Made by a program: the position numbers and the translations under genes
Part shown: positions 1 to 64,000 of the stretch, in pieces
Layout: each line of letters opens with the position of its first letter
Numbering within the stretch: position 1 is the first letter of the stretch
DNA from: Methanomicrobiales archaeon
GTDB lineage: Archaea; Halobacteriota; Methanomicrobia; Methanomicrobiales; JACTUA01
Assembly (NCBI GenBank): GCA_030019205.1
Contig: JASEFH010000003.1
Coordinates: 1-64,000 of the forward strand
Length of the DNA: 64,000 nt
Direction: 5' to 3'
Notes under the pieces: model-generated
What the model was told of the DNA's origin: nothing
The model's input: only the letters and a program-made list of their open reading frames with translations
The model's database searches: none

Positions 1-163
1 TTCCAATCGGTTATGTGAAATTCTAGATTAGCAGGGCCCGCGGAATCGCAGCCTGGAACATGCCATCCCTATTGGATGATATTAAAACTGAACTTCGCTG
101 AATAAACTGCCCCAGAGATCGGAGAACAGTGCTGGAAACTTCGAAGCGATAAAAAGGTTGGGA

Positions 164-2572
164 TTAGTGTCTCCGCAGCACCAGGAACGCCACAGCGCCA
201 AGGCCCACCAGAGCGATCAGGGCACCGAACCCGGGCTGGGTCGGGACAGGGGTCGCGGGGGTGGTTGGCGGTACAGTGGTGGTCTCGGCGGGCGGGGTGG
301 TTGCGACCGGGGTCGTCGCCGTGGGCGTGGGCGTTGTCGTCCTCTCGACGATGTTGAATGTCGTGGAGGTGCTGGCCGCGGCTGCCTCGATGGACTCGAC
401 GGTCACGATGTACTGGTCGGGGCGGAAGGTGGATGCATCCACTTCGAAGGACCAGGTGTTGACCGCGTCGCCCTTCTGGACTTCAACCGTGCCGGTCTGA
501 CCGCTGAATCCGTCCGTTACGGTCTTCTCGGTTGGGGAGAAGGCGGCGGACTGGATCTCGACCAGGAGCTGGTCGCCCTCTGCGAGGTTGGTCGTACCGG
601 TGATGGTGAAGGTGTCGCCTACCTGGTGGTCACCGACGGGGTCGATGGTGATCCAGGGCGCCTCGATCAGGAACGTGAGCCGCGTGTAGGTGTCGTCCAC
701 GTTCGCCGAGTTGAGAGCGTCGATCAGTGCCTGGGCCGCGTCGGATGCCTGCAGTCCACTCAGGAAGACCGGACCGAAGTTCGGAGCCGTACCGGCCGAG
801 TTACCGAAGATTGCCCGTACGTTATTTCCGGTTGTGAAGTTGGCGGTGATATCCGGAATACCATTGCCCATGGGGTGCTGGACAACCACGAAGTACTGGC
901 CCGTGGACATGGTATCGGTGGTGTCGAGCTCGAACTCGTAGGTACCGTCGTCCTCAACGTCCGTAGTCGTCAGTTGGCGGAAGTTCCTGCCGAAGATCCA
1001 GATGTTCAGGTTGTCGGGTTTACCTTCTGCCGTACCGGTGATGGTCAGGTCATCGCCCTGGGCAACCACCTGGGTGCTCACCGTGGCGGTAACGAAACCC
1101 TTCCGTAGCTGGATGGAAGCGATTGCATACTGGGCCCGAGTAATATCAGCCTTGTTCACCGCATCGGATGCTGCATAGATCGTGTAGGTTCCGGCATCCA
1201 GCAGGCCTCCCTCGATGGTGCCCGTGTTCCACTTGAACTCCCATGTATCGTCGGCTTCGACGTCATCGACCGTGAACGTTCCTTCGTCATCGGTGGTTGT
1301 TGCCACAGAGATGTTCGTCAGCGGGACGCCATTGGTTGCCAGGTTGGGGCCGGTCATGAAGAGGTAGACATTGTCGCTCTCGGTGTTAGTACCGCTCAGG
1401 GTGATCTCCTCGCCGAGGTAGAATGCACCGGTGCCCTCTGGGGTGATGGTGACTCTGCCCTTCTCGACCCGGACCCTGACGGTGTCGTCAGCGCGGGTTG
1501 TTACGCCTTCTGCGGCATCAACCACTCTGATGGTGTAGGTCGTATCCTTGGTCGACGTAGTGGTGTTCCACTCGATGGGGCGGGTGCCGCCTGCAGTTGT
1601 AGTAACGCGTGCCATTGTGTTAGTGGCGTTTGCCTCATTTGTGATATAGTCTGGCAGAGACGTCTGAATGACGACCCCGGACTGTCCATCGAGGATCAGC
1701 GGGTAGGTGTTGGGACTGGTCACTCCGGCCGACTGGACGTACACGAAGTACGGGTGGTTGCTCTCGCCGCTGATCGTGGTCACGAAGTTGTTGCCACGAA
1801 CGACAGTCTCCTTGTTGGACTCGATGCTGATTGCCTTGGTCGAGACGGTGAACGAGATGGTGTTGGAGTCCGGAGCTTCCCTGTAGAGATCGTTTGCTGG
1901 AGTCGTACCTGGGCCTGCACTGTCATCTGCCCACTTAGCAAGAACCGTGTAAGTGCCCGCAGCGACGTTGCTGAGAACAATCGGCTCGATCTTCGTTGTA
2001 GAACCGGTCAGATCAACCTGTGACATGCTCTGGCCACCGAATGTGGTGAGTTTACCGCCGTTGGGGGTTGTAACCTCTACAGTTACATTGTAGCTAGCAG
2101 TAGCGGGACTGAATGCAGCCGGCACATTGCTACCGATCTTGAAGGACAGGTTGGTTGCCCTGGAGACCGTCTGCCCGTTCACGGAGTCGATATCCCTCGC
2201 ATCATCGATTACCGCGCTGAAGGTAAGGGATGGAACTCTGACAATAACGGTGTTATTGGTTACGACCCCGTTGTTGACGGCATAATAGAGGCGTCCAGCG
2301 GTTCCGACATCCGGGAATGCAGATGCACTGACATCGAATGCATTAGCATCTGCAACCTGAATGAACTCGGTCGGAGCCTCATTTACTCCATTCGGGTAGT
2401 AACGGAATTCCGTTACATCGAAGTCGAAGTTCAGATCGTCTTCGTATACGAAGATGGTGTCGCCTGAACTGACATTAGTCTTGTCTGCACGAAGCGCCGC
2501 TACTGGTGATGCCAGCGCTGCCGTCAGAACGACCATCAGGGCGACGACCATCAACTTCGTCGTACTCTTCAT
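164..2572 (-). CDS. S-layer-type surface protein with PGF-CTERM anchor
   Basis: This 802-residue secreted protein is probably the main S-layer (cell envelope) protein. The N-terminus is a classic signal peptide: basic start MKSTTK, hydrophobic stretch, then a cleavage region near ASPVAA (residues 21-26). The body is rich in Thr, Asn and Asp with repeated beta-rich, Ig-like segments, as in the DUF3821 surface proteins of Methanomicrobiales. A Thr/Pro-rich linker (about 740-778), suited to O-glycosylation, precedes the C-terminal PGF motif, a hydrophobic helix and a basic tail LRRH. That layout is the archaeosortase A target. ATG at 2572 has GGAGG (2579-2583) just upstream. A T5 tract directly after the stop may terminate transcription. 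The S-layer role is inference. Confidence 0.85.
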   Translation of the reverse strand: MKSTTKLMVVALMVVLTAALASPVAALRADKTNVSSGDTIFVYEDDLNFDFDVTEFRYYPNGVNEAPTEFIQVADANAFDVSASAFPDVGTAGRLYYAVNNGVVTNNTVIVRVPSLTFSAVIDDARDIDSVNGQTVSRATNLSFKIGSNVPAAFSPATASYNVTVEVTTPNGGKLTTFGGQSMSQVDLTGSTTKIEPIVLSNVAAGTYTVLAKWADDSAGPGTTPANDLYREAPDSNTISFTVSTKAISIESNKETVVRGNNFVTTISGESNHPYFVYVQSAGVTSPNTYPLILDGQSGVVIQTSLPDYITNEANATNTMARVTTTAGGTRPIEWNTTTSTKDTTYTIRVVDAAEGVTTRADDTVRVRVEKGRVTITPEGTGAFYLGEEITLSGTNTESDNVYLFMTGPNLATNGVPLTNISVATTTDDEGTFTVDDVEADDTWEFKWNTGTIEGGLLDAGTYTIYAASDAVNKADITRAQYAIASIQLRKGFVTATVSTQVVAQGDDLTITGTAEGKPDNLNIWIFGRNFRQLTTTDVEDDGTYEFELDTTDTMSTGQYFVVVQHPMGNGIPDITANFTTGNNVRAIFGNSAGTAPNFGPVFLSGLQASDAAQALIDALNSANVDDTYTRLTFLIEAPWITIDPVGDHQVGDTFTITGTTNLAEGDQLLVEIQSAAFSPTEKTVTDGFSGQTGTVEVQKGDAVNTWSFEVDASTFRPDQYIVTVESIEAAAASTSTTFNIVERTTTPTPTATTPVATTPPAETTTVPPTTPATPVPTQPGFGALIALVGLGAVAFLVLRRH

Positions 2573-2720
2573 TCAATTCCTCCTTAACATTGGTATTCTG
2601 GAGCACGGCGCCCGACGATATTCGACGTGTGTCGAATACGTCTTCACCGTGCCCTATACTCCGTTTTACGGAATATATGTCCAATATTTGTGAAACGCTT
2701 AATATATCTTTTGTGGTTGA
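2573..2720 (-). promoter_or_regulatory. S-layer gene promoter and structured leader
   Basis: On the minus strand an AT-rich TATA region (GATATATTAA, about 2699-2710) lies some 130 bp upstream of the start codon. This implies a 5' leader of roughly 100 nt, long for this window. The leader holds two short perfect hairpins: TATTCGAC/GTCGAATA with a 4-nt loop (2619-2638) and TCCGT/ACGGA with a 3-nt loop (2660-2672). A strong GGAGG sits 6-7 nt from the ATG. Long structured leaders are common on abundant S-layer messages, where they can stabilise the RNA. Confidence 0.5.
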
Positions 2721-3030
2721 AATTTGCGTGCAGGTCCCGCCCCATGAATGGGCTGGAAATTCCTGCAATGGAAATTACGAGGCCGCTGCTTGAATAGTTG
2801 CTGGTTCGCATTTCCATGGTATTGGCTTCCACTATTAAACCAGGGCCGGCCGGGGGTGCATGGGGCCGATTATATATAGAGCGCCTGCAACCGCGAATGG
2901 TCCCGGCAGAGAGACAGGAATACGGGTGCAGACAGTCCATACACGAATTCGGCATGTGGCGTGTGCGGACCTTTCCGAATCCACAAAATGCAATGAGGCT
3001 CCGACCCCCGCTCGTCTATCTCTCTCCTCC

Positions 3031-3087
3031 CGTATATTGCACCAGCAGGGGGTGGGACAATGGGGCCCCCTCCCTTTCGTGCGATAG
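3031..3087. repeat. intergenic repeat unit (TGCGATAG family)
   Basis: The unit runs from TATTGCACC through a G-run (GGGGGTGGG) and a C-run (CCCCCTCCC) to CGTGCGATAG at 3078-3087. The TGCGATAG flank next to paired G- and C-runs recurs in other gene-free islands of this window. The left arm is only loosely complementary to the right arm. Confidence 0.4.
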
Positions 3088-3178
3088 AACCGAATTGGGG
3101 AGCAAAAGAATGGATTGACAGAGTGGCCTCGAACAGTCCCGCCTCCCGGGATAGGGAATTATTGTATTCCCGGGGGGT

Positions 3179-3220
3179 TATCGCAAGCGGGGGGCGCACC
3201 CCCTACCCCTAAGTGCGATA
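3179..3220. repeat. intergenic palindromic repeat unit
   Basis: Perfect 7-bp outer arms TATCGCA (3179-3185) and TGCGATA (3214-3220) enclose GGGGGGCGCACCCCC, itself able to form a hairpin. On the opposite strand it reads CTATCGCACTTAGGGG, then GGGGTGCGCC, which aligns with the unit at 25141-25200. Confidence 0.5.
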
Positions 3221-3489
3221 GGCATGAATCCTGTAATCTGCCATCGCTTTTCTCCAGAGAACCGCTCGGTGCCTGCGTTCTCTCGATCGTGAAGGCCTCG
3301 CCCCCGCAAAGTGGGAAGAATGATCCAAATGACCGTCTGTTGCGATCGAGATCGATAAAATGCACAGGGGAAACAGGGCGGATTGATCTCCAATCGAACC
3401 GTTTCGCATGAACCGCCCCGCAGATGCTCTCTGGCGGCGTCGAAGAGGAATACCTACTGCTATAAGCCATCCCGCACAACTACTCCGGC

Positions 3490-4209
3490 ATGCGAATCAT
3501 TCGGGCCCCCAGCATCGCCCGGGCCCACGAGCTGGCGGTCAAGATGGTGCTGGAGAAGGGCTGGGTGCTGGAGACGGAGGACGACGAGGCGACGGTGGAG
3601 TTCGAGGAGCTGGCGATGCAGGTTGACGCCCCGCTCACCGAGCCTCTCGGAAGCTCCCGCTCCCGCTTCCAGCGGCGGTTCCTGGACCAGTATGCCGACC
3701 ACCTGCTCAACGGCTCGGTGGCCCGGTTCGAGTACGACTACCACGGGCGGCTCTTCGACTGGGGGGAACGGCTCCGTGCGGGGGGGAGCGAGGTCCACAT
3801 CGACCAGATCGACTACATCGTAAAGAAGCTTCAGTCGGCGCCCAGCAGCCGCCGGGCGATCGCGATCACCTGGAACCCGCTCATCGACGAGCACCTGGAC
3901 GACTGCCCCTGCCTCCAGCTGGTCCAGTGCCTCCTCCGCAGCGGACGGCTGCAGATGAAAGTCGTCTTCCGCTCCAACGACATGCTGAGCGCCGCCGGGG
4001 CCAACATGTACGCGCTGGTGCGCCTCCAGCAGTCGATCGCCTCCCGCCTGGGTGCGGAGATCGGCTCCTACACCCATGTCTCCCTCGTGCCGCACGTCTA
4101 CTACAAGCGGGACCTGAACGATATCGAGGCGTTCTGCTGCCGGGGAGCGGAGATCCAGCCCGTCGAAGAGGTCTGCGCCGCCTGCCGGCGGTGCGCAAGA
4201 GCCCCCTGA
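3490..4209 (+). CDS. thyA: archaeal thymidylate synthase
   Basis: Makes dTMP from dUMP. The 239-residue protein matches the short archaeal thymidylate synthase type. The catalytic segment DDCPCLQLVQC (137-147) supplies the nucleophile, most likely C141, and RSND (161-164) followed by a GANMY stretch matches the dUMP-binding region of classical ThyA. The C-terminal tail has a cluster of cysteines (CAACRRC). The start at 3490 lies about 25 bp after the TATA box CTATAAG at 3460-3466, with no ribosome site in front, so the message is probably leaderless. It stands alone, divergent from the S-layer gene. Which cofactor donates the methylene group in methanogens cannot be read from the sequence. 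Confidence 0.9.
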   Translation: MRIIRAPSIARAHELAVKMVLEKGWVLETEDDEATVEFEELAMQVDAPLTEPLGSSRSRFQRRFLDQYADHLLNGSVARFEYDYHGRLFDWGERLRAGGSEVHIDQIDYIVKKLQSAPSSRRAIAITWNPLIDEHLDDCPCLQLVQCLLRSGRLQMKVVFRSNDMLSAAGANMYALVRLQQSIASRLGAEIGSYTHVSLVPHVYYKRDLNDIEAFCCRGAEIQPVEEVCAACRRCARAP

Positions 4210-4287
4210 ACGGCAGGGCCGCCGCGTCCCCGCGGCAGGACAGGGCGATCACTTTAAAGAGGTTGGAGAATCAACATGTATACGCGC

Positions 4288-4360
4288 AGCCCGGTAGTGT
4301 AGCGGTCAATCATGCGGGGCTCTGGATCCCGCGACAGCAGTTCGAATCTGCTCCGGGCTA
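4288..4360 (+). tRNA. tRNA-Gln (CTG anticodon)
   Basis: A 73-nt cloverleaf. Acceptor arms AGCCCGG (4288-4294) and CCGGGCT (4353-4359) pair fully, with discriminator A at 4360. The anticodon loop CTCTGGA gives CTG. The T-arm contains the canonical TTCGAAT. CCA is not encoded. A TATA-like CTTTAAAG lies at about 4251-4258, followed by TCAACATGTATAC at 4272-4284, a weak version of the initiator-like element seen at other promoters here. In archaea this tRNA is charged with Glu and amidated by GatDE, whose genes are in this window. Confidence 0.95.
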
Positions 4361-4418
4361 CTCTTCTTTTCGTCTCCCGGTTCGCGAGAAGACCGTTGCA
4401 TCCTGCGGACGGTCGCCC

Positions 4419-5123
4419 TCACGCGAGGAACGCCGCGATCACGCCGGTGAGGAAGATACCGTCGAAGGTGCCGGCCCCGCCGATCGAGACCATGGGCGCC
4501 CCGAGCTCCCGGATGCGCCGCAGGTTGAGCAGGTCGGCCCCGATCAGGGTCCCGAACGTGCCGCTGACGTAGGCGATCACCGCGGCGTTCACCCCGAACC
4601 CCCCGTTGAGGAGGATGCCGGCGAGGGCGGCCCCGAGCGGGGGGATGAAGAACGGGGTCACGATCCCGAGCCCGCGGACCGGGCGGGCGATCGACCTCGT
4701 GAGCAGGGTGATGGCGGCGACGCCGGCGGCGAGCAGGATCAGCAGTCCATGCTCCCCGCCGGCGATCGCGGCGGAGTAGACCAGGTAGAGCGATATCGCG
4801 AGCGGGATCAGGGCTCCCCCGACGTTGATGGCGATCGTGGTCGTCTGGGAGGGCGCCGGGATCCGGTAGATCCTCCCGAAGAAGGGGGAGTAGTACTGGT
4901 AGATGGTCGGCGGTTCGCTCTCCACGGTGCTGACGGGGATGTTGATGAAACTCCCGATCAGGGTCAGGAAGAGGATCAGGAGCACCTCGAACCAGGTGAA
5001 ACCCAGTTTGGCGAACGCCGCCCCGATGACACCCAGCAGCAGGAGGGGAAAGATCAGGAGAAGGACGATGAACAGCAGGAAGAGCATCAGGATGGTGAAC
5101 GGGTTGGATACGATCCGGGGCAT
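4419..5123 (-). CDS. DUF1614 family membrane protein
   Basis: A 234-residue integral membrane protein resembling the DUF1614 family; function unknown. It has about six or seven hydrophobic segments. The N-terminal stretch after MPRIVSNPF is very hydrophobic. The polar segment around PPTIYQYYSPFFG (about 70-85) and the glycine-rich VSIGGAGTFDGIFLTG near the C-terminus are the most distinctive parts. It starts 23 bp after the flpA stop and is the third gene of the nop5-flpA operon, although a functional link to RNA methylation is not obvious. The start was chosen to fit the operon spacing; reading frames running further upstream are flpA shadow. Confidence 0.75.
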   Translation of the reverse strand: MPRIVSNPFTILMLFLLFIVLLLIFPLLLLGVIGAAFAKLGFTWFEVLLILFLTLIGSFINIPVSTVESEPPTIYQYYSPFFGRIYRIPAPSQTTTIAINVGGALIPLAISLYLVYSAAIAGGEHGLLILLAAGVAAITLLTRSIARPVRGLGIVTPFFIPPLGAALAGILLNGGFGVNAAVIAYVSGTFGTLIGADLLNLRRIRELGAPMVSIGGAGTFDGIFLTGVIAAFLA

Positions 5124-5146
5124 TATCCTACCGGATGGCGGCCGGC

Positions 5147-5749
5147 CTATTTCAGTGCTTCGCAGACGAAGGCCGCATGGTCCCTGTGGTAAGGAACGAG
5201 CCAGGTCGAGGCGAGGATCGCGTACCGGGCCCCGAGCGCATCCGCGGCCCTCGCCGCGACCGTCTCCGGCGGGGCGGAGACATCCACGCTCCGCGTCTTC
5301 AGCATCAGGATCAGCCGCCCGCCCTCCTTCAGGAACGGACGGTTCCGCAGGGCGATCCGGGTCTGGTCGGGATGGGCCACGTCCTGGTAGATCAGGTCGA
5401 CACCCTCCACCAGCGGGGCGTACTCCTCCGGGCGGGCGGCGTCCGCGAGGATGGGTACGATGTTGCTCCTCGCGCGGGCGACCTCCAGCAGCTCCTGCAT
5501 GGGGCGGGGGGCGATCTCCACGGCGTACACCGTATCGACATAGCCGGCCACGTGGGAGACCGTGGTGCCGTGCGCCGCGCCGAGGTAGAGCACCCGCATC
5601 TCCGGCTGCAGGTCCACCCCTTTCCCCAGGTGGTAGAGAGCGGAGAGTTTGCTGCGGTAGGGGTCCCAGATGCGGTGGCCCTGCAGCATCCGCCCCCCGA
5701 AAGCCCCTCCTCTGCCGGGGGATACCAGCACGCCGTCGATCCAGATCAT
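5147..5749 (-). CDS. flpA: fibrillarin-like rRNA/tRNA 2'-O-methyltransferase
   Basis: The methyltransferase of the C/D-box guide ribonucleoprotein, which adds 2'-O-methyl groups to rRNA and tRNA. The 200-residue protein carries the SAM-binding motif VLYLGAAHGTTVSHV (53-67), the acidic motif II YAVEIAPR, and DVAHPDQ of the catalytic region. It begins with a short beta-rich domain, as archaeal fibrillarins do. Its ATG overlaps the nop5 stop by 4 bp (ATGA), so the two partners of the complex are translationally coupled. The L7Ae subunit is not in this window. Confidence 0.93.
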   Translation of the reverse strand: MIWIDGVLVSPGRGGAFGGRMLQGHRIWDPYRSKLSALYHLGKGVDLQPEMRVLYLGAAHGTTVSHVAGYVDTVYAVEIAPRPMQELLEVARARSNIVPILADAARPEEYAPLVEGVDLIYQDVAHPDQTRIALRNRPFLKEGGRLILMLKTRSVDVSAPPETVAARAADALGARYAILASTWLVPYHRDHAAFVCEALK

Positions 5750-6612
5750 GCCCGCCTCCCGGCCGCATCGACTCTGCGGTTGGCTTCTGCGAGGAACTCG
5801 GGGACCGGTGCCGAACGGTAGTAGTCCAGCCGCGCGGCGATCGCCACCTGCGCGGCGAGCACACGCGCCACCCGCCCCCGCACCGCCCGCGGAGCGTTGT
5901 GCACCCGGCGGTGCTGGTAGAGGATGCCATGCTTCGGGGGCGGGGCGGCTGCCCGCAGGTGCGCGAAGAGGGCCTTTCCGGCGCCGAGCACCTGGATGGT
6001 GCTGGCGGGAAGCCGTATCAACGCCTCGAGGCTGCCGGCACGGGCGGTCAGGCGGGCGGCGACCAGCCCGCCGACGAGGGCGCTCGTATTGGGCAGCACG
6101 GTCTCCGCCGTGGCGGCAACCTCCTGCACCAGCACGGAGCGGGCCGCGTGCAGGCGCTCGATCTCCTGCAGGACCGCCAGCAGCGGCTGGGGGGCGTCCT
6201 GGATCCGCGCGAGCGCCTTCCCCGCCTGCGAGGGCTGCAGCTTCCGGCTGGACTTCGGGTTCCGCACCCGGTACCACTCCAGCGCACGCTCCGAGAGGAG
6301 GTTGATGGCGCGGTCGAGCTCGTCGAGCGTCCGCACCATCTGCACGAGCTCCACGTCGCGGTTCCGGTAGTACGCGGCGATCTTCGCCTCTGCGATCTGG
6401 ATGCAGATGGCGCGGACCTGCCGGATATAGTCCTCCCGGTCCCGCACGCAGCCGCAGTCCCGGGCCGCCGTCCAGTCCAGAGGAGTGAAAGTCTCCATGT
6501 CCGTGCGGATCGAGGCGAGCCAGCCGCCCCATCCTTCCGCATCCCTGCGGATGCAGGCGCAGGAGACGCACTCGCCGTTCGCGACATCCCCGAACCAGTA
6601 GCGCCGCGTCAC
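5746..6612 (-). CDS. nop5: Nop5, C/D-box RNP core protein
   Basis: Scaffold of the C/D-box methylation complex; it binds the guide RNA-L7Ae complex and recruits fibrillarin. The 288-residue protein has an N-terminal fibrillarin-binding part, a central coiled-coil region (about 75-150), and the Nop domain with the signature ALVGGLVAARL, then IQVLGAGKALF and PKHGILYQH. It lacks the long lysine-rich tail of eukaryotic homologues, which is normal in archaea. It is the first gene of the operon, divergent from the exchanger gene. The 59-bp gap between them (6613-6671) contains TTAAATATCTATAG, which can serve as TATA for both. Confidence 0.92.
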   Translation of the reverse strand: MTRRYWFGDVANGECVSCACIRRDAEGWGGWLASIRTDMETFTPLDWTAARDCGCVRDREDYIRQVRAICIQIAEAKIAAYYRNRDVELVQMVRTLDELDRAINLLSERALEWYRVRNPKSSRKLQPSQAGKALARIQDAPQPLLAVLQEIERLHAARSVLVQEVAATAETVLPNTSALVGGLVAARLTARAGSLEALIRLPASTIQVLGAGKALFAHLRAAAPPPKHGILYQHRRVHNAPRAVRGRVARVLAAQVAIAARLDYYRSAPVPEFLAEANRRVDAAGRRA

Positions 6613-6671
6613 ACTACTTAGCGGGAGGTGAGGAGTTAAATATCTATAGAGAGCGGCACGATGCTCTCCGG

Positions 6672-7610
6672 ATGGCCTGGCATCCCGTCGCCCCGTTCTT
6701 CGTCTTCTCCGTCGGGCTCCTCCTCCTCGGAACGGGAGCGGACTTCATCGTGCGCGGCGGAAGCGGTCTTGCGACGCGCCTGCAGGTCTCCAAGACTCTG
6801 CTGGCCTTCATCATCCTGTCCTTCGGCACCACGCTTCCGGAGTTCGTCGTGAACATCGATGCACTCCTTCTCGATACTCCCGAGGTGACCGTGGGCAACG
6901 TGCTGGGCAGCTGCGTGGCGAACCTCGCCCTCGTCCTGAGTCTCTGCGCCATCGTGCGGCCGGAGGCGGTGCGGACCGGGGGAAGCATACCCTGGTCGAA
7001 CGAGTGGCTGCTCATGTTCGGGGCATCGATCCTGTTCGGCCTTCTGGCCCTCCGGGGGCAGTTCGACGTCCGCGCCGGCGTCGTGCTCCTGGCGGCCTTC
7101 GTTCTCATCCTGTGGCGGCTCTGGAGCACCCGCAGGCACATCGTCTACATCCTCGGCGGTCACGGGCGCATGGATTACGTCTACACGGCGGGGGGGCTCC
7201 TCGGGGTGATCGCCGGTTCCTACCTGGTCGTCGAGAGTGCCGTCTCCATCGCCCGCGGGTTTGGCATCAGCGAGTTCGTCATCGGGATCAGTCTCGTTGC
7301 CGTCGGAACCTCCCTCCCCGAACTCTTCACCGCCCTCACCGGTGTGCTCCGGCGGGAAGGGGAGATCTCGGTCGGGAACATCATGGGGGCGAACATCTAC
7401 AACCTCCTCTTCGTGATGGGGACTGGCACGTTCATCCGTTCCATCCCCATAGAATCGCCTCTGGAGGTTGCGGCCGTCCCGATCTTCGCGCTTCTCGTTC
7501 TCCCCCTCTTCATCGGGCGGCGGGTCGCGACCCGCCTCTGGGCATCGGGGCTCCTGATCCTCTACGGGCTCTATATCGGTTCGATGTTCGGGCTGGTCCG
7601 TCTGGGCTAG
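6672..7610 (+). CDS. Ca2+/Na+ (CaCA family) exchanger
   Basis: A 312-residue membrane antiporter of the CaxA/YrbG type, exporting Ca2+ in exchange for Na+ or H+. The two inverted alpha repeats are clear. Alpha-1 contains FGTTLPEF (51-58) then VGNVLGSCVANL; alpha-2 contains AVGTSLPELFTA then VGNIMGANIYNLL. The acidic residues in the two LPE motifs bind the ion in this family. About ten membrane segments can be counted. The C-terminal codons overlap the stop of the convergent permease gene by 4 bp. Transported ion and physiological role are inferred from family only. Confidence 0.88.
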   Translation: MAWHPVAPFFVFSVGLLLLGTGADFIVRGGSGLATRLQVSKTLLAFIILSFGTTLPEFVVNIDALLLDTPEVTVGNVLGSCVANLALVLSLCAIVRPEAVRTGGSIPWSNEWLLMFGASILFGLLALRGQFDVRAGVVLLAAFVLILWRLWSTRRHIVYILGGHGRMDYVYTAGGLLGVIAGSYLVVESAVSIARGFGISEFVIGISLVAVGTSLPELFTALTGVLRREGEISVGNIMGANIYNLLFVMGTGTFIRSIPIESPLEVAAVPIFALLVLPLFIGRRVATRLWASGLLILYGLYIGSMFGLVRLG

Positions 7611-8818
7611 AGGAATCCGAATCCCAGGGATTGGAGGATGATGGGGAGCATCACGGCGCCCATGCAGAATACCCGCCGGACGTTCGCCAGGGGCGGAGCC
7701 ACGCCGATCGCGGTGGCCAGGATCAGGACGAACAGGCCGAAGGGTCCGCAGAGCGCCAGGGAGAGGATCGCGATCACCCCGATGACGCCGAAATTGAGCC
7801 TTCTCGCATTCAGGCCGTTGAGCCAGACCGCATGTCGGGAGAGCCGCAGGGTGAGGAGGTAGGCGATGCAGGCAGCCAGGACGCCGCAGAAGAGGAGCAG
7901 CCAGAAGGGCGGGAGATCGTGGGATGCGATCGCCACCATCACGCCGTTTCGCGTCCGCGCGATGGCATAGAGGGCGGAGAGCCCCAGGATGGCATTGGCG
8001 GTGTTGGCGGCGCTGGTGGCGACGATGTAGGAGCGCCCGTCCGAATCGTAGCCGACGACGGGGGCCAGGAGCGCGTTCGCGGTGGCGTTGGAGAGCCCGG
8101 GCAGCCAGCCCACCAGCGCACCGGCGATCGTGCCCATGAGGGAGATCCTGCCGATCTCGCGATCTCCCAGGGGGATGGGCGTATGGCGCTGCTCCGGGAT
8201 CGGGGCGCTGGTGGAGAAGAGGAGGACGGACAGCCCGAAGAGCCCCGAGAGCAGCGGCATCAGAATGGTCATGTCCCCGACGGTGTTCCAGGATAGGTGG
8301 GCGTTCTGGAACGCGAACACCCCCAGCGCCCCGGATGCGATGAAGACGCCGAACGACCAGCCCGGGGCCTCGGAGACGACGATCAGGTAGCCGGCGACGG
8401 CGATTAAGAGGATCCCGATGCCCCAGTCCAGGAACGGCTGGGCCAGGGGGAGGACGAGGGAGAAGACGAGCGAGAGGGGGACGGCGATCGCCACCCCGAG
8501 GGCGCTCCCGAGCGCCGAGAGCCGCACCGCCTGGATCCCCTCCCCCGCGAGGCAGAGTGCATGGGCCGGCAGCACCGCGATCGCGGTATCGGCATCCGGC
8601 ACGCCGAGGAAGGTGCTGGGGACGATGTCCAGGAAGCTGTGCGCGATCAGGGCGGCAAACATCGCCGCGGCCAGGGGCTCCACCCCCAGGATCGGGATCA
8701 GCGCGGCATCCAGGGCCAGGAGTATGCCGGCCATGGTGTTGGCGTGGATGCCGGGGACGAGCCCGCTGACGGTCCCGAGGGCGACGCCCGCAAGCGTCCC
8801 GAGGAGGATGGCCCACAT
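7607..8818 (-). CDS. TctA-like (DUF112) membrane permease
   Basis: A 403-residue polytopic membrane protein resembling the archaeal branch of the tripartite tricarboxylate transporter TctA (DUF112). Family marks include the N-terminal GLVPGIHANTMAG (19-31), the internally repeated GWLPGLSNATANALL, and a conserved PSTFLGVPDADTA. No TctB or TctC partner is adjacent, as is usual for archaeal members, so the substrate is unknown. A TATA-like TATTTAATAG lies about 25-30 bp upstream (8842-8851), suggesting a leaderless or near-leaderless message. It converges on the CaCA exchanger. Confidence 0.8.
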   Translation of the reverse strand: MWAILLGTLAGVALGTVSGLVPGIHANTMAGILLALDAALIPILGVEPLAAAMFAALIAHSFLDIVPSTFLGVPDADTAIAVLPAHALCLAGEGIQAVRLSALGSALGVAIAVPLSLVFSLVLPLAQPFLDWGIGILLIAVAGYLIVVSEAPGWSFGVFIASGALGVFAFQNAHLSWNTVGDMTILMPLLSGLFGLSVLLFSTSAPIPEQRHTPIPLGDREIGRISLMGTIAGALVGWLPGLSNATANALLAPVVGYDSDGRSYIVATSAANTANAILGLSALYAIARTRNGVMVAIASHDLPPFWLLLFCGVLAACIAYLLTLRLSRHAVWLNGLNARRLNFGVIGVIAILSLALCGPFGLFVLILATAIGVAPPLANVRRVFCMGAVMLPIILQSLGFGFL

Positions 8819-9104
8819 CGAAAGAGAGGTGTGCAGGAGTTCTATTAAATAGTGGGATTTTCGAGCTTGAGATTCCCGGAGGGCGCCGGCATTCCCGCGG
8901 GAGGGGGCGAGACCTCCCCCGCTATCGCCCGGGGGGTGAGAGGCTATCGGGGTTCAAAGCCCCCCTGCGTGGCTGTCGCACGGTACCCCGGAGAGGGGGA
9001 TCCGGCGATCGGGGATGCATGCAGGATGGGTCACATCGGGCGATCGGGGCCGCACACGCCGGCAACAGATACAGTCATCATCCCCGGAGGGAATAGAATC
9101 TTGG
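8819..9104. other. divergent intergenic region with repeat-like G/C runs
   Basis: The region holds the permease promoter at its left end. In the middle, 8895-9000, there are several GCTATCGC, CTATCGG and CTGTCGCAC words next to G-runs (GGGAGGGGG, GGAGAGGGGGA). They resemble the repeat units of the other gene-free islands but lack a clean outer inverted repeat. A frame open through this stretch upstream of cbf5 is not convincing as protein. The hemD promoter was not clearly identified. Confidence 0.4.
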
Positions 9105-9788
9105 ATGAGGATTGCAATCACCCGCGTTCCCGGCAAGGAGAGCCGGGATTCCGATCTCTGCAGACGGTACGGGCACGAGTGCTACACGGTCTCGCCGCTG
9201 ACCGCGGAGGTGTACCCCGACAGGATCCGGGCGTTTGCGGACGCGGCGAACCGCGGGGAGTACGACGGCATCTTCTTCACGAGCGCCCTTCCGGCCCGCC
9301 TGATCGCCCCCCTGCTCGCCCGGCGGATCCGGATCATCGCGATCGGACCCCAGACCGCCCGGGCTCTGGCGGAGGCGGGGGTGGACGCCGAGATGCTGCC
9401 GTCCTTCTACTCCCGCGATTTCGTGCCCTTCGTCGGGAGCTGGCTCCGGGGGCGGCGCGTCGGCATACCCCGCGCCGATATCCCGAACCCCGCACTGCTG
9501 GAGGCGATCGCCGCCGCGGGGGGCTCTGCCGAGGAGGTGCGCTGCTACTCCCTGCAGAAGAGCGGCGTCCCCCTCGACCTGGCGGGTGCGGACGCCCTGC
9601 TCTTCACGAGCGCCCTGTCCTTCCGGGAAGCGGTCTGGGACCGCCGCGAGGGCCTGCTGCTCATGGCGATCGGGGAGCGGACGGCGGAGGCGATGCGGGA
9701 GCGCGGGATAGAACCGGCGGTCGTCGGGGACGGGTCGATCCGGGGAACGCTCCGCGCACTCGCGGAACGCGCCGGGGAGAAGCGATGA
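9105..9788 (+). CDS. hemD: uroporphyrinogen-III synthase
   Basis: Closes and inverts hydroxymethylbilane to uroporphyrinogen III, the precursor of siroheme, cobalamin and coenzyme F430. The 227-residue protein shows the weakly conserved HemD pattern: MRIAITRVPGKE at the start, FFTSA at about 52, IAIGPQTARAL for the switch region, and a second half with LLFTSALSFREAV and AIGERTAEAM. ATG at 9105 was chosen because the MRIAITR beginning matches the family. A GGAGG at 9086-9090 is rather far, 14 nt away. The stop overlaps the cbf5 start by 4 bp. The gene ahead of it is divergent, so this is the first gene of its operon. Confidence 0.82.
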   Translation: MRIAITRVPGKESRDSDLCRRYGHECYTVSPLTAEVYPDRIRAFADAANRGEYDGIFFTSALPARLIAPLLARRIRIIAIGPQTARALAEAGVDAEMLPSFYSRDFVPFVGSWLRGRRVGIPRADIPNPALLEAIAAAGGSAEEVRCYSLQKSGVPLDLAGADALLFTSALSFREAVWDRREGLLLMAIGERTAEAMRERGIEPAVVGDGSIRGTLRALAERAGEKR

Positions 9789-10696
9789 AGGAGGGCGACC
9801 GTCTGGCGGATGCGGGCATCCTGATCCTGGACAAACCCCGCGGGCCGACCAGCCACCAGGTGGCCGCCTGGGCCGCCGATATCCTCGGCGCTCCCGTGGG
9901 GCACGCCGGAACCCTGGACCCGCAGGTCTCGGGCGTGCTGGTCGTCATGATCGGCCCGGCCGTGCGTCTGGCGCCGCTGCTGCTCTCCAGCGACAAGGAG
10001 TACGTCTGCTGCATGCGGCTGCACGGCGACGTCCCGCAGGATCGGGTGGAGGCGGTCGCGCGGGAGTTCACAGGGCGGATCTACCAGCGCCCTCCCCGGA
10101 AGAGCGCGGTGAAGCGGAACCTGCGGATCCGCACCATCCACAGCATCGAGATCCTGGACAGGGAGGGCAGATCGGTGCTCTTCCGCGTTGCCTGCGATGC
10201 CGGCACCTACATCCGCCTCCTCTGCCACCACATGGGGCTCGCCCTCGGCGTGGGGGCGCACATGCAGGAGCTGAGGAGGACCCGCTCGGGCTCCTACACG
10301 GAGGATGCCAGCCACACCCTCCACGATCTCCAGGATGCCGCCGTGTACGCCCGCGGGGGGGACCGAACCGCTCTCGACGCGATGATCCTGCCGGTGGAGA
10401 CCGCCGCCGCGGGCATCCCGAAGGTGGTCGTGCGGGATACGGCCGTGGACGCGATCTGCCACGGCGCGGCGCTCGCCGCTGTAGGCGTGGTGCAGGCGGA
10501 TCCCTTCGGGAAGGGGGATGCCGTGGCGATCTTCAGCCGGAGGGGGGAGTTCGTCGCCCTCGGCACGGCGCTGGTGGATGCATCGGCATTCACGCCCGGT
10601 GCGCCCGGGCTCGTGGTGCAGCCCCGTGCCGTGATGATGCGGCCCGGCACCTACGCCCGCGGATGGAGAACCCGCGGGGAGAGGGCGGGCCGCTGA
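9785..10696 (+). CDS. cbf5: Cbf5, H/ACA RNP pseudouridine synthase
   Basis: Catalytic subunit of the H/ACA guide complex, which converts uridine to pseudouridine in rRNA and can also make tRNA psi55. The 303-residue protein has the TruB-type motif LDKPRGPTSHQV (15-26) and the catalytic GHAGTLDP with D45. It continues with the conserved GAVRLAPLLL-like stretch, CDAGTYIR and a C-terminal PUA domain (about 220-295, GKGDAVAIFSRRGEFVALG). Its ATG overlaps the hemD stop, so hemD and cbf5 are translationally coupled despite unrelated roles. Same-frame sequence upstream of 9785 overlaps hemD and should not be added to the protein. Confidence 0.9.
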   Translation: MKEGDRLADAGILILDKPRGPTSHQVAAWAADILGAPVGHAGTLDPQVSGVLVVMIGPAVRLAPLLLSSDKEYVCCMRLHGDVPQDRVEAVAREFTGRIYQRPPRKSAVKRNLRIRTIHSIEILDREGRSVLFRVACDAGTYIRLLCHHMGLALGVGAHMQELRRTRSGSYTEDASHTLHDLQDAAVYARGGDRTALDAMILPVETAAAGIPKVVVRDTAVDAICHGAALAAVGVVQADPFGKGDAVAIFSRRGEFVALGTALVDASAFTPGAPGLVVQPRAVMMRPGTYARGWRTRGERAGR

Positions 10697-10724
10697 ACGA
10701 GCGCCCGTATCCGCGAGAGATAGC

Positions 10725-10754
10725 ATTAAGAAAGCCCCCGCCCAATGGTATAGA
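10725..10754 (+). promoter_or_regulatory. tRNA-Ser promoter with initiator-like element
   Basis: A TATA-like ATTAAGAAA (10725-10733) is followed by CCCAATGGTATAGAT (10741-10755). The same word, TCCAAYGGTATAGAG, occurs at matching distance from the TATA box ahead of tRNA-Ile (14686-14699) and the 52271 gene (52246-52260). Confidence 0.5.
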
Positions 10755-10763
10755 TGCATTTTT

Positions 10764-10848
10764 GCTGAGGTAGTCTAGCGGTAAGGCGCAGGCCTGGAGA
10801 GCCTGTGGGGCGTTTTGCCCCACGAGGGTTCAATTCCCTCCCTCAGCG
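10764..10848 (+). tRNA. tRNA-Ser (GGA anticodon)
   Basis: An 85-nt class II tRNA. Acceptor GCTGAGG (10764-10770) pairs with CCTCAGC (10841-10847), and the discriminator is G, as is typical for serine. The anticodon stem CAGGC/GCCTG holds the loop CTGGAGA, giving GGA. The long variable arm GTGGGGC/GCCCCAC is a strong hairpin. The T-loop is TTCAATT. CCA is not encoded. Confidence 0.95.
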
Positions 10849-10947
10849 CTCCATTTTTCAGGAGGACGGTATCGGATCGGTTGCGCCGTGTTGGGGTCGC
10901 ACCTGACCGATATTCGGGGGAGTGCCCATCCAGTACTGGACCCGGGC

Positions 10948-11292
10948 TTATCCTGCCCGCCTCCAGAAAGCGATCTTTTCCCAGAGGGATTCTTTCGGCG
11001 GCGACAGCAGGGGAGGCAGCCGCTCGTTCAAGAGGGCCAGCTGCCCCTGCAGCCAGGTCTTGTCCCGCTTCAACTCGGTGATCATGAGATCCCTCTCCGC
11101 AAGCTGCACTTTCATGACCTCCAGCTCGCCGGGTTCGGGAAGCGGTGCAGGCGGTGGTGCAGCTGGTGCACCCGCGGTGAGCACCTGGTGCACCGCGCGG
11201 TGGATCCATTCCGAGCGGGAGAGGTTCGATTTTCGGGCCTCCTCGTCAATGACGGTGACCTCATCATCGGGGATGCTGATGCTGAATCGCAT
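10948..11292 (-). CDS. ribbon-helix-helix (CopG-like) DNA-binding protein
   Basis: A probable transcription factor of 114 residues from the chosen start. The first 40 residues (RFSISIPDDEV, then SRSEWIHRAVHQVL) form a beta-strand plus two helices of the ribbon-helix-helix type. A Pro/Ala linker (about 42-52) and a helical segment able to form a coiled coil (about 55-90) follow. ATG at 11292 gives the usual family start at the beta-strand. ATG at 11352 would add 20 residues and is possible; neither has a convincing ribosome site. A cluster of GGTGCA words lies upstream at 11420-11475 and may be its operator. Target genes are unknown; the methyltransferase gene is the nearest same-strand neighbour. 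Confidence 0.7.
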   Translation of the reverse strand: MRFSISIPDDEVTVIDEEARKSNLSRSEWIHRAVHQVLTAGAPAAPPPAPLPEPGELEVMKVQLAERDLMITELKRDKTWLQGQLALLNERLPPLLSPPKESLWEKIAFWRRAG

Positions 11293-11419
11293 GGTGGTCC
11301 CGGAGTGGTTCTTCAATGCTCCGTTTATCACCTTTCCTCTTCGAGATCCCATCGGGAATCCCCATCGATGCCGGAACCGGGAAAAAAGGCCCGGAAGGCA
11401 GACAATCCGGCTAAGGGAC

Positions 11420-11475
11420 GGTGCATGCAAAGGTGCAGGTGCACCAGCGTGGTGCGGTTTCAGAACTACGGTGCA
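11420..11475. promoter_or_regulatory. GGTGCA repeat cluster, candidate operator
   Basis: Four GGTGCA words in the same orientation (11420, 11432, 11438, 11470) and one GGTGCG (11451) lie within 56 bp, in the gap between the methyltransferase gene and the ribbon-helix-helix gene. Ribbon-helix-helix proteins often bind short repeated words near their own promoters. The same word also recurs inside the coding region of that gene (about 11145-11195), where it encodes the Pro/Ala linker, so part of the signal may be codon use. Confidence 0.35.
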
Positions 11476-11520
11476 CCGCCATGGTCTGCTCGCGGTGCTG
11501 GGGACGGAGAAGTGTTCCCG

Positions 11521-12246
11521 CTACGGCGGTCCGCCGTTCTCCAGCCGCTCTCGCGCGAGATCGCAGTACTCCGGCACGATCTCGAAGCCCAGGTAATGCC
11601 GCCCCATGCGCTTCGCCGCCACCGCCACCGTCCCGGAACCGAGGAAGGGATCCAGCACGAGGTCCCCGGCCCGGCTGGAGAACGGCAGGATCCGCTCCAC
11701 GAGCTGCAGGGGCAGTTTGGTCGGCGTCTTGATCCTTCCTGTCCAGTACTCGCGGTTGACCACCCAGACATCCTCGGGATAGTGCTCCACCTTGTTGAAG
11801 TAGTACCTCCTGCGGTCCTTCACGGCGAAGAGGATGTGGTAGTGGCTGGTCACGTACTTGCGGCGGGTGAACACCCCGAACTGGTACTTCCAGATGAGGT
11901 GGTTCACCGTGGTGAAGCCGCTGGCATCCAGCGCCGTCAGGATCTCCTTCAGGTGGTTCCACCCGGAGAAGACGTACAGGCTGCCCGTCTCCCGCAGCAC
12001 GCGGAACGCCTCCCGCATCCAGGCTCCGGTGAACTCCCCGTACTCCGCCGTGCCGATCTCCCGGTATCCCGGGAGGACACGGGCCCCGGTGCGGTTGTAG
12101 TTGTTCCTCTGGTCGCGGAAGTCGATGGCGAACGGAGGATCGGTGACGATCAGGTCCACCGAGGCTTCAGGCAGTTCCGGCAGGAGCGCGAGGGCATCCC
12201 CCTGGCAGACGGTATCGAGGGGGAACCTGCCGACGCAGTCGCTCAT
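11521..12246 (-). CDS. site-specific DNA methyltransferase (N6-A or N4-C, beta class)
   Basis: Transfers a methyl group from SAM to adenine or cytosine amino groups in DNA. The 241-residue protein has the catalytic motif TDPPF (35-39) near the N-terminus and the SAM-binding motif DPFLGSGT near the C-terminus. The target-recognition part lies between them, an order that defines the beta class. No endonuclease gene is adjacent, so it appears solitary. Its ATG at 12246 overlaps the iorB stop by 4 bp, coupling its translation to the indolepyruvate oxidoreductase genes. The recognition sequence cannot be read from the protein. Confidence 0.87.
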   Translation of the reverse strand: MSDCVGRFPLDTVCQGDALALLPELPEASVDLIVTDPPFAIDFRDQRNNYNRTGARVLPGYREIGTAEYGEFTGAWMREAFRVLRETGSLYVFSGWNHLKEILTALDASGFTTVNHLIWKYQFGVFTRRKYVTSHYHILFAVKDRRRYYFNKVEHYPEDVWVVNREYWTGRIKTPTKLPLQLVERILPFSSRAGDLVLDPFLGSGTVAVAAKRMGRHYLGFEIVPEYCDLARERLENGGPP

Positions 12247-12833
12247 ACGCCCGTTCTGCACTCCCCGCACGCATCCCGCCCGAGCTGGAACGCGCGGAGG
12301 TTCACGTCCGTGCTCTTCTTCGGCACGCACCGCCGCACCCCCTCGATCATCGCGCTCTCGGAGAGCGGGATGAAGGGCGAGGCGGCGCCGAGCATCACCA
12401 CGTTCTGGGCGAGGGGGCTGCCGGCCTCCCGCGCCAGGGCCGCCGCATCCACCAGGCAGGCATCCGGGAGCCGCTCCTGCACCGTCTCCGCCGTCGGCAA
12501 CGGCAGCTCCTGCACGAAGACCGACGTGGGGACGACGATGCTCCGGCTCGCCACCAGAGTCCCGCCCCCGCGCAGGTAGTGGCGGTAACGGAGCCCCTCG
12601 AGCATGTCGAGGGCGATCAGGAGATCGGCGCTTCCGGGCGGGATCAGGGGGCCGTATACACCGTCGATGCGGATATGGCTCTCCACCGATCCCCCGCGCT
12701 GGGCCATGCCATGCGTCTCCGCCCCCTTGACGTGCCGCCCCTCAAGCAGGCAGGCCTCGCCCAGGATGTTGGATGTGAGGATGATCCCCTGCCCGCCGAC
12801 GCCCACGATCAGGATGTCGAAGCTCCCCCTCAT
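12243..12833 (-). CDS. iorB: indolepyruvate:ferredoxin oxidoreductase, beta subunit
   Basis: Small subunit of the enzyme that oxidatively decarboxylates arylpyruvates (from aromatic amino acids) to aryl-acyl-CoA, or runs in reverse to make arylpyruvates from aryl acids. The 196-residue protein has the gamma-type opening VGVGGQGIILTSNILGE (10-26) and the middle segment KGAETHGMAQRGGSVESH, both typical of this fold. It overlaps iorA by 4 bp upstream and the methyltransferase gene by 4 bp downstream. Confidence 0.92.
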   Translation of the reverse strand: MRGSFDILIVGVGGQGIILTSNILGEACLLEGRHVKGAETHGMAQRGGSVESHIRIDGVYGPLIPPGSADLLIALDMLEGLRYRHYLRGGGTLVASRSIVVPTSVFVQELPLPTAETVQERLPDACLVDAAALAREAGSPLAQNVVMLGAASPFIPLSESAMIEGVRRCVPKKSTDVNLRAFQLGRDACGECRTGV

Positions 12834-14605
12834 CGCCGCCCCTCCCTCCCGATGGCGCCCGCGGGGCAGAGATCGGCGCAGACCCCGCACCCCCCGCAGA
12901 GTTCCGTGATGGAGGCCTTCCCGCCGACGAACTCGATCGCGGGGCACCCGAAACGGACACAGACCCGGCAGCCGCTGCAGAGGTCTTCCTGCACCGCATA
13001 CGGCTTCCGCTGTATGCCGCTCCGGCGGGCGGAGATCACGCACGGCTGGCGGGCGATGACCACCTTCACGCCCGATCTCGCCTTCGCCTGCTTCAGCACG
13101 TCCATCGTCGCCGTGAGATCGTAAGGGTCCACCGTCTCCACGAAGGAGACACCGCATGCCCTGCAGATCGCATCGAGCGAGACCGGCACGCGATCCTCGC
13201 CCATCGCGGTGACTCCCGTCACCGGGTTCGGCTGGTGCCCGGTCATCGCCGTGATGCGGTTGTCCAGGATCACCACCGTCATGTTCGCCCCGCTGTAGAC
13301 GGCATTGAGGAGCGCCGGGATCCCCGCGTGGAGAAACGTCGAATCCCCGATGGTGCAGACCACGTCGCGGGGTTCACCGCTGAGGTTCATCCCCGAACCA
13401 ACGCTGATCGACGCCCCCATGCAGATGGTGGTGTCGACGGCGCCCAGCTGGAGACCCAGGGTGTAGCAACCGATATCGCTCGGGTAGATCGCGTCGCGGA
13501 AGACCCTGCGGATCGCGTGGAAGGTGGCGCGATGCATGCACCCCGCACACAGGATCGGCGGGCGCGGCGGGACGTCGGGAGCCGGCGGTGCGGCGGCCTC
13601 CGGGAAGGGCGGGGATCGGATGTAGCCCCGCCTCGCCAGGATCGCCGCCACCGCCGCCGGGGAGAGCTCCCCGGTATAGGGGACGGCGCCGTCCATCTTG
13701 CCGTGCACGGGAACCGCGCCGGCGACCTGCCGCACCTCCTCCTCCACGACAGGGTGCAGCTCCTCGACCACCAGCACATCGTCGTGCCGTTCGACGAACC
13801 CCCGGAGCCACTCGGGATCGATCGGGTAGGCGCCGATCTGCAGGAAGGAGACGTCGTCGGGAAGCACCTCCTGGACGTAGGCAGCAGCGATCCCGCTCGC
13901 GATCACGGCGGTCTTCCCGCGGACGATGCAGCGGTTGTATCCGCGGTCCGCCAGCGCCTGCCTCACCTGCGGCTGCTTCTCGACCAGCTTCTGATGGAGT
14001 GCGCGAGTGTGGGCGGGGATCACCACGTACTGCCGAGGATCCCTCTGGAACGACCCCTTCCGGTGCTCCCCGCTCACGTCGCCGAGCGCGACGTCGCTCT
14101 TCGAGTGGCAGATGCGCGTTGTGGGGCGGAAGAGGACCGGCAGCCGGAGCTCCTCGGAGAGAGCGAACGCATCGGCGGCCATATCGTGGGCCTCCTGCGG
14201 GTTTGCCGGGTCGAGGCAGGGAATCTGCGCGAATTTCGCGTAGCAGCGGCTGTCCTGCTCGTTCTGGGAGCTGTGGGCGAAGGGGTCGTCCGCGCTCATC
14301 ACCACGAATCCGCCGGTCACGCCCGTGTACGCGCTGGTCATCAGCGGATCGGCGGCGACGTTCAGCCCCACGTGCTTCATGGTGCAGAGCGCCCGCTGCC
14401 CGCACCAGGCGGCGGCAAGGGCATTCTCGAATGCGACCTTCTCGTTCACCGACCACTCGATGTGGAACGTGCGCTCCTTCTGCATCCGCAGTGCGTCGAT
14501 CACCTCCGACGACGGTGTGCCCGGGTATCCGCTCGCGAAATCGACGCCGGCTTCAAGGCACGCATGGGCAATCGCCTCGTTGCCCAGCAGGTATCGCGTC
14601 TCCAT
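12830..14605 (-). CDS. iorA: indolepyruvate:ferredoxin oxidoreductase, alpha subunit
   Basis: Large, thiamine-diphosphate- and iron-sulfur-containing subunit of 591 residues. The pyrimidine-binding part begins with LLGNEAIAHACLEAG and GYPGTPSSE. The TPP-binding segment is around GDSTFLHAGIPALLNAVY, preceded by CIGDS-like and CTIGDS residues. The C-terminus carries two 4Fe-4S ferredoxin motifs, CSGCRVCVRFGC and CGGCGVCADLCP. ATG at 14605 was chosen because METRYLLGNEAI matches the family start. A perfect 15-bp inverted repeat lies only 3 bp upstream of it. First gene of iorA-iorB-methyltransferase. Confidence 0.93.
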   Translation of the reverse strand: METRYLLGNEAIAHACLEAGVDFASGYPGTPSSEVIDALRMQKERTFHIEWSVNEKVAFENALAAAWCGQRALCTMKHVGLNVAADPLMTSAYTGVTGGFVVMSADDPFAHSSQNEQDSRCYAKFAQIPCLDPANPQEAHDMAADAFALSEELRLPVLFRPTTRICHSKSDVALGDVSGEHRKGSFQRDPRQYVVIPAHTRALHQKLVEKQPQVRQALADRGYNRCIVRGKTAVIASGIAAAYVQEVLPDDVSFLQIGAYPIDPEWLRGFVERHDDVLVVEELHPVVEEEVRQVAGAVPVHGKMDGAVPYTGELSPAAVAAILARRGYIRSPPFPEAAAPPAPDVPPRPPILCAGCMHRATFHAIRRVFRDAIYPSDIGCYTLGLQLGAVDTTICMGASISVGSGMNLSGEPRDVVCTIGDSTFLHAGIPALLNAVYSGANMTVVILDNRITAMTGHQPNPVTGVTAMGEDRVPVSLDAICRACGVSFVETVDPYDLTATMDVLKQAKARSGVKVVIARQPCVISARRSGIQRKPYAVQEDLCSGCRVCVRFGCPAIEFVGGKASITELCGGCGVCADLCPAGAIGREGRR

Positions 14606-14607
14606 AC

Positions 14608-14622
14608 GTACAGAGTCTGTAC
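14608..14622. promoter_or_regulatory. 15-bp perfect palindrome at iorA start, candidate operator
   Basis: GTACAGA-G-TCTGTAC is a perfect inverted repeat around one central base. It ends 2 bp before the iorA ATG and lies downstream of the probable TATA region (ATTAAAAG on the minus strand, about 14634-14641). A protein bound here would cover the transcription start region. Confidence 0.5.
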
Positions 14623-14665
14623 ATCGATCATCCTCTTTTAATGTAATGGTAGAGGACCATTCATA

Positions 14666-14699
14666 ATCTATAAGAGACCCTGTGTCCAACGGTATAGAG
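14666..14699 (+). promoter_or_regulatory. tRNA-Ile promoter with initiator-like element
   Basis: TATA-like ATCTATAAGA (14666-14675) followed by TGTGTCCAACGGTATAGAG (14681-14699). The second word is shared with the tRNA-Ser and 52271-gene promoters, and the TGTGTCCAACG part also with the trp promoter (29156-29166). Confidence 0.5.
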
Positions 14700-14714
14700 C
14701 ACATTGCTGCGAAC

Positions 14715-14788
14715 GGGCCCGTAGCATAGCCAGGTGGTGCGCCCGGCTGATAACCGGGAGGTCGTGAGTCCGAATCTCACCGGGCCCA
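14715..14788 (+). tRNA. tRNA-Ile (GAT anticodon)
   Basis: A 74-nt cloverleaf. Acceptor GGGCCCG (14715-14721) pairs with CGGGCCC (14781-14787), and the discriminator is A. The anticodon stem CCCGG/CCGGG holds the loop CTGATAA, giving GAT. The T-arm region is GTGAGTCCGAATCTCAC. No CCA is encoded. It stands alone rather than within a 16S-23S spacer. Confidence 0.93.
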
Positions 14789-15131
14789 CTCTTCTCCTTC
14801 GACACGCTTGCAGGGCGGGACTCCGCCCGCCGTCGAGGATCGAGCCTCGTTTGCCCCGCATCCCGGGGGCGATCGGCTGCACAGGGGGGAACCGTGAGGT
14901 TCCCGCCTGCCCCCTCTCTGACTCGGGAGCGGGGTCGCATCCCGCGCCGGCGTCTCTTCGACGCATGCGGGGATGCAGCCCAAACGGCGGGAGGCATCGG
15001 GGCGGCTGCATCCCGGGGACCGGCGCCCAACACCCCCGAATACGCTCGCAGGCTTCGAGAATGCCTTCCCGGGAAAAAAGGCAGGTGCGGGCTCCCGCTC
15101 TTTTTATATCTCTCCGGAGCGAATGACGAAT
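14789..15131. other. intergenic region downstream of tRNA-Ile
   Basis: No gene recognised. GGGCGG/CCGCCC (14815-14830) could form a hairpin close after the tRNA. GATGCGA/TCGCAT-type words near 14933 recall the intergenic repeats but without the full unit. A TATA box TTTTTATATC at 15101-15110 serves the next gene. Confidence 0.4.
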
Positions 15132-15608
15132 ATGAGCAAGAGACTGCAATCGATCCTTTTCATGCTTCTCATTCTCGTCACTGCCGTCTCCGTCTGGCTT
15201 TTCTTCTCCGGCAATCCCCTCGGCTTCATCGGTTTCATCCTGGCGATCCTCCTTGCTGTCCTGACCATGTCCGTCCGCATCATGCAGGAGACCACCAACC
15301 TCCCCAATGTCAGTGCGCGGCTGAATCCCGATGCAAAAGGCGTCACGGTGACCAACGGCGGCAACGCACGGGCGGTCAACATCCACGTGGCGCTCGTGCC
15401 GCTGGATGTGGAGTTCGACGTACCCCCGCTGGACGTGGATGCCCGGTACGTGTTCGCCCTCCCCCACATGGTCTCGGAGGCAAAAGCGGTCGTACGCTAC
15501 GAGAACGAGCAGGGACGGAAGTACATGAACACCAATCGCCTCTCCGCGCTGGAACCGACGGAAGAGGATCTCCTCCAGCCGCTCATTCCCATCTTCGGGA
15601 GGAAGTAG
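15132..15608 (+). CDS. uncharacterised membrane-anchored protein
   Basis: A 158-residue protein I do not recognise. Two adjacent hydrophobic helices (about 5-26 and 30-50: LFMLLILVTAVSVWLFF, then FIGFILAILLAVLTM) anchor it. The rest is a soluble, beta-rich domain beginning NLPNVSARLNPDAKGVTVTNGGNARAVNIHVALVP, which resembles the immunoglobulin-like modules of archaeal surface proteins. Start choice: the TATA box at 15101-15110 places transcription near 15130, so ATG at 15132 would be leaderless. ATG at 15123, with GGAG 3 nt before it, is an alternative adding MTN. Confidence 0.7.
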   Translation: MSKRLQSILFMLLILVTAVSVWLFFSGNPLGFIGFILAILLAVLTMSVRIMQETTNLPNVSARLNPDAKGVTVTNGGNARAVNIHVALVPLDVEFDVPPLDVDARYVFALPHMVSEAKAVVRYENEQGRKYMNTNRLSALEPTEEDLLQPLIPIFGRK

Positions 15609-15747
15609 GGCTGGGCAGGGAATGTTGGGCCCTGCCGAAATCCCGAGCGTGAGCATGGGAACGGCTCTCGGGTGGTCTCCGGGAGCGGGAGCCGCCCCGT
15701 CATGCGACGGAGGGGCTCCGAGCCGTCTATCAGCATCCGATAAAGGC

Positions 15748-15780
15748 GTATCGCACGATTCCCCCTCCCCGGGGGTGGGC
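15748..15780. repeat. intergenic repeat unit (TATCGCAC family)
   Basis: GTATCGCACG is followed by CCCCCTCCCC and GGGGGTGGG. The flank and the paired C- and G-runs match the other island units, with the runs in C-first order. Confidence 0.35.
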
Positions 15781-16020
15781 AGCTCTTGCAGGGCTGCGGG
15801 GAGGATCCCGATCGTCGATAAGTTGTCCGCGATGTCCATGCAGCAGGACATCGGAGAGATCTTCTCAAGAGCCGGATTCTCTCATCCACGATTGTGATCC
15901 GGATTTCCGTTGGTTCAGCCGGGTCCTGCACGATCACGGCACAGCCCGATACCCTGCGGCGCGAGGCCTTGAGGGCGGGTCATGCCCGGGATGGCGGTTC
16001 AGTCCGCACCCGTCCCCGCC

Positions 16021-16066
16021 CCCATCGCACCGGGAGGGGCGTGCGCTCCCCTCACCCCCCATGCCT
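16021..16066. repeat. intergenic repeat unit (ATCGCAC family)
   Basis: CCCATCGCACC leads into GGGAGGGGCGTGCGCTCCCC, where GGGAG/CTCCC pair around a GTGCGC core, followed by CCCCCC. It closely resembles the unit at 24905-24984 but lacks the right outer arm. Confidence 0.4.
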
Positions 16067-16412
16067 GCGCCATCCCCCGTTCGCGATACAGTTCGAAACC
16101 CGCAGTCATGAGCATGAATGCGGCCTCCGGATAGTAACCCTTCGGATTCGTGGTGGGGGAGGGGGAGCACAGGGGGAGAACCACCCGGTGCCCGGATCAT
16201 CCGGCGGAAGATGGCATCCGGTCCGCGGGCATGGCGGCGGCAACCAAATTTTCCGGGGGACTCTCATCAGGACAGACCCGGCATCCGGGTTCGATGGGGA
16301 CGGCGCTGCACGGGGGTGAAACCGCCCTGCTGGATCCCGGGAGCGATGCGGGACATCTCCCGGTGCGGCGGCGGGAATCGGGGCGACGGAGGATGGGGGG
16401 GACCGTGGCGGG

Positions 16413-16964
16413 TCACTTCTTCTGACTCATCCGGAGGAACGCCAGCGTCTGCCCCAGACAGTCCACGAGGTCCCGCTGCCCCTCGAGATAGTCGTTCATG
16501 GCACGGTAGAGCATGAACATGATCTCGACACCGTAGATGGCGAGCACGTCTGCCGGTGCGATGGGATTCAGGTAGGAGTCGATGCGAAACCCGTCGGAAC
16601 TGTACATCACTTCGTAGAGATGGCCGTCCTCTCCGAGAACGCAGAACTGGTCCTGGATCTTCCTGGTGGCATCGTCCGGACGGTAGGTGTCCGGCTCGAC
16701 CTTGCCGAGGACGATCATCTTCTGCCTGTGGTACTGCGCGTCGTAGATCTCCCCCTTTTGATCCACTTTTCCCCTGTCCAGCATGTTGATGCCGATCCGC
16801 CGCACCACGGGAACGGCCAGCGTTGCCATTCTCTCGAGCAGGAGAGAATCCTTCCCCTGGAGCTCCCGCGAATACTCCTCCTTCCTCCCCTCGAGATCTT
16901 CGATCTTCTGCTGGATGAGCGCAAACCCCCTCTCGATCTGCTCGTTGACGTCCTCCTCTGGCAT
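16413..16964 (-). CDS. uncharacterised protein with N-terminal coiled coil
   Basis: A 183-residue soluble protein I do not recognise. Residues about 5-50 are strongly helical and charged (QIERGFALIQQKIEDLEGRKEEYSRE read in parts), likely a coiled coil. The middle contains VPVVRRIGINMLDRG and a beta-rich part with YDAQYH. The C-terminal third is helical (LAIYGVEIMFMLYRAMNDYLEGQ). ATG at 16964 lies about 25-30 bp after an ATATAT box inside a perfect 26-bp palindrome, which suggests a leaderless, tightly regulated message. It faces the 15132 gene across a gene-free island and is divergent from nadX. Confidence 0.7.
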   Translation of the reverse strand: MPEEDVNEQIERGFALIQQKIEDLEGRKEEYSRELQGKDSLLLERMATLAVPVVRRIGINMLDRGKVDQKGEIYDAQYHRQKMIVLGKVEPDTYRPDDATRKIQDQFCVLGEDGHLYEVMYSSDGFRIDSYLNPIAPADVLAIYGVEIMFMLYRAMNDYLEGQRDLVDCLGQTLAFLRMSQKK

Positions 16965-16972
16965 ATCGTAGA

Positions 16973-16998
16973 GGATATATCCCCGCGGGGATATATCC
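16973..16998. promoter_or_regulatory. 26-bp perfect palindrome, candidate operator
   Basis: GGATATATCCCCG and its exact reverse complement abut with no spacer. Each half contains its own ATATAT box and GGATATATCC subpalindrome. It ends 8 bp before the ATG of the uncharacterised gene at 16964. The outer ATATAT (16991-16996) is placed to act as that gene's TATA box, so a repressor bound here would block TBP. Confidence 0.6.
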
Positions 16999-17167
16999 CT
17001 ATGCTTCAGGCCGCAGCCACGCGGGGACAGCCCGGGGGCATCCGCACGGCGCATGCCCCTGCACCACCGCGAAAACCCCCTACATCCGGAAGCGATCCCC
17101 GGCGGGCGTCGTGCAGCTGAAAACGCCTTCTGTCCGTCGTGGTGCGGCCCGTTTCTCGCAACTCCAA

Positions 17168-17259
17168 AAGTTTTTACTATTCGTACGGGAAATGACTGAT
17201 CCAGTTCTTCTCTCGTGCGGGAGAGACGGTGATTTTTACCGGGATACGAGTGAGCTTGA
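17168..17259 (+). promoter_or_regulatory. nadX promoter and leader with alternative hairpins
   Basis: An AT-rich TATA region (AAGTTTTTACTATT, 17168-17181) precedes a leader that can fold in two exclusive ways: CTCTC/GAGAG (17210-17214 with 17221-17225), or CTCGT/ACGAG (17212-17216 with 17246-17250) enclosing CGGT/ACCG (17227-17241). The second form would pair bases just ahead of the start codon. Whether this controls nadX is unknown. Confidence 0.3.
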
Positions 17260-18018
17260 ATGAAACGGGTTGGGTTGCTCGGATGCGGCAACGTCGGGCA
17301 GATCATCGCCCAGCACCAGGATGGCTTCGAGATTGCTGCGCTCTATGACAAGGTGGAGGAGAGAGCGCGCGATCTCGCTGCCCGGTACGGGGGCACAGCC
17401 TTCCGGGACTTCGAGTCGTTTGTATCGGGGGAGTTCGACATCGTTGTAGAGGCCGCGTCCGTCGGGGCCGTGCGGTGCTACGGCGAGAGGGTGCTGGAGC
17501 ACGGCAAGGATATCGTCATCCTCTCCGTCGGCGCCCTTGCGGATGCGGAGTATGCAGAGCGCCTGGCGGAGACCGCCCGCAGGTGCGGGCGGAGGGTCCG
17601 CATCCCGAGCGGCGCGATCGTCGGCCTCGACAACCTCAAGATCGGGCAGATCTCGAACCTGCGGCGGCTCCTTCTCCGCACGACCAAGAGCCCGCAGTCG
17701 CTCCGGATCGATGCCGGCGAACGGATGCTGATCTTCAAAGGCACCGCCAACGACTGCATCCGCCAGTTTCCAAGAAACATCAACGTGGCCGTGGCGCTGG
17801 GTCTTGCCGCCGGGCGGCAGGCGGAAGTCGAGATATGGGTGGATCCCGCGGTGGAGCGCAACATCCACGAGATCTTCGCCGAGGGCGAATTCGGCGACAT
17901 CTACATCCGGGTGAACAACGTGCCGAGCCCCGAGAATCCCGCCACCAGCTATATGGCCGCCCTCTCCATCCTCACGCTCCTGAAGAATCTGGATGAGCCC
18001 CTCGTCGTGGGAACCTGA
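17260..18018 (+). CDS. nadX: L-aspartate dehydrogenase (NAD biosynthesis)
   Basis: Converts aspartate to iminoaspartate using NAD(P)+, the first step of de novo NAD synthesis in organisms lacking L-aspartate oxidase. The 252-residue protein opens with the Rossmann motif LLGCGNVGQ (6-14). It continues with EAASVGAVRCYGERVL and VGALAD, then the catalytic-domain segments IPSGAIVGLDNLK and GTANDCIRQFPRNINVAVAL, all typical of NadX. It is followed by nadA after 21 bp and nadC by overlap, so the three-gene operon makes nicotinate mononucleotide from aspartate. Confidence 0.93.
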   Translation: MKRVGLLGCGNVGQIIAQHQDGFEIAALYDKVEERARDLAARYGGTAFRDFESFVSGEFDIVVEAASVGAVRCYGERVLEHGKDIVILSVGALADAEYAERLAETARRCGRRVRIPSGAIVGLDNLKIGQISNLRRLLLRTTKSPQSLRIDAGERMLIFKGTANDCIRQFPRNINVAVALGLAAGRQAEVEIWVDPAVERNIHEIFAEGEFGDIYIRVNNVPSPENPATSYMAALSILTLLKNLDEPLVVGT

Positions 18019-18039
18019 GCGCGGGACCGGGATCTGACC

Positions 18040-18930
18040 ATGGATACGGAGATACAGGATCTGAAGAAGGCCAAAAGAGCCGTCGTGCTCGCCCACAACT
18101 ATCAGCTCCCCGAGATCCAGGAGAACGCCGATGTGGTGGGCGACAGTCTGGAGCTCGCGATCCGTGCACGGGAGGCGACCGCAGACATCCTGGTCGTCTG
18201 CGGGGTCGATTTCATGGCGGAGACCGCCAAGATTCTCAATCCCGACAGGAAGGTGCTCATTCCGGTGCGGGAGGCAACCTGCCCCCTCGCCCACATGCTC
18301 ACGGCGGAGATGCTCCGGGAGGCGAGAGCTGCGTTTCCGGAAGCCGCGGTCGTCGTCTACGTGAACAGCACCGCCGAGGCGAAGGCGCTCGCGGACGTGA
18401 CCTGCACCTCCGCCAATGCGGTGGCGGTCGTGCGGTCGCTGGAAGCGCGGGACGTGATCTTTGCGCCGGATGCGAACCTCGCCGCCTACGTGCAGAAACA
18501 GGTTCCGGAGAAGCGGATCATCCCCATCCCCCCCGGAGGGCACTGCTATGTCCACACGCAGTTCACGGTGGAGGATGTCGGGGAGGCGCGGGCTGCAGGG
18601 CGGACGATCGTCTGCCACCCGGAGTGCGATCCCGCGGTCCAGGCACTCTCCGACTACGTCGCGTCGACGGGAGGCATGACCCGCCTCGCCCGCATGCACG
18701 AGGTGTGGTCCGTCTTCACCGAGCGGGAGATGACGTACCGGCTGCGGACGCTCTTCCCCGACAGGACCTTCGTCGCCAAGGAGGGGGCGATCTGCTACGA
18801 CATGAAGAAGACCACGCTCGAGGATCTGCGCCGCTCGCTCCGCGATGAGGTCTTCGAGGTCACGCTCCCCCGCGAGGTCATGGACCGCGCTCGCGGGGCG
18901 ATCGAGCGCATGGTGTCCGTAAGCCGATGA
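18040..18930 (+). CDS. nadA: quinolinate synthase
   Basis: Condenses iminoaspartate with dihydroxyacetone phosphate to quinolinate, using a 4Fe-4S cluster. The 296-residue protein matches NadA through VLAHNYQLPEIQENADVVGDS (read in parts, 17-37), CGVDFMAETAKIL, the repeat-domain segments VVYVNSTAEAKALAD and FAPDANLAAYV, and GGHCYVH. Cluster cysteines are expected among those in CGVDF, HPECDPAV and the C-terminal GAICYDMKKTTLEDL. It sits between nadX and nadC. Confidence 0.94.
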   Translation: MDTEIQDLKKAKRAVVLAHNYQLPEIQENADVVGDSLELAIRAREATADILVVCGVDFMAETAKILNPDRKVLIPVREATCPLAHMLTAEMLREARAAFPEAAVVVYVNSTAEAKALADVTCTSANAVAVVRSLEARDVIFAPDANLAAYVQKQVPEKRIIPIPPGGHCYVHTQFTVEDVGEARAAGRTIVCHPECDPAVQALSDYVASTGGMTRLARMHEVWSVFTEREMTYRLRTLFPDRTFVAKEGAICYDMKKTTLEDLRRSLRDEVFEVTLPREVMDRARGAIERMVSVSR

Positions 18931-19784
18931 CCATGATCCCCATCGACGACCTCCTGCGCTTCATCGCCGAGGATGCACCGGCCGGCGACGTCACCTCCGA
19001 GGTTCTCGTCCGCGGGAGGCCGATCAGGGCAGCGATCCTCGCGCGGCAGAAGGGGATCGTCGCGGGCACGGAGGAGTCTGCAGCGCTCTTCTCCCACTTC
19101 GGCGTCGAGGTGCAGCGGACCTGCCCGGACGGGAGCGAAGTCTCCGCGGACCAGCCGCTGCTGGAATTGTCGGGGGACGCGGCAGCCATCTTTCTCGTGG
19201 AGAGGACCGCGCTGAACCTGATCGGGAGGATGAGCGGCATCGCCACGGAGACGCACCGCTTCGTCGAGCGGGCGCGGGCGCTCAACCCGCGGGTGCGGGT
19301 GGCGGCCACCCGGAAGACGTGCCCGGGGCTGCGGATCCTCGACAAGAAGGCGGTCGTTCTGGGCGGCGGAGAGCCCCACCGCATCTCCCTCTCGGACGCG
19401 ATCCTGATCAAGGACACCCATCTGGCGATCCTGCCCCTCGAGGAGGCGGTGCGGAGAGCGAAGAGAGCATCCCTCTACAGGAAAGTCGAGGTGGAGGTGA
19501 ATCAGCCCGAAGAGGCAGTCTCCGCCGCCCTCGCCGGCGCCGATATCGTGATGCTCGACAATATGCCCCCGGAAGCGGTGGAGAGGACGATCGCGGACCT
19601 CGGGCAGCGGGACCTCCGGCGGCGGATCGTGCTCGAAGTCTCCGGCGGCATCGACGCGTCCAACTTCGACAGGTTCGCCCGCCTGGACGTGGACGTCATC
19701 AGCATGGGCGCCCTCACGCACAGCGTGAGGAACTTCGACGTCTGTCTGGAAGTCCTGAAAGGCGCGAAGTCCTTCCGGCTGTAG
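18927..19784 (+). CDS. nadC: nicotinate-nucleotide pyrophosphorylase (carboxylating)
   Basis: Quinolinate phosphoribosyltransferase; makes nicotinate mononucleotide from quinolinate and PRPP. The 285-residue protein has the N-terminal EDAPAGDVTSEVL, ERTALNLIGRMSGIAT, the substrate-binding ATRKTCPGLRILDKKAV, and the C-terminal barrel motifs VEVEVNQPEEA, IVMLDNMPPE, LEVSGGI and ISMGALTHS. The start overlaps the nadA stop by 4 bp. A hairpin follows at 19821-19842. Confidence 0.95.
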   Translation: MTMIPIDDLLRFIAEDAPAGDVTSEVLVRGRPIRAAILARQKGIVAGTEESAALFSHFGVEVQRTCPDGSEVSADQPLLELSGDAAAIFLVERTALNLIGRMSGIATETHRFVERARALNPRVRVAATRKTCPGLRILDKKAVVLGGGEPHRISLSDAILIKDTHLAILPLEEAVRRAKRASLYRKVEVEVNQPEEAVSAALAGADIVMLDNMPPEAVERTIADLGQRDLRRRIVLEVSGGIDASNFDRFARLDVDVISMGALTHSVRNFDVCLEVLKGAKSFRL

Positions 19785-19820
19785 GCGGGGCGATCGCGCC
19801 ATCCGGTCCTGCTGTCCTCC

Positions 19821-19842
19821 GGGGGATCCACGCGGATTCCCC
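19821..19842. terminator. hairpin between convergent nadC and amzA
   Basis: GGGGGATCC and GGATTCCCC pair (one G-T) around the 4-nt loop ACGC. It lies in the 75-bp gap between two convergent genes. No T-tract follows, so termination is only a possibility. Confidence 0.35.
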
Positions 19843-19859
19843 GCCGGGTCCCGCCTCCG

Positions 19860-20417
19860 TCATGGGGCGCGGATCCGTCTCCGCCGCAGCCCTGCGAGCC
19901 GCTCCCGGCAGGGGTGGCAGAACACCTTCCGCTTGCGGTCCAGTTCGTCCAGGGTCCTCGGGGGGAACATGATGCACTCGGGATCAGCGCAGTGGTCCAG
20001 CCCTTCCAGGTGCCCGATCTCGTGGGCGCTCTCTTTGGCGATCCGCTCCACCAGATCGGGATCGGACTCCACCCGCCCGTAGTAGCGGTTGTCCAGCCGC
20101 AGCGCCGAGACGACGGCCGTACCCGCCGATGCGCGTGCCAGTCCGAAGACGAAGTCGGACCCCTGGTCGAAGAGGTCGTGCTGCACCACCAGGAGGAGCG
20201 GATCGTCCGTCTTCAGGCGGCGCTTCTGCAGAAAAAGCCGATCCAGGATCGCCCGGGCATCGTACTGCTTTCTGTCGTTGTCATATCCGTTCAGCAGGAG
20301 GCGGTTCTCCTCCACGAAAACGGGCATATCGACCATGGCCGCGACGGTCCTGGCGACCGGCAGCGCCAGCCCGGGAGCGGCCGTGGTGTCCCAAAGCATT
20401 TTGATGCCCATCATCAT
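19860..20417 (-). CDS. amzA: archaemetzincin zinc metalloprotease
   Basis: A small metallopeptidase of 185 residues as drawn. The full archaemetzincin signature is present: HEIGHLEGLDHC (132-143) with zinc-binding H132, H136 and H142, catalytic E133, then C148 and M150 in PECIM, and a second zinc pair C167/C170 (CHPC). Its physiological substrate is unknown in the family. The start is ambiguous among M1-M3 and M7. A TATA box TTTATAGG lies inside the divergent gene (about 20434-20441), putting transcription near 20412, so the true start is probably at or after 20411. Only 10 bp separate it from the divergent UPF0146 start. Confidence 0.9.
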   Translation of the reverse strand: MMMGIKMLWDTTAAPGLALPVARTVAAMVDMPVFVEENRLLLNGYDNDRKQYDARAILDRLFLQKRRLKTDDPLLLVVQHDLFDQGSDFVFGLARASAGTAVVSALRLDNRYYGRVESDPDLVERIAKESAHEIGHLEGLDHCADPECIMFPPRTLDELDRKRKVFCHPCRERLAGLRRRRIRAP

Positions 20418-20427
20418 ACGGTTAGTA

Positions 20428-20850
20428 ATGCGCCCCTATAAACGTATTGAGTTCCTGATCGGCGATTATATAAGCAGGAATTACCGCAGCGCCGTCGAGA
20501 TCGGCGCGGGCAGGAACGTCACCGCCGCACTCCTCTGCGCGGAGCGGGGCGTCCGCATCCTCTGCACCGATATCCGCTCCATCCCGCCGCACGAAGGGCT
20601 GCCGACCTGCGTGGACGACGTGTTCAGCCCCCGCCGGGAGCTCTACCGCGGGGCGGAGCTCCTCTACTCCATCCGCCCGGGCATCGAGATGGTTCCGCCG
20701 ATGATCGCCCTTGCCCGGGACGTCGACAGCGATCTTTTGGTCTACCATCTCGGATTCGAGACCTACGCCGACGGCGGCGAACGGGTGGACTGCGGCGTGC
20801 TGCTCCACCGCTACCACCGCCGTCAGAACCCGTCGAACAGGGAAGACTGA
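20428..20850 (+). CDS. UPF0146 family protein
   Basis: A 140-residue protein of the UPF0146 family, which looks like a minimal Rossmann methyltransferase-like fold but has no established reaction. Features are FLIGDYISRNYRSAVEIGAGRNVTAALLC (read in parts, 8-36), ILCTDIR, DDVFSP, and LYSIRPGIEMVPPMIALAR. ATG at 20428 was chosen because the conserved part starts at about residue 5. Its 3' end runs 28 bp into the convergent rfcL gene. Confidence 0.82.
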   Translation: MRPYKRIEFLIGDYISRNYRSAVEIGAGRNVTAALLCAERGVRILCTDIRSIPPHEGLPTCVDDVFSPRRELYRGAELLYSIRPGIEMVPPMIALARDVDSDLLVYHLGFETYADGGERVDCGVLLHRYHRRQNPSNRED

Positions 20851-22169
20851 CTCTTCGCCGGCGCCTTCTTCTCCTCTTTCTGCTTCTCGGGAGCCTTTGC
20901 CCTCTCCCCGGCGCGGGTCGTTCCGGCGATCCCCTTGACGATCGCCGCTGCCCGCGTCCTGTCGTTCAGGAAGAAGTTCAGCTCGTCCGCATCCAGGTCC
21001 AGGGATGCGGCGAACCCTTCGGGGCTCCTCTCGATCAGGAGCGTCAGGGGGGTGAGGTAGCGTTCGCGGAGGATGCCCTGCGGGATGTGCGCCCGCTCTG
21101 CGATCTTCCTGAACAGGGTCCCCCGCACTGCCTTCTGCCGCTTCGAAGTGCCCATCCTTCTCCAGCGGGCAGGAGGCTGGATCCGCGAGTGGATGCCCTG
21201 TCCGCCCGCCGCAAGCGACGTCCCGAAGAGCATAATGGCGCTGGCGTACCGCCACAGGATGTAGTACTGCCGCCGCAGGGTGAGCCCGATCAGCTCGTCG
21301 GCACGGGAGAGGTATCGGTAGGCGCGCCCGAGCGCGCCCCGATCGCGCAGCTGCTCCAGGTTCCCCTCGACCCATTGCTCGATCACGTCCGGCGTCTCGT
21401 CAATCTCGCGGGACTGCTGGATCAGGTCCGCATCCCTCCGCCCGTGGAATACGGAACTGATGAGGTCGAAGATGGAGGATCGCGCGTCTTTGCTGGAACT
21501 GGCGATATCGCAGTCGGCGATGCTGTCCCGCCCTACGGCGGCGGCGTAGAGCATGTTGATACCGGCCCGCATGTCCCCGCCGGCGCTCTCGGCGATCTCC
21601 TTCAGGGCGGCATCCGAGCACCGCACCTTCTTCTGGATGGCGATCGCCTTGAGCCGGGGCAGCATGGAGCGTGCCTGGATGGCGCGGAACTGGATCAGAT
21701 CGCAGCGGGATTTCAGCTCCGCGGGAACCGAGTAGATATCGTTCGCGATGAGGATGACGGGCTGACGCGTGGTCTTGAAGAGATCCAGGATCGCCTTCGC
21801 CCCGCCGCGGTCGGCAGTGCCATGGAGGTCATCGGCCTCGTCGAGCAGGATCAGCTTGCGGGACGCTCCGCTCAGACTCCTCGTCACGCTGGAGCTGCCG
21901 GCGATCTGCTCGATTGCGCTCTTCGTCCTCTGATCGCTGGCGTTCAGCTCGACCACGTCCCAGCCCATGTCGTGCGCCAGGGCATGGGCGCTCGAGGTCT
22001 TGCCCGTACCGGGCTTGCCGTAGAGGAGGAGCGGCTTGCTGTTCGGGCTCCAGTTCTGCGCCCATTCCACCATCTGCCGCAGTGCAGGCCCGTTTCCAAC
22101 GACGTCCTGCAGCCGAATCGGGCGGTACTCTTCAGCCCAGTCCACATACAGGGTTTGGCCGGTAATCAA
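20823..22169 (-). CDS. rfcL: replication factor C large subunit
   Basis: Large subunit of the clamp loader that places PCNA on primed DNA. The 448-residue AAA+ protein has Walker A GKPGTGKTS (51-59), Walker B LILLDEADDL, and a sensor SRCDLIQFR. Its C-terminal tail is charged and ends QSSLFDGF, a PCNA-interacting (PIP) box at the last eight residues. The region before the tail is rich in Lys, Glu and Ala. No rfcS gene is in this window. The gene is divergent from methanogenesis marker 2, with the promoters in 22170-22227. Confidence 0.95.
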   Translation of the reverse strand: MITGQTLYVDWAEEYRPIRLQDVVGNGPALRQMVEWAQNWSPNSKPLLLYGKPGTGKTSSAHALAHDMGWDVVELNASDQRTKSAIEQIAGSSSVTRSLSGASRKLILLDEADDLHGTADRGGAKAILDLFKTTRQPVILIANDIYSVPAELKSRCDLIQFRAIQARSMLPRLKAIAIQKKVRCSDAALKEIAESAGGDMRAGINMLYAAAVGRDSIADCDIASSSKDARSSIFDLISSVFHGRRDADLIQQSREIDETPDVIEQWVEGNLEQLRDRGALGRAYRYLSRADELIGLTLRRQYYILWRYASAIMLFGTSLAAGGQGIHSRIQPPARWRRMGTSKRQKAVRGTLFRKIAERAHIPQGILRERYLTPLTLLIERSPEGFAASLDLDADELNFFLNDRTRAAAIVKGIAGTTRAGERAKAPEKQKEEKKAPAKSQSSLFDGF

Positions 22170-22227
22170 ATAAATTATCTCTCATGAAGGATGATTACCT
22201 AAAGGACTAACGTTTGGTGGTATATTG

Positions 22228-23241
22228 GTGGATCACTGCTCCATTGATTCTGTTGCAAAGGCGGTGCGGGAGTATGTCGGTGTGACGAGAAAACACGCCA
22301 TCGGCCAGATGATCCAGTCGCTGCGGATCGACTCCCCCGACGTCAACGTTATCGCCTCGTTCGGGGAGGACGCAGCCGTAATCGAGCATGGATCCGAAGC
22401 TCTCCTCCTCGCGGCCGACGGGATCTGGAGCCAGCTGATGGAGGTCGATCCCGTCTGGGCCGGCTACTGCTCCATTCTCGTGAACATCCACGACATCGCC
22501 GCCATGGGCGGCAGACCGATCGCGGTCGTGGACGTCCTCTCGGCATCCGACGAGCGGATCCGGGAGATGGTCACCCGCGGGATGCTGGAGGCCTCGGCTC
22601 AGTTCGGGGTCCCCATCGTTGGCGGGCATCTCCATCCCGATACCCCCTACAGCGTCATCGATGTGGCGATTCTGGGTTCGGCCCGGCTGGATTCGATCAT
22701 CTACAGCAGCACCGCCCGGGACGGCGATCGGGTGATCGCCGCCGTCGACCTGGGGGGCAGGGTTCACCCCTCCTGTGCCCTGAACTGGGACTCCGTGACG
22801 ATGAAGCCGCCCGACCAGGTGCGGGCGCAGATCGGGCTCCTCCAGAGGCTGGGGGAGGAGCACCTGCTGACGGCGGGCAAGGATATCAGCAACCCCGGCG
22901 TCCTCGGCACCCTGGGCATGCTGCTCGAGGTGAGCAACAAGGGCGCCGTGATCGAGATCGACGCGATCCCCCGCCCGGATCTCGCCAGGCACGGGATCAC
23001 CTTCGAGCACTGGGTGCGCATGTACCCCGGCATGGGGTTCGTGCTCACCGCCCGGGACGAGCACGTGGAGGAGGTCTGCAGGCGGTTTGCCGGCGTCGGT
23101 ATCACCGCCCGCCCCATCGGCAGGGTGGACGGGAGCAGAAACCTCACGATCCGGTACCGCGGACGGGCGACCTCCGTATTCGATCTGGAGAAGGATGGAA
23201 TCATGCGGCTCTTCACCAGGGCGGGTGCTGCTCTGCCATGA
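22228..23241 (+). CDS. methanogenesis marker protein 2 (AIR synthase-like)
   Basis: Member of a family found essentially only in methanogens and related methyl-coenzyme M reductase-bearing archaea; biochemical role unknown. The fold is that of PurM/SelD/ThiL-type ATP-using enzymes: GEDAAVIE near residue 46, NIHDIAAMGGRP for the metal/ATP loop, and GKDISNPGVLGTLGML in the second half. It has 337 residues from GTG at 22228, which lies 7 nt after GGTGG. TTG at 22225 would add one residue. The stop overlaps the next gene by 4 bp. Confidence 0.88.
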   Translation: MDHCSIDSVAKAVREYVGVTRKHAIGQMIQSLRIDSPDVNVIASFGEDAAVIEHGSEALLLAADGIWSQLMEVDPVWAGYCSILVNIHDIAAMGGRPIAVVDVLSASDERIREMVTRGMLEASAQFGVPIVGGHLHPDTPYSVIDVAILGSARLDSIIYSSTARDGDRVIAAVDLGGRVHPSCALNWDSVTMKPPDQVRAQIGLLQRLGEEHLLTAGKDISNPGVLGTLGMLLEVSNKGAVIEIDAIPRPDLARHGITFEHWVRMYPGMGFVLTARDEHVEEVCRRFAGVGITARPIGRVDGSRNLTIRYRGRATSVFDLEKDGIMRLFTRAGAALP

Positions 23242-23978
23242 TCGTGGGAATCGGCGTTCTCACCGAACCGGAGAAGGTTCTGTCCAGCGTGCGGTCCGTG
23301 CTGGACCGGCTGGACGTGGTCTGCTACTGCCCGGAGAATTTTCAGGCCGCCGAGGACGTTCCGCTGTTGCGGAGCGAGAACCCGGAAGAGGAACTCGTGC
23401 TGGATCTGGTCGAGGGGAGGATACACGCGGCTGTCCGCGGCACTCTGCCGGCAAACGCCACGCTGCGAGCGCTGAAACGTGCATGCGGGGTCGATCACCT
23501 CTCCCGCGTCGCCCTGCTGGAGACCGCGGCGGGAAAGCGGTTCCTGCTGGCGCCGGTCGGGGTGGACGAGGGGTGGACGGTCGCGGGCAAGCTCGAGCTG
23601 ATCGAGAAGGGCAAGGAGATTGCGCGGAGGTTCGGGCTGACCGAGCGGGTCGCCGTGCTCGCCGGCGGGCGGTACGGGGATGCCGGGCGGCATCCCGCCG
23701 TCGATCGGAGCCTGGCGGACGCCGAACTTGTCGCCCGCCTGGCTCAGGCGGAACCCTGGGAGATCCTGATCGAAGATGCGATCGGGGAGTGCGGGCTGAT
23801 CATCGCCCCCGACGGGATCAGCGGGAACCTCATCTTCCGCACCCTCACCTTCCTCGGCGGGGGGAAGGGGCACGGGGCGCCCGTGGTGAATATCGACAGA
23901 ATTTTTGTCGATACCTCGCGCGCCTCGCCGGACTACAGGAATGCCCTATTGCTCGCAGCATCACTGGCCAAAACATAA
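23238..23978 (+). CDS. mtxX: methanogenesis marker protein 4 (MtxX family)
   Basis: A 246-residue protein matching the methanogen-specific marker 4/MtxX family, distantly like the phosphate acyltransferase fold. Typical stretches are [78 protein letters not shown] (read in parts) and YRNALLLAA. It is translationally coupled to marker 2 by an ATGA overlap, which suggests the two work together, but no reaction is established. An inverted repeat follows at 24083-24098. Confidence 0.87.
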
Positions 23979-24082
23979 ATATCTTCATTTTGCTGCTGTT
24001 ACTTAGAAAAAGCCGTGAAAAGGGCCCGGAATTTTTCAACGACAAATTTCGTTCCTTCCACGATCCTGTGCCCATATGTTGC

Positions 24083-24098
24083 TCTATCGTGTGATAGA
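24083..24098. terminator. short hairpin downstream of marker 4
   Basis: TCTATC/GATAGA with a GTGT loop is a perfect 6-bp stem, followed by the AT-rich ATCCTAAATTATC. It could end the marker 2-4 transcript. The CTATC(G)/GATAG arms also resemble those of the intergenic repeats. Confidence 0.3.
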
Positions 24099-24124
24099 AT
24101 CCTAAATTATCGAGGAAACGACGA

Positions 24125-24168
24125 AAGGTATTTATACTAATTGATATACCTTGTTTTGAGGTGGTTAA
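24125..24168 (+). promoter_or_regulatory. histone gene promoter with flanking inverted repeat
   Basis: TATA box TTTATACTA (24131-24139). Arms AAGGTAT (24125-24131) and ATACCTT (24146-24152) form a perfect inverted repeat that brackets the TATA box. The ribosome site GAGGTGG (24158-24164) is strong and 4 nt from the ATG. Confidence 0.55.
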
Positions 24169-24375
24169 ATGGCAGATCTACCTATTGCAGCGGTTGTACG
24201 AATCGCGAAGAAGAACGGTGCTGAGAGGGTCGGGAGCGATGCCGCTTCCGCACTCGTGACGAAGGCCGAGGCGTACATCGCCAACCTGACGAAGGAGGCC
24301 AACCGTCTCGCCCAGCACGCTGGCCGAAAGACGATCAAGGAAGAGGATGTCGAGCTCGCGGCCAAGTCCGCGTAA
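24169..24375 (+). CDS. archaeal histone
   Basis: A 68-residue HMf-type histone that wraps DNA as dimers and larger stacks. The three-helix histone fold is plain: LPIAAVVRIAKKNGAERVG, then ALVTKAEAYIANLTKEA, then GRKTIKEEDVELAAK. The RIAKKNGAERV and GRKTI loops carry the DNA-contacting arginines and threonine. There are no tails, as is normal. It is a single gene with its own promoter and a T-rich stretch just after the stop. Confidence 0.96.
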   Translation: MADLPIAAVVRIAKKNGAERVGSDAASALVTKAEAYIANLTKEANRLAQHAGRKTIKEEDVELAAKSA

Positions 24376-24380
24376 GCATC

Positions 24381-24396
24381 CTTTTTCTCTTATTCC
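24381..24396 (+). terminator. T-rich terminator after histone gene
   Basis: CCTTTTTCTCTTATT begins 5-6 bp after the stop codon. Oligo-T tracts without a hairpin are the usual archaeal intrinsic terminator. Confidence 0.5.
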
Positions 24397-24904
24397 CGGT
24401 TACAGCGCATCTTGCGAACAGGCTGCCTCTTCCTGGGCGACATTCTTCCATAGAATCCATCTCCTGACCCACCCTGCTCGTCCTGCCGCTTCTGGAGCGA
24501 CACCGAGCCCGATTCTGGTTGATCCCCCGCAAACGCCCTTCCAGCGCCAGCGGGATTGAGCAGCGGCAACTGGATTTCTCGCCGCACCGGCTTCTGGCGG
24601 CGATCGTCTGGGGGCGGCACCGCCTGAGGAGGCGGAGACTCTCCCACGAACCTGCCGCCATCTCCCGCACGAGGGACGACATGACCTCATGGGATGGCTT
24701 CCTTCGGCCCAATATGCGGATGCGACGATGCAGCCCCATGACCCATCTGCCGTGGCCCCCCTTCTCCGTTGTCCCATCCCAACTCCGATAGGGATTTTTG
24801 GATGCGATGGAGGAGGTTTGTTCCCCTCTCCCAGGTTGAGCGTCCTGAGTTCCGGTGTAGGTGGTCGGACTTGGATCTCCATATTCATGCTCAAGGATTC
24901 TACA

Positions 24905-24984
24905 GGCCCCATCGCAACAAAAGGGGAGGGGACGCGTCCCCCTCCCCCTTTGAAACCCCCTCCCCATTCTGTTGCGATCGGGCC
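24905..24984. repeat. 80-bp palindromic element with nested hairpin
   Basis: Outer 15-bp arms (GGCCCCATCGCAACA at 24905-24919; TGTTGCGATCGGGCC at 24970-24984) are complementary with one mismatch. Inside lie GGGGAGGGG (24923-24931), an ACGCGT spacer and CCCCCTCCCCC (24938-24948), which form an inner hairpin, and then a second C-run. No target-site duplication is visible. It is the most complete copy of the intergenic repeat family in the window. Confidence 0.6.
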
Positions 24985-25140
24985 GATAGTGGGAACTCAG
25001 GATCGGAGCTGGATTCGGGGTCAAGTCGGTATTCTCCCATGAGCGTAGAAGTTCGATCGTATACCGGATAATAGTAGAGATTCTGAAGAGAGGGATCGCG
25101 TGGTTCTCCTCTCAAGGATAGCGTACCGCGGGGGTGAGCG

Positions 25141-25200
25141 GCGAACGAGGAAGAGGGCGCACCCCTCTCCCCCCATACCCCGCCCCGAAAGCAGCGATAG
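25141..25200. repeat. intergenic repeat unit related to 43090-43180
   Basis: The core AGAGGG-CGCAC-CCCTCT (25152-25168) is a hairpin. It is followed by CCCCCCATACCCCGCCCCG and ends at GCGATAG (25194-25200). On the reverse strand CTATCGC, then CGGGGCGGGG, ATGGGGGGAGAGGGG and TGCGCCC line up with GTATCG, GGCGGGGCGGGGG and ATGGGGGGAGAGGG at 43092 onward. Confidence 0.5.
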
Positions 25201-25444
25201 ACCTGGTTCTGGGGGTTCCCCGATACGGCATTATGCCCGGCCACAATGCACCAGCGGGCGCGGAAGAGGGATCTTGTAGCCCCTTCCCGCCATTCTGTAC
25301 CGATGGCATGGGGAGACGGCCCGGAAAAGCGCTTCGATCAACCCTCTCCGGCCATCAGCCTGCTCACGGGTGCATGCGTGTGAGGAGTTCATCCCACGGG
25401 ATGCCGTCCCGCCCGACCACAAAAAAGACGGAGGGATATATGCA

Positions 25445-26023
25445 TCAGAGCACGCCCTTGGTGCTCGGGATCTCGGATCGCCCCGGCAGCACCGCCGTCG
25501 CCTCTCCGAGAGCGATCCCGAACGCCTTGAAGATCGCCTCGCAGGTGTGGTGGTCGTTGCTCCCGCTGAAGGCGATATGCGCCGTCACCCCCGCGTGGAT
25601 GCAGCAGCTGTAGAAGAAGTGCTCAAAGAGATCGGGCGGGATGCCCCCGACCTGGGGCATCCCGAACTCTCCGCGGAAGACCAGGTAGCCCCGCCCGCTG
25701 CAGTCGATCGCCACCTGGGCGAGCGCCTCGTCCATGGGGATGAGGGCATGGGCGAACCGCCGGATCCCTCTCCCGTCGCCGACCGCCTGTTTGATCGCCG
25801 TTCCCAGAGCGATCCCCAGATCCTCCACCAGGTGGTGACTGTCCACCTCCAGATCCCCCTTCGCCTTTACCGTGAGCGAGAATCCGCCGTGGCGGCTCAT
25901 CGACGTGAGCATGTGATCCATGAACGGCAGCCCCGTCCTGACCGAGGTCTTGCCCCCGTCCAGATCCAGGATCACCTCGATATCGGTCTCGCCCGTCTTC
26001 CGCTGTACCGTCCCCTTTCTCAT
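25445..26023 (-). CDS. hisB: imidazoleglycerol-phosphate dehydratase
   Basis: Dehydrates imidazole glycerol phosphate to imidazole acetol phosphate in histidine synthesis. The 192-residue protein has the manganese-binding motifs DSHHLVED and [14 protein letters not shown], plus [10 protein letters not shown] and the repeated half-domain architecture. It contains only the dehydratase, with no fused phosphatase as in enterobacterial HisB. The start overlaps the hisA stop by 4 bp. Last gene of mat-hisG-hisA-hisB. Confidence 0.95.
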
Positions 26024-26736
26024 CCGGCAGCCTCCAATGCATCCTTCAACGAGATCTTCCCGCTGTACAGGGCGGAGCCCAGCACGGCGCCGCTCGCCCC
26101 CAGGTCCCGCAGCGCCCGCACATCGTCGGTGCTGGAGATGCCGCCGGCGGCAACCACGGGCAGCGCCGTGGACTCCAGGAGGGCGACGAGCGGCGGCAGC
26201 TGGATCCCCTCCTCCAGCCCCTCGACGTCCACGTTGGTGAAGAGGAGGGATCCGGCTCCCAGCTCCTCGAAACGGTTCGCCCAGACGAGGTAGTCCCCCG
26301 CCGGCTCCCTCCAGCCGTTCACCACGATCTGCCCGCCGCGAACGTCGACACCGGCCATCACCCGCTCGGGACCGAACTCGGCGGCGAGAGCCTGGATGCA
26401 CTCGGGCTCCCGCACCGCCAGCGTTCCCAGGATCACCCTTGAAACCCCGAGCTCCAGCCATGCCGCCGCATCGGCAACCGAGCGGATCCCGCCGCCCAGC
26501 TGGATAGTGACATCCGTCTCCTGGACCAGCAGGCGGATCAGCTCGGCATTGGCCCGCGACTCTCCGAACGCACCGTCCAGGTTGACCACGTGCAGGGCCT
26601 CCGCACCTTCGTTCAGCCACCTGTGGGCGCAGCGGAGCGGTTCTCCGTAGTTCCTCTGGCTCTCGCGCTCCCCCTGGCGAAGCTGGACGCACCGCCCCCC
26701 GAGGATATCCACCGCCGGAAAGAGAGTGAATGGCAT
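26020..26736 (-). CDS. hisA: ProFAR isomerase (phosphoribosylformimino-AICAR isomerase)
   Basis: Amadori isomerase of histidine synthesis. The 238-residue (beta/alpha)8 barrel has the catalytic aspartate in [14 protein letters not shown] (6-19), [26 protein letters not shown] with the second aspartate, and the phosphate-binding VVAAGGIS and [11 protein letters not shown]. There is one base between the hisG stop and its start, and a 4-bp overlap with hisB. Confidence 0.94.
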
Positions 26737-26737
26737 G

Positions 26738-27616
26738 TCAGCGCACCATGCGTTCGATGGGCATCACCAGGATGTCCCTGGCCCCCGCACGCTTGAGCTG
26801 GTTGATCAGGCTGTAGATCCGCTCCTCGCCCACCACCGCATGGACGGCGACCAGGTTCTCGCTCGCCGCCACTTCCATCACGGTCGGCCCGGAGAGACTC
26901 GGCAGCACCGCCTCCACCCCGGGAAGATCGTCCCTGCGGACGTTCATCATCACGTAGCGCTGCCCGCGGGCGCGGATGACACTCTCCAGCGCCAGGCAGA
27001 TCTCGCCCACCCTCTCCTCCTTCTCCGCGAGGGAGACGGGGTTTGCGATCAGGCGTGTGCTGGTGGAGAGGATCTCTGCCAGGACGTGGAGGCGGTTCAT
27101 GCGGAGGGTGCTCCCTGAACTGGTCAGATCCACGATCGCGTCCGCGATCCCGAGCTGGGGCGCCGCCTCGCAGGCCCCCCCGACCGGGACGATGCTGACC
27201 GATAGCCCGTGCTGTTTGAAGAAACCCTCGGTGATGACGGGGAACTCGGTCGCGATCCGGGCGCCGTTCAGCTGCTCCACCCTGGCGACCCCGGACTCGT
27301 CCGGCACCGCCAGCACGACATCCGCCCTGCCGAACTGGAGATCCAGGATCTCCTCGACCGCCGCCTGCCGCTCGACCACCATGTCGTGACCGGTGATCCC
27401 CATGTCCGCAACACCGGTGGCGACGTAGCCGGGGATGTCGATGGGACGCGCGAAGAGGATCTCCACCCGCGAGTCACGCGTGCGGGCGATCAGCCGCCGT
27501 TCGCTCCCCTCCACCACGTGAAGCCCGCTGTGCTCGATCAGGGTTCGCGTCGGCTCGGCGATCCTCCCTTTGTTGGGGATTGCCAGCCGCACCCGATCAG
27601 AAGGTCTTGAGTTCAC
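26738..27616 (-). CDS. hisG: ATP phosphoribosyltransferase, long form
   Basis: First and feedback-controlled step of histidine synthesis. The 292-residue length and the C-terminal regulatory domain (about 215-292, ending [16 protein letters not shown]) mark it as the long HisG that needs no HisZ. Catalytic-domain landmarks are [36 protein letters not shown] (read in parts), and the PRPP loop [17 protein letters not shown] at 27616 overlaps mat by 20 bp. GTG at 27592 (residue 9) would remove the overlap and is a real alternative. Confidence 0.93.
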
Positions 27617-28799
27617 CTCTGATTACCTTCTCCGTGATTCTGGTGATGTTCTCGAGGGCATCGTCCACGATGCCCTCGATCTCGTGGTTCATGGTCCGGA
27701 TATCCGCGCCCGCCTTCGGGAGCACCTGGATGCTCGCCGTCAGGGGATGGTCGATGGGATTCCCGATCTGGGAGAGGAACCGAACGTAGATCTCCTCGAT
27801 CCCGTCCACGCGCTGCACGCACCGCGAGGCCACGTCCGTCGCGAGCAGGTTGTAGATCTTCCCGATGTGGTTGATCGGGTTCTTGCCGCTGACCGCCTCC
27901 ATGCTCATCGGGCGGTTGGGGGTGATGAGACCATTACAGCGGTTTCCCCGCCCGACGGAGCCGTCGTCCCCCATCTCCGCGGAGGTCCCGGTGACCGTCA
28001 GGAAGATGCTCTTCTCGTTGAGGTTGTCAGCCGTGTTCACCTGCACGATCACCCGCCTGTCCGTGTACTTGCGGGCCACGCTCTCGATCTGCTCCTGCAG
28101 GAGATCCCGCATCTCGATGTACTCTTTGATGTCGGAGCAGAAACGGTCCACCATGGCGCATGCCACCGTCAGGGTGATGGTGTCTCCGTCCCGCAGCCCC
28201 ATGAACTTCATATCGTGCCCGTAGATCGGATACCGCGGGCGCAGGTAGTCGTCGACGTAGTCCGAGACGTTCTTCACGATCAGCTCGGTCTCGCTGAACG
28301 GGGCATGCCCCACCCCGAAGGAGGTGTCGTTCGCGCGGGGGACCTGCCCACCGCAGGTTCGGAAGACCTCGCGGAGGTCGGTCGAGCCCACCCCCATGCG
28401 GACGTCGACGATCACGTCGCTCTCCAGATCGAGGTTGGTGAGGGTGGTGCGGAGATAGTCGCGGGCTGCACGGAGGGCGATGGCGTCCGTGGGGATGTCC
28501 ACGCCGTTGAACGACTTCGTCGCCCGACCGATGACGAGCACGAAGATCGGGCGGATCACCTTGCCCCCGCCGAATGCGGGGATGGTCTCGCCGCCGATCA
28601 CCTCCCCCTGATCCGTGTTGTGATGCAGAACGCCGCCGCACTCCTGGATGTACGCCTTGCTCAGCGCCCGGCTGACCGACTCCGCAACACCATCGGCGAT
28701 GCTGTCGGGGTGACCGATGCCTTTCCGTTCCACCAGTTCGATCCTGCGCTTCTCCAGTGGTGTCTGGTCGATCGACTCTACGCGGATGTTTCTCTCCAT
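27597..28799 (-). CDS. mat: S-adenosylmethionine synthetase, archaeal type
   Basis: Makes SAM from methionine and ATP. About 400 residues, matching the archaeal MAT family, which is unrelated in sequence to bacterial MetK except for short motifs. Key stretches are ERKGIGHPDSIADGVAE, HHNTDQGEVIGG, FGGGKVIRPIFVLVIGRA, VPRANDTSFGVGHAPFSETE (read in parts) and GDDGSVGRGNRCNGLITPNRPMS (read in parts). ATG at 28799 was chosen because GAGGG lies 5 nt upstream. ATG at 28811 would add MRDA. The TATA box TTTTATATT is at 28829-28837. It leads an operon with hisG-hisA-hisB. Confidence 0.95.
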   Translation of the reverse strand: MERNIRVESIDQTPLEKRRIELVERKGIGHPDSIADGVAESVSRALSKAYIQECGGVLHHNTDQGEVIGGETIPAFGGGKVIRPIFVLVIGRATKSFNGVDIPTDAIALRAARDYLRTTLTNLDLESDVIVDVRMGVGSTDLREVFRTCGGQVPRANDTSFGVGHAPFSETELIVKNVSDYVDDYLRPRYPIYGHDMKFMGLRDGDTITLTVACAMVDRFCSDIKEYIEMRDLLQEQIESVARKYTDRRVIVQVNTADNLNEKSIFLTVTGTSAEMGDDGSVGRGNRCNGLITPNRPMSMEAVSGKNPINHIGKIYNLLATDVASRCVQRVDGIEEIYVRFLSQIGNPIDHPLTASIQVLPKAGADIRTMNHEIEGIVDDALENITRITEKVIRGELKTF

Positions 28800-28841
28800 T
28801 GCATCCCTCATGAACCAGAATATGCCAATATAAAAGGGGGT

Positions 28842-29110
28842 AGGACATCATTTAACCATTTCCTTTGATCTCGCACGAGAATCCGCGGCCCCGCGGCGGT
28901 TCGCCTGCGTATCCGTGCTCCCCGGGCGATTCGTCCGGCGCCGGCATTCACATCCCGGAAGCGGGGGGGGTCTTCGTTCGGGGGAGACGATCGGCACCGA
29001 GGTTGCACGGCGGCTGAACCGGCGGGACGGCTGCGCGCCGGCAGGGGGCGGAGACGGCGGGAGCACCCGCCGCACGGCAGGAGGAAGGAGCGGGTTCGGC
29101 CGGGATCTTC
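28842..29110. other. intergenic region, mat to trp promoter
   Basis: GC-rich DNA without a recognisable gene. The left end carries the mat promoter and the right end runs into the trp control region. Nothing else identified. Confidence 0.4.
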
Positions 29111-29115
29111 AAAAT

Positions 29116-29175
29116 GGTATACTGTGACAATCAAGGGTATACAAAAATGTATATATGTGTCCAACGTATACCATA
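29116..29175 (+). promoter_or_regulatory. trp operon promoter with three GTATAC boxes
   Basis: GGTATAC occurs at 29116-29122 and again exactly 20 bp later at 29136-29142; the inverted form GTATACC is at 29166-29172. The probable TATA box GTATATATG (29149-29157) lies between the second and third copies. Evenly spaced palindromic boxes around a trp promoter recall TrpY regulation in Methanothermobacter, whose boxes contain TGTACA, a different sequence. TGTGTCCAACG (29156-29166) also matches the tRNA-Ile promoter. Confidence 0.5.
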
Positions 29176-29293
29176 AATGATGCACCAGGCGCCGGTCCGG
29201 AGTCCGGACGCACGCCCCGGCCCGCGGATTCGGCGTGGGCGTCTCGGACGCGCCGAACCCCGGGAAACGCGGGTCGCACAGGCAGGTGGGAAC

Positions 29294-30826
29294 GTGGAAA
29301 AGACTGGAGATGACGGGGAGATCAGGCTGAATCTGGGAGCGGAGGAGTATCTCGCAGCCGTCGAGCACCAGGCGAAGCCGCTGGTGATACCCCTCTGCCT
29401 GGAGGTGCCTCTTCCCGATGTGTCCCCCATCGACGCCTGTACCCGCCTCCGGCAGGACCGGGGATACCTCCTGGAGTCCATGGAAGGCAGCGCAAAGATT
29501 GCCCGCTACTCCTTCCTGGGATTGAACCCGGAGCTCGTCGTGACGATCGACGGCTCGGTGCACCTCTCCGGAAACGAACCTTTTGTATCCATCGCGGAAG
29601 CGCCCGAGGGGGAGACCCCCATCGATCAGGTGCGGTCGATCCTCCAGCGGTTCACCTACATCAATCTCAAGGCGCCGCGGTTCTTTGGCGGTCTGGTGGG
29701 GTACTTCGCCTACGATCTCGTATACGACCTCTACGGGCGCATGCTGCCGCGAGGCGGGGACGGGGACGGTTCGCCGACCGCTCAGTTCATGCTGACGCGG
29801 GACTGCGTGGTCTTCGACCACAGGGACAGGAGGCTGTTCATATTCAGCAGCCCGCTCCTGACCTACGACACCGACTTCCTGGGAGAGTACGAGGCGTGCA
29901 GGTCGAAGATCCTCTCCATCTACGGGGAGTTCGCGGCGATGGGCGGGAGCGTGGAGCGTTCCGGGCAGCGGCCCCGCGGGAGCGGCGGTCCCCTGCGGTG
30001 TTCGTCGAACCTGTCCCGGGCGGAGTTCGGACGGATCGTCGACCGAGTGAAGGAGCATATCCGCGCCGGCGACATCTTCCAGTGCGTCGTCTCGCGGCGG
30101 ATGGAGTGCGATCTGGGGGCAGATCCATTCGCCGTCTACCGCACGCTGCGCACGCTGAATCCGAGCCCCTACATGTATTACCTCGACTTCGGCGACCTGA
30201 AGGTGATCGGATCGAGCCCCGAGATGCTCGTTCGGGTGGAGAAGCGGAGGGTGACGACCGTCCCCATCGCCGGCACGCGCCCGCGGGGCGGCAGCGAGGA
30301 GGAGGACCGGCGGCTCGCCGGGGACCTGCTGTCCGACGAGAAGGAGCGGGCGGAGCACACGATGCTCGTGGATCTGGCCAGGAACGACCTCGGGAGGGTC
30401 TGCAGGTTCGGATCCGTGCAGGTCGAGGAGTTCATGGGCATCGAGAAGTTCTCCCACGTCCAGCACATCGTCTCCACGGTCCACGGCACCCTGCGGGACA
30501 ATCTCGACGCCATCGATGCTCTGAAGTCCTGTTTCCCTGCAGGAACGGTCTCCGGCGCGCCGAAGGTCCGCGCCATGCAGATCATCGATGAGGTGGAGCC
30601 GGGGCGGCGGGGGCTGTATGCCGGTGCCGTCGGCTACATGGGGTTCGATCGGAACCTGGAGTTCGCCATCGCGATCCGCACGATCCTGGCCTGTCAGGGG
30701 AGAGCCCGGATCCAGGTCGGCGCGGGGATCGTGGCCGATTCCGTTCCCGAGAACGAGTGGCGCGAGACGGAGAACAAGGCACAGGGGATGCTGGACGCGA
30801 TCCAGATGGCGGGGGGATCCGCGTGA
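29294..30826 (+). CDS. trpE: anthranilate synthase component I
   Basis: Converts chorismate and ammonia to anthranilate. From GTG at 29294 the protein has 510 residues, the usual TrpE length, with AGGTGG just upstream. An in-frame ATG at 29177 would add 39 Arg/Pro-rich residues that do not look like TrpE. The feedback-inhibition motif LLES is present in GYLLESMEGSAKIARYSFLG (read in parts). Catalytic-domain stretches are FQCVVSRRME, NPSPYMYYLDFGD, GSSPEMLVRVE, IAGTRPRG, DEKERAEHTMLVDLARNDLGRV (read in parts), and PAGTVSGAPK. It overlaps trpG by 4 bp. Confidence 0.94.
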   Translation: MEKTGDDGEIRLNLGAEEYLAAVEHQAKPLVIPLCLEVPLPDVSPIDACTRLRQDRGYLLESMEGSAKIARYSFLGLNPELVVTIDGSVHLSGNEPFVSIAEAPEGETPIDQVRSILQRFTYINLKAPRFFGGLVGYFAYDLVYDLYGRMLPRGGDGDGSPTAQFMLTRDCVVFDHRDRRLFIFSSPLLTYDTDFLGEYEACRSKILSIYGEFAAMGGSVERSGQRPRGSGGPLRCSSNLSRAEFGRIVDRVKEHIRAGDIFQCVVSRRMECDLGADPFAVYRTLRTLNPSPYMYYLDFGDLKVIGSSPEMLVRVEKRRVTTVPIAGTRPRGGSEEEDRRLAGDLLSDEKERAEHTMLVDLARNDLGRVCRFGSVQVEEFMGIEKFSHVQHIVSTVHGTLRDNLDAIDALKSCFPAGTVSGAPKVRAMQIIDEVEPGRRGLYAGAVGYMGFDRNLEFAIAIRTILACQGRARIQVGAGIVADSVPENEWRETENKAQGMLDAIQMAGGSA

Positions 30827-31401
30827 GGGTGCTCATCGTCGACTGCTACGACAGCTTCACCTTCAACCTCTACCAGCAGGTCGGTACGCTCGGAGCCCGC
30901 CCCATCGTGATCCCGAACGATACGCCCTTCGAGCAGGTGGAGAAGATCGCGTGCGACAGAATCATCCTCTCACCGGGCCCCGGCCGTCCCGAGGATGCCG
31001 GAGTCTGCCTGGACATTCTCGATCGCCTGAGCCGCACCATTCCCACGCTGGGGGTCTGCCTGGGCCACCAGGCGATCTACCATGCCTTCGGGGGAGAGGT
31101 GACGAGGGCGTCCCGCCTCATGCACGGCAAGACCAGCAGGATCCACCACGACGGACGCGGCATCTTCTCGGGGGTGAAGAACCCCTTCGTCGCCACGCGA
31201 TACCACTCCCTCGCAGCAGAGCGGGAGGGGATGCCCGATTCGCTGCGGGTGACCGCCGTCAGCCCGGACGACGGCTGCGTGATGGGCGTGCGCCACCGCC
31301 GCTATCCCATCGAGGGGATCCAGTTCCATCCGGAGAGCATCCTGTCGGAGGAAGGAGACGCGCTCGTGCGGAACTTCCTCACCGGAGAGGGAAGGCCATG
31401 A
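30823..31401 (+). CDS. trpG: anthranilate synthase component II (glutaminase)
   Basis: Glutamine amidotransferase subunit that feeds ammonia to TrpE. The 192-residue protein has the class I triad: nucleophile cysteine in GVCLGHQAI, and His-Glu in GIQFHPESI. The oxyanion region is LSPGPGRPEDAG. The GTG start overlaps the trpE stop and its own stop overlaps trpD. Confidence 0.95.
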   Translation: MRVLIVDCYDSFTFNLYQQVGTLGARPIVIPNDTPFEQVEKIACDRIILSPGPGRPEDAGVCLDILDRLSRTIPTLGVCLGHQAIYHAFGGEVTRASRLMHGKTSRIHHDGRGIFSGVKNPFVATRYHSLAAEREGMPDSLRVTAVSPDDGCVMGVRHRRYPIEGIQFHPESILSEEGDALVRNFLTGEGRP

Positions 31402-32417
31402 CGCTTGCCCCCGTCATCTCCCGCCTCGTCGCGGGGAACCACCTCTCGGAGAGCGAGGCGGAAGGGGCGATGCGCTCCGTGATGCGGGGGGAGACGTCGC
31501 CTGCCGAGCTCGCGAGCCTTCTGACCGCCCTCCAGATGAAGGGAGAGACGAGCCGGGAGATTGCAGCCTTCGCGCGGGTCCTCCGGGAGCACGCGGTGCG
31601 GATCCGACCGAAGGTGAGCGGCATGCTCGTGGATACCTGCGGCACCGGCGGGGATCACTCCCATACCTTCAACATCAGCACCACCGCCGCTTTTGTTGCC
31701 GCCGGAGGCGGCGTCCCCATCGTGAAGCACGGCAACCGCAGCATCAGCAGCCGCTGCGGATCGGCGGACGTGCTGGAGGCGCTGGGGATCCGCATCGATC
31801 TCCCTCCCCGGCAGATGGAGGCGATCGTCGAAGCCATCCGCATCGGGTTCCTGTTCGCGCCCGATTACCACCCGGCGATGCGCCACGCCGCCCCGGTGCG
31901 GCGGGAGATCGGCATCCGCACGGTCTTCAACCTGCTGGGGCCGCTGATCAACCCTGCGGGGGCGGAGGCGCAGCTGCTCGGCGTATACCGTCCGGACCTG
32001 GTCCACAGGATGGCCGTCGTCCTGCGCCGCCTCGGGGTGCAGAGGGCCATGGTCGTCCACGGCGGCGGGCTGGACGAGATCACGACGGAGGGGGGGACGA
32101 CGGTATCGGAGCTCGACCACGGGGCGATACGCGACTACTCCCTCCACTGCGGGCGGTACGGTCTCCGGGAGGCGAAGGTCGAGGATATCCGGGGCGGCGG
32201 AGCCGCGGAGAACGCCCGTATCCTGCTCGAGGTGCTGGAGGGGGAGCGTGGGGCGGCGCGGGACATCGTGCTCGCCAACGCCGGTGCGGCGATTTACGTG
32301 GGCGGGGTGGAGAGGGACCTCGGGTGCGGCATCCGTTCGGCGCAGGCATCGATAGACTCCGGTGCAGCCCTGGCCAAACTGCACCACCTGATCGACAGGA
32401 CCCGGGAGGCTGCATGA
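31398..32417 (+). CDS. trpD: anthranilate phosphoribosyltransferase
   Basis: Joins anthranilate and PRPP. The 339-residue protein carries the PRPP-binding motif DTCGTGGDHSHTFNIST (read from residue 78), VKHGNRSISSRCGSADVLEALG (read in parts), FAPDYHPAM, RTVFNLLGPLINPA, and the acidic VHGGGLDEI. Overlaps of 4 bp on both sides keep it in the trpEGDCFBA operon. Confidence 0.95.
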   Translation: MTLAPVISRLVAGNHLSESEAEGAMRSVMRGETSPAELASLLTALQMKGETSREIAAFARVLREHAVRIRPKVSGMLVDTCGTGGDHSHTFNISTTAAFVAAGGGVPIVKHGNRSISSRCGSADVLEALGIRIDLPPRQMEAIVEAIRIGFLFAPDYHPAMRHAAPVRREIGIRTVFNLLGPLINPAGAEAQLLGVYRPDLVHRMAVVLRRLGVQRAMVVHGGGLDEITTEGGTTVSELDHGAIRDYSLHCGRYGLREAKVEDIRGGGAAENARILLEVLEGERGAARDIVLANAGAAIYVGGVERDLGCGIRSAQASIDSGAALAKLHHLIDRTREAA

Positions 32418-33169
32418 TCCTCGACGAGATCGTGCGGCGGACGGAGGCGCGGATCGGGGGTCTGCCGGAGTTCGGGGAGACCGCAGAGGGATCCCCGCGG
32501 CGGAGCCTCAGAGAGGCGATCCTCTCCGTGCAGGGGAAGAATGCCGTGATCGCAGAGATCAAATTCGCCTCCCCGTCAGCCGGGCCCCTCCGCCGCCCTG
32601 CCGGCGTGGAGAGGATTGCGCGGGAGCTCGCCGCCGGGGGGTGCATCGCGCTCTCCGTCCTCACGGAGCCCTTCTTCTTCCGGGGGGATCCGGAGCACCT
32701 GCGGCGGGCCCGGACCGCTGTCCCCCTTCCCGTCCTGCGGAAGGACTTCGTCATCGACGAGCGGCAGCTGCGGGAGACCGCTGCCATGCAGGCGGATGCG
32801 GTGCTCCTGATCGCGGGGCTGCTGGGGGACAGGCTGCCGCGCTTCGCGGACCTCGCCTTCCGGCTCGGGCTGGAGCCGCTTGTGGAGGTCCATACCGAAG
32901 AGGAGGCGGAGCGGGCCCTGGAGACGGATGCGGCGCTCATCGGCATCAACAACCGCGACCTGCGCACCCTGGAGATCCGCCTCGATACGACGCGCACCCT
33001 CTCCCGGATCGTTCACAGAGAGGGCAGGCTCGTCGTATCCGAGAGCGGGTTCCGCACCCCCGGCGATCTCCGGCGGATGAAGGAGTACTGCGACGCATTT
33101 CTCATCGGATCGAGTATCATGGCGTCCCATAAGCCGGGAGAGACCCTTCGGGAGTTCGTATGCGCGTGA
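32414..33169 (+). CDS. trpC: indole-3-glycerol-phosphate synthase
   Basis: Ring-closing and decarboxylating step to indole-3-glycerol phosphate. The 251-residue single-domain barrel has VIAEIKFASPSAGPL with the catalytic lysine, ALSVLTEPFFFRG, VLRKDFVID with the second lysine, LEPLVEVHTEEE, IGINNRDL, SESGF and FLIGSSIM. It is not fused to TrpF; the trpF gene starts 10 bp before its stop. Confidence 0.94.
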   Translation: MILDEIVRRTEARIGGLPEFGETAEGSPRRSLREAILSVQGKNAVIAEIKFASPSAGPLRRPAGVERIARELAAGGCIALSVLTEPFFFRGDPEHLRRARTAVPLPVLRKDFVIDERQLRETAAMQADAVLLIAGLLGDRLPRFADLAFRLGLEPLVEVHTEEEAERALETDAALIGINNRDLRTLEIRLDTTRTLSRIVHREGRLVVSESGFRTPGDLRRMKEYCDAFLIGSSIMASHKPGETLREFVCA

Positions 33170-33732
33170 AGATATGCGGCATCACCACGGCGGAGGACGC
33201 CCGGTATGCGGAGGAGGCGGGTGCGGATGCCATCGGGGTTGTCTTGTTCAGCGACTCCCCCCGCTCCGTGCCCCCGGAGCGGGCCCGGACGATCTTCGCA
33301 TCGCTCGGCCCCTTCATCGCCAGGGTCGCCGTGACCCATACGAAGAGCCGGCGGGACCTGGAGGAGATACTGGCGCTGGGCCCCGATGCGATCCAGATCA
33401 CCCACCCGTTCGAGTTTCCGGAAGGGCGGCCGGTGAAGGTGCTCCGGGTGGTGAAGCGGGGCGATGCTATCCCCGCAGACTGCGACGCCCTCGTCGTCGA
33501 CGAGAGCTGCGGGAGCGGGACCGGGTTCGATCCTTCGTTCGCCCGCGACATGGTCCTGCGCTCGGCCCGCCCGGTCGTCCTCGCCGGCGGCCTCACACCC
33601 GAGAACGTCCGTGCGGCGATCGGGCGGGTGCGCCCCTACGCCGTCGACGTCGCCTCCGGCGTGGAGGATCGGCCTGGGGTCAAGAACCGGAGCAAGGTGC
33701 GGGCATTCGTCCGTGCAGCCCGGGAGGGATAG
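33160..33732 (+). CDS. trpF: phosphoribosylanthranilate isomerase
   Basis: Amadori isomerase of tryptophan synthesis, 190 residues. Landmarks are KICGIT with the catalytic cysteine near the start, AIGVVLFSDSPRSV, a catalytic aspartate in ALVVDESCGSG-type sequence, and the phosphate-binding VLAGGLTPENV and VDVASGVEDRPGVK. The reading frame overlaps the end of trpC by 10 bp. Confidence 0.94.
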   Translation: MRVKICGITTAEDARYAEEAGADAIGVVLFSDSPRSVPPERARTIFASLGPFIARVAVTHTKSRRDLEEILALGPDAIQITHPFEFPEGRPVKVLRVVKRGDAIPADCDALVVDESCGSGTGFDPSFARDMVLRSARPVVLAGGLTPENVRAAIGRVRPYAVDVASGVEDRPGVKNRSKVRAFVRAAREG

Positions 33733-34908
33733 ATGGCGGAGAAGGGACGGTTCGGCAAATACGGCGGGCAGTACGTGCCGGAGACGCTGATGGAACCGCT
33801 CCTCGCGCTCGAGGACGCCTACGCTCGGGCGTGTGGCGATGCCGCGTTCCGGGACGAGCTCCGCCGCTACCTGACGGAGTACGCGGGCAGGCCCACCCCC
33901 CTGACCTACTGCGCGAACGTCTCGCGCATCCTCGGGTGCAGGGTGTACCTGAAGCGCGAGGACCTTCTCCACGGAGGAGCCCACAAGCTGAACAACACGC
34001 TCGGGCAGGCACTGCTGGCGCGTTACATGGGAAAACGCCGGGTGATCGCGGAGACCGGCGCCGGCCAGCACGGTGTCGCGACGGCGATCGCCTGTGCCGC
34101 CCTGGGGCTCGACTCGGTCGTCTACATGGGGGAGACGGACGTGCAGAGGCAGGCGCTGAACGTCTACCGCATGCGGATCCTGGGGGCGGAGGTGATCCCC
34201 GTCGCATCCGGCACGAGGACGCTGAAGGACGCGGTCAACGAAGCGCTGCGGGACTGGGTGACGAACGCCCGGGACACGTACTACCTCCTGGGCTCCGTGG
34301 TCGGCCCCCACCCTTACCCGACCATGATCCGCGACTTCCAGAAGGTCATCGGCGAGGAGACGAAGCAGCAGGTGCTCCAGCGGGAGGGGAGGCTGCCGGA
34401 CGCGATCCTGGCCTGCGTGGGAGGCGGGTCCAACGCCATCGGCATGTTCCACCCCTTCGTCGGCGAAGGCGTGCGGCTCGTCGGGGTCGAGGCGGGAGGC
34501 AGAGGCGTGGATACCGGCGAGCACGGCGCAACCCTCTGCGCGGGCACGGAAGGGATCCTCCACGGCGCACTCTCCTACCTCCTGCAGGATGCGGACGGGC
34601 AGGTCCGCGCGACCCACAGCGTCGCCGCCGGGCTGGACTATCCGGGGGTCGGTCCGGAGCTGAGCTGCCTGAAGGACGAGAAGAAAGTCGAGTTCGTCTC
34701 CGTAACGGACCGGGAAGCCCTGGATGCGTTCCACTTCCTGGCGAGAACGGAAGGGATCCTGCCAGCCCTGGAATCCGCGCATGCTGTGGCCCAGGTGCGC
34801 AGGATGGCGGGCGAATTCGACCGCGATGCCGTCGTGATCGTCAACCTGTCCGGCCGCGGGGACAAGGACGTGACCGAGGTGGTCCGCATGGGAGGGTTGC
34901 AGGCGTGA
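33733..34908 (+). CDS. trpB: tryptophan synthase beta subunit
   Basis: PLP enzyme joining indole and serine to tryptophan. The 391-residue protein is the classical TrpB1 type: [13 protein letters not shown] (8-20), [14 protein letters not shown] with the PLP lysine K85, [12 protein letters not shown], the phosphate loop GGGSNAIG, and [15 protein letters not shown]. It starts directly at the trpF stop codon and is followed by trpA in a GTGA overlap, as expected for the alpha2beta2 complex. Confidence 0.96.
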
Positions 34909-35726
34909 ACCGCATCGACCGGGTCTTCGAAAGCCTGAACCGCCCTGCATTCATCGCCTTCCTCGTCGGCGGCGATCCGGATCGGGAGGGGTGCGTCCAG
35001 GCGGCGAAGAGCCTCATCGACGGCGGTGCCGATATCCTGGAGCTGGGGATCCCCTTCTCCGATCCGGTCGCGGACGGGCCGACCATCCAGAGGGCGGACC
35101 TCCGGGCGCTCCAGGGGGGCGCGAATCCTGCCATGGTGCTGGACATCGTGCGGGAGATCCGCGATTGCTCGGACCTCCCCGTCGTCCTTCTGACCTACGG
35201 AAACATCGTCCACCGCAGGGGCGTGGAGAGGTTCTACCGCGAAGCAGCCGCCAGCGGCGCCGACGGCGTCCTGATCGTCGACATGCCGCACGAGGAGTGC
35301 CGGGATGTGCTCGAGACGGCAGAACGCTACGGGATGCGCCAGATCTTTCTCGTTGCCCCCACGACGAGCGAGGAGCGCATGGGGCGGATTCTGGCGTCCG
35401 CGGGCGGGTTCGTGTACCTGGTGTCCCGCCTCGGGACGACGGGCGGACGGGAGCAGCTGTCCGACGATACGCTGGAGATGATCGGGCGGATCCGCCCCCG
35501 GACCGCACTGCCCCTGGCGGTGGGGTTCGGCATCTCGCGGGCGGAGCATATCCGTGCCTGCGCCGCCGCGGGCGTCGACGCGGTCATCGTGGGCAGCGCC
35601 ATCGTGGATATCGTCGAGGCCACCCTCCACGACCGGACCGCGATGCAGAAAGAGCTGCGGGATTACGTGCGGGAAATGACCGAAACGGCGAAGGCGTGCG
35701 CGGGGACCCGTCGTCCGGAACGCTGA
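34905..35726 (+). CDS. trpA: tryptophan synthase alpha subunit
   Basis: Cleaves indole-3-glycerol phosphate to indole, passed to TrpB. The 273-residue barrel has the catalytic glutamate in [18 protein letters not shown] (read from about 46) and the aspartate in [12 protein letters not shown], with [19 protein letters not shown] and GSAIV. The GTG start overlaps the trpB stop. It ends the operon; no clear terminator hairpin follows. Confidence 0.95.
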
Positions 35727-35747
35727 AACCGCACCCCTGCAGACTCC

Positions 35748-36545
35748 CTAGCCCCTCACCCGCACGTCGGTGCGGATGGAGAGCTTGCAGACGCCGTCGC
35801 GGAACACCCGCACCACGCCCCCGCTCTCCGATACCGTCACCCCCACGACGGGGATGTCGGCGGTGATGGCGGCCGTGGCGCGGTGCCGTCCGCCGAGTCC
35901 GCCCGGCAGGCTGACCTTCTTCTGGACGATGTCGAGGTACCGCCCGGCGGAGAGGATGTAGCCCTCGCGGTTCACCACGAACATGCCGTCGAGCTGGGCG
36001 AACTCCTTGATGCTCTCCCAGTTCTCGCGGTTCTTGATGTCCGTCACGGCTGCCGGCTGCCCCTCGTAGGGGTTGAGGATCGCCTGGTGCGACCGCCGGA
36101 AGATCGCATCCCCGTCGCCGATGATGAACGCCGTCCCGATCGGTCTCCCCTCCCGCCCCTCGAGCGCGATCTCCATCGCGAGGGAGAGCACCGCGTACAT
36201 CACCTCCCGCGGTACAATGTCCTCGAACTCCTTGACGTTGATGAAGTTCTTGCCCTCGCCGATGTCGTAGAGCAGGATGGCGTAGGGGAAGACGCCCACG
36301 ACCATCCCGTGCTCCAGGCGGCGGGTGAGGTAGAGCTGGATGGCCGCGTCCAGCATGTGGTGCTCGCAGACCTCCAGGATATCCTGCATGGTGAGGTCTT
36401 TCAAGACATCGAGCTGGAGCTCCTGGACCCAGACGATGGGGACGTCGGAGGCGCAGGGGCAGGGTTTGGTGAACGAGACGATCGCCCGCGCGCCGATCTC
36501 CGCGGCGATCCGCGCCGCGGTGTTCATCATCAGCTCCGCAGTCAT
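35748..36545 (-). CDS. dacZ: diadenylate cyclase (DacZ type)
   Basis: Makes the signal nucleotide cyclic di-AMP from two ATP. The 265-residue protein has an N-terminal helical/alpha-beta region and a C-terminal DAC (DisA_N) domain with AQLDGMFVVNREGYILSAG and LGGRHRATAAI; the DG and RHR motifs contact ATP in this family. The usual DGA is DGM here. It has no membrane segments, unlike bacterial CdaA. Its start overlaps the sucD stop by 4 bp, making it the last gene of the kor-suc operon. A c-di-AMP role in central carbon control is only inference from position. Confidence 0.85.
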   Translation of the reverse strand: MTAELMMNTAARIAAEIGARAIVSFTKPCPCASDVPIVWVQELQLDVLKDLTMQDILEVCEHHMLDAAIQLYLTRRLEHGMVVGVFPYAILLYDIGEGKNFINVKEFEDIVPREVMYAVLSLAMEIALEGREGRPIGTAFIIGDGDAIFRRSHQAILNPYEGQPAAVTDIKNRENWESIKEFAQLDGMFVVNREGYILSAGRYLDIVQKKVSLPGGLGGRHRATAAITADIPVVGVTVSESGGVVRVFRDGVCKLSIRTDVRVRG

Positions 36546-37404
36546 AGAAGCTCCCGGACGAGGGAGGGTATCTCCGAGGGGCGGGACGCGACGCTCACCC
36601 CCATCCTCTCCAGACGGCGGATCTTGGAGCGGGCGTCGCCCTCGCCGCCCTCCACGATCGCCCCCGCATGCCCCATGCGCTTCTCGGGGGGCGCGGAGAC
36701 TCCGGCGATATAGGCCGCGAGCGGCAGACGGGTGGACGCGACCCCCTCCTCCTCCAGGGCGCCCCCGACCTCGCCGATGAGGACGACGGCCCGCGTCTCC
36801 CGGTCCTCCTCGAAGCGGTGGAGCACGTCGGCGAATGTCTGGCCGATGATCGGATCGCCGCCGATCCCCACCACCGTGCTCTGCCCGATACCGGCGCGGG
36901 TCAGCTCGTGGACGATCTCGTACGTCAGGGTGCCGCTCCGCGAGATGACGCCCACGTTCCCCCGCGAGGCGAGGTGCACCGGCATGATCCCGAGCTTGCA
37001 CTCGCCCGGCGAGAGGAGACCGGGGCAGTTCGGCCCGATCACGGTGCAGCCCTTCAGGCGGGCGTAGGCGATCGCCTTCATGGTGTCGTGCACGGGGACG
37101 TGCTCGGTGATCACGACCGCGAGCTCGAGACCGCCCGATGCCGACTCCATGATCGAGTCGGCCGCCGCCGCCGCCGGCACGAAGATGACGTTCGCCTGTG
37201 CGTCGTGCTCCCGCAGGGCGGCACGGACGCTGTCGTAGACGGGCACGCCATGCACCGTCTGCCCCCCCTTGCCCGGACTGATGCCGGCGACCACGCCCCG
37301 CCCTCCCACGGAGCGGGCGTAGGCGTTCATCAGCTGGATGTGGAAGGCCCCCTGCTTGCCGGTGGCGCCCTGCACGATCACGCCCAGGTTGCGATCCCCG
37401 TAGA

Positions 37405-37408
<4 letters not shown>
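36542..37408 (-). CDS. sucD: succinyl-CoA ligase, alpha subunit
   Basis: Interconverts succinate, CoA and NTP with succinyl-CoA. The 288-residue subunit has the CoA-binding VQGATGKQGAFH (13-24), GISPGKGGQTVHG, VIGPNCPGLLSPGECKLG (read in parts), SRSGTLTYEI, and the phosphorylated histidine in RMGHAGAIVEGG. The stop overlaps the dacZ start and its ATG overlaps the sucC stop. In methanogens it works in the reductive direction, feeding succinyl-CoA to the Kor enzyme encoded upstream. Confidence 0.94.
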
Positions 37409-38486
<1,078 letters not shown>

Positions 38487-38490
<4 letters not shown>

Positions 38491-39029
38491 GCGCTTCCTC
38501 TCCCTTCCCGCACCAGCGCGAACCCGCGCTTCAGCGCCTGCAGGTTCAGACCCTCGGTCCCCTTCGGCACGCTGTCCAGCACCGCCTTCTCGATCGCCGC
38601 CTCGCTGACGACCCCGGTCGCAGCGACCAGCGCACCGAGCATCACGATGTTGGCGACGATCACGCGTTTCAACGTGTTCTTCGCCTCCGACGTCGCCGGC
38701 ACCGCGTACCATCGGCAGTCGGGGCGGGAGCGCACCATGTCGGAGTCCAGGACCATGACCGCGTCCCGCGGGGCGCCGGCGCCGTAGCGTTCGAACCCCT
38801 CCTGGGACATGATCACGAAGATGTCCGGCGCCGTCACCTCGGGGTAGAGGATCGGCTCGTCGTCGATGACGACCGCGCTCATCGATGCCCCGCCGCGGGC
38901 CTCGGGCCCGTATACCTGCGTCTGGACGGCGTGCTTGTTGTCGTGCAGGGCGGCCGCCCGCCCCAGGATCACGGCGGCGAGGATGATGCCCTGGCCGCCG
39001 AAGCCGGAGAACCGCACCTCGTGCCTCAC
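38487..39029 (-). CDS. korC: 2-oxoglutarate:ferredoxin oxidoreductase, gamma subunit
   Basis: Gamma subunit of the four-subunit enzyme that reductively carboxylates succinyl-CoA to 2-oxoglutarate. The 180-residue protein opens with FSGFGGQGIILAAVILG and has TQVYGPEARGGASMSAVVI, the usual gamma-family pattern, and a C-terminal VPKGTEGLNLQAL. The GTG start at 39029 overlaps the korB stop by 4 bp. Confidence 0.93.
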
Positions 39030-39814
39030 CGTCTCGCCCCCAGCACCGCGCGGTTCCGCCGCACGAACTCCCCCATCGGGATCATCCCGGGGGGGACTTC
39101 CTGCCCCTCCCGCTCCATCCGCTGCTTCTTCTGGAGCAGGATGGAGTGGGTCTTCAGGTACTCGACCATATCCGTCGCCTCGCGGAGGCGGTTCCTCCGC
39201 CCGTAGCCGGTCGGGCACTGCACGAGCGCCTCCACAAAGGAGAATCCGGGCGTCTCCAGACCCGTGCGGATCGCCCGGGTCAGCTCCTTCACGTGGTAGG
39301 AGGTCCAGCGGGCCACGTAGTTGGCGCCGGCCGCCACCGCGAGCAGGGAGAGATCGAAGGGCTCCTCCTCCGCCCCGTAGGGCGTGGTGGACGAGAGCGC
39401 GCTCCGCGGGGTGGTGGGGCTCCCCTGCCCGCCCGTCATGCCGTAGATGAAGTTGTTCATGCAGACGACCGTCATGTCCACGTTGCGGCGGCAGGCGTGG
39501 ATGAAGTGGTTGCCGCCGATCGCCGCCAGGTCTCCGTCGCCCGTGAAGACCACCACCTGGAGCGCAGGATTGGCCAGTTTCACCCCGGTCGCGAAGGCGA
39601 GCGCCCGCCCGTGGGTGGTGTGGAGTCCGTCGGTCTTGATGTAGCCCGGTGCCCGCGACGAGCAGCCGATGCCGGAGACGAAGACCGTCTCCTCGCGGCT
39701 CCACCCCATCGACTCCACCGCGTCCAGCGTGCAGTTGATCACGGTGCCGTTGCCGCACCCGGCGCAGTAGATGTGGGGTAGGCGGTCCTCGCGGTACCAG
39801 TCCAGGAAGGTCAT
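39026..39814 (-). CDS. korB: 2-oxoglutarate:ferredoxin oxidoreductase, beta subunit
   Basis: Thiamine-diphosphate-binding subunit, 262 residues. CAGCGNGTV (17-25) contains cluster cysteines; SGIGCSSRAPGYI, TTHGRALAFATGVK, and the TPP/Mg motif GDGDLAAIGGNH lead to NNFIYGMTGGQGSPTTP (read in parts). It sits between korA and korC with 4-bp overlaps on both sides. Confidence 0.95.
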   Translation of the reverse strand: MTFLDWYREDRLPHIYCAGCGNGTVINCTLDAVESMGWSREETVFVSGIGCSSRAPGYIKTDGLHTTHGRALAFATGVKLANPALQVVVFTGDGDLAAIGGNHFIHACRRNVDMTVVCMNNFIYGMTGGQGSPTTPRSALSSTTPYGAEEEPFDLSLLAVAAGANYVARWTSYHVKELTRAIRTGLETPGFSFVEALVQCPTGYGRRNRLREATDMVEYLKTHSILLQKKQRMEREGQEVPPGMIPMGEFVRRNRAVLGARR

Positions 39815-40911
39815 CGGGCCCCCTCCGCCGCCCGGGCGAGCTCCCCCGGCGTGTGCAGCTCCCCCCCGATCTTGGGTATCGAGACGACCGCCTGATCCAC
39901 GTGCCGCTCGATCTCGCGGGAGATCTGACCGAGGTTCATCTCGGGCACGAGGAACGTGCGGGCGTTCCTGAACTCCCGCAGGGCGAACTCCGGGAAAGGC
40001 CAGACCGTCTTCAGCCGCAGGTGGCCGATACCCCCGTCTCCGGCGTCGTGCAGCACCTGCTGCACGGTCCGCGCCGGGGCGCCGTAGGAGACGAAGACGA
40101 TCTCGGCGTCCGGGTTGACCGCGTCGTAGTCGGCGATCTCCCGCCGGGCGTCCTCCACCTTCCGCACCAGGCGGGTGACGAGAGCCTCGTGGATCTTCGG
40201 GTGGTTCGTGCGCGGGTAGCCCCGCTCGTCGTGCGTCAGCCCGGTGACATGGACCGCATGCCCCCGCCCGAAGGCGGGGAATCCGGGGACGCCGTCCGCT
40301 CCACCCTGGAAGGGCAGCGCACCCGCCTCCAGCGGTCTCCGCTCCGCGATCTCCACGCGGTCGGGGATGACGATCCGCTCCCGCATGTGCCCGACGATCT
40401 CGTCTGCCATGAGAAATACCGGTACGCGGTACCTGTCCGCCAGGTTGAATGCCTTTGCCGTGAGTTCGAACATCTCCTGCACGCTCGCCGGCGCGAGGGC
40501 GATGATGCTGTAGTCCCCGTGCGAGCCGAAGCGGCACTGGAGCATGTCCCCCTGGGCGGCGAGGGTGGGCTGGCCGGTGCTCGGGCCCCCCCGCTGGACG
40601 TTGACGATGACGCAGGGCGTCTCGGTCATGGCCGCGTAGCCGATGTTCTCCATCATCAGGGAGAACCCCGGTCCGCTCGTCGCGGTCATCGCCCGCACGC
40701 CACTCCAGGAGGCGCCGATGACGGCGGCGATGCTGGCGATCTCGTCCTCCATCTGGATGAAGGTGCCCTGCCGCCCGGGGAGGCGTGCGGCCATGTGCTC
40801 GGCGATCTCGGTCGACGGGGTGATCGGGTAGCCGCCGAAAAAGCGGCAGCCGGCCGCGAGCGCCCCCTCGGCACAGGCCACGTTCCCCTGCATGAACTCG
40901 GTGCGGGTCAT
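39811..40911 (-). CDS. korA: 2-oxoglutarate:ferredoxin oxidoreductase, alpha subunit
   Basis: Alpha subunit, 366 residues: QGNVACAEGALAAGCRFFGGYPITPSTE (read in parts, 8-35), FIQMEDEIASIAAVIGASW (read in parts), the GVRAMTATSGPGFSLM loop, and VNVQRGGPSTG. The C-terminal part has VSYGAPARTV and a transketolase-type fold. Its start overlaps the korD stop by 4 bp. Confidence 0.95.
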   Translation of the reverse strand: MTRTEFMQGNVACAEGALAAGCRFFGGYPITPSTEIAEHMAARLPGRQGTFIQMEDEIASIAAVIGASWSGVRAMTATSGPGFSLMMENIGYAAMTETPCVIVNVQRGGPSTGQPTLAAQGDMLQCRFGSHGDYSIIALAPASVQEMFELTAKAFNLADRYRVPVFLMADEIVGHMRERIVIPDRVEIAERRPLEAGALPFQGGADGVPGFPAFGRGHAVHVTGLTHDERGYPRTNHPKIHEALVTRLVRKVEDARREIADYDAVNPDAEIVFVSYGAPARTVQQVLHDAGDGGIGHLRLKTVWPFPEFALREFRNARTFLVPEMNLGQISREIERHVDQAVVSIPKIGGELHTPGELARAAEGAR

Positions 40912-41180
40912 GCCTCGACCACGACCTTCGTCCGGGCCAGAGGCGTATCCTCCTCCCAGCGGATCGCCTGATCCGGACAGATCTTCTGGCAGTAGCCGCA
41001 GATCACTCTCCCGTAGAGGTGCTGGAGGCGGCAGTTGGGGCAGCGTTCGGGCCGATCCAGGATCGGCTGGACGATTCCCCGCTCGTTCTGCGTATGCCCG
41101 GGCTGGAATATCCTGTAGGGGCAGACCAGGGTGCAGAGGTTGCAGCCTTTGCATCGTTTCTCGTCTATGACCAGGTGCAT
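40908..41180 (-). CDS. korD: 2-oxoglutarate:ferredoxin oxidoreductase, delta (ferredoxin) subunit
   Basis: A 90-residue 2[4Fe-4S] ferredoxin-like subunit that passes electrons. Cluster motifs are CKGCNLCTLVCP (10-21) and, after a longer insertion that itself contains CPNC, CGYCQKICP. First gene of korDABC. A GGTATACC palindrome at 41226-41233, about 45-53 bp upstream, may be part of a separate promoter, so kor-suc-dacZ may be transcribed independently of fumAB. Confidence 0.93.
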   Translation of the reverse strand: MHLVIDEKRCKGCNLCTLVCPYRIFQPGHTQNERGIVQPILDRPERCPNCRLQHLYGRVICGYCQKICPDQAIRWEEDTPLARTKVVVEA

Positions 41181-41298
41181 GCCTTCGTATCCTTACCCCT
41201 AAGGTTGAACCGCCGGAGAAAAAAAGGTATACCCGTCCGTCGGGTGCCGATTTCCCTCCCTGCGGCAGGGCAGCGGGAGGAGCAGACGATCCCCCCGC

Positions 41299-41829
41299 CT
41301 AGAGCCGTGCGCAGCCTCGCGCCCTCTCCATCACCGAGGCGAAGAGGTCCGTCCCCCGGGCATCGATACCCACGACGAGGGGGAGGCGGTCGAGGCGGAG
41401 GATCCAGATCGCCTCCGCCATCCCGAGGTCCTCCCAGTAGACGCCTTCGAGCGCCATGCGGGAGGCGGCGAGCACGGCGCAGCCTCCGGTGAAGGCCAGG
41501 TAGACGCCCCGCCCGCGGAGGTGCTCGACCACCTCCCCTCCCATGCCCCCTTTCCCGATCAGCGCCCGAACGCCACGATCGAGCAGGAAGGCGGTGAAGG
41601 CGTTCATCCGGGCCGAGGTGGTCGGGCCGGCGGCGAGCACCCGCCCGTCACGGACGAGCGGGCCGCAGTGGTAGACGGCAGCGCCCCGCGGGTCGAACGG
41701 TATGCCCCGCTCGAGCATCCGCCGGTGCGCCTCGTCCCGGGCGGTATACACGATCCCGGAGAGGGTGATTCGATCCCCGGCCCGCAGGTCCAGCACTTCG
41801 TCCCCGAGGGGGGTCGTGAGTTCTCTCAC
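41299..41829 (-). CDS. fumB: fumarate hydratase class I, beta subunit
   Basis: C-terminal-domain subunit of the two-subunit Fe-S fumarate hydratase (fumarate to malate and back), 176 residues. Typical stretches are LRAGDRITLSGIVYTARDEAHRRM (read in parts), YHCGPLVRDG, AAGPTTSARMNAF, IGKGGMG and FTGGCAVLAA. The GTG start overlaps the fumA stop by 4 bp. The symbol denotes the archaeal beta subunit, not E. coli FumB. Confidence 0.93.
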   Translation of the reverse strand: MRELTTPLGDEVLDLRAGDRITLSGIVYTARDEAHRRMLERGIPFDPRGAAVYHCGPLVRDGRVLAAGPTTSARMNAFTAFLLDRGVRALIGKGGMGGEVVEHLRGRGVYLAFTGGCAVLAASRMALEGVYWEDLGMAEAIWILRLDRLPLVVGIDARGTDLFASVMERARGCARL

Positions 41830-42662
41830 CGCCGCACCTCCACCGTCGCCCGGCGGCAGGCCCAGCACTGGACGTTGACGGCAACCGGGAGGGATGCGGT
41901 GTGGCAGTCCGCCTGCCGCACCTTCACCGCCAGGGCGGTGGTCTCCCCACCGAGCCCCATGGGGCCGATCCCGAGGGCGTTGACGGCCTCGCAGAGCCGC
42001 CGTTCGAGCCCTGTCATCGTGTCGATCGGGGAGAGCAGGGCCTCCTTCGCCAGCGCTGCGGAGCCGTCGAATGTGCCGCCGATCCCGACGCCGAGCACCA
42101 GCGGCGGGCAGGGCCGCCCGCCGGCGCGGAGCACCGTCTCCACCACGAACCGTTCGATCTCCTCCCGCTCCGAGGGGAGGAGCATCCCGATCCGCGAGAC
42201 GTTCTCGGAACCCGCCCCCTTGGGCAGGGCCGTGATCGCGAACCGCTCGCCCGGGCGGAGATGGACCGACGGCATGCCGGGACCGGTGTTGTCCCCGCGG
42301 TTCTCCCGCGTGAGGGGATCCACCACGTTGGGGCGGAGCGGCACCCTCTCGGTGGCGCGCCGCACGCCCTCGGCAAGGGCGGCATAGAGTCGCTCCGAGA
42401 GGGGGACGTCCGGTGGCAGGGAGACGTACAGAACCGGCACACCCGTGTCCTGGCAGAGGGGCAGCCGCAGCTCCTCCGCCAGCTCCACGTTTCTCAGGAT
42501 GTTCCGGAGTTCTGATCGTGCGACGGGGTTCGGTTCCCGCTCTTCCGCCCGCTGCAGGGCGCGGAGAACGTCGGCGGGCAGGTGCACCTCCGCCTCCTGC
42601 AGGGCGCGGCAGGTCGCGTCGGCGACGGCTTCGAAGAGCGGGGTATTCGGGGTATTCTGCAT
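41826..42662 (-). CDS. fumA: fumarate hydratase class I, alpha subunit
   Basis: Iron-sulfur-binding subunit, 278 residues. The three cluster-cysteine regions are visible: LCQDTGVPVLYV (around 70), CPPLVLGVGIGGTFD (around 195), and CWACRRATVEV near the C-terminus. NTGPGMPSVHLRPG and GLGGETTALAVKV are also family hallmarks. It heads the fumA-fumB pair, 118 bp ahead of korD on the same strand. Together the cluster encodes most of the fumarate/malate and succinate-to-2-oxoglutarate steps. Confidence 0.94.
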   Translation of the reverse strand: MQNTPNTPLFEAVADATCRALQEAEVHLPADVLRALQRAEEREPNPVARSELRNILRNVELAEELRLPLCQDTGVPVLYVSLPPDVPLSERLYAALAEGVRRATERVPLRPNVVDPLTRENRGDNTGPGMPSVHLRPGERFAITALPKGAGSENVSRIGMLLPSEREEIERFVVETVLRAGGRPCPPLVLGVGIGGTFDGSAALAKEALLSPIDTMTGLERRLCEAVNALGIGPMGLGGETTALAVKVRQADCHTASLPVAVNVQCWACRRATVEVRR

Positions 42663-43089
42663 TCATTTTAATGAAATCGCGCGGATCTAAAAAATATTGC
42701 GGATCCTGTCAAATTCCCGCGGCACGGAGAGCAAGAAAGAATCCATGTACGCGAAATTCCTATGGGGCAGATCGATGCCCGTCTCTATTCCCTGCGAAGA
42801 TGTACACCCATGATTGCTGCATGGAAGAGCGAAGGATCGGGTCTGCCCAACAGGGCCCGATCGTGGCGCGGAGTCTGCATGCTGTACACTGGGCGATAGC
42901 CTCTCAAAGCTATTAGATACCCCTGGGGTATGGGAAGAGGAGTTCTGACCCTCCTTCCAGGGATGTGACGAGGCTCGCGGAGAAGCGGTTGTATTCTCGA
43001 CAGAAGAGCTCGAATCGCGCGATCCGTAGTGGTTCTCGCACGCGGGGGCGGGGGCGATTGGGAGAGGGCTCGTGCCATCCTGCCCTCCA

Positions 43090-43180
43090 GGGTATCGTAC
43101 TGGCGGGGCGGGGGCATGGGGGGAGAGGGCGCGCCCCTTCCCCCTCTCGACCTCCTTCCCCTGTAGTATCGATAGGACTG
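43090..43180. repeat. intergenic repeat unit related to 25141-25200
   Basis: GGTATCGTACTGGCGGGGC, then ATGGGGGGAGAGGG, then CGCGCCCC, and the complementary CCCCCTCTC, ending GTATCGATAGG. GAGAGGG and CCCTCTC can pair. Similarity to 25141-25200 continues outward: ATTCT..AGAAGAG and GTGGTTCTC occur at about 42992-43037 and at 25080-25107. Confidence 0.5.
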
Positions 43181-43280
43181 CAACTCATGCCATTGAGAGT
43201 TAGAATAATCCCACTCCCCGAATCTGGATCGGACCTCAAGGCCATCCCCCTGTTTAATTGTGGCAGGGCAAGGCCATCCA

Positions 43281-43310
43281 GGAGGTGCACTCCCCCCTTG
43301 GTGCGATAGG
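43281..43310. repeat. intergenic repeat unit (TGCGATAGG family)
   Basis: GGAGGTGCACTCCCCCC followed by TTGGTGCGATAGG. GGAG and CTCC pair around TGCA. The right flank is identical in form to those at 3078-3087 and 3213-3221. Confidence 0.4.
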
Positions 43311-43644
43311 ACCCTTACACGGGATGCTGATACAGGATCGGAGGTCCGTGCCTGCGATCCTGGTCGGATCCCTCCGTATACGCAAGGATGGCAAACGATC
43401 TCCGATCACCCGGAAGAGGCCCCGATCACCTTTTCACACTGCAGATGCGATAAGGCCTGGTATCCTGCCTCTTGGAGAACGTATCGCCCTTCTACGCCTC
43501 CGGGTATCCGTATTATCCTATCAAACCTGCATCTCCGGAGAAAAGCAGGACCCGAATCGGGAGAAGAAGAGAAACGGGTGGGGCTGATTTATGAAACCAA
43601 TCCCCGGTCAGGGATGGTACGCGATCGGAAAAAAGTATTGCTTG

Positions 43645-44157
43645 TCAGGCTGCCGCCGTCTCCGTGATGGTGATGCGGCTCGGCGAGGGGAGCTTGTAGC
43701 CCCCGTGGCGGAGGGCGTCCTTCGCCTTCTCCACGTACTGGGGCGTGGTGAAGACCGAGATGATCTTCTGCCCGGCCTGGACGCGGGCGGCGGTCCCCAC
43801 CGGCTTTCCGAAGGCAAGGCGCATCCCCTCGGACACACGGTCGGCCCCGGCGCCGGTCGCCTGCTTGTTCTCCCGCAGCACATGGTGGGGATACGTGCGA
43901 ATCTTCAGGCGGAAGTTCATCCTGCCCACGTTGGACTGCAGCCTGCGGTTGATGGAGACGCGGGCCGCCTCAAGGGCCGAATGCCGGATCTGGCACTGCT
44001 CGATCACGGAAAGGGAGACCTCGACCGGGAACTCCTCCGAGAGGTTCCCCAGATCGAAGGTCACGATCTTGCTGCCCGGCACCCCTCCCATGTATTCCCG
44101 CCGCGTATACGCCTTCTTGTTGATATTCCTGTACATTCTTCCTGGTTTTCGTACCAT
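43645..44157 (-). CDS. rpl10e: ribosomal protein L10e (uL16)
   Basis: Large-subunit ribosomal protein near the A site, 170 residues, the archaeal/eukaryotic form of L16. It starts [12 protein letters not shown] and includes [23 protein letters not shown] (read in parts), [16 protein letters not shown], the [27 protein letters not shown] loop (read in parts) and [12 protein letters not shown]. It is a single gene with a TATA-like TTTTATAAAG about 20-30 bp upstream. Confidence 0.95.
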
Positions 44158-44211
44158 TGTCCTCTCGCTCCGTGATATTCTTTATAAAATGGATACCCGC
44201 TCTAATAAAAC

Positions 44212-44976
44212 TTACTGGATTGCTGCCGATTCCTCGGTGATCAGGTCGAGCACGTGCTTCCGGGTGGCGGTGAAGTCAGCGCACGTCCGATCCCGCGGGC
44301 GGCAGTGGATCACGTTCACGATCTCCTTCACGCGTCCCGGGCGCTTCGTCAGCACGACGATCCGATCGGCCAGGTACACCGCCTCGTCCACGCTGTGCGT
44401 GACAAAGACGATCGTCTTCTGCATCTTCTCGTGGATCTGCAGGAGTTCCTTCTGCATCCGGTTCCGGGTCTGGGCGTCCAGAGCCCCGAAGGGCTCGTCC
44501 ATGAGCAGCACCTCCGGCTCGTTCGCCAGCGCCCGGGCGATTGCGATCCGCTGCCGCATGCCTCCCGAGAGTTCGGAGGGGTAGCTGTCCCGGAACGGCT
44601 CCAGCCCGACGAGCGCGAGATACCGTTCCGCGATCGGAATGCGTTCGCTCCGCGGAACCCCCCGCATCTCCGGACCGAAGGCGATGTTGCCCAGCACCGT
44701 GCGCCAGGGAAAGAGCGAATACTCCTGGAAGACCATCCCCACCTTCGGATTCGGCTCGCGGAGCGGTGTGCCGTCCAGCAGCACCTCTCCGCCCGTCGCC
44801 ACCTCCAGCCCCGCGAGAATCCGCAGCAGGGTCGTCTTGCCGCAGCCGGACGGCCCGAGCAGGCAGATGAACTCCTTGTCCCGGATCTCCAGGTCGATCT
44901 CCTTCAGCGCGTCCAGGGGCGCGCCGTTCTCCTTCCCGAAGGTCTTGGAGACCCCCCGCAGTGTCACGGCACCCAT
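44212..44976 (-). CDS. ABC transporter ATP-binding protein (NitT/TauT type)
   Basis: Energy-coupling subunit, 254 residues. Walker A LLGPSGCGKTT (36-46), Q-loop VFQEYSLFPWRT, signature LSGGMRQR, Walker B VLLMDEPFGALD and switch histidine VTHSVDEA are all intact, and the overall sequence is of the SsuB/TauB/NrtD type. It abuts the permease gene with no spacing. The substrate is not predictable from this subunit. Confidence 0.92.
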   Translation of the reverse strand: MGAVTLRGVSKTFGKENGAPLDALKEIDLEIRDKEFICLLGPSGCGKTTLLRILAGLEVATGGEVLLDGTPLREPNPKVGMVFQEYSLFPWRTVLGNIAFGPEMRGVPRSERIPIAERYLALVGLEPFRDSYPSELSGGMRQRIAIARALANEPEVLLMDEPFGALDAQTRNRMQKELLQIHEKMQKTIVFVTHSVDEAVYLADRIVVLTKRPGRVKEIVNVIHCRPRDRTCADFTATRKHVLDLITEESAAIQ

Positions 44977-45762
44977 TCAGAGCACCTCCCCCTCGCGCCA
45001 GCGCAGGAGGCGCCTGTCCACGTAGAACCGGAACACCATGTCGATCAGGAGTCCGAGCACCCCGAGCACCACCATGTAGACGACGACGTTGTCCATCTGG
45101 TGCAGGTAGTAGTAGTGCCACATGTTCTTCCCGAGTCCGTAGTTGCTGACCCCGAAGAGCTCGGCGGCCACCAGGCACATCCAGCCGACGCCGGTGCCGA
45201 TGCGGATGCCCGCCGCGATGGAGGGGATCGAGGCGGGCAGCGCGATGTAGCGGATCAGGTTCAGGCTGCTCGTGCACCCCAGCATCTTCCCCGCCTCCAC
45301 GAAGACCTTCGGGACGTTGCGGAACCCGGTATAGGTGTTGATCAGGATCGGGAAGACGGCGCCGATGAAGATCACGAACCCGGCAGACTGGTGCGTGAGC
45401 CCGAACCAGACGATGGCGAACGGGATCCAGGCGAGCGGCGGGATCGGGCGGAGCAGTTCGATCAGCGGGTTGACGGCCGTATCGATCTCCTTGAACCATC
45501 CCATCAGGATGCCGATCGGCACACCGACAAGGAGCGCGGCCGCAAGGCCGATCGCGAAGTGGTAGATGCTGATGGAGAGGTCCGTCAGCATCGGTCCCCG
45601 CGTCACCAGGTCGACGAGCGCCAGGGCGACCGCGGAGAGGCTGGGGAGGACGAAGGGATCGCGGACGACATACTCGGCGACGATCTGCCAGAGCCCCAGC
45701 GCGACGATCAGGGAGCCGAGCGCAAGCCACCCGCTGTTCCTACGCAGGCCCCGTCCCGGCAT
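44977..45762 (-). CDS. ABC transporter permease (NitT/TauT type)
   Basis: Membrane subunit of 261 residues with about six transmembrane helices. The ATPase-docking EAA loop is recognisable around FVEAGKMLGCTSSLNLIRYIALPASIPSIAAGIRIGTGVGW (read in parts, about 150-190). It lies between the substrate-binding and ATPase genes of the same strand, with 102 bp separating it from the former. Confidence 0.9.
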   Translation of the reverse strand: MPGRGLRRNSGWLALGSLIVALGLWQIVAEYVVRDPFVLPSLSAVALALVDLVTRGPMLTDLSISIYHFAIGLAAALLVGVPIGILMGWFKEIDTAVNPLIELLRPIPPLAWIPFAIVWFGLTHQSAGFVIFIGAVFPILINTYTGFRNVPKVFVEAGKMLGCTSSLNLIRYIALPASIPSIAAGIRIGTGVGWMCLVAAELFGVSNYGLGKNMWHYYYLHQMDNVVVYMVVLGVLGLLIDMVFRFYVDRRLLRWREGEVL

Positions 45763-45864
45763 GGCGAATCACGATGGCGGCGGCTCTCTTTCTGCTGCGC
45801 GAACGAACGTGCTGATGCTTCATCTGCTGTACGTATCTGTCCTGAAAGAATATGAAGGGAGGCT

Positions 45865-46854
45865 CTACGCCCGGGCTTTCTCGTAGAAGCTCAGGTCGAA
45901 GATCTCGTCCCGGGTCAGGGGTTTCTTGATGTAGCCGAGTTCGTACTGGATCTGCGCGAACTCCGTGACCGAGTCGACGATGACGTTCGGGTCTGCGATC
46001 CACGCACCATCCCATTCGTTCACCGAGCGGATGACCTGGTCGTACTTGGCATCCGTCTTGGCGGCGTAGATGGCTGCAGCCTCTTCGGGATGCTCGGCAT
46101 TGTACTGCGTCGCCCGGATGTGCGTCCTCACGAGCTGTTCGACGATCTCCGGATGCTCGCGGATCAGGTTCCCCGAGACCGCGAGGACGCAGCAGGCATG
46201 GTTCGGGTCCATCTCACCGGAACGGACCACGGTACGCCCCTTCCCCTCGGCAGCGATGACCGAAGGGGAGGGGTGGGGCAGGAACACGCCGTCGATCTGG
46301 CCGGCGGCAATCGCCGTTACCGCGTCGCCGGGCGCCATGGCCTTGATCGACACGTCGCGGTCGGGCTCAAGACCGTTCTCTTTGAGCCAGTTCCGCAGGA
46401 TGGTGTCCTGGATCGAGCCAGGCGGGAACGTCCCGATGGAGAGGCCCCGCAGATCGGCCGGGGACGAGTAGGGGATCTCGTTCCGCAACACGAGGTCCGA
46501 GCCCTGCATCTGCACGGCGGCGACGATCTTCGCGTCCAGGCCGGTGCTGATCGCCGTCAGCAGGGGCGCGGAACCGGTGTAGGCGACATCGATCTGTCCC
46601 GCCTGCATCGCGGTCATCTCGGGAGGTCCCGAGGGGAACTGGTAGTCGGTCACCGTCTCGACGCCGAAGCGGGAGAGGTCCTCCTTCCACCACCCCTTCT
46701 CCATGGCGGTGATGTGCGCCATCTGGTGGGTGCTGGGCTGGTAGCCGATGCGGATCTCCTTCACGGACGAGGCCGGGGTGGTTATGCACCCGGCCATCAG
46801 GGTCATGGCAGCGGCAATGATTAGCACGCCGAGAGCCAACAGTATCCTTCTCAT
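45865..46854 (-). CDS. ABC transporter substrate-binding lipoprotein (NitT/TauT type)
   Basis: A 329-residue secreted lipoprotein with lipobox LMAGC (cysteine 23) after a hydrophobic signal. The mature part is of the SsuA/TauA/NMT1 fold: IRIGYQPSTHQMAHITAMEKGWW (read in parts), PPEMTAMQAGQIDVAYTGSAPLLTAI (read in parts), GLSIGTFPPGSIQDTIL and GQIDGVFLPHPSPSVIA. Substrate unknown; relatives bind sulfonates, nitrate, pyrimidine precursors or other small anions. It is the first gene of the transporter operon, divergent from an HTH regulator that may control it. Confidence 0.88.
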   Translation of the reverse strand: MRRILLALGVLIIAAAMTLMAGCITTPASSVKEIRIGYQPSTHQMAHITAMEKGWWKEDLSRFGVETVTDYQFPSGPPEMTAMQAGQIDVAYTGSAPLLTAISTGLDAKIVAAVQMQGSDLVLRNEIPYSSPADLRGLSIGTFPPGSIQDTILRNWLKENGLEPDRDVSIKAMAPGDAVTAIAAGQIDGVFLPHPSPSVIAAEGKGRTVVRSGEMDPNHACCVLAVSGNLIREHPEIVEQLVRTHIRATQYNAEHPEEAAAIYAAKTDAKYDQVIRSVNEWDGAWIADPNVIVDSVTEFAQIQYELGYIKKPLTRDEIFDLSFYEKARA

Positions 46855-47072
46855 ACGAATCCCCGTATAGCTGCAGTGTATACTGGACGCGGATAGCTAT
46901 TAATGATTATGCTTCTGGACTCAATTATTATTCAATTGTATTCATAATTCCGCAAATAATATACATTTGTGCAATGTGATTATTATAATTGTAGAAGACG
47001 GGGGATAGCCCCTTCCTGGCCTGGACATATGTAAAATTATATCCCGCTCTTTGACCTAGAAGTACCCATACC
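46855..47072. promoter_or_regulatory. AT-rich divergent promoter region
   Basis: It stands out as AT-rich within GC-rich surroundings. Candidate TATA boxes are CATTAATAGC on the minus strand (about 46896-46905) for the transporter and AAATTATATCC (about 47033-47043) for the regulator. Inverted repeats include CAATT/AATTG (46922-46938) and a GGGG/CCCC hairpin with ATAG loop (46999-47012). CAATTATTAT at 46922 and ATTATTATAATTG near 46979 form a looser, widely spaced pair. Confidence 0.5.
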
Positions 47073-47606
47073 ATGGTACAACTCGATCCCATCGACCGCC
47101 TCACCCGGGCGGCCCTGGAGTCGGACGAGCAGTTCGTCGCCACGCTGAAGGACATCCTCCGCCACGAACTCCGCATCAGCGTGCGGGAGCTGGCGGAGAG
47201 GAGCGGCATCGCCCAGAGTTCCCTCTACAAGATCCTGCACGGGAAGCGATCCCCGAACCTCTCCACGCTGCGGGCGATCAGCCGGGCGCTGCGGCAGTTC
47301 TCCCGCGCCGGCGAGGAGGAGTTCATCGGGGTCATCGCGGCGCGTCCGGTGCTGGAGGGGATCGTGGACCGCATGGCCGAGATCGACGGGAGGCGGATCC
47401 GGGTGCGGGAGTACCCGGTCCAGACGGTGGAGGACGCGATCGTGGCCGCTGTGCGGGCCGAGCGGGAGGGCGCGATCGGGATCGTCTGCGCACCCATCGT
47501 GAGCGGCACCATCGAGCACCTGGTGCGGATCCCCGTCGCGACCATCGTCCCGCGGGAGAGCATGGTGCGGGCGATCGAACTCGCCGCCCGGAAGGCGTGG
47601 CATTAA
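47073..47606 (+). CDS. helix-turn-helix transcriptional regulator
   Basis: A 177-residue regulator. Residues about 30-75 form an XRE-like HTH (LRISVRELAERSGIAQSSLYKILHGKRSPNLSTLRAIS read in parts). The C-terminal half (about 90-177: ARPVLEGIVDRMAEIDG, YPVQTVEDAIVAAVRAEREGAIGIVCAPIVSGTIEHLV read in parts, IPVATIVPRESMVRAIE) looks like a ligand-sensing alpha/beta domain. It is divergent from the NitT/TauT transporter with a 218-bp shared promoter region, so it probably controls that operon. The start lies about 30 bp after its TATA box. Confidence 0.82.
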   Translation: MVQLDPIDRLTRAALESDEQFVATLKDILRHELRISVRELAERSGIAQSSLYKILHGKRSPNLSTLRAISRALRQFSRAGEEEFIGVIAARPVLEGIVDRMAEIDGRRIRVREYPVQTVEDAIVAAVRAEREGAIGIVCAPIVSGTIEHLVRIPVATIVPRESMVRAIELAARKAWH

Positions 47607-47656
47607 TCTCGTTCTGCAGCCTTTACTACTACGGAAAAAGGGGGTTGTAACAGAGG

Positions 47657-49135
47657 ATGCGACAGGATCAGATCCGCGCCGGACGGCTCGCGGGGGAGCG
47701 TTCCGACGCGATCACGGAGTATCTCTCATCCATGCCGGCCGACCGCTGGATAGGAAGGGCGGACGTGCTGGTGGATATCGCCCATCTGCTCATGCTGCAG
47801 CGGCAGGGGGTCGTCGCCGGTACGGCGGCCGTCCCCCTGCTCCGCCTGCTGCTGCGGCTGTACGAGGAGGGGCTCCCCGCGGAGGTCTTCGATCCGCGCT
47901 ACGAGGACGTGCATGCCGGGATCGAAGCCTACCTGATCGAGCATGCGGGGGCGGACGCGGGAGGTCGGCTCCAGATCGGGCGCTCGAGGAACGACGAGGT
48001 GGCCGCCTGCATCCGCCTCCGCCTGCGGGAGGAGATCATCGCCCTGATGAAGGATCTGCTCGCGCTCCGCGAGACGATCCTCTCCCTCGCCGGCCGCCAC
48101 ATCGAGACGGTCATGCCGGGATTCACCCACCTCCAGGTCGCCCAGCCGACCACGCTCGCGCACCACCTGCTCGCCTACGAGCAGGCGTTCTCCCGCGACT
48201 TCGAACGCCTGCGCGACGCCTACGGCCGCGTGAACCGCTCCCCGCTCGGGGCGGCGGCCTTCGCCTCAACGGGGTACGCGATCGACCGGGCGTTCGCGGC
48301 GGAGTGCCTGGGTTTCTCGGGCATCATCGAGAACTCCATGGACGCGGTATCGACCCGCGACTTCGCCCTGGAGACGCTCTCCGCGCTCGCCGTCCTGATG
48401 ACGAACGCGAGCCGGCTCGCCGAGGAGCTGATCCTCTGGTCCTCCCCCCTGATCGGCTTCGTCGAGCTCGCCGATCCCTACTGCTCCTCCAGCTCCATCA
48501 TGCCCCAGAAGAAGAACCCGGACACGGCGGAGATTCTGCGCGGGAAGACGGCGACGGTCGTGGGCGACCTGACAGCGGCGCTGGCCCTCGTGAAGGCGCT
48601 GCCCATGAGCTACAACCGCGACCTGCAGGAGCTCACCCCCCGCCTCTGGGAGGGTGTCGGGGTGGTGCGGGCGAGCATCCCGCTCCTCGCCGGGATGCTC
48701 GGCACCGCCCGCTTCGATGCCGCACGGATGGAGGCGGCGGCGGGAAGCGGATTCTCCACGGCGACCGAGCTCGCCGACCGCCTGGTGCGGGAGTTCGACC
48801 TCCCCTTCCGCACCGCGCACACGATCGTGGGGAGGGCGGTACGCGGCGGTCGCCTGAACCTCGCGGAGGTGGAGAAGGCGGCCGCGGACGTTGCGGGGAT
48901 CTCCCTCGCCGGGCGGGGGCTGACGGAGGAGCGCATCCGCGAGGCGCTCGACGTCCGATCGGTCGTCGCTGCGCGGAAGGCCCCCGGGGGACCGGCACCC
49001 GCCGCGGTATCGTCGGCGCTGGCGGGGCGGCATGAACTGCTAGCCGCCGACCGCCGGCACCTGGAGGGGCTCGGAGAGCAGAGCAGCCGTGCGGTGGAGG
49101 GGATGCTGGAGGCGGCCCGGAGGCTGGTCGCGTGA
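47657..49135 (+). CDS. argH: argininosuccinate lyase
   Basis: Last step of arginine synthesis, releasing fumarate. The 492-residue protein has IGRSRNDEVAACIRLRLRE (read in parts), PGFTHLQVAQPTT, SPLGAAAFASTG, and the superfamily signature SSSIMPQKKNPD (the flexible catalytic serine loop) followed by NRDLQE. AGAGG lies 1-2 nt before the ATG, tight but plausible. It overlaps gatD by 4 bp, forming argH-gatD-gatE. Confidence 0.94.
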   Translation: MRQDQIRAGRLAGERSDAITEYLSSMPADRWIGRADVLVDIAHLLMLQRQGVVAGTAAVPLLRLLLRLYEEGLPAEVFDPRYEDVHAGIEAYLIEHAGADAGGRLQIGRSRNDEVAACIRLRLREEIIALMKDLLALRETILSLAGRHIETVMPGFTHLQVAQPTTLAHHLLAYEQAFSRDFERLRDAYGRVNRSPLGAAAFASTGYAIDRAFAAECLGFSGIIENSMDAVSTRDFALETLSALAVLMTNASRLAEELILWSSPLIGFVELADPYCSSSSIMPQKKNPDTAEILRGKTATVVGDLTAALALVKALPMSYNRDLQELTPRLWEGVGVVRASIPLLAGMLGTARFDAARMEAAAGSGFSTATELADRLVREFDLPFRTAHTIVGRAVRGGRLNLAEVEKAAADVAGISLAGRGLTEERIREALDVRSVVAARKAPGGPAPAAVSSALAGRHELLAADRRHLEGLGEQSSRAVEGMLEAARRLVA

Positions 49136-50370
49136 CGGCCTCGTTCCAGGCGGGAGACCGCATCCAGTGCGCCCATGGCGGGCGGCTGCTCGACGGCACC
49201 TACATCACGGAGAGGGACGGGATGGTGGTGATCAAGCTCGGCAGCGGCTACAACATCGGGGTGCCGGGGGACTGCTGCACGTTCGTGGAGCGCCCCCGCC
49301 CGGCGAGACCGACGCCTGCGGCGGTTGAGCAGGATCCCTCCCTCCCCGAGCTCTCCATCGTCTCCACCGGGGGCACGATCGCGAGCCGCGTGGACTACCG
49401 CACGGGGGCGGTCACCAGCCAGTTCGATGCGGACGACATCCTGCGGGCCATCCCCGGCCTCGGACGCATCGCCCGTTTCCGCACCCGCCAGGTGAGCACC
49501 ATCCTCTCGGAGAACATGACCCCCGCCATCTGGCAGGCCCTGGCCCGCACCATCTACGAAGAGGTGAAAGACGGTGCGGCCGGCGTGATCGTCACCCACG
49601 GCACCGACACCATGGCCTACACGGCGGCGGCCGTCTCCTTCATGGTGCGATCGCCGGTTCCCATCGTCTTCGTGGGTTCCCAGCGGTCCGCCGACCGCCC
49701 GAGCAGCGACAACGTCATGAACGCCCTCTGCAGCGCCGCCGCCGCCGCCGGCGACCTGGGCGAGGTCGCGGTGGTGATGCACGCGACATCGAGCGACGAC
49801 GTCTGCGCCATCCACCGCGCGACGCGGGTGCGCAAGATGCACACCTCCCGGCGGGACGCATTCCAGAGCATCGGCATCCCCCCCATCGGGACGGTGGAGT
49901 ACCCGTCGCTGCAGGTCCGTCTGCGGGAGGAAGCGGTGCGGCGGGGGTCCCTTGATCCGGCGCTCCACACCGATCTGGAGGAGAAGTGCGGGCTGCTCTA
50001 CTTCTACCCCGGCATGCCCGCATCGGTGCTGGAGTGCTTCGAGGGCTACGAGGGGCTCGTGCTCGCCGGCAGCGGCCTCGGTCACGTGAGCACCCGCTGG
50101 ATCGAACCGTTGAAGCGGCTGATCGACGGCGGGACCACGGTCGTCATGACCTCCCAGTGCCTCCACGGGCGGGTCTGCGATCGCGTCTACGACACCGGGC
50201 GGGACCTGCTGGCGATCGGTGTCGTCGAGGGGGAGGATATGCTCCCGGAGGCGGCGCTCGCGAAGGTGATGTGGGTGCTGGCGCGGGAGCGGGATCCGGA
50301 GGCGGTGCGGCGGCTCCTGCAGACCGATCTCGTCGGAGAGATCACGAGGTGTTCCTGCCATGGACTATGA
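49132..50370 (+). CDS. gatD: Glu-tRNA(Gln) amidotransferase subunit D
   Basis: Asparaginase-like subunit that supplies ammonia to GatE for turning Glu-tRNA(Gln) into Gln-tRNA(Gln). The 412-residue protein has an archaeal N-terminal beta-barrel (FQAGDRIQCAHGGRLLDGTYI read in parts, to about 75), then the amidase with the two threonine motifs STGGTIASR and THGTDTMAYTA, and MTSQCLHGRV. The GTG start overlaps argH. The stop is 11 bp inside gatE. Confidence 0.95.
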   Translation: MTASFQAGDRIQCAHGGRLLDGTYITERDGMVVIKLGSGYNIGVPGDCCTFVERPRPARPTPAAVEQDPSLPELSIVSTGGTIASRVDYRTGAVTSQFDADDILRAIPGLGRIARFRTRQVSTILSENMTPAIWQALARTIYEEVKDGAAGVIVTHGTDTMAYTAAAVSFMVRSPVPIVFVGSQRSADRPSSDNVMNALCSAAAAAGDLGEVAVVMHATSSDDVCAIHRATRVRKMHTSRRDAFQSIGIPPIGTVEYPSLQVRLREEAVRRGSLDPALHTDLEEKCGLLYFYPGMPASVLECFEGYEGLVLAGSGLGHVSTRWIEPLKRLIDGGTTVVMTSQCLHGRVCDRVYDTGRDLLAIGVVEGEDMLPEAALAKVMWVLARERDPEAVRRLLQTDLVGEITRCSCHGL

Positions 50371-52195
50371 GAGGCTGGGGCTGAAGGCGGGGATCGAGAT
50401 CCACCAGCAGCTCGATACGGAGCAGAAACTCTTCTGCCGCTGCCCCACGGCGCTCCGCGAGGCGGACGAGCGGAACGGAGAGTTCTGCCGCTACCTGCGG
50501 GCAACGGAGAGCGAGATGGGCGAGATCGACCGGGCGGCGGAGGAGGAGATGATGGTGATGCGCCGTTTCCGCTACTACACCTACGACACGACCTGTCTTG
50601 TGGAGGCGGACGAGGAGCCGCCGGCGCCCATGAACCCCGAGGCGCTCGCCGTCGCGCTCACCATCGCGCGGCTCTTCTCCATGAGCCCGGTCCCGCAGGT
50701 GCACACGATGCGCAAGCTGGTCATCGACGGCTCGAACACGAGCGGATTCCAGCGCACGGCGCTGGTCGCGATGGGCGGGCTGCTCCCGAACGGGGGGGCC
50801 GTCGAGACGATCTGCCTGGAGGAGGAGGCGGCGCAGAGAATCGACGATCAGACCTTCTCCCTGGACCGCCTGGGAATACCCCTCGTCGAGATCACCACCT
50901 CGCCCTGCCTGCATACCCCCGAGGCGGTGCAGGAGACGGCGGAGTACATCGGCATGGTGCTCCGCTCCACCGGCAGGGTCAAGCGCGGCATCGGGACCAT
51001 CCGCCAGGATATCAACATCTCCATCCGCGACGGGGCGAGGGTGGAGATCAAGGGCGTCCAGGACCTCGACCTCATCGCCGAGACGGTGCGGCGGGAGGTG
51101 CAGCGGCAGCAGGCGCTCCTCGCCATCCGGGACGAACTGCGGGAGCGGGGCGCCCGGGTGAGCGGGGAGGCGATCGATGTCACGGATCTCTTCAAGGGCA
51201 CGAGATCGTCCATCCTGAAGAAGGCGGCAACGATCCTCGCCGTTCCCCTTCCGGGGTTCGCCGGGCTCGTGGGGCGCGAGACCCAGCCGGGGCGGAGGCT
51301 GGGGAGCGAGATGGCGGACTACGCCAGGAAGTGCGGCGTCGGCGGGATCTTCCACACGGACGAGCTGCCCGCCTACGGGATCACGGCGGGCGAGGTGGCG
51401 CGGCTCGCGGCATTCTGCGGGGCGGGACCGCAGGACGCCGTCGTGCTGGTCTCCGGCACCCCCGATCGGGCGGCGTGTGCCGCCCGGCAGGTGCAGCGGC
51501 GTGCGGCGATGGCGCTCGAGGGGGTTCCCGAGGAGACCCGCCGCATGCTCGAGGGCGGGAGTACCGCCTACATGCGCCCCCTGCCGGGCGCCGCCCGCAT
51601 GTACCCCGAGACCGATGTCTTCCCCGTCGAGATCAGCGAGACCCTCTGGCGCAGCATACCGCTGCCGGAGCTGCTCACGGAGCGTGCGGAGCGGTTCACT
51701 GCCGAACTCGGTCTCGACCGGACGCTGGCGCGGCAGATCGCCTTCTCCGAGCAGCTCCCCCTCTTCGAGCGGGCGGTGGCGGAGGGCTGCCGTCCCGCCC
51801 TCGCCTGCCGCACGCTGGTCGGGACGCTCCGGGAGCTGCGGAGATCCGGCGTCGCCACGGAGCGTCTCGCCGATGCGCAGATCCTGGAGGTCCTCCGCGC
51901 CGTGGAGGAGGGGCGGGTCGCGAAGGAGGCGGTTCCCGTGGTGCTGACGGCGGTTGCCGCGGGGCAGACCGTGGATGCGGCGATCGAGCAGGCGGTCCCG
52001 CCCCTCTCCCTCCGGGAGCTGGAGGCCCTTGTCGAGTCCATCCTCTCCGATCGCTCCGCCTTCGTGCGGGAGAAGGGGCGGGCGAGCCTCGGTCCCCTGA
52101 TGGGCGTCGTGATGCGGGAGGTCCGCGGGCGGGTGGACGGGAAGGTGGTGAGCGAGGTCCTGATGAAGAAGATCGGGCAGATGCTCGGGGAGTAG
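50360..52195 (+). CDS. gatE: Glu-tRNA(Gln) amidotransferase subunit E
   Basis: Kinase/amidotransferase subunit, 611 residues. The GatB-like core starts GLKAGIEIHQQLDTEQKLFCRCP (read in parts) and has PQVHTMRKLVIDGSNTSGFQRT (read in parts), GIPLVEITTSP and RQDINISI. An inserted GAD domain (about 270-400), typical of GatE and shared with bacterial AspRS, follows. The tail (about 470-611) is the tRNA-binding helical and YqeY domain. With tRNA-Gln (4288) it provides the archaeal route to Gln-tRNA. Confidence 0.96.
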   Translation: MDYERLGLKAGIEIHQQLDTEQKLFCRCPTALREADERNGEFCRYLRATESEMGEIDRAAEEEMMVMRRFRYYTYDTTCLVEADEEPPAPMNPEALAVALTIARLFSMSPVPQVHTMRKLVIDGSNTSGFQRTALVAMGGLLPNGGAVETICLEEEAAQRIDDQTFSLDRLGIPLVEITTSPCLHTPEAVQETAEYIGMVLRSTGRVKRGIGTIRQDINISIRDGARVEIKGVQDLDLIAETVRREVQRQQALLAIRDELRERGARVSGEAIDVTDLFKGTRSSILKKAATILAVPLPGFAGLVGRETQPGRRLGSEMADYARKCGVGGIFHTDELPAYGITAGEVARLAAFCGAGPQDAVVLVSGTPDRAACAARQVQRRAAMALEGVPEETRRMLEGGSTAYMRPLPGAARMYPETDVFPVEISETLWRSIPLPELLTERAERFTAELGLDRTLARQIAFSEQLPLFERAVAEGCRPALACRTLVGTLRELRRSGVATERLADAQILEVLRAVEEGRVAKEAVPVVLTAVAAGQTVDAAIEQAVPPLSLRELEALVESILSDRSAFVREKGRASLGPLMGVVMREVRGRVDGKVVSEVLMKKIGQMLGE

Positions 52196-52228
52196 AGGCG
52201 GGGCGGATGCGCCCCGTCTCCCCGACAG

Positions 52229-52260
52229 GTATATTTATGCCCCTATCCAATGGTATAGAG
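52229..52260 (+). promoter_or_regulatory. promoter of 52271 gene with initiator-like element
   Basis: TATA box GTATATTTATG (52229-52239) followed by TATCCAATGGTATAGAG (52244-52260), nearly identical to the elements ahead of tRNA-Ser and tRNA-Ile. Transcription would begin around GGTATAGA, leaving a leader of only about 15 nt. Confidence 0.55.
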
Positions 52261-52270
52261 AGTTTTAGCT

Positions 52271-52594
52271 ATGGGAAAGACAGGATCAGTCAACTGGTGC
52301 CAGGTGAAGGGCGTTCACGGGCAGATCAGGCTCGTGCCGCAGAAAGAGGCGGAAGCGAAGAAACCCGGGCCGAACCAGCGCTACAAGTCGAGTGCAGCCC
52401 TCAAGAAGCTGACACGCTCCAGCGAGGGGGACGATCGGAGAGGCGGGCGGGGCGGCCGCAGACCCGGCGCTCGAGGAGGCCGCAGGGGCGGCAGCCGGGG
52501 CCAGGAAGCCGACGGCCTCACCCGGATGGTGCGGCGGCACATCGTTCGGGCGAAGTCCTCCGTTCTCGGCGCCAAGGGGAAGGCACGGAAATAA
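52271..52594 (+). CDS. small basic RG-rich protein
   Basis: A 107-residue, very basic protein, probably nucleic-acid binding. The N-terminal half, MGKTGSVNWCQVKGVHGQIRLVP (read in parts) and KKPGPNQRYKSS, resembles a small methanogen-restricted family that I recall as DUF5350, though I am not certain of the name. Residues about 54-80 are an Arg/Gly tract with RGG repeats (RRGGRGGRRPG, RGGRRGGSRG). The C-terminus TRMVRRHIVRAKSSVLGAKGKARK (read in parts) is also basic. Its promoter shares an element with two tRNA genes, which hints at a role in translation or RNA handling. Confidence 0.75.
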   Translation: MGKTGSVNWCQVKGVHGQIRLVPQKEAEAKKPGPNQRYKSSAALKKLTRSSEGDDRRGGRGGRRPGARGGRRGGSRGQEADGLTRMVRRHIVRAKSSVLGAKGKARK

Positions 52595-52643
52595 TCGGGT
52601 GGCGTTCCGCCACAGAACACTTTTTTATACCGCCTCAAGAAGT

Positions 52644-53006
52644 ATGAGTATGGATCTGCAGCAAGCGGTCAGGAGTTACTCTTTTGCGGAGCGATCGAAG
52701 TCAGAACTGTTGATAGCCTCCAAACTCCTCCTCGCACTCGTCTCCTTCTCTCCGAAGGAGAAGGAGGGGGGAAGGCGGATGATCATCTCCCTGATGGACG
52801 CCATCCGCACGGAGATCGATTTCGCCCACAACAGCACCGGCAACATCGAGTTCCAGAAGGCCATCAACCACGTGAACGAGGCGATCAGCCTCACGGAGTC
52901 CGGGCAGTTCGGGCTGGCTGCCGAGAAGGTGGCGCAGTCCATCTCCGCCGTGACCACGGTCGCCCAGGCGGCATGGCAGGTGCTGGATGAGCGTGGACTC
53001 CTCTGA
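52644..53006 (+). CDS. uncharacterised helical protein
   Basis: A 120-residue, all-helical, cytoplasmic-looking protein that I do not recognise. FAERSKSELLIASKLLLALVSFSPKEKEGGRRM (read in parts) is followed by MDAIRTEIDFAH and an alanine-rich helix (FGLAAEKVAQSISAVTTVAQAAW read in parts). The TATA box TTTTTTATACC (52621-52631) places transcription near 52650, so ATG at 52644 or 52650 would be leaderless. Its 3' end overlaps the nitroreductase gene by 20 bp, so it leads a four-gene run to 54756. Confidence 0.72.
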   Translation: MSMDLQQAVRSYSFAERSKSELLIASKLLLALVSFSPKEKEGGRRMIISLMDAIRTEIDFAHNSTGNIEFQKAINHVNEAISLTESGQFGLAAEKVAQSISAVTTVAQAAWQVLDERGLL

Positions 53007-53520
53007 GTTTCTCGCATTCCTGCATTCCCGCTCGTCGGTGCGGGAGTTCCACCCGGCGGAACTCGCCCCCTCCCAGATCGACGCCATCCTGGCGGCGGCG
53101 AGCCGCGCCCCGAGCGCGGGGAACCTGGAGGCCTGGGATGTGGTGGTGGTGACGGATGCCGAGATCCGCGGGGAGCTCTCGGAGGCGGCGCTGAGCCAGC
53201 CCCACATCGCCGAGGCTCCGGCTGTCTTCGTCGTCTGCGCCAACTACGTCCGCTCGATGTCCCGCTACGGGGAGCGGGGGATCCTCTACGCGGTGCAGGA
53301 CGCCACCATCGCCGCCGCGTTCATGATGCTCGCCGCCCACGCGGAGAACCTGGGGGCCTGCTGGACCGGGGCGTTCGACGAGGAGGAGGTGCGGGGGATC
53401 CTGCAGCTGCCCCGCCACATCCGCCCGATCGTCCTGCTCGCCGTGGGGAGGCCCCGTGCACTGCCCGCGAAAACGCCGCGGATGCCGCTTGCCGAGCACG
53501 TGCACCGGGAGGTCTGGTGA
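52987..53520 (+). CDS. nitroreductase family flavoprotein
   Basis: A 177-residue FMN-dependent oxidoreductase. The N-terminal RSSVREFHP (15-23) binds FMN phosphate, and [18 protein letters not shown] and [27 protein letters not shown] (read in parts) are family hallmarks. The C-terminal LLAVGRPR is also typical. Substrate unknown. It overlaps the preceding gene by 20 bp and is followed by UPF0212 one base after its stop. Confidence 0.9.
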
Positions 53521-53521
53521 G

Positions 53522-53860
53522 ATGCCGGACTACGTGGTGACCCTGGAGTCCGCCTGGCTGGTGAAGGACGTCAAATCGCTCGACGACGCGATCAGCGTCG
53601 CGATTGCGGAGGCGGGGAAGCGCCTGAACCCCGCGACGAAGTTCGTCGAGATCGAGATGGGCATGCTCTCCTGCCCCTCGTGCGAGACGGAGCTGGGCTG
53701 CGCCCTGGTGGTGGCGGATACCGCGCTCGTGGGGCTGCTCCTCCAGATTCGGGTGTTCCGGGCGGAATCGAAGGAGCATGCCGTGCGGATCGCCAAATCG
53801 GTCGTGGGCAGGGCGGTGCGGGACGTCCCTCTCAAAGTGCAGGATGTGCAGGAAGCATGA
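53522..53860 (+). CDS. UPF0212 (DUF555) protein
   Basis: A 112-residue member of an archaeal family of unknown function. Distinctive parts are [24 protein letters not shown] (read in parts), the [15 protein letters not shown] segment, and [12 protein letters not shown] (57-68) with three cysteines that could bind a metal. The start is one base after the nitroreductase stop and its stop overlaps the kinase start by 4 bp. Confidence 0.88.
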
Positions 53861-54756
53861 TCCACGTCGTCGGGCACACGGCGATCGACCACCTCTTCCG
53901 CATCCCGATGCTCCCGGAGAAGCACGGGTCCACGTACATCCTGGATCACCAGGTCTACTACGGGGGCGGGGCGGCGAACATCGCCGCCGGCATCGCCCGC
54001 CTGGGCGGGAGCGTGACCCTCATCAGTGCGGTCGGCGGGGACTTCCCGGGCAGCGATTACCACCGCTGGATGCAGGAGCTCGGAATCCGCACCCGTTTCT
54101 TCGTGGTGGAGGGTTCACGCACCCCGACCGCCTACATGTTCACGGAGGAGTCCGGGGCCCAGATGACCTTCTTCGACTGGGGCGCCTCGGAGACCTTCGC
54201 CTCGCAGGAGGCGGAGAGTCTGCCGTTCGTGCACCTGGCGACGGCTGACCCGGACTTCAACATGCGCGTGGCGGAGAAGAGCGACTTTGTATCCTTCGAC
54301 CCCGGGCAGGATCTCCTCACCTACTCCCACGAGCAGCTCCGCGCCATCCTCTCCCACACATCCCTCCTCTTCGCCAACCGCCACGAGCTGGCGAGCATGT
54401 GCCAGGGTCTCTCCCAGGAGCCCGGGGATCTCCTCGGCCCCATCCCGATCGCCGTGATCACGATGGATGTCGAGGGGAGCGTGCTCTATGTGGACGGGAA
54501 GCGGCACTTCATCCCGGTGATCCCGGTGCACATGGAGGATCCGACGGGCGCCGGGGATGCCTACCGGGCGGGGTTCCTCACGGCGTACCGGCGGGGGTAC
54601 GGGCCGCTCGAGTGCGCCCGTATCGGGACCGTGACGGCCTCGTTCGTGGTGGAGAAGGTCGGCTGCCAGACCAACCTCCCGACCTGGGAGGAGATGGCCG
54701 GACGATATCGGCAGTTTTTTGGCGATCTTGAGGATAAGCTCTCTGCAGATCCATGA
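53857..54756 (+). CDS. PfkB-family sugar or nucleoside kinase
   Basis: A 299-residue ribokinase-type enzyme. [18 protein letters not shown] (33-50) binds the sugar, and [13 protein letters not shown] near residue 230 provides the anion hole and catalytic aspartate (GAGD). Other stretches are [10 protein letters not shown] and [11 protein letters not shown], close to the archaeal nucleoside-kinase type. Substrate not determinable. Translationally coupled to UPF0212. Confidence 0.9.
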
Positions 54757-54889
54757 GGAGGGCGCGTTCATCCGTCCACCGGGCGGTTCCCGTTCTTTTT
54801 CCACGGTATACGGCGAGCGATCCCCCCGTGCCGCCGGCGGGCCGGGGAACCCGCATCCGCGCTGAGCCCCCCCGCTGGAGGTCCCCCCC

Positions 54890-56629
54890 ATGGTGATGGC
54901 GCCGGACGTGAAGATGGAGCGGCTGACACGGTTCCTCTTCACGGCCCCCTCCTGGCCCCGCTCCGTCGTCATCATCCTGTTCCTGGGCATCGTGGTGGAT
55001 GCCGCCACCGCCCGCCTGGGCGGAGAGCTCCCCTTCTTCGGGACGCTCGCCTTCGCCGTCCCGGCGATCGCGGCCTTCCTCCTCACGAAACCTCTCGTCT
55101 CCCTCTTCGGCGGCTCGACGACCTGGAACCGCTCGGCACTCCTGGCGCTGGCGTGCATGGTCTTCGCGGTGATCGCGAGCTTCCTCTCCGTGGTATCCCC
55201 GATGCGGGTCTTCCTCCCGCTCTTCTACGCCTTCTCGCTCGGCCTGGTCTTCGGGGTGCGGCTCCTGGTGCTGGTCGCGGTCGCGGACTACCGCTCCCTG
55301 CGGATGGTGGTGCCGGCGCTCACCCAGAGCGCCGCGGGGTTCGCCGTGGGAGCATTCCTCTTCGAGCCGCCCATCCTGGGCGGGGCCCTCGTCTCCCACC
55401 TGGTCTTCGGGCTCGGCTGCATCCTGCTGATCTGGCTCATCGAGCGCCCGCTCTACCGGGCGTTCCAGATCCACGGCCTGGATTTCCTGAACACCTTCAT
55501 CGCCCACCTCACCGACGGCGACAAGAGGATGGAGGACTTCTTCCGCGAGATCGGGGAGGAGGTCTACGTCCCGCAGGCGACCTTCTTCTTCCGGCGTCCG
55601 GGAAAGAGAGGTGTCATATTCACGGTCCCGAACGTCCACCCGGGGCCGATGGGGGACGTGGGGGGCGGCAACCTCCCGCGGATCCTCTACGAGTCCTTCG
55701 ATGCGGAGGTGATGGTGACCCACGGCTGCGCCACGCACGACTTCAACCTGGTCTCCGAGAGCGAGATAGCGAAGATCGTGGAGGCCCTGCGGCGGTCCAT
55801 GGAGGATCTGCGCTACTCGGCCCGGGCGAGCCGATCGGGGAGGATCGTCCACGGCTCCGTGCAGATCCTCTGCCAGCGGTTCGCCGACTCCCTGCTGCTC
55901 GTCAGCACACGGGCGCCGGAGAAGACCGAGGACCTGGACTTCTGCCTGGGGAGCACCATCATGGCGGAGGGGCACCGCTGCTACAGGAACGTCGCCTTCG
56001 TGGACGCCCACAACGCGATGTCGGAGGTGACCTCCCCGGTGCACCCGGCCACCTTCACGGCGACGGAGTACCTGCAGGCCGCCTGCCGGGCGATCGACGA
56101 GTCCGCGGATCTGCCGCTGCATCCCTTCCGCATCGGCTACTCCCACGTCTTTCCGCCGTTCACCCGCGAGCAGGGATTCGGCGATCTCGGCATCCAGGCG
56201 CTCGCGGTGGAGGCCGACGGCCAGCGGACCGCGTACCTGCTGATGGACGGCAACAACATGGTCCCCGGGCTGCGGGAGGCGATCCAGGAGCGGATCGCCC
56301 CTCTCGTGGACGCCTCTGAAGTGATGACCACGGACTCCCACGTGGTGAACACCATCAGCGGCAGGAACCCGATCGGGCTGGCGGTCCCGGCAGGGGAGAT
56401 CCTCCCGCTGGCGGAGCAGGCAGTGCGGGAGGCCCTGTCCGATCTCGGGGACGCCGAGGCGGCGGCGTCCACGGCGTTCTGCGAGCGGGTGGTCATCTTC
56501 GGCTCGCAGAGGGTCACCCAGCTGGCGACCACGGTGAACACCATCCTGGTCTTCATCGCCCCCCTGAGCCTCGCCATCCTGATCCTGGCGTTCCTCCTCT
56601 CGATCCTGGTCTTCGTGGCGCTCGGGTAG
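54890..56629 (+). CDS. DUF2070 family membrane protein
   Basis: A 579-residue archaeal membrane protein of unknown function. The first about 200 residues hold six or seven hydrophobic helices; a large soluble domain follows, with GVIFTVPNVHPGPMGDVGGGNLPR (read in parts), VTHGCATHDFNLVSESE, FVDAHNAM, and TTDSHVVNTISGRNP. The last about 35 residues form one or two more helices (TILVFIAPLSLAILILAFLL read in parts). The His/Asp motifs (HPG, HGCATHD, DSH) suggest a metal site, but no activity is known to me. GGAGGT lies 6-7 nt upstream of the ATG. Confidence 0.88.
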   Translation: MVMAPDVKMERLTRFLFTAPSWPRSVVIILFLGIVVDAATARLGGELPFFGTLAFAVPAIAAFLLTKPLVSLFGGSTTWNRSALLALACMVFAVIASFLSVVSPMRVFLPLFYAFSLGLVFGVRLLVLVAVADYRSLRMVVPALTQSAAGFAVGAFLFEPPILGGALVSHLVFGLGCILLIWLIERPLYRAFQIHGLDFLNTFIAHLTDGDKRMEDFFREIGEEVYVPQATFFFRRPGKRGVIFTVPNVHPGPMGDVGGGNLPRILYESFDAEVMVTHGCATHDFNLVSESEIAKIVEALRRSMEDLRYSARASRSGRIVHGSVQILCQRFADSLLLVSTRAPEKTEDLDFCLGSTIMAEGHRCYRNVAFVDAHNAMSEVTSPVHPATFTATEYLQAACRAIDESADLPLHPFRIGYSHVFPPFTREQGFGDLGIQALAVEADGQRTAYLLMDGNNMVPGLREAIQERIAPLVDASEVMTTDSHVVNTISGRNPIGLAVPAGEILPLAEQAVREALSDLGDAEAAASTAFCERVVIFGSQRVTQLATTVNTILVFIAPLSLAILILAFLLSILVFVALG

Positions 56630-56774
56630 GATTCCGCCCGCCGCGAACCCTCGGACCCCCCTCCAGGCGGAGCGATACCGTGCGCTTGAAGCCAGCAGAG
56701 AGCGCATGCTCCGGGACGACTCCCGCCCTTCTGCAGGCAGCATCTGCAGAGGCGGGGTGCACAGGTGATCTGCG

Positions 56775-57461
56775 ATGCTGCCTTATGTGATCCTGCACAA
56801 TGCCGTGAGCGCCGATGGGCGGACCCTCGGCTTTGCGGCGGATATTGCCCTCTACTACGACCTCGCCGCCCGCTTCGAGGCCGACTGCGTGCTCGCGGGG
56901 AGCGGCACCATTCTCGCCGCAGCGGCCATGTTTCCGGAAGAGATGGCGGCGCTGGAAGACGCCCCGCTCCCGGAGAAGGTCCCCGGCGATCCCCGCCCCC
57001 TGCTCGCCGTTCCCGACAGCCGGGGGAGGATCCGGACCTGGCACCTCTGGCAGCGGGCCCCGTACTGGCGGGACATCGTTGTCCTCTGTTCCCGCTCGAC
57101 CCCGCAGGAGTACCTCGCGTATCTCCGCCGGCGGGGGATCGATGCCATCGTCGCCGGCGAGGACCGCGTCGATATGCGGGCCGCCCTCGGGGACCTCAAC
57201 GCCCGGTACGGCGTCGAGAGGATCCGCCTGGACAGCGGCGGGACCCTGAACGGCGTCCTCCTCCGCGAGGGCCTGGTCGACGAGGCGAGCGTGCTCGTCC
57301 ACCCGGCGCTCGTGGGCGGAACGTCGCCCGCATCCATCTTCCGGGCGCCGGACCTGGCGCCGTCCGGGGGTGCGATCCCGCTCCGCCTGGTGCACCTGGA
57401 GCGGTTCGCGGGGGATATCGTCTGGCTGCGCTACGAGGTGGTGCGGGAGCGGGCGGAGTAG
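56775..57461 (+). CDS. diaminoribosylaminopyrimidinone phosphate reductase (RibD-C type)
   Basis: Reduces 2,5-diamino-6-ribosylamino-4(3H)-pyrimidinone 5'-phosphate, an early step of riboflavin and F420-related flavin synthesis in archaea. The 228-residue protein is a stand-alone RibD C-terminal domain: YVILHNAVSADGRTLG (4-19), CVLAGSGTILAAAAMFPEE (read in parts), LDSGGTLNGVLLREGLVDE (read in parts) and VHPALVGG. GGTGA lies 6 nt upstream of the ATG. Usually called arfC/rib7 or ribD-like; the symbol is left blank. Confidence 0.88.
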   Translation: MLPYVILHNAVSADGRTLGFAADIALYYDLAARFEADCVLAGSGTILAAAAMFPEEMAALEDAPLPEKVPGDPRPLLAVPDSRGRIRTWHLWQRAPYWRDIVVLCSRSTPQEYLAYLRRRGIDAIVAGEDRVDMRAALGDLNARYGVERIRLDSGGTLNGVLLREGLVDEASVLVHPALVGGTSPASIFRAPDLAPSGGAIPLRLVHLERFAGDIVWLRYEVVRERAE

Positions 57462-57486
57462 CCGGGACGGTTAACGGCAGTTCTGC

Positions 57487-57513
57487 GGGAGGGGGCTGCC
57501 GCGCTTCCCTCCC
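57487..57513. terminator. GC hairpin downstream of reductase gene
   Basis: GGGAGGG and CCCTCCC pair across a 13-nt loop, 25 bp after the stop codon. Composition resembles the core of the intergenic repeats, but there is no TATCGCA flank, and T-tracts are lacking. Confidence 0.3.
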
Positions 57514-57676
57514 TCAACCGTTCACAACTGATGGCAACCGCTCTATTTTCTGCATCCGTGGCCACCGCACCCGCGGAATTGGTGTCCTCCCTTGGCATCA
57601 ACGCGTGCGGGCGTGCCTGCTCGCCCGATCCTTCATGACCCTGTCTTTTTAACCGGTAGATACAATCTGGAATAGC

Positions 57677-58906
57677 ATGAATGCGGAGATTGTGTCCTCC
57701 ATCGAGTTCCAGATGGCTCTCCTCCTCTTCATCGCCCTCGCCGGATACATCCTGGCCACCCGCATCAACCAGTCGGCAGTCGTCGGGGAGATCCTGGTCG
57801 GGCTCATCATCGGTCCCAGTGTGCTCGGCTGGATCACCTATACGGACTTTGTCCAGACTCTGGCAGGTATCGGGGCCATCATCCTCCTCTTCGTCATCGG
57901 TTTCGAGTTCAAAATCGCGGATCTGATCAATCCCGGGTATGTGGTCATCGGCCTCAGCGGTATCGTCATCCCCTGGATAGGGGGCTACGGGACCGCCCTC
58001 CTCTTCGGATACGATGCGGCAAGCTCCATCTTCGTGGGGACGGCCCTCACCGCAACGAGCATCGCGATCACCGCAAACGTCCTTCGGGAGATCGGGGTGC
58101 TCCACACCGACGTCTCGAAGGCGATCATCGCCACCGCCGTGATCGACGATGTGCTCAGCCTGATTGCCCTCGCCCTCACCTCCGCCACCGTCACCGGCAC
58201 GCTGACCGTCTTCGATGTCGAGCTGGTCCTCCTGAAGGAGCTCGGGTTCCTCATCGTCGCAGGCGTCATGGGGATTTACGTCCTTGCGCCATTCATCATC
58301 AAACTGGACAAGAGGCCCATCTGCAAGCAGTACCCGGAGTTTGTGTTCATCTTCGCGATGATGATCGCCTTCTTCTATGCGGTGGTGGCAGAGTACCTGG
58401 GCATCTCCGGCATCATCGGGGCTTTCATTGCGGGCGTCTCCATGGGGAGCGTCCGTCTCACGCACAGCAGGAGCATCCACGAGAGTGCGGAGTCCCTCTA
58501 TATCATCTTTGCATCCATATTCTTCATCTCGCTCGGGATCCTCGTCGATGTCCACGCCGTCACGGAGCAGACGCTCCTCTTCCTTGTCGTGCTCACCATC
58601 GTAGCAATCATCACGAAAGTCGTTGGATGCGGTGCTCCTGCCAAAATCCTGGGGATGAGCTGGAGGGACTCGGCCATTCTCGGGTTCGGGATGGCGCCGC
58701 GGGGGGAGGTGGCGATGATCGTCGCCCTCCTGGGCCTGAATATGAGCCTGATCGGGCAGGACATCTTCACCTCCCTCGTGATGATGAGCCTGCTAACCAC
58801 CATCATCACCCCGATCGTCTACCGTAACTGGTTCTACAGGGGGAGAAGCCCGGGGGAGTGCGTATCTCCCCTGGCGGACATGTCCCGGGAAGACGTATCG
58901 GAATGA
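57677..58906 (+). CDS. CPA2-family Na+/H+ or K+/H+ antiporter
   Basis: A 409-residue membrane antiporter with about twelve helices. Its best motif is IATAVIDDVLSLIAL with adjacent aspartates D157/D158 in the ion-binding helix. ALTATSIAITANVLREIG precedes it, and GAFIAGVSMG and FFISLGILVDV are typical of the KefB/NapA branch. No C-terminal Rossmann (TrkA-N) domain is present. TATA-like CTTTTTAACC lies about 25-30 bp upstream. A strong hairpin follows the stop. Confidence 0.88.
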   Translation: MNAEIVSSIEFQMALLLFIALAGYILATRINQSAVVGEILVGLIIGPSVLGWITYTDFVQTLAGIGAIILLFVIGFEFKIADLINPGYVVIGLSGIVIPWIGGYGTALLFGYDAASSIFVGTALTATSIAITANVLREIGVLHTDVSKAIIATAVIDDVLSLIALALTSATVTGTLTVFDVELVLLKELGFLIVAGVMGIYVLAPFIIKLDKRPICKQYPEFVFIFAMMIAFFYAVVAEYLGISGIIGAFIAGVSMGSVRLTHSRSIHESAESLYIIFASIFFISLGILVDVHAVTEQTLLFLVVLTIVAIITKVVGCGAPAKILGMSWRDSAILGFGMAPRGEVAMIVALLGLNMSLIGQDIFTSLVMMSLLTTIITPIVYRNWFYRGRSPGECVSPLADMSREDVSE

Positions 58907-58908
58907 GC

Positions 58909-58931
58909 AACGGTCCCATATCGGGACCGTT
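58909..58931 (+). terminator. hairpin terminator after antiporter gene
   Basis: AACGGTCCC and GGGACCGTT form a perfect 9-bp stem with the 5-nt loop ATATC, beginning 2 bp after the stop codon and ending in a TTTT stretch. It resembles a bacterial-style intrinsic terminator. Confidence 0.6.
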
Positions 58932-59102
58932 TTCCTGGCAGGGCCGGCGAAATGCCGGAGGCGTAAAGATGCTGCCGGGATGCTCTGGATCTTTTTAGTT
59001 TACTGGTCTGGGACCGTCTCGATGTTCCCTGGAGTGCAGGTCTCAACAGTCGCTGGGCTTATTACTTCTCAAAATAAAACATTTCAGGTAAAATTTTCTG
59101 GA

Positions 59103-59186
59103 GCGAGGGTATCTAAGCCAGGCCAAAAGAGTGGGACTTAAGATCCCATGGGTAGACCTTCGTGGGTTCGAATCCCACCCCTCGCA
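59103..59186 (+). tRNA. tRNA-Leu (TAA anticodon)
   Basis: An 84-nt class II tRNA. Acceptor GCGAGGG (59103-59109) pairs with CCCTCGC (59179-59185), discriminator A. The anticodon stem TGGGA/TCCCA holds the loop CTTAAGA, giving TAA. A long variable arm follows, and the T-arm is GTGGGTTCGAATCCCAC. CCA is not encoded. Confidence 0.94.
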
Positions 59187-59665
59187 TTCGGTCCAAGAAC
59201 ACCCGGTGGATGTCGCATCGCAGGAATTGGGGGGAGATGCACCGGCCAGCGGGTTTCAGAAATACTGGCACTGGGGAAAAGCTCTCCGGCGTATTTGTAC
59301 ACCTGTCCCGCGGATATTCCCTCGGTTCCGACAGCCGGATCCTCCCCTGCCCGCGCCCTTTCCGGGCCGCCCCCTCTCCCCCGCGGAGAGGGGGGATGCA
59401 GTGCGACAGGCCCGCATGGCTCTCTCCCATCGGGGCCGTCGCACGGAGGGGGTCTTTCCTGCGAATATGCCGTCCCGGAGCATTGTCCACCTTCGATGCG
59501 GATTTCAACAGAGCCGAAATACTGGATTTTAAATTCGCATGAAGAGTGTACTTTTACATATTTTTAAATTTCAGACTAAATTACATTCTTATAGAATAGA
59601 AAATTATTAATAGCATCACATGAAATTATCTCCAACCACGACCTCGTCCGTGCAAGGAGGTCTCC
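59187..59665. other. intergenic region, tRNA-Leu to TPR gene
   Basis: No gene recognised. The left part has CATCGCAGG next to TTGGGGGGAGATGCACC (59212-59236) and the hairpin unit annotated separately. The right part (59520-59640) turns sharply AT-rich and contains the TPR gene promoter, with TATA-like ATATTTTTAAAT near 59557-59568 and the 13-bp palindrome ATTCT-TAT-AGAAT at 59585-59597. Confidence 0.45.
59369..59410. repeat. intergenic hairpin repeat unit (TGCGACAGG flank)
   Basis: CCCCCTCTCC (59371-59380) and GGAGAGGGGG (59386-59395) form a perfect 10-bp stem with the loop CCCGC, followed by GATGCAGTGCGACAGG. The GGAGAGGGGGG core is the same as at 25141-25200 and 43090-43180, and the flank differs from TGCGATAGG by one base. 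Confidence 0.5.
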
Positions 59666-60157
59666 ATGATCAAGAAGACAGTACAACGCCTGCTGGGCCT
59701 GCGCATCGCCGCACTCAATCAAGAGGGAATGGAGCACCTGCGGGAAGGGCGCTACAAGAGCGCCGTCGAGTGCTTCGATCAGGTTATCGCGGCCGATCCC
59801 GCGAATCCGCAGGCCTTCTTCGGGAAAGGGCGGTGCCTCAACAAGATGGGCTTTTTCGAGAGCGCCATCGCCTACTTCGACCGGGCTCTCGAGCTCGATC
59901 CGCGCTACGCCGACGCCGCATTCCAGAAGGGGATCAGCCTGGTATCCCTGGGGCGGGTCGAGGAAGGGCTGGCCAGTTTCGATCGGGTGCTTACCATCAA
60001 TCCCGACTCCGCGGAAGCCTGGGACAACAAGGCGGTCTGCTACCAGCTCCTGGGCGATCGCGTCCAGGCCGAACGCTGCCTGGAAAAAGGCATGCAGCTC
60101 CGCGGGGAGAGCACGGATCTCAAGCCGCTGCTGGGGCGGTGGTATTCCAGCAGGTGA
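59666..60157 (+). CDS. tetratricopeptide repeat protein
   Basis: A 163-residue protein made almost entirely of four TPR units of 34 residues (about 15-48, 49-82, 83-116, 117-150), each with the pattern G..L...G....A...F..A....P (for example GRCLNKMGFFESAIAYFDRAL read in parts). TPRs mediate protein contacts; partner unknown. AGGAGGT lies 6 nt before the ATG, one of the best ribosome sites in the window. It has its own AT-rich promoter and no operon partner. Confidence 0.9.
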   Translation: MIKKTVQRLLGLRIAALNQEGMEHLREGRYKSAVECFDQVIAADPANPQAFFGKGRCLNKMGFFESAIAYFDRALELDPRYADAAFQKGISLVSLGRVEEGLASFDRVLTINPDSAEAWDNKAVCYQLLGDRVQAERCLEKGMQLRGESTDLKPLLGRWYSSR

Positions 60158-61574
60158 TCCCTGCACGAGCGGCGGCATGCCCGGCTGGTCCGGGTATGGT
60201 TTCTCCGGGGAAGAAGGAAAAAAGTATTGTTAAGGATACACTGGTGCTTCATGATGACAGTCCCCTCCGGTGGGAGTGCAGGCTTCGTACCGGGGACTGC
60301 CGCGTCCCGGATCCCGCTGAAACTATAAAATCTTTGAGGTGCGTTTGCCTCAGCCATGGAGCGATCCGAAAAAGCCCCCGTCCCCGTTGAAGGTCTTTCG
60401 ACCCTGCCGCGGCGGGATACGAAATAGCGACCTTCGCGGTGTCGGGATTGCTGGGAACCGCTGATCCGGCTCTTGCTGCTCCCGGCGGGCTCTGTCGCCG
60501 TACGTGGGCGAGCAAAGGGGAATCGCTCCTGTTGCCCGCCGCGCGATCTCCGGGCCCTTCGCGCCGGGGGAGGCGGTGGAGTCTCCCCCGGGGGCCAATC
60601 CCGTGGATCACCGTCGCGGCGATGAAGACAGTCCCCGATCACCGCGCCCCGTTCCCCGATCCGCCTCCCGCGACGGCGAGGAGGATCGGCTGTGCCGAAC
60701 GTGCCCCCGCAGGCAGACACGCCCCGTCCCGGGACTGCATCCCCTCCGGGCGCGGCCCTATGCTGAGCCGGGGAGAGACGCAGGATTCCCGGCGGGATGC
60801 AGACCGGACGGCCCGGGCTGCGGACCCGATCCCCTCTACGGCATGAGGGCTTCGCCGCGACGGGATGCGATCGGGCGATCCGCCACCGGAATGCCGTCCG
60901 AACCCGTTCCGGATACCGCACCGCCTGCTGCCACAATGCGCGAAAATTGGCCCCCAGAGCAGCCTCCATCCCGGCTTCCCGCTGCTGGATCTCCCGAAGG
61001 CAGAATCCGGTGGCAGCGGGTGCGGGCATGGTTCGCCCCTGCCGCCCCGGGGTGGCATTCCGAAGGCATTCACAGTCCATATACTTTGTGCCGGCGGCCC
61101 GCTCCCGTACAGCCGGGCGACGATCGTGCGGGAACGGTTGCGCGCCGCGGCCAGGATCGCGGACGATTCAAAAAGAAGGGAGTCCCGCCGGGGCCTCCCG
61201 CAGGGCGAGCGATCTCTACCGCTCCCGCGTCCGCCAGTGCGGATCGGAGCCATCGGAGCCCGCACGGAGAGGGGGGGGGCGGCGATCGATCGGCTGGAAC
61301 CCCTCTCCTCTTCGCGCTCCCCGCCGCGATCGGCAGCGGGAGCCCGGGCGCGCTGGCACCGCCGGGATCCGGGAGGCGGCACCCGCACGAGGCTCTGCCG
61401 ATCGTCCCGGGGTCTCTGCTCCGGAACGGCCCCTCGGCAGCAGACCGCCCGCTGTTCCCCCTTCCCACAACCTTTAAATTCCCTTTCCCTCCATTAGGCT
61501 CCGATCACCGTCTGGATCACGAAGTGCTGATACCTGTCGAAGCAGTGCGACAGATGCACGGTGAGGTGAGGCAT
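60158..61574. other. 1.4-kb region without a recognised gene
   Basis: Apart from a possible 23-codon frame at 60356, I find no believable gene. A long frame open from about 60504 into the oxidoreductase, and long frames on the minus strand, are Arg/Pro/Gly-rich and lack any family pattern, as expected in very GC-rich DNA. AT-rich spots are the TATA region at 60321-60330, CATATACTTTG at 61079-61089, and CTTTAAATT at 61469-61477, the probable oxidoreductase promoter. Confidence 0.45.
60321..60427 (+). other. possible small leaderless gene (23 codons) with TATA box
   Basis: A good TATA box AACTATAAAA (60321-60330) is followed by a small hairpin TGAGG/CCTCA (60335-60352), and ATG at 60356 opens 23 codons (start MERSEKAPVP, end RRDTK) to a TAG at 60427. 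The promoter position fits a very short leader. The peptide has no recognisable family and no ribosome site. The TATA box may instead serve an unannotated RNA. Confidence 0.25.
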
Positions 61575-63074
61575 ATGGCAGGAAAGGAGTACCGGTTGCC
61601 CGGCCGGGCGGAATCCTACTGGATCGCGACGACACCCCCGTCGCACTACCCCGCCCTGTCGGGAACGCAGGCGTTCGACGTGGCGATCCTGGGGGGCGGC
61701 ATCGTGGGGATCACCGCCGCCCTCCTCCTGAAGGAGGCGGGGCTGAAGGTCGGTGTGATCGAGGCGGGCAGAGTGGTCCGGGGGGCCACCGGCCACACGA
61801 CGGCGAAGATCACCTCCCAGCACGGTCTGATCTACGATCGGCTCGTTGAGCAGTTCGGACGGGAGCGGGCGCAGCAGTATGCCGCTGCCAACCAGGCGGC
61901 GATCGAGCAGATCGCCGATCAGGTGCATCAGCGGGACATCGCCTGCGACTTCGAGCGGAAGCCTGCGTACGTGTTCGCGGAGTCGGAGGAGGATCGCGAA
62001 GCGGTGCAGAGGGAGGCGAACGCTGCCCGGGGTCTCGGACTGCCCGCATCCTTCGTCGAGGACGTGCCGCTGCCCTTCGAGACGGAGGGAGCAGTACGGT
62101 TCGACGACCAGGCGCAGTTCCACCCCCGGAAGTACCTCTGCGCCCTGGCCCGGGAGATCCCCGGCGACGGGAGCGCGATATTCGAGGAGACGCGGGCGAT
62201 CGCGATCCGGGACGGCGAGCCCGTTACGGTGGAGACGGAGCGGGGAACGGTGCAGGCGACGGACGTGATCCAGGCGACCCACTTCCCGTTCCACGATCAG
62301 CCGGGGCAGTACTTCAGGCGGATGCACCAGTCCCGCTCCTACGTCCTCGGGGTGCGGATCGACGAGCCGTTTCCGGACGGCATGTTCATCAACGTTCGGG
62401 CGCCCATCCACTCCCTGCGGTCCCAGGCGGCGGAGGGCGGGGAGCTGATCCTGGTGGTCGGCGAGGGGCACCGCACCGGGACGGGGGGAGGCACCACTGA
62501 CCACTACCGCCGCCTGGAAGAGTGGGCCCGCTCCATCTATACCGTGCGCTCCATCGACTACCGCTGGTCCGCCCAGGACACGATGCCCGTTGACGGCGTC
62601 CCCTACATCGGCAGGCTGACCGGGGATCTCCCCCACCAGTACGTGGGGACGGGGTTTCACAAGTGGGGGATGAGCGGCGGCACCGCGGCGGCGATGATCC
62701 TCACCGACATGATCCGGGGGCGCCGCAACCCCTGGGAGGAGGTGTTCGACCCCTCGCGCTACAGGGAGACGGAGCGGAAGAAGCGGGAGAAGGGCCCCGC
62801 GGAAGAGCTCCCGACGGATCCCTCCCGCCTGAGGCCTGGCGGGGGTGCGATCCTGGCGATCGGGGGCAGGGAGACGGCCGTTTACCGCGACCCGCAGGGG
62901 CAGGTGCATGCCCTGGATCCGGCCTGCGGGCACATGGGCTGCACCGTCGCCTGGAACGACGCGGAGAAGAGCTGGGACTGCCCCTGCCACGGTTCGCGCT
63001 ACACCGCCCTCGGGGAGGTGATCTGCGGGCCCACCGTGAGAGGTCTGCGGAATCGGGAGATGCCGGGGAGGTGA
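61575..63074 (+). CDS. FAD-dependent oxidoreductase with C-terminal Rieske domain
   Basis: A 499-residue two-domain redox enzyme. The N-terminal DAO-type flavoprotein domain has the dinucleotide fold VAILGGGIVGITAALLLKEAG (read in parts, about 36-55) and the ATGHTTAKITSQHGLIYDRL stretch. A middle segment has DTMPVDGVPYIG and GFHKWGMSGGTAAAM. The last about 85 residues are a Rieske [2Fe-2S] domain with CGHMGC and CPCHGS supplying Cys-His pairs. ATG at 61575 has GAGGTGAGG just upstream; ATG at 61554 would add seven residues. Substrate unknown. The architecture is common in bacteria. Confidence 0.88.
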   Translation: MAGKEYRLPGRAESYWIATTPPSHYPALSGTQAFDVAILGGGIVGITAALLLKEAGLKVGVIEAGRVVRGATGHTTAKITSQHGLIYDRLVEQFGRERAQQYAAANQAAIEQIADQVHQRDIACDFERKPAYVFAESEEDREAVQREANAARGLGLPASFVEDVPLPFETEGAVRFDDQAQFHPRKYLCALAREIPGDGSAIFEETRAIAIRDGEPVTVETERGTVQATDVIQATHFPFHDQPGQYFRRMHQSRSYVLGVRIDEPFPDGMFINVRAPIHSLRSQAAEGGELILVVGEGHRTGTGGGTTDHYRRLEEWARSIYTVRSIDYRWSAQDTMPVDGVPYIGRLTGDLPHQYVGTGFHKWGMSGGTAAAMILTDMIRGRRNPWEEVFDPSRYRETERKKREKGPAEELPTDPSRLRPGGGAILAIGGRETAVYRDPQGQVHALDPACGHMGCTVAWNDAEKSWDCPCHGSRYTALGEVICGPTVRGLRNREMPGR

Positions 63075-63082
63075 AGGCACCC

Positions 63083-64000
63083 TCACGCGGAGCGAGGGAT
63101 CCGCAGGGCGTTCCCGATGACCGCGAGGGAGAGCCCCATGTCCCCGAACGCCACCGCCATCCAGAGGGTCACCAGGCCGGGGAAGGCGAGGGCGGCGATG
63201 CCGAACTTCACGAGGATCGACGCGGCGACGTTCTGGCGTATCACCCGCATCGTCCTCCGCGAGAGATCCAGCAGGTACCCCACCCTCGATATCTGATCCT
63301 TCAGGATGACGATGTCGGCCGTCTCGATCGCGACATCCGAACCGATCGCCCCCATCGCGATGCCCACGGTCGCCCGCGCGAGCGCCGGTGCATCGTTCAC
63401 GCCGTCCCCGACCATGACCACATGGCCGTACTGCTCCATCAGCCGCTCGACGCGCGCCGCCTTCTCCTCGGGGAGGAGCCCGGCATGACACTCGTCGATT
63501 CCCAGTCTGCGGCTGACCGCCTCGCCGATCCGTTCGTTGTCGCCCGTGAGCATCACCGTCCGGATTCCGCGTGAACGGAGGTACGCGATGGTCTCGGCCG
63601 CTGCCTCCCTGATGGTATCCGAGAGCGCGATCAGCCCCAGCACCGTGCTGTCGGTGCCGATCAGCACGACCGTCTTTCCCTCCCCCTCCAGACGGCGGCA
63701 TGCGGCTTCCCATGTTCGTCCATCGGATGCGGGGAAGAGAGAGGCGTTGCCGAGGAGAAACGTCGTGCCGCCGATGCTCCCCTGAATACCCCTCCCGCTG
63801 ATGGAGCGGAAGGCGTCGACGTCGCGCAGGGGGATCCCGCGCCTGCGGACCTCCTGCAGGATCGCCCCTGCCAGCGGGTGGGCGGAGCGGGACTCCAGGG
63901 AACCGGCGATCCCGAGCAGGTCTGCCTCCGGCGTCCCCGAGAACCCGAGGAGATCGGTCACCTCCAGCCGCCCCGTGGTGAGGGTCCCCGTCTTGTCGAA
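63083..64000 (-). CDS. P1B-type heavy-metal ATPase, C-terminal part (cut by window end)
   Basis: C-terminal 305 residues of a metal-exporting P-type ATPase; the gene continues beyond the window. The phosphorylation site FDKTGTLTTG lies exactly at the right edge. Also present are the P1B hallmark SAHPLA, GEGKTVVLIG, LTGDNERIG, and the hinge GDGVNDAPALARA. The last two membrane helices follow. In the final one, GDMGLSLAVIGNALR has the DxG pattern of Zn2+/Cd2+/Pb2+ pumps (P1B-2) rather than copper pumps. It converges with the oxidoreductase gene, 8 bp apart. Confidence 0.92.
   Translation of the reverse strand, partial: FDKTGTLTTGRLEVTDLLGFSGTPEADLLGIAGSLESRSAHPLAGAILQEVRRRGIPLRDVDAFRSISGRGIQGSIGGTTFLLGNASLFPASDGRTWEAACRRLEGEGKTVVLIGTDSTVLGLIALSDTIREAAAETIAYLRSRGIRTVMLTGDNERIGEAVSRRLGIDECHAGLLPEEKAARVERLMEQYGHVVMVGDGVNDAPALARATVGIAMGAIGSDVAIETADIVILKDQISRVGYLLDLSRRTMRVIRQNVAASILVKFGIAALAFPGLVTLWMAVAFGDMGLSLAVIGNALRIPRSA

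Follow-up and report, generated by a model that had tools for sequence, protein, structure and literature searches.

A perfect 26-bp palindrome at a probable leaderless promoter of a conserved gene in a Methanomicrobiales archaeon

The window analysed here, a stretch of 64,000 nucleotides from a Methanomicrobiales archaeon, contains at positions 16973-16998 the sequence GGATATATCCCCGCGGGGATATATCC, which is its own reverse complement and has 8 bp (16965-16972) between it and the minus-strand ATG, at 16964, of a conserved uncharacterised gene (16413-16964, minus strand; 183 amino acids) whose mRNA is probably leaderless. The original prediction, made from the letters of the DNA, had described a perfect 26-bp palindrome 8 bp before a start codon, and this description matches the sequence exactly. 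We conclude that the palindrome is real, that it is uncommon but not extraordinary, and that it stands at a probable leaderless promoter. As the best explanation we propose, tentatively and with a confidence somewhat short of even, that it is a lineage-specific, single-locus operator over the core promoter of the 16413-16964 gene; on present data this reading and that of a mutational by-product are not separable.

The palindrome consists of two copies of the self-complementary decamer GGATATATCC, 6 bp apart, with CCGCGG between them. Because each decamer is already self-complementary, the CCGCGG spacer alone is enough to give the whole 26-mer its symmetry, and the same bases can also be read as an 11-bp direct repeat with a period of 16. 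Numbering upstream positions -1, -2 and so on from the ATG, the proximal decamer (16973-16982, minus strand) carries an ATATAT at 16975-16980, that is at -16 to -11, and the distal decamer (16989-16998, minus strand) carries one at 16991-16996, at -32 to -27, which is the probable TATA box. In a scan of the window for perfect palindromes this one was the longest, the next two measuring 18 bp.

The centre of the distal ATATAT, at -29.5, falls within the peak of A/T runs upstream of start codons in this genome (-32 to -24), and the two ATATAT boxes are the only A/T runs of at least 5 within 200 bp upstream of the ATG. None of the SD words GGAGG, AGGTG, GGTGA and GAGGT occurs at -18 to -4. The gene has, in short, an A/T run about 24-32 bp before its start codon and no SD word, and because the distal box occupies the peak position and the SD word is absent, we regard a leaderless promoter as likely; the earlier suggestion that the palindrome overlies a TATA box agrees with this geometry. 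The elements given in the part of an account of archaeal leaderless promoters consulted here (PMC5316973) do not amount to a 26-bp palindrome, whereas here there is one.

The peak itself was established in two steps of counting. A crude gene caller gave 52 ORFs in the window, with up to five candidate starts per ORF, and in 16 of the 52, the 16413-16964 gene included, at least one candidate start combined an A/T run of at least 6 at -35 to -20 with the absence of an SD word; 15 of these were inspected, the ORF at 23238 being left out, and 16-bp stretches with such a run make up 1.7 percent of window positions. Because the starts inspected in the window had been chosen partly by the run itself, A/T runs were counted across 464 kb (the 64-kb window and 400 kb more of the same genome) at all ATG candidates, 1064 of them in frame in 337 called genes. 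The two 4-bp bins at -32 and -28, together covering -32 to -24, held 39 and 35 runs (74 in all), about twice as many as the neighbouring bins, against 7 to 30 in the other bins, and out-of-frame ATG controls showed no such peak. Downstream of the TATA centres of 84 selected genes, of which 10 had SD-like words, the A/T fraction was 0.59-0.62 at 16-22 bp compared with 0.44-0.55 at 4-15 bp; the 16413-16964 gene was left out of this set, its start lying too far inside an over-long open frame. The proximal ATATAT has its centre 16 bp downstream of the distal one and overlaps the near edge of this A/T-richer zone, so that part of the pattern can be put down to core-promoter elements.

Dinucleotide shuffling of the window, repeated 1500 times, gave on average 0.0047 palindromes per 64 kb with a half-length of at least 13 bp, a rate that scales to about 0.2 per 2.73-Mb genome, and this low expected rate is one of the points that speak for the operator. 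The real genome, however, held in 464 kb four perfect palindromes of about this length, two measuring 26 bp and two 24 bp, GGATATATCCCCGCGGGGATATATCC included, far above the shuffle rate; three of these four lie in called frames, GGATATATCCCCGCGGGGATATATCC only through the over-long frame of the caller. Long palindromes are many more in this genome than composition predicts, and a length of 26 bp is not exceptional there. The claim that the exactness of the palindrome suggests strong selection is not upheld, since the same genome has further long perfect palindromes and exactness is by itself no evidence of selection. A 20-bp perfect palindrome with an A/T core, GGTTCAAATATATTTGAACC (L131 603-622; 124603-124622 of the same genome's contig C3), was also noted, and is intergenic by the crude gene calls.

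Further copies were sought, as the original prediction had recommended for the palindrome or its half-sites. The whole 26-mer, at up to 3 mismatches, has one copy in its own genome. The half-site GGATATATCCCCG, at up to 2 mismatches, was found at 126 places (55 and 71 on the two strands) compared with 18 (10 and 8) for its reversed control; this excess may reflect either a degenerate regulon or ordinary coding words. The exact decamer GGATATATCC has four occurrences in 2.73 Mb, a rarity that also speaks for the operator: two belong to the palindrome and the other two lie in long frames that appear, from their translations rather than a family search, to be primase (DnaG)-like and methyltransferase-like. 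Nowhere else in the genome do two GATATATC lie 2-30 bp apart.

The palindrome was also looked for in relatives. The 26-mer was absent, at up to 3 mismatches, from the other 198 genomes of the order that were sampled, and paired exact GGATATATCC decamers spaced by no more than 20 bp were found nowhere else in the 199. Of 94 relatives identified in a scan of named genomes, all of them Methanomicrobiales (for example Methanolinea, Methanoregula, Methanoculleus and Methanospirillum), the best 80 were taken as the orthologue set. Non-conservation upstream of orthologues in close relatives had been put forward as what would refute the site. In the 150 bp before their rule-chosen start codons, none of these best 80 of 94 has a perfect palindrome exceeding 12 bp, at a genus-to-genus distance over which intergenic DNA cannot be aligned. 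Nor do they show an excess of dyads over shuffles: the mean best-dyad score in the 100 bp upstream of the 80 orthologues was 5.10, compared with 5.00 for shuffles (standard deviation of means 0.10, 20 rounds), while the score of the promoter studied here is 13. Set against five relatives, three of them from the same or the closest match group, the intergenic DNA gave no meaningful alignment, with shared words of at most 9 bp. These comparisons argue against a conserved operator at the gene, and less strongly against a genus-specific one, because the genome is the sole representative of its genus among those sampled and the DNA between genes does not align from one genus to another. A dyad of a different kind, AAAGTTG-N9-CAACTTT (L040 2922-2944, L045 2924-2946, and also L008), precedes the orthologue in three genomes that belong to a single sister genus and lies beside a TATA-like ATAAAAG; it may be an operator, or it may belong to the promoter of another gene.

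The operator that we tentatively favour would cover the core promoter of the 16413-16964 gene, with the distal ATATAT, placed by computed geometry, as the TATA box of a presumed leaderless transcript. A dimer, or two dimers on decamers spaced 16 bp apart, would block TBP and TFB and so repress the gene, and the proximal A/T box would lie close to the region expected to melt at initiation. The predicted dimeric repressor site is possible in this sense, but comparison lends it no support: there is one copy, none in 198 other genomes and no dyad excess among 80 orthologues, although an operator that serves a single locus would not have to recur. The operator was counted less likely because of that single copy, the lack of paired sites and of an orthologue dyad excess, and the presence of other long palindromes. 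A more specific version, in which the two self-complementary TATA decamers 16 bp apart would present the TATA box together with the melting region to an unfamiliar type of dimeric repressor at a genus-specific site, we consider unlikely.

Palindromic repressor sites near the TATA box are known in methanogens from NrpR, whose operators have the form GGAA-N6-TTCC; GGATATATCCCCGCGGGGATATATCC differs in containing neither GGAA nor TTCC. A second comparison is with MsvR, for which the parts of the report consulted (PMC3729527) state that the Methanothermobacter protein prevents TBP and TFB from binding at its own promoter, that the TATA box of M. acetivorans msvR has its centre 27 nt before the start site, that a related M. 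mazei transcript was classed as leaderless, and that the MsvR boxes are a partial inverted repeat, TTCGTAN4TACGAA. By analogy, and as far as those parts go, MsvR is a precedent for a methanogen repressor that blocks TBP/TFB (PMC3729527), and its boxes resemble GGATATATCCCCGCGGGGATATATCC in being an inverted repeat at a methanogen promoter; TTCGTAN4TACGAA is, however, absent from GGATATATCCCCGCGGGGATATATCC. Elsewhere in the window, two perfect palindromes of 18 and 16 bp (2399-2416 and 2439-2454) lie 22 bp apart within ORF 164-2572, and the second, TCTTCGTATACGAAGA, is similar to TTCGTA/TACGAA, the half-boxes of MsvR, though it lacks the N4 spacer. Literature searches on GGATATATCC gave, among the matches listed, none on archaea by title; those on a Methanomicrobiales transcription factor with operator and inverted repeat gave none on such an operator by title, and those on an NrpR operator palindrome in methanogens gave no match.

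The strongest competing explanation, which we rate only just below the operator and likewise short of an even chance, is that this is an ordinary leaderless promoter whose perfect symmetry is a mutational by-product, with no repressor bound. A self-complementary decamer bearing the TATA box could have been duplicated, or a quasi-palindrome perfected by template switching, a process described at quasi-palindromes in the parts of two reports consulted (PMC7202029, PMC3820800). The 11-bp direct repeat of period 16 fits such a history, although it stops after 11 bp and so falls short of a clean tandem duplication. The positions of both ATATAT boxes are accounted for to a large extent by a TATA box and, 16-22 bp downstream of it, the A/T-richer zone; the two 26-bp and two 24-bp palindromes, with three of four in called frames, and the absence both of a second site in the genome and of conservation in the order genomes sampled point the same way, whereas chance placement exactly at the TATA position is somewhat unlikely. 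Were the palindrome such a by-product, perfect symmetry alone would be weak evidence for regulation; were it an operator, it would mark the regulation of a gene found in 190 of the 199 order genomes sampled, and could lead to its regulator.

We consider it improbable that the palindrome acts in RNA, with transcription starting further upstream and an 11-bp stem with a CGCG loop controlling translation before the start codon. The 26-mer is predicted to form a hairpin of -17.0 kcal/mol, but between -33 and -206 no A/T run of at least 5 is available as a TATA box further upstream, the ATG would stand only 8 nt from the stem and is preceded by no SD word, and no Rfam match at E up to 1 covers the palindrome; the one sub-threshold Rfam match lies inside the 16413-16964 gene. 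We consider it very improbable that the palindrome, instead of being regulatory, is the scar of a mobile element or the target of a site-specific DNA enzyme, since, despite a footprint-like 11-bp direct repeat around a 5-bp spacer and a DNA methylase gene at 11521-12330, the region 16950-17200 is single-copy in the genome, as a repeat element would not be, and viral contigs, considered as a possible origin, hold no exact copy of the palindrome.

A CopG-type ribbon-helix-helix protein is encoded at 10948-11352, adjoining the gene of the methylase, which is of the N6/N4 DNA type. Ribbon-helix-helix proteins are a class that binds palindromes; nothing connects this gene to the palindrome at 16973-16998.

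The product of the 16413-16964 gene is near-universal in the sampled Methanomicrobiales and has no recognised family or fold. Counting its own genome, an orthologue was present in all 11 genomes of the family and in the 190 of 199 in the order mentioned above, with one match in each of the 190; among order genomes with a completeness of 90% or more and a contamination of 5% or less, 132 of 132 had it. Searches of Pfam and NCBIfam found no family at E up to 1, nor did sequence comparison give a convincing solved relative, the best E being 0.22. The AlphaFold2 model (mean pLDDT 85.8, pTM 0.71) combines a long helix with a five-strand region and C-terminal helices; a Foldseek search with this model found nothing at E up to 0.001, and VIA-align gave nothing above Z 3.5, mostly over residues 57-145. 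From these failed structure matches to a predicted model neither a new fold nor the absence of a DNA-binding role follows. Autoregulation by the 183-aa product was considered and set aside, there being no Pfam or NCBIfam family, convincing solved relative or Foldseek match.

The divergent neighbour, on the plus strand at 17260-18018, is an aspartate dehydrogenase gene, nadX-like by Pfam match. Control of nadX by the palindrome was rejected, because nadX has its own TATA-like ATTTTTA at 17232-17238 (-28 to -22 from its start) and does not need the palindrome, which lies about 260 bp before that start. A nadX relative occurs in the fetched stretch at 51 of the 80 orthologue loci, at only 6 of them within 700 bp of the gene. 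A relative of ORF 15132-15608 occurs in the stretch at 58 of these best 80 of 94 loci, in every case convergent with the gene; at 53 of the 58 it lies less than 200 bp from where the match ends.

Finally, an SD-like GAGGAGG is found at 16952-16958, inside the 16413-16964 gene and just before residue N7, and the position of N7 is an ATG in 61 of the 80 named orthologues (best 80 of 94). The gene studied here may have lost the N7 start and moved to the upstream ATG.
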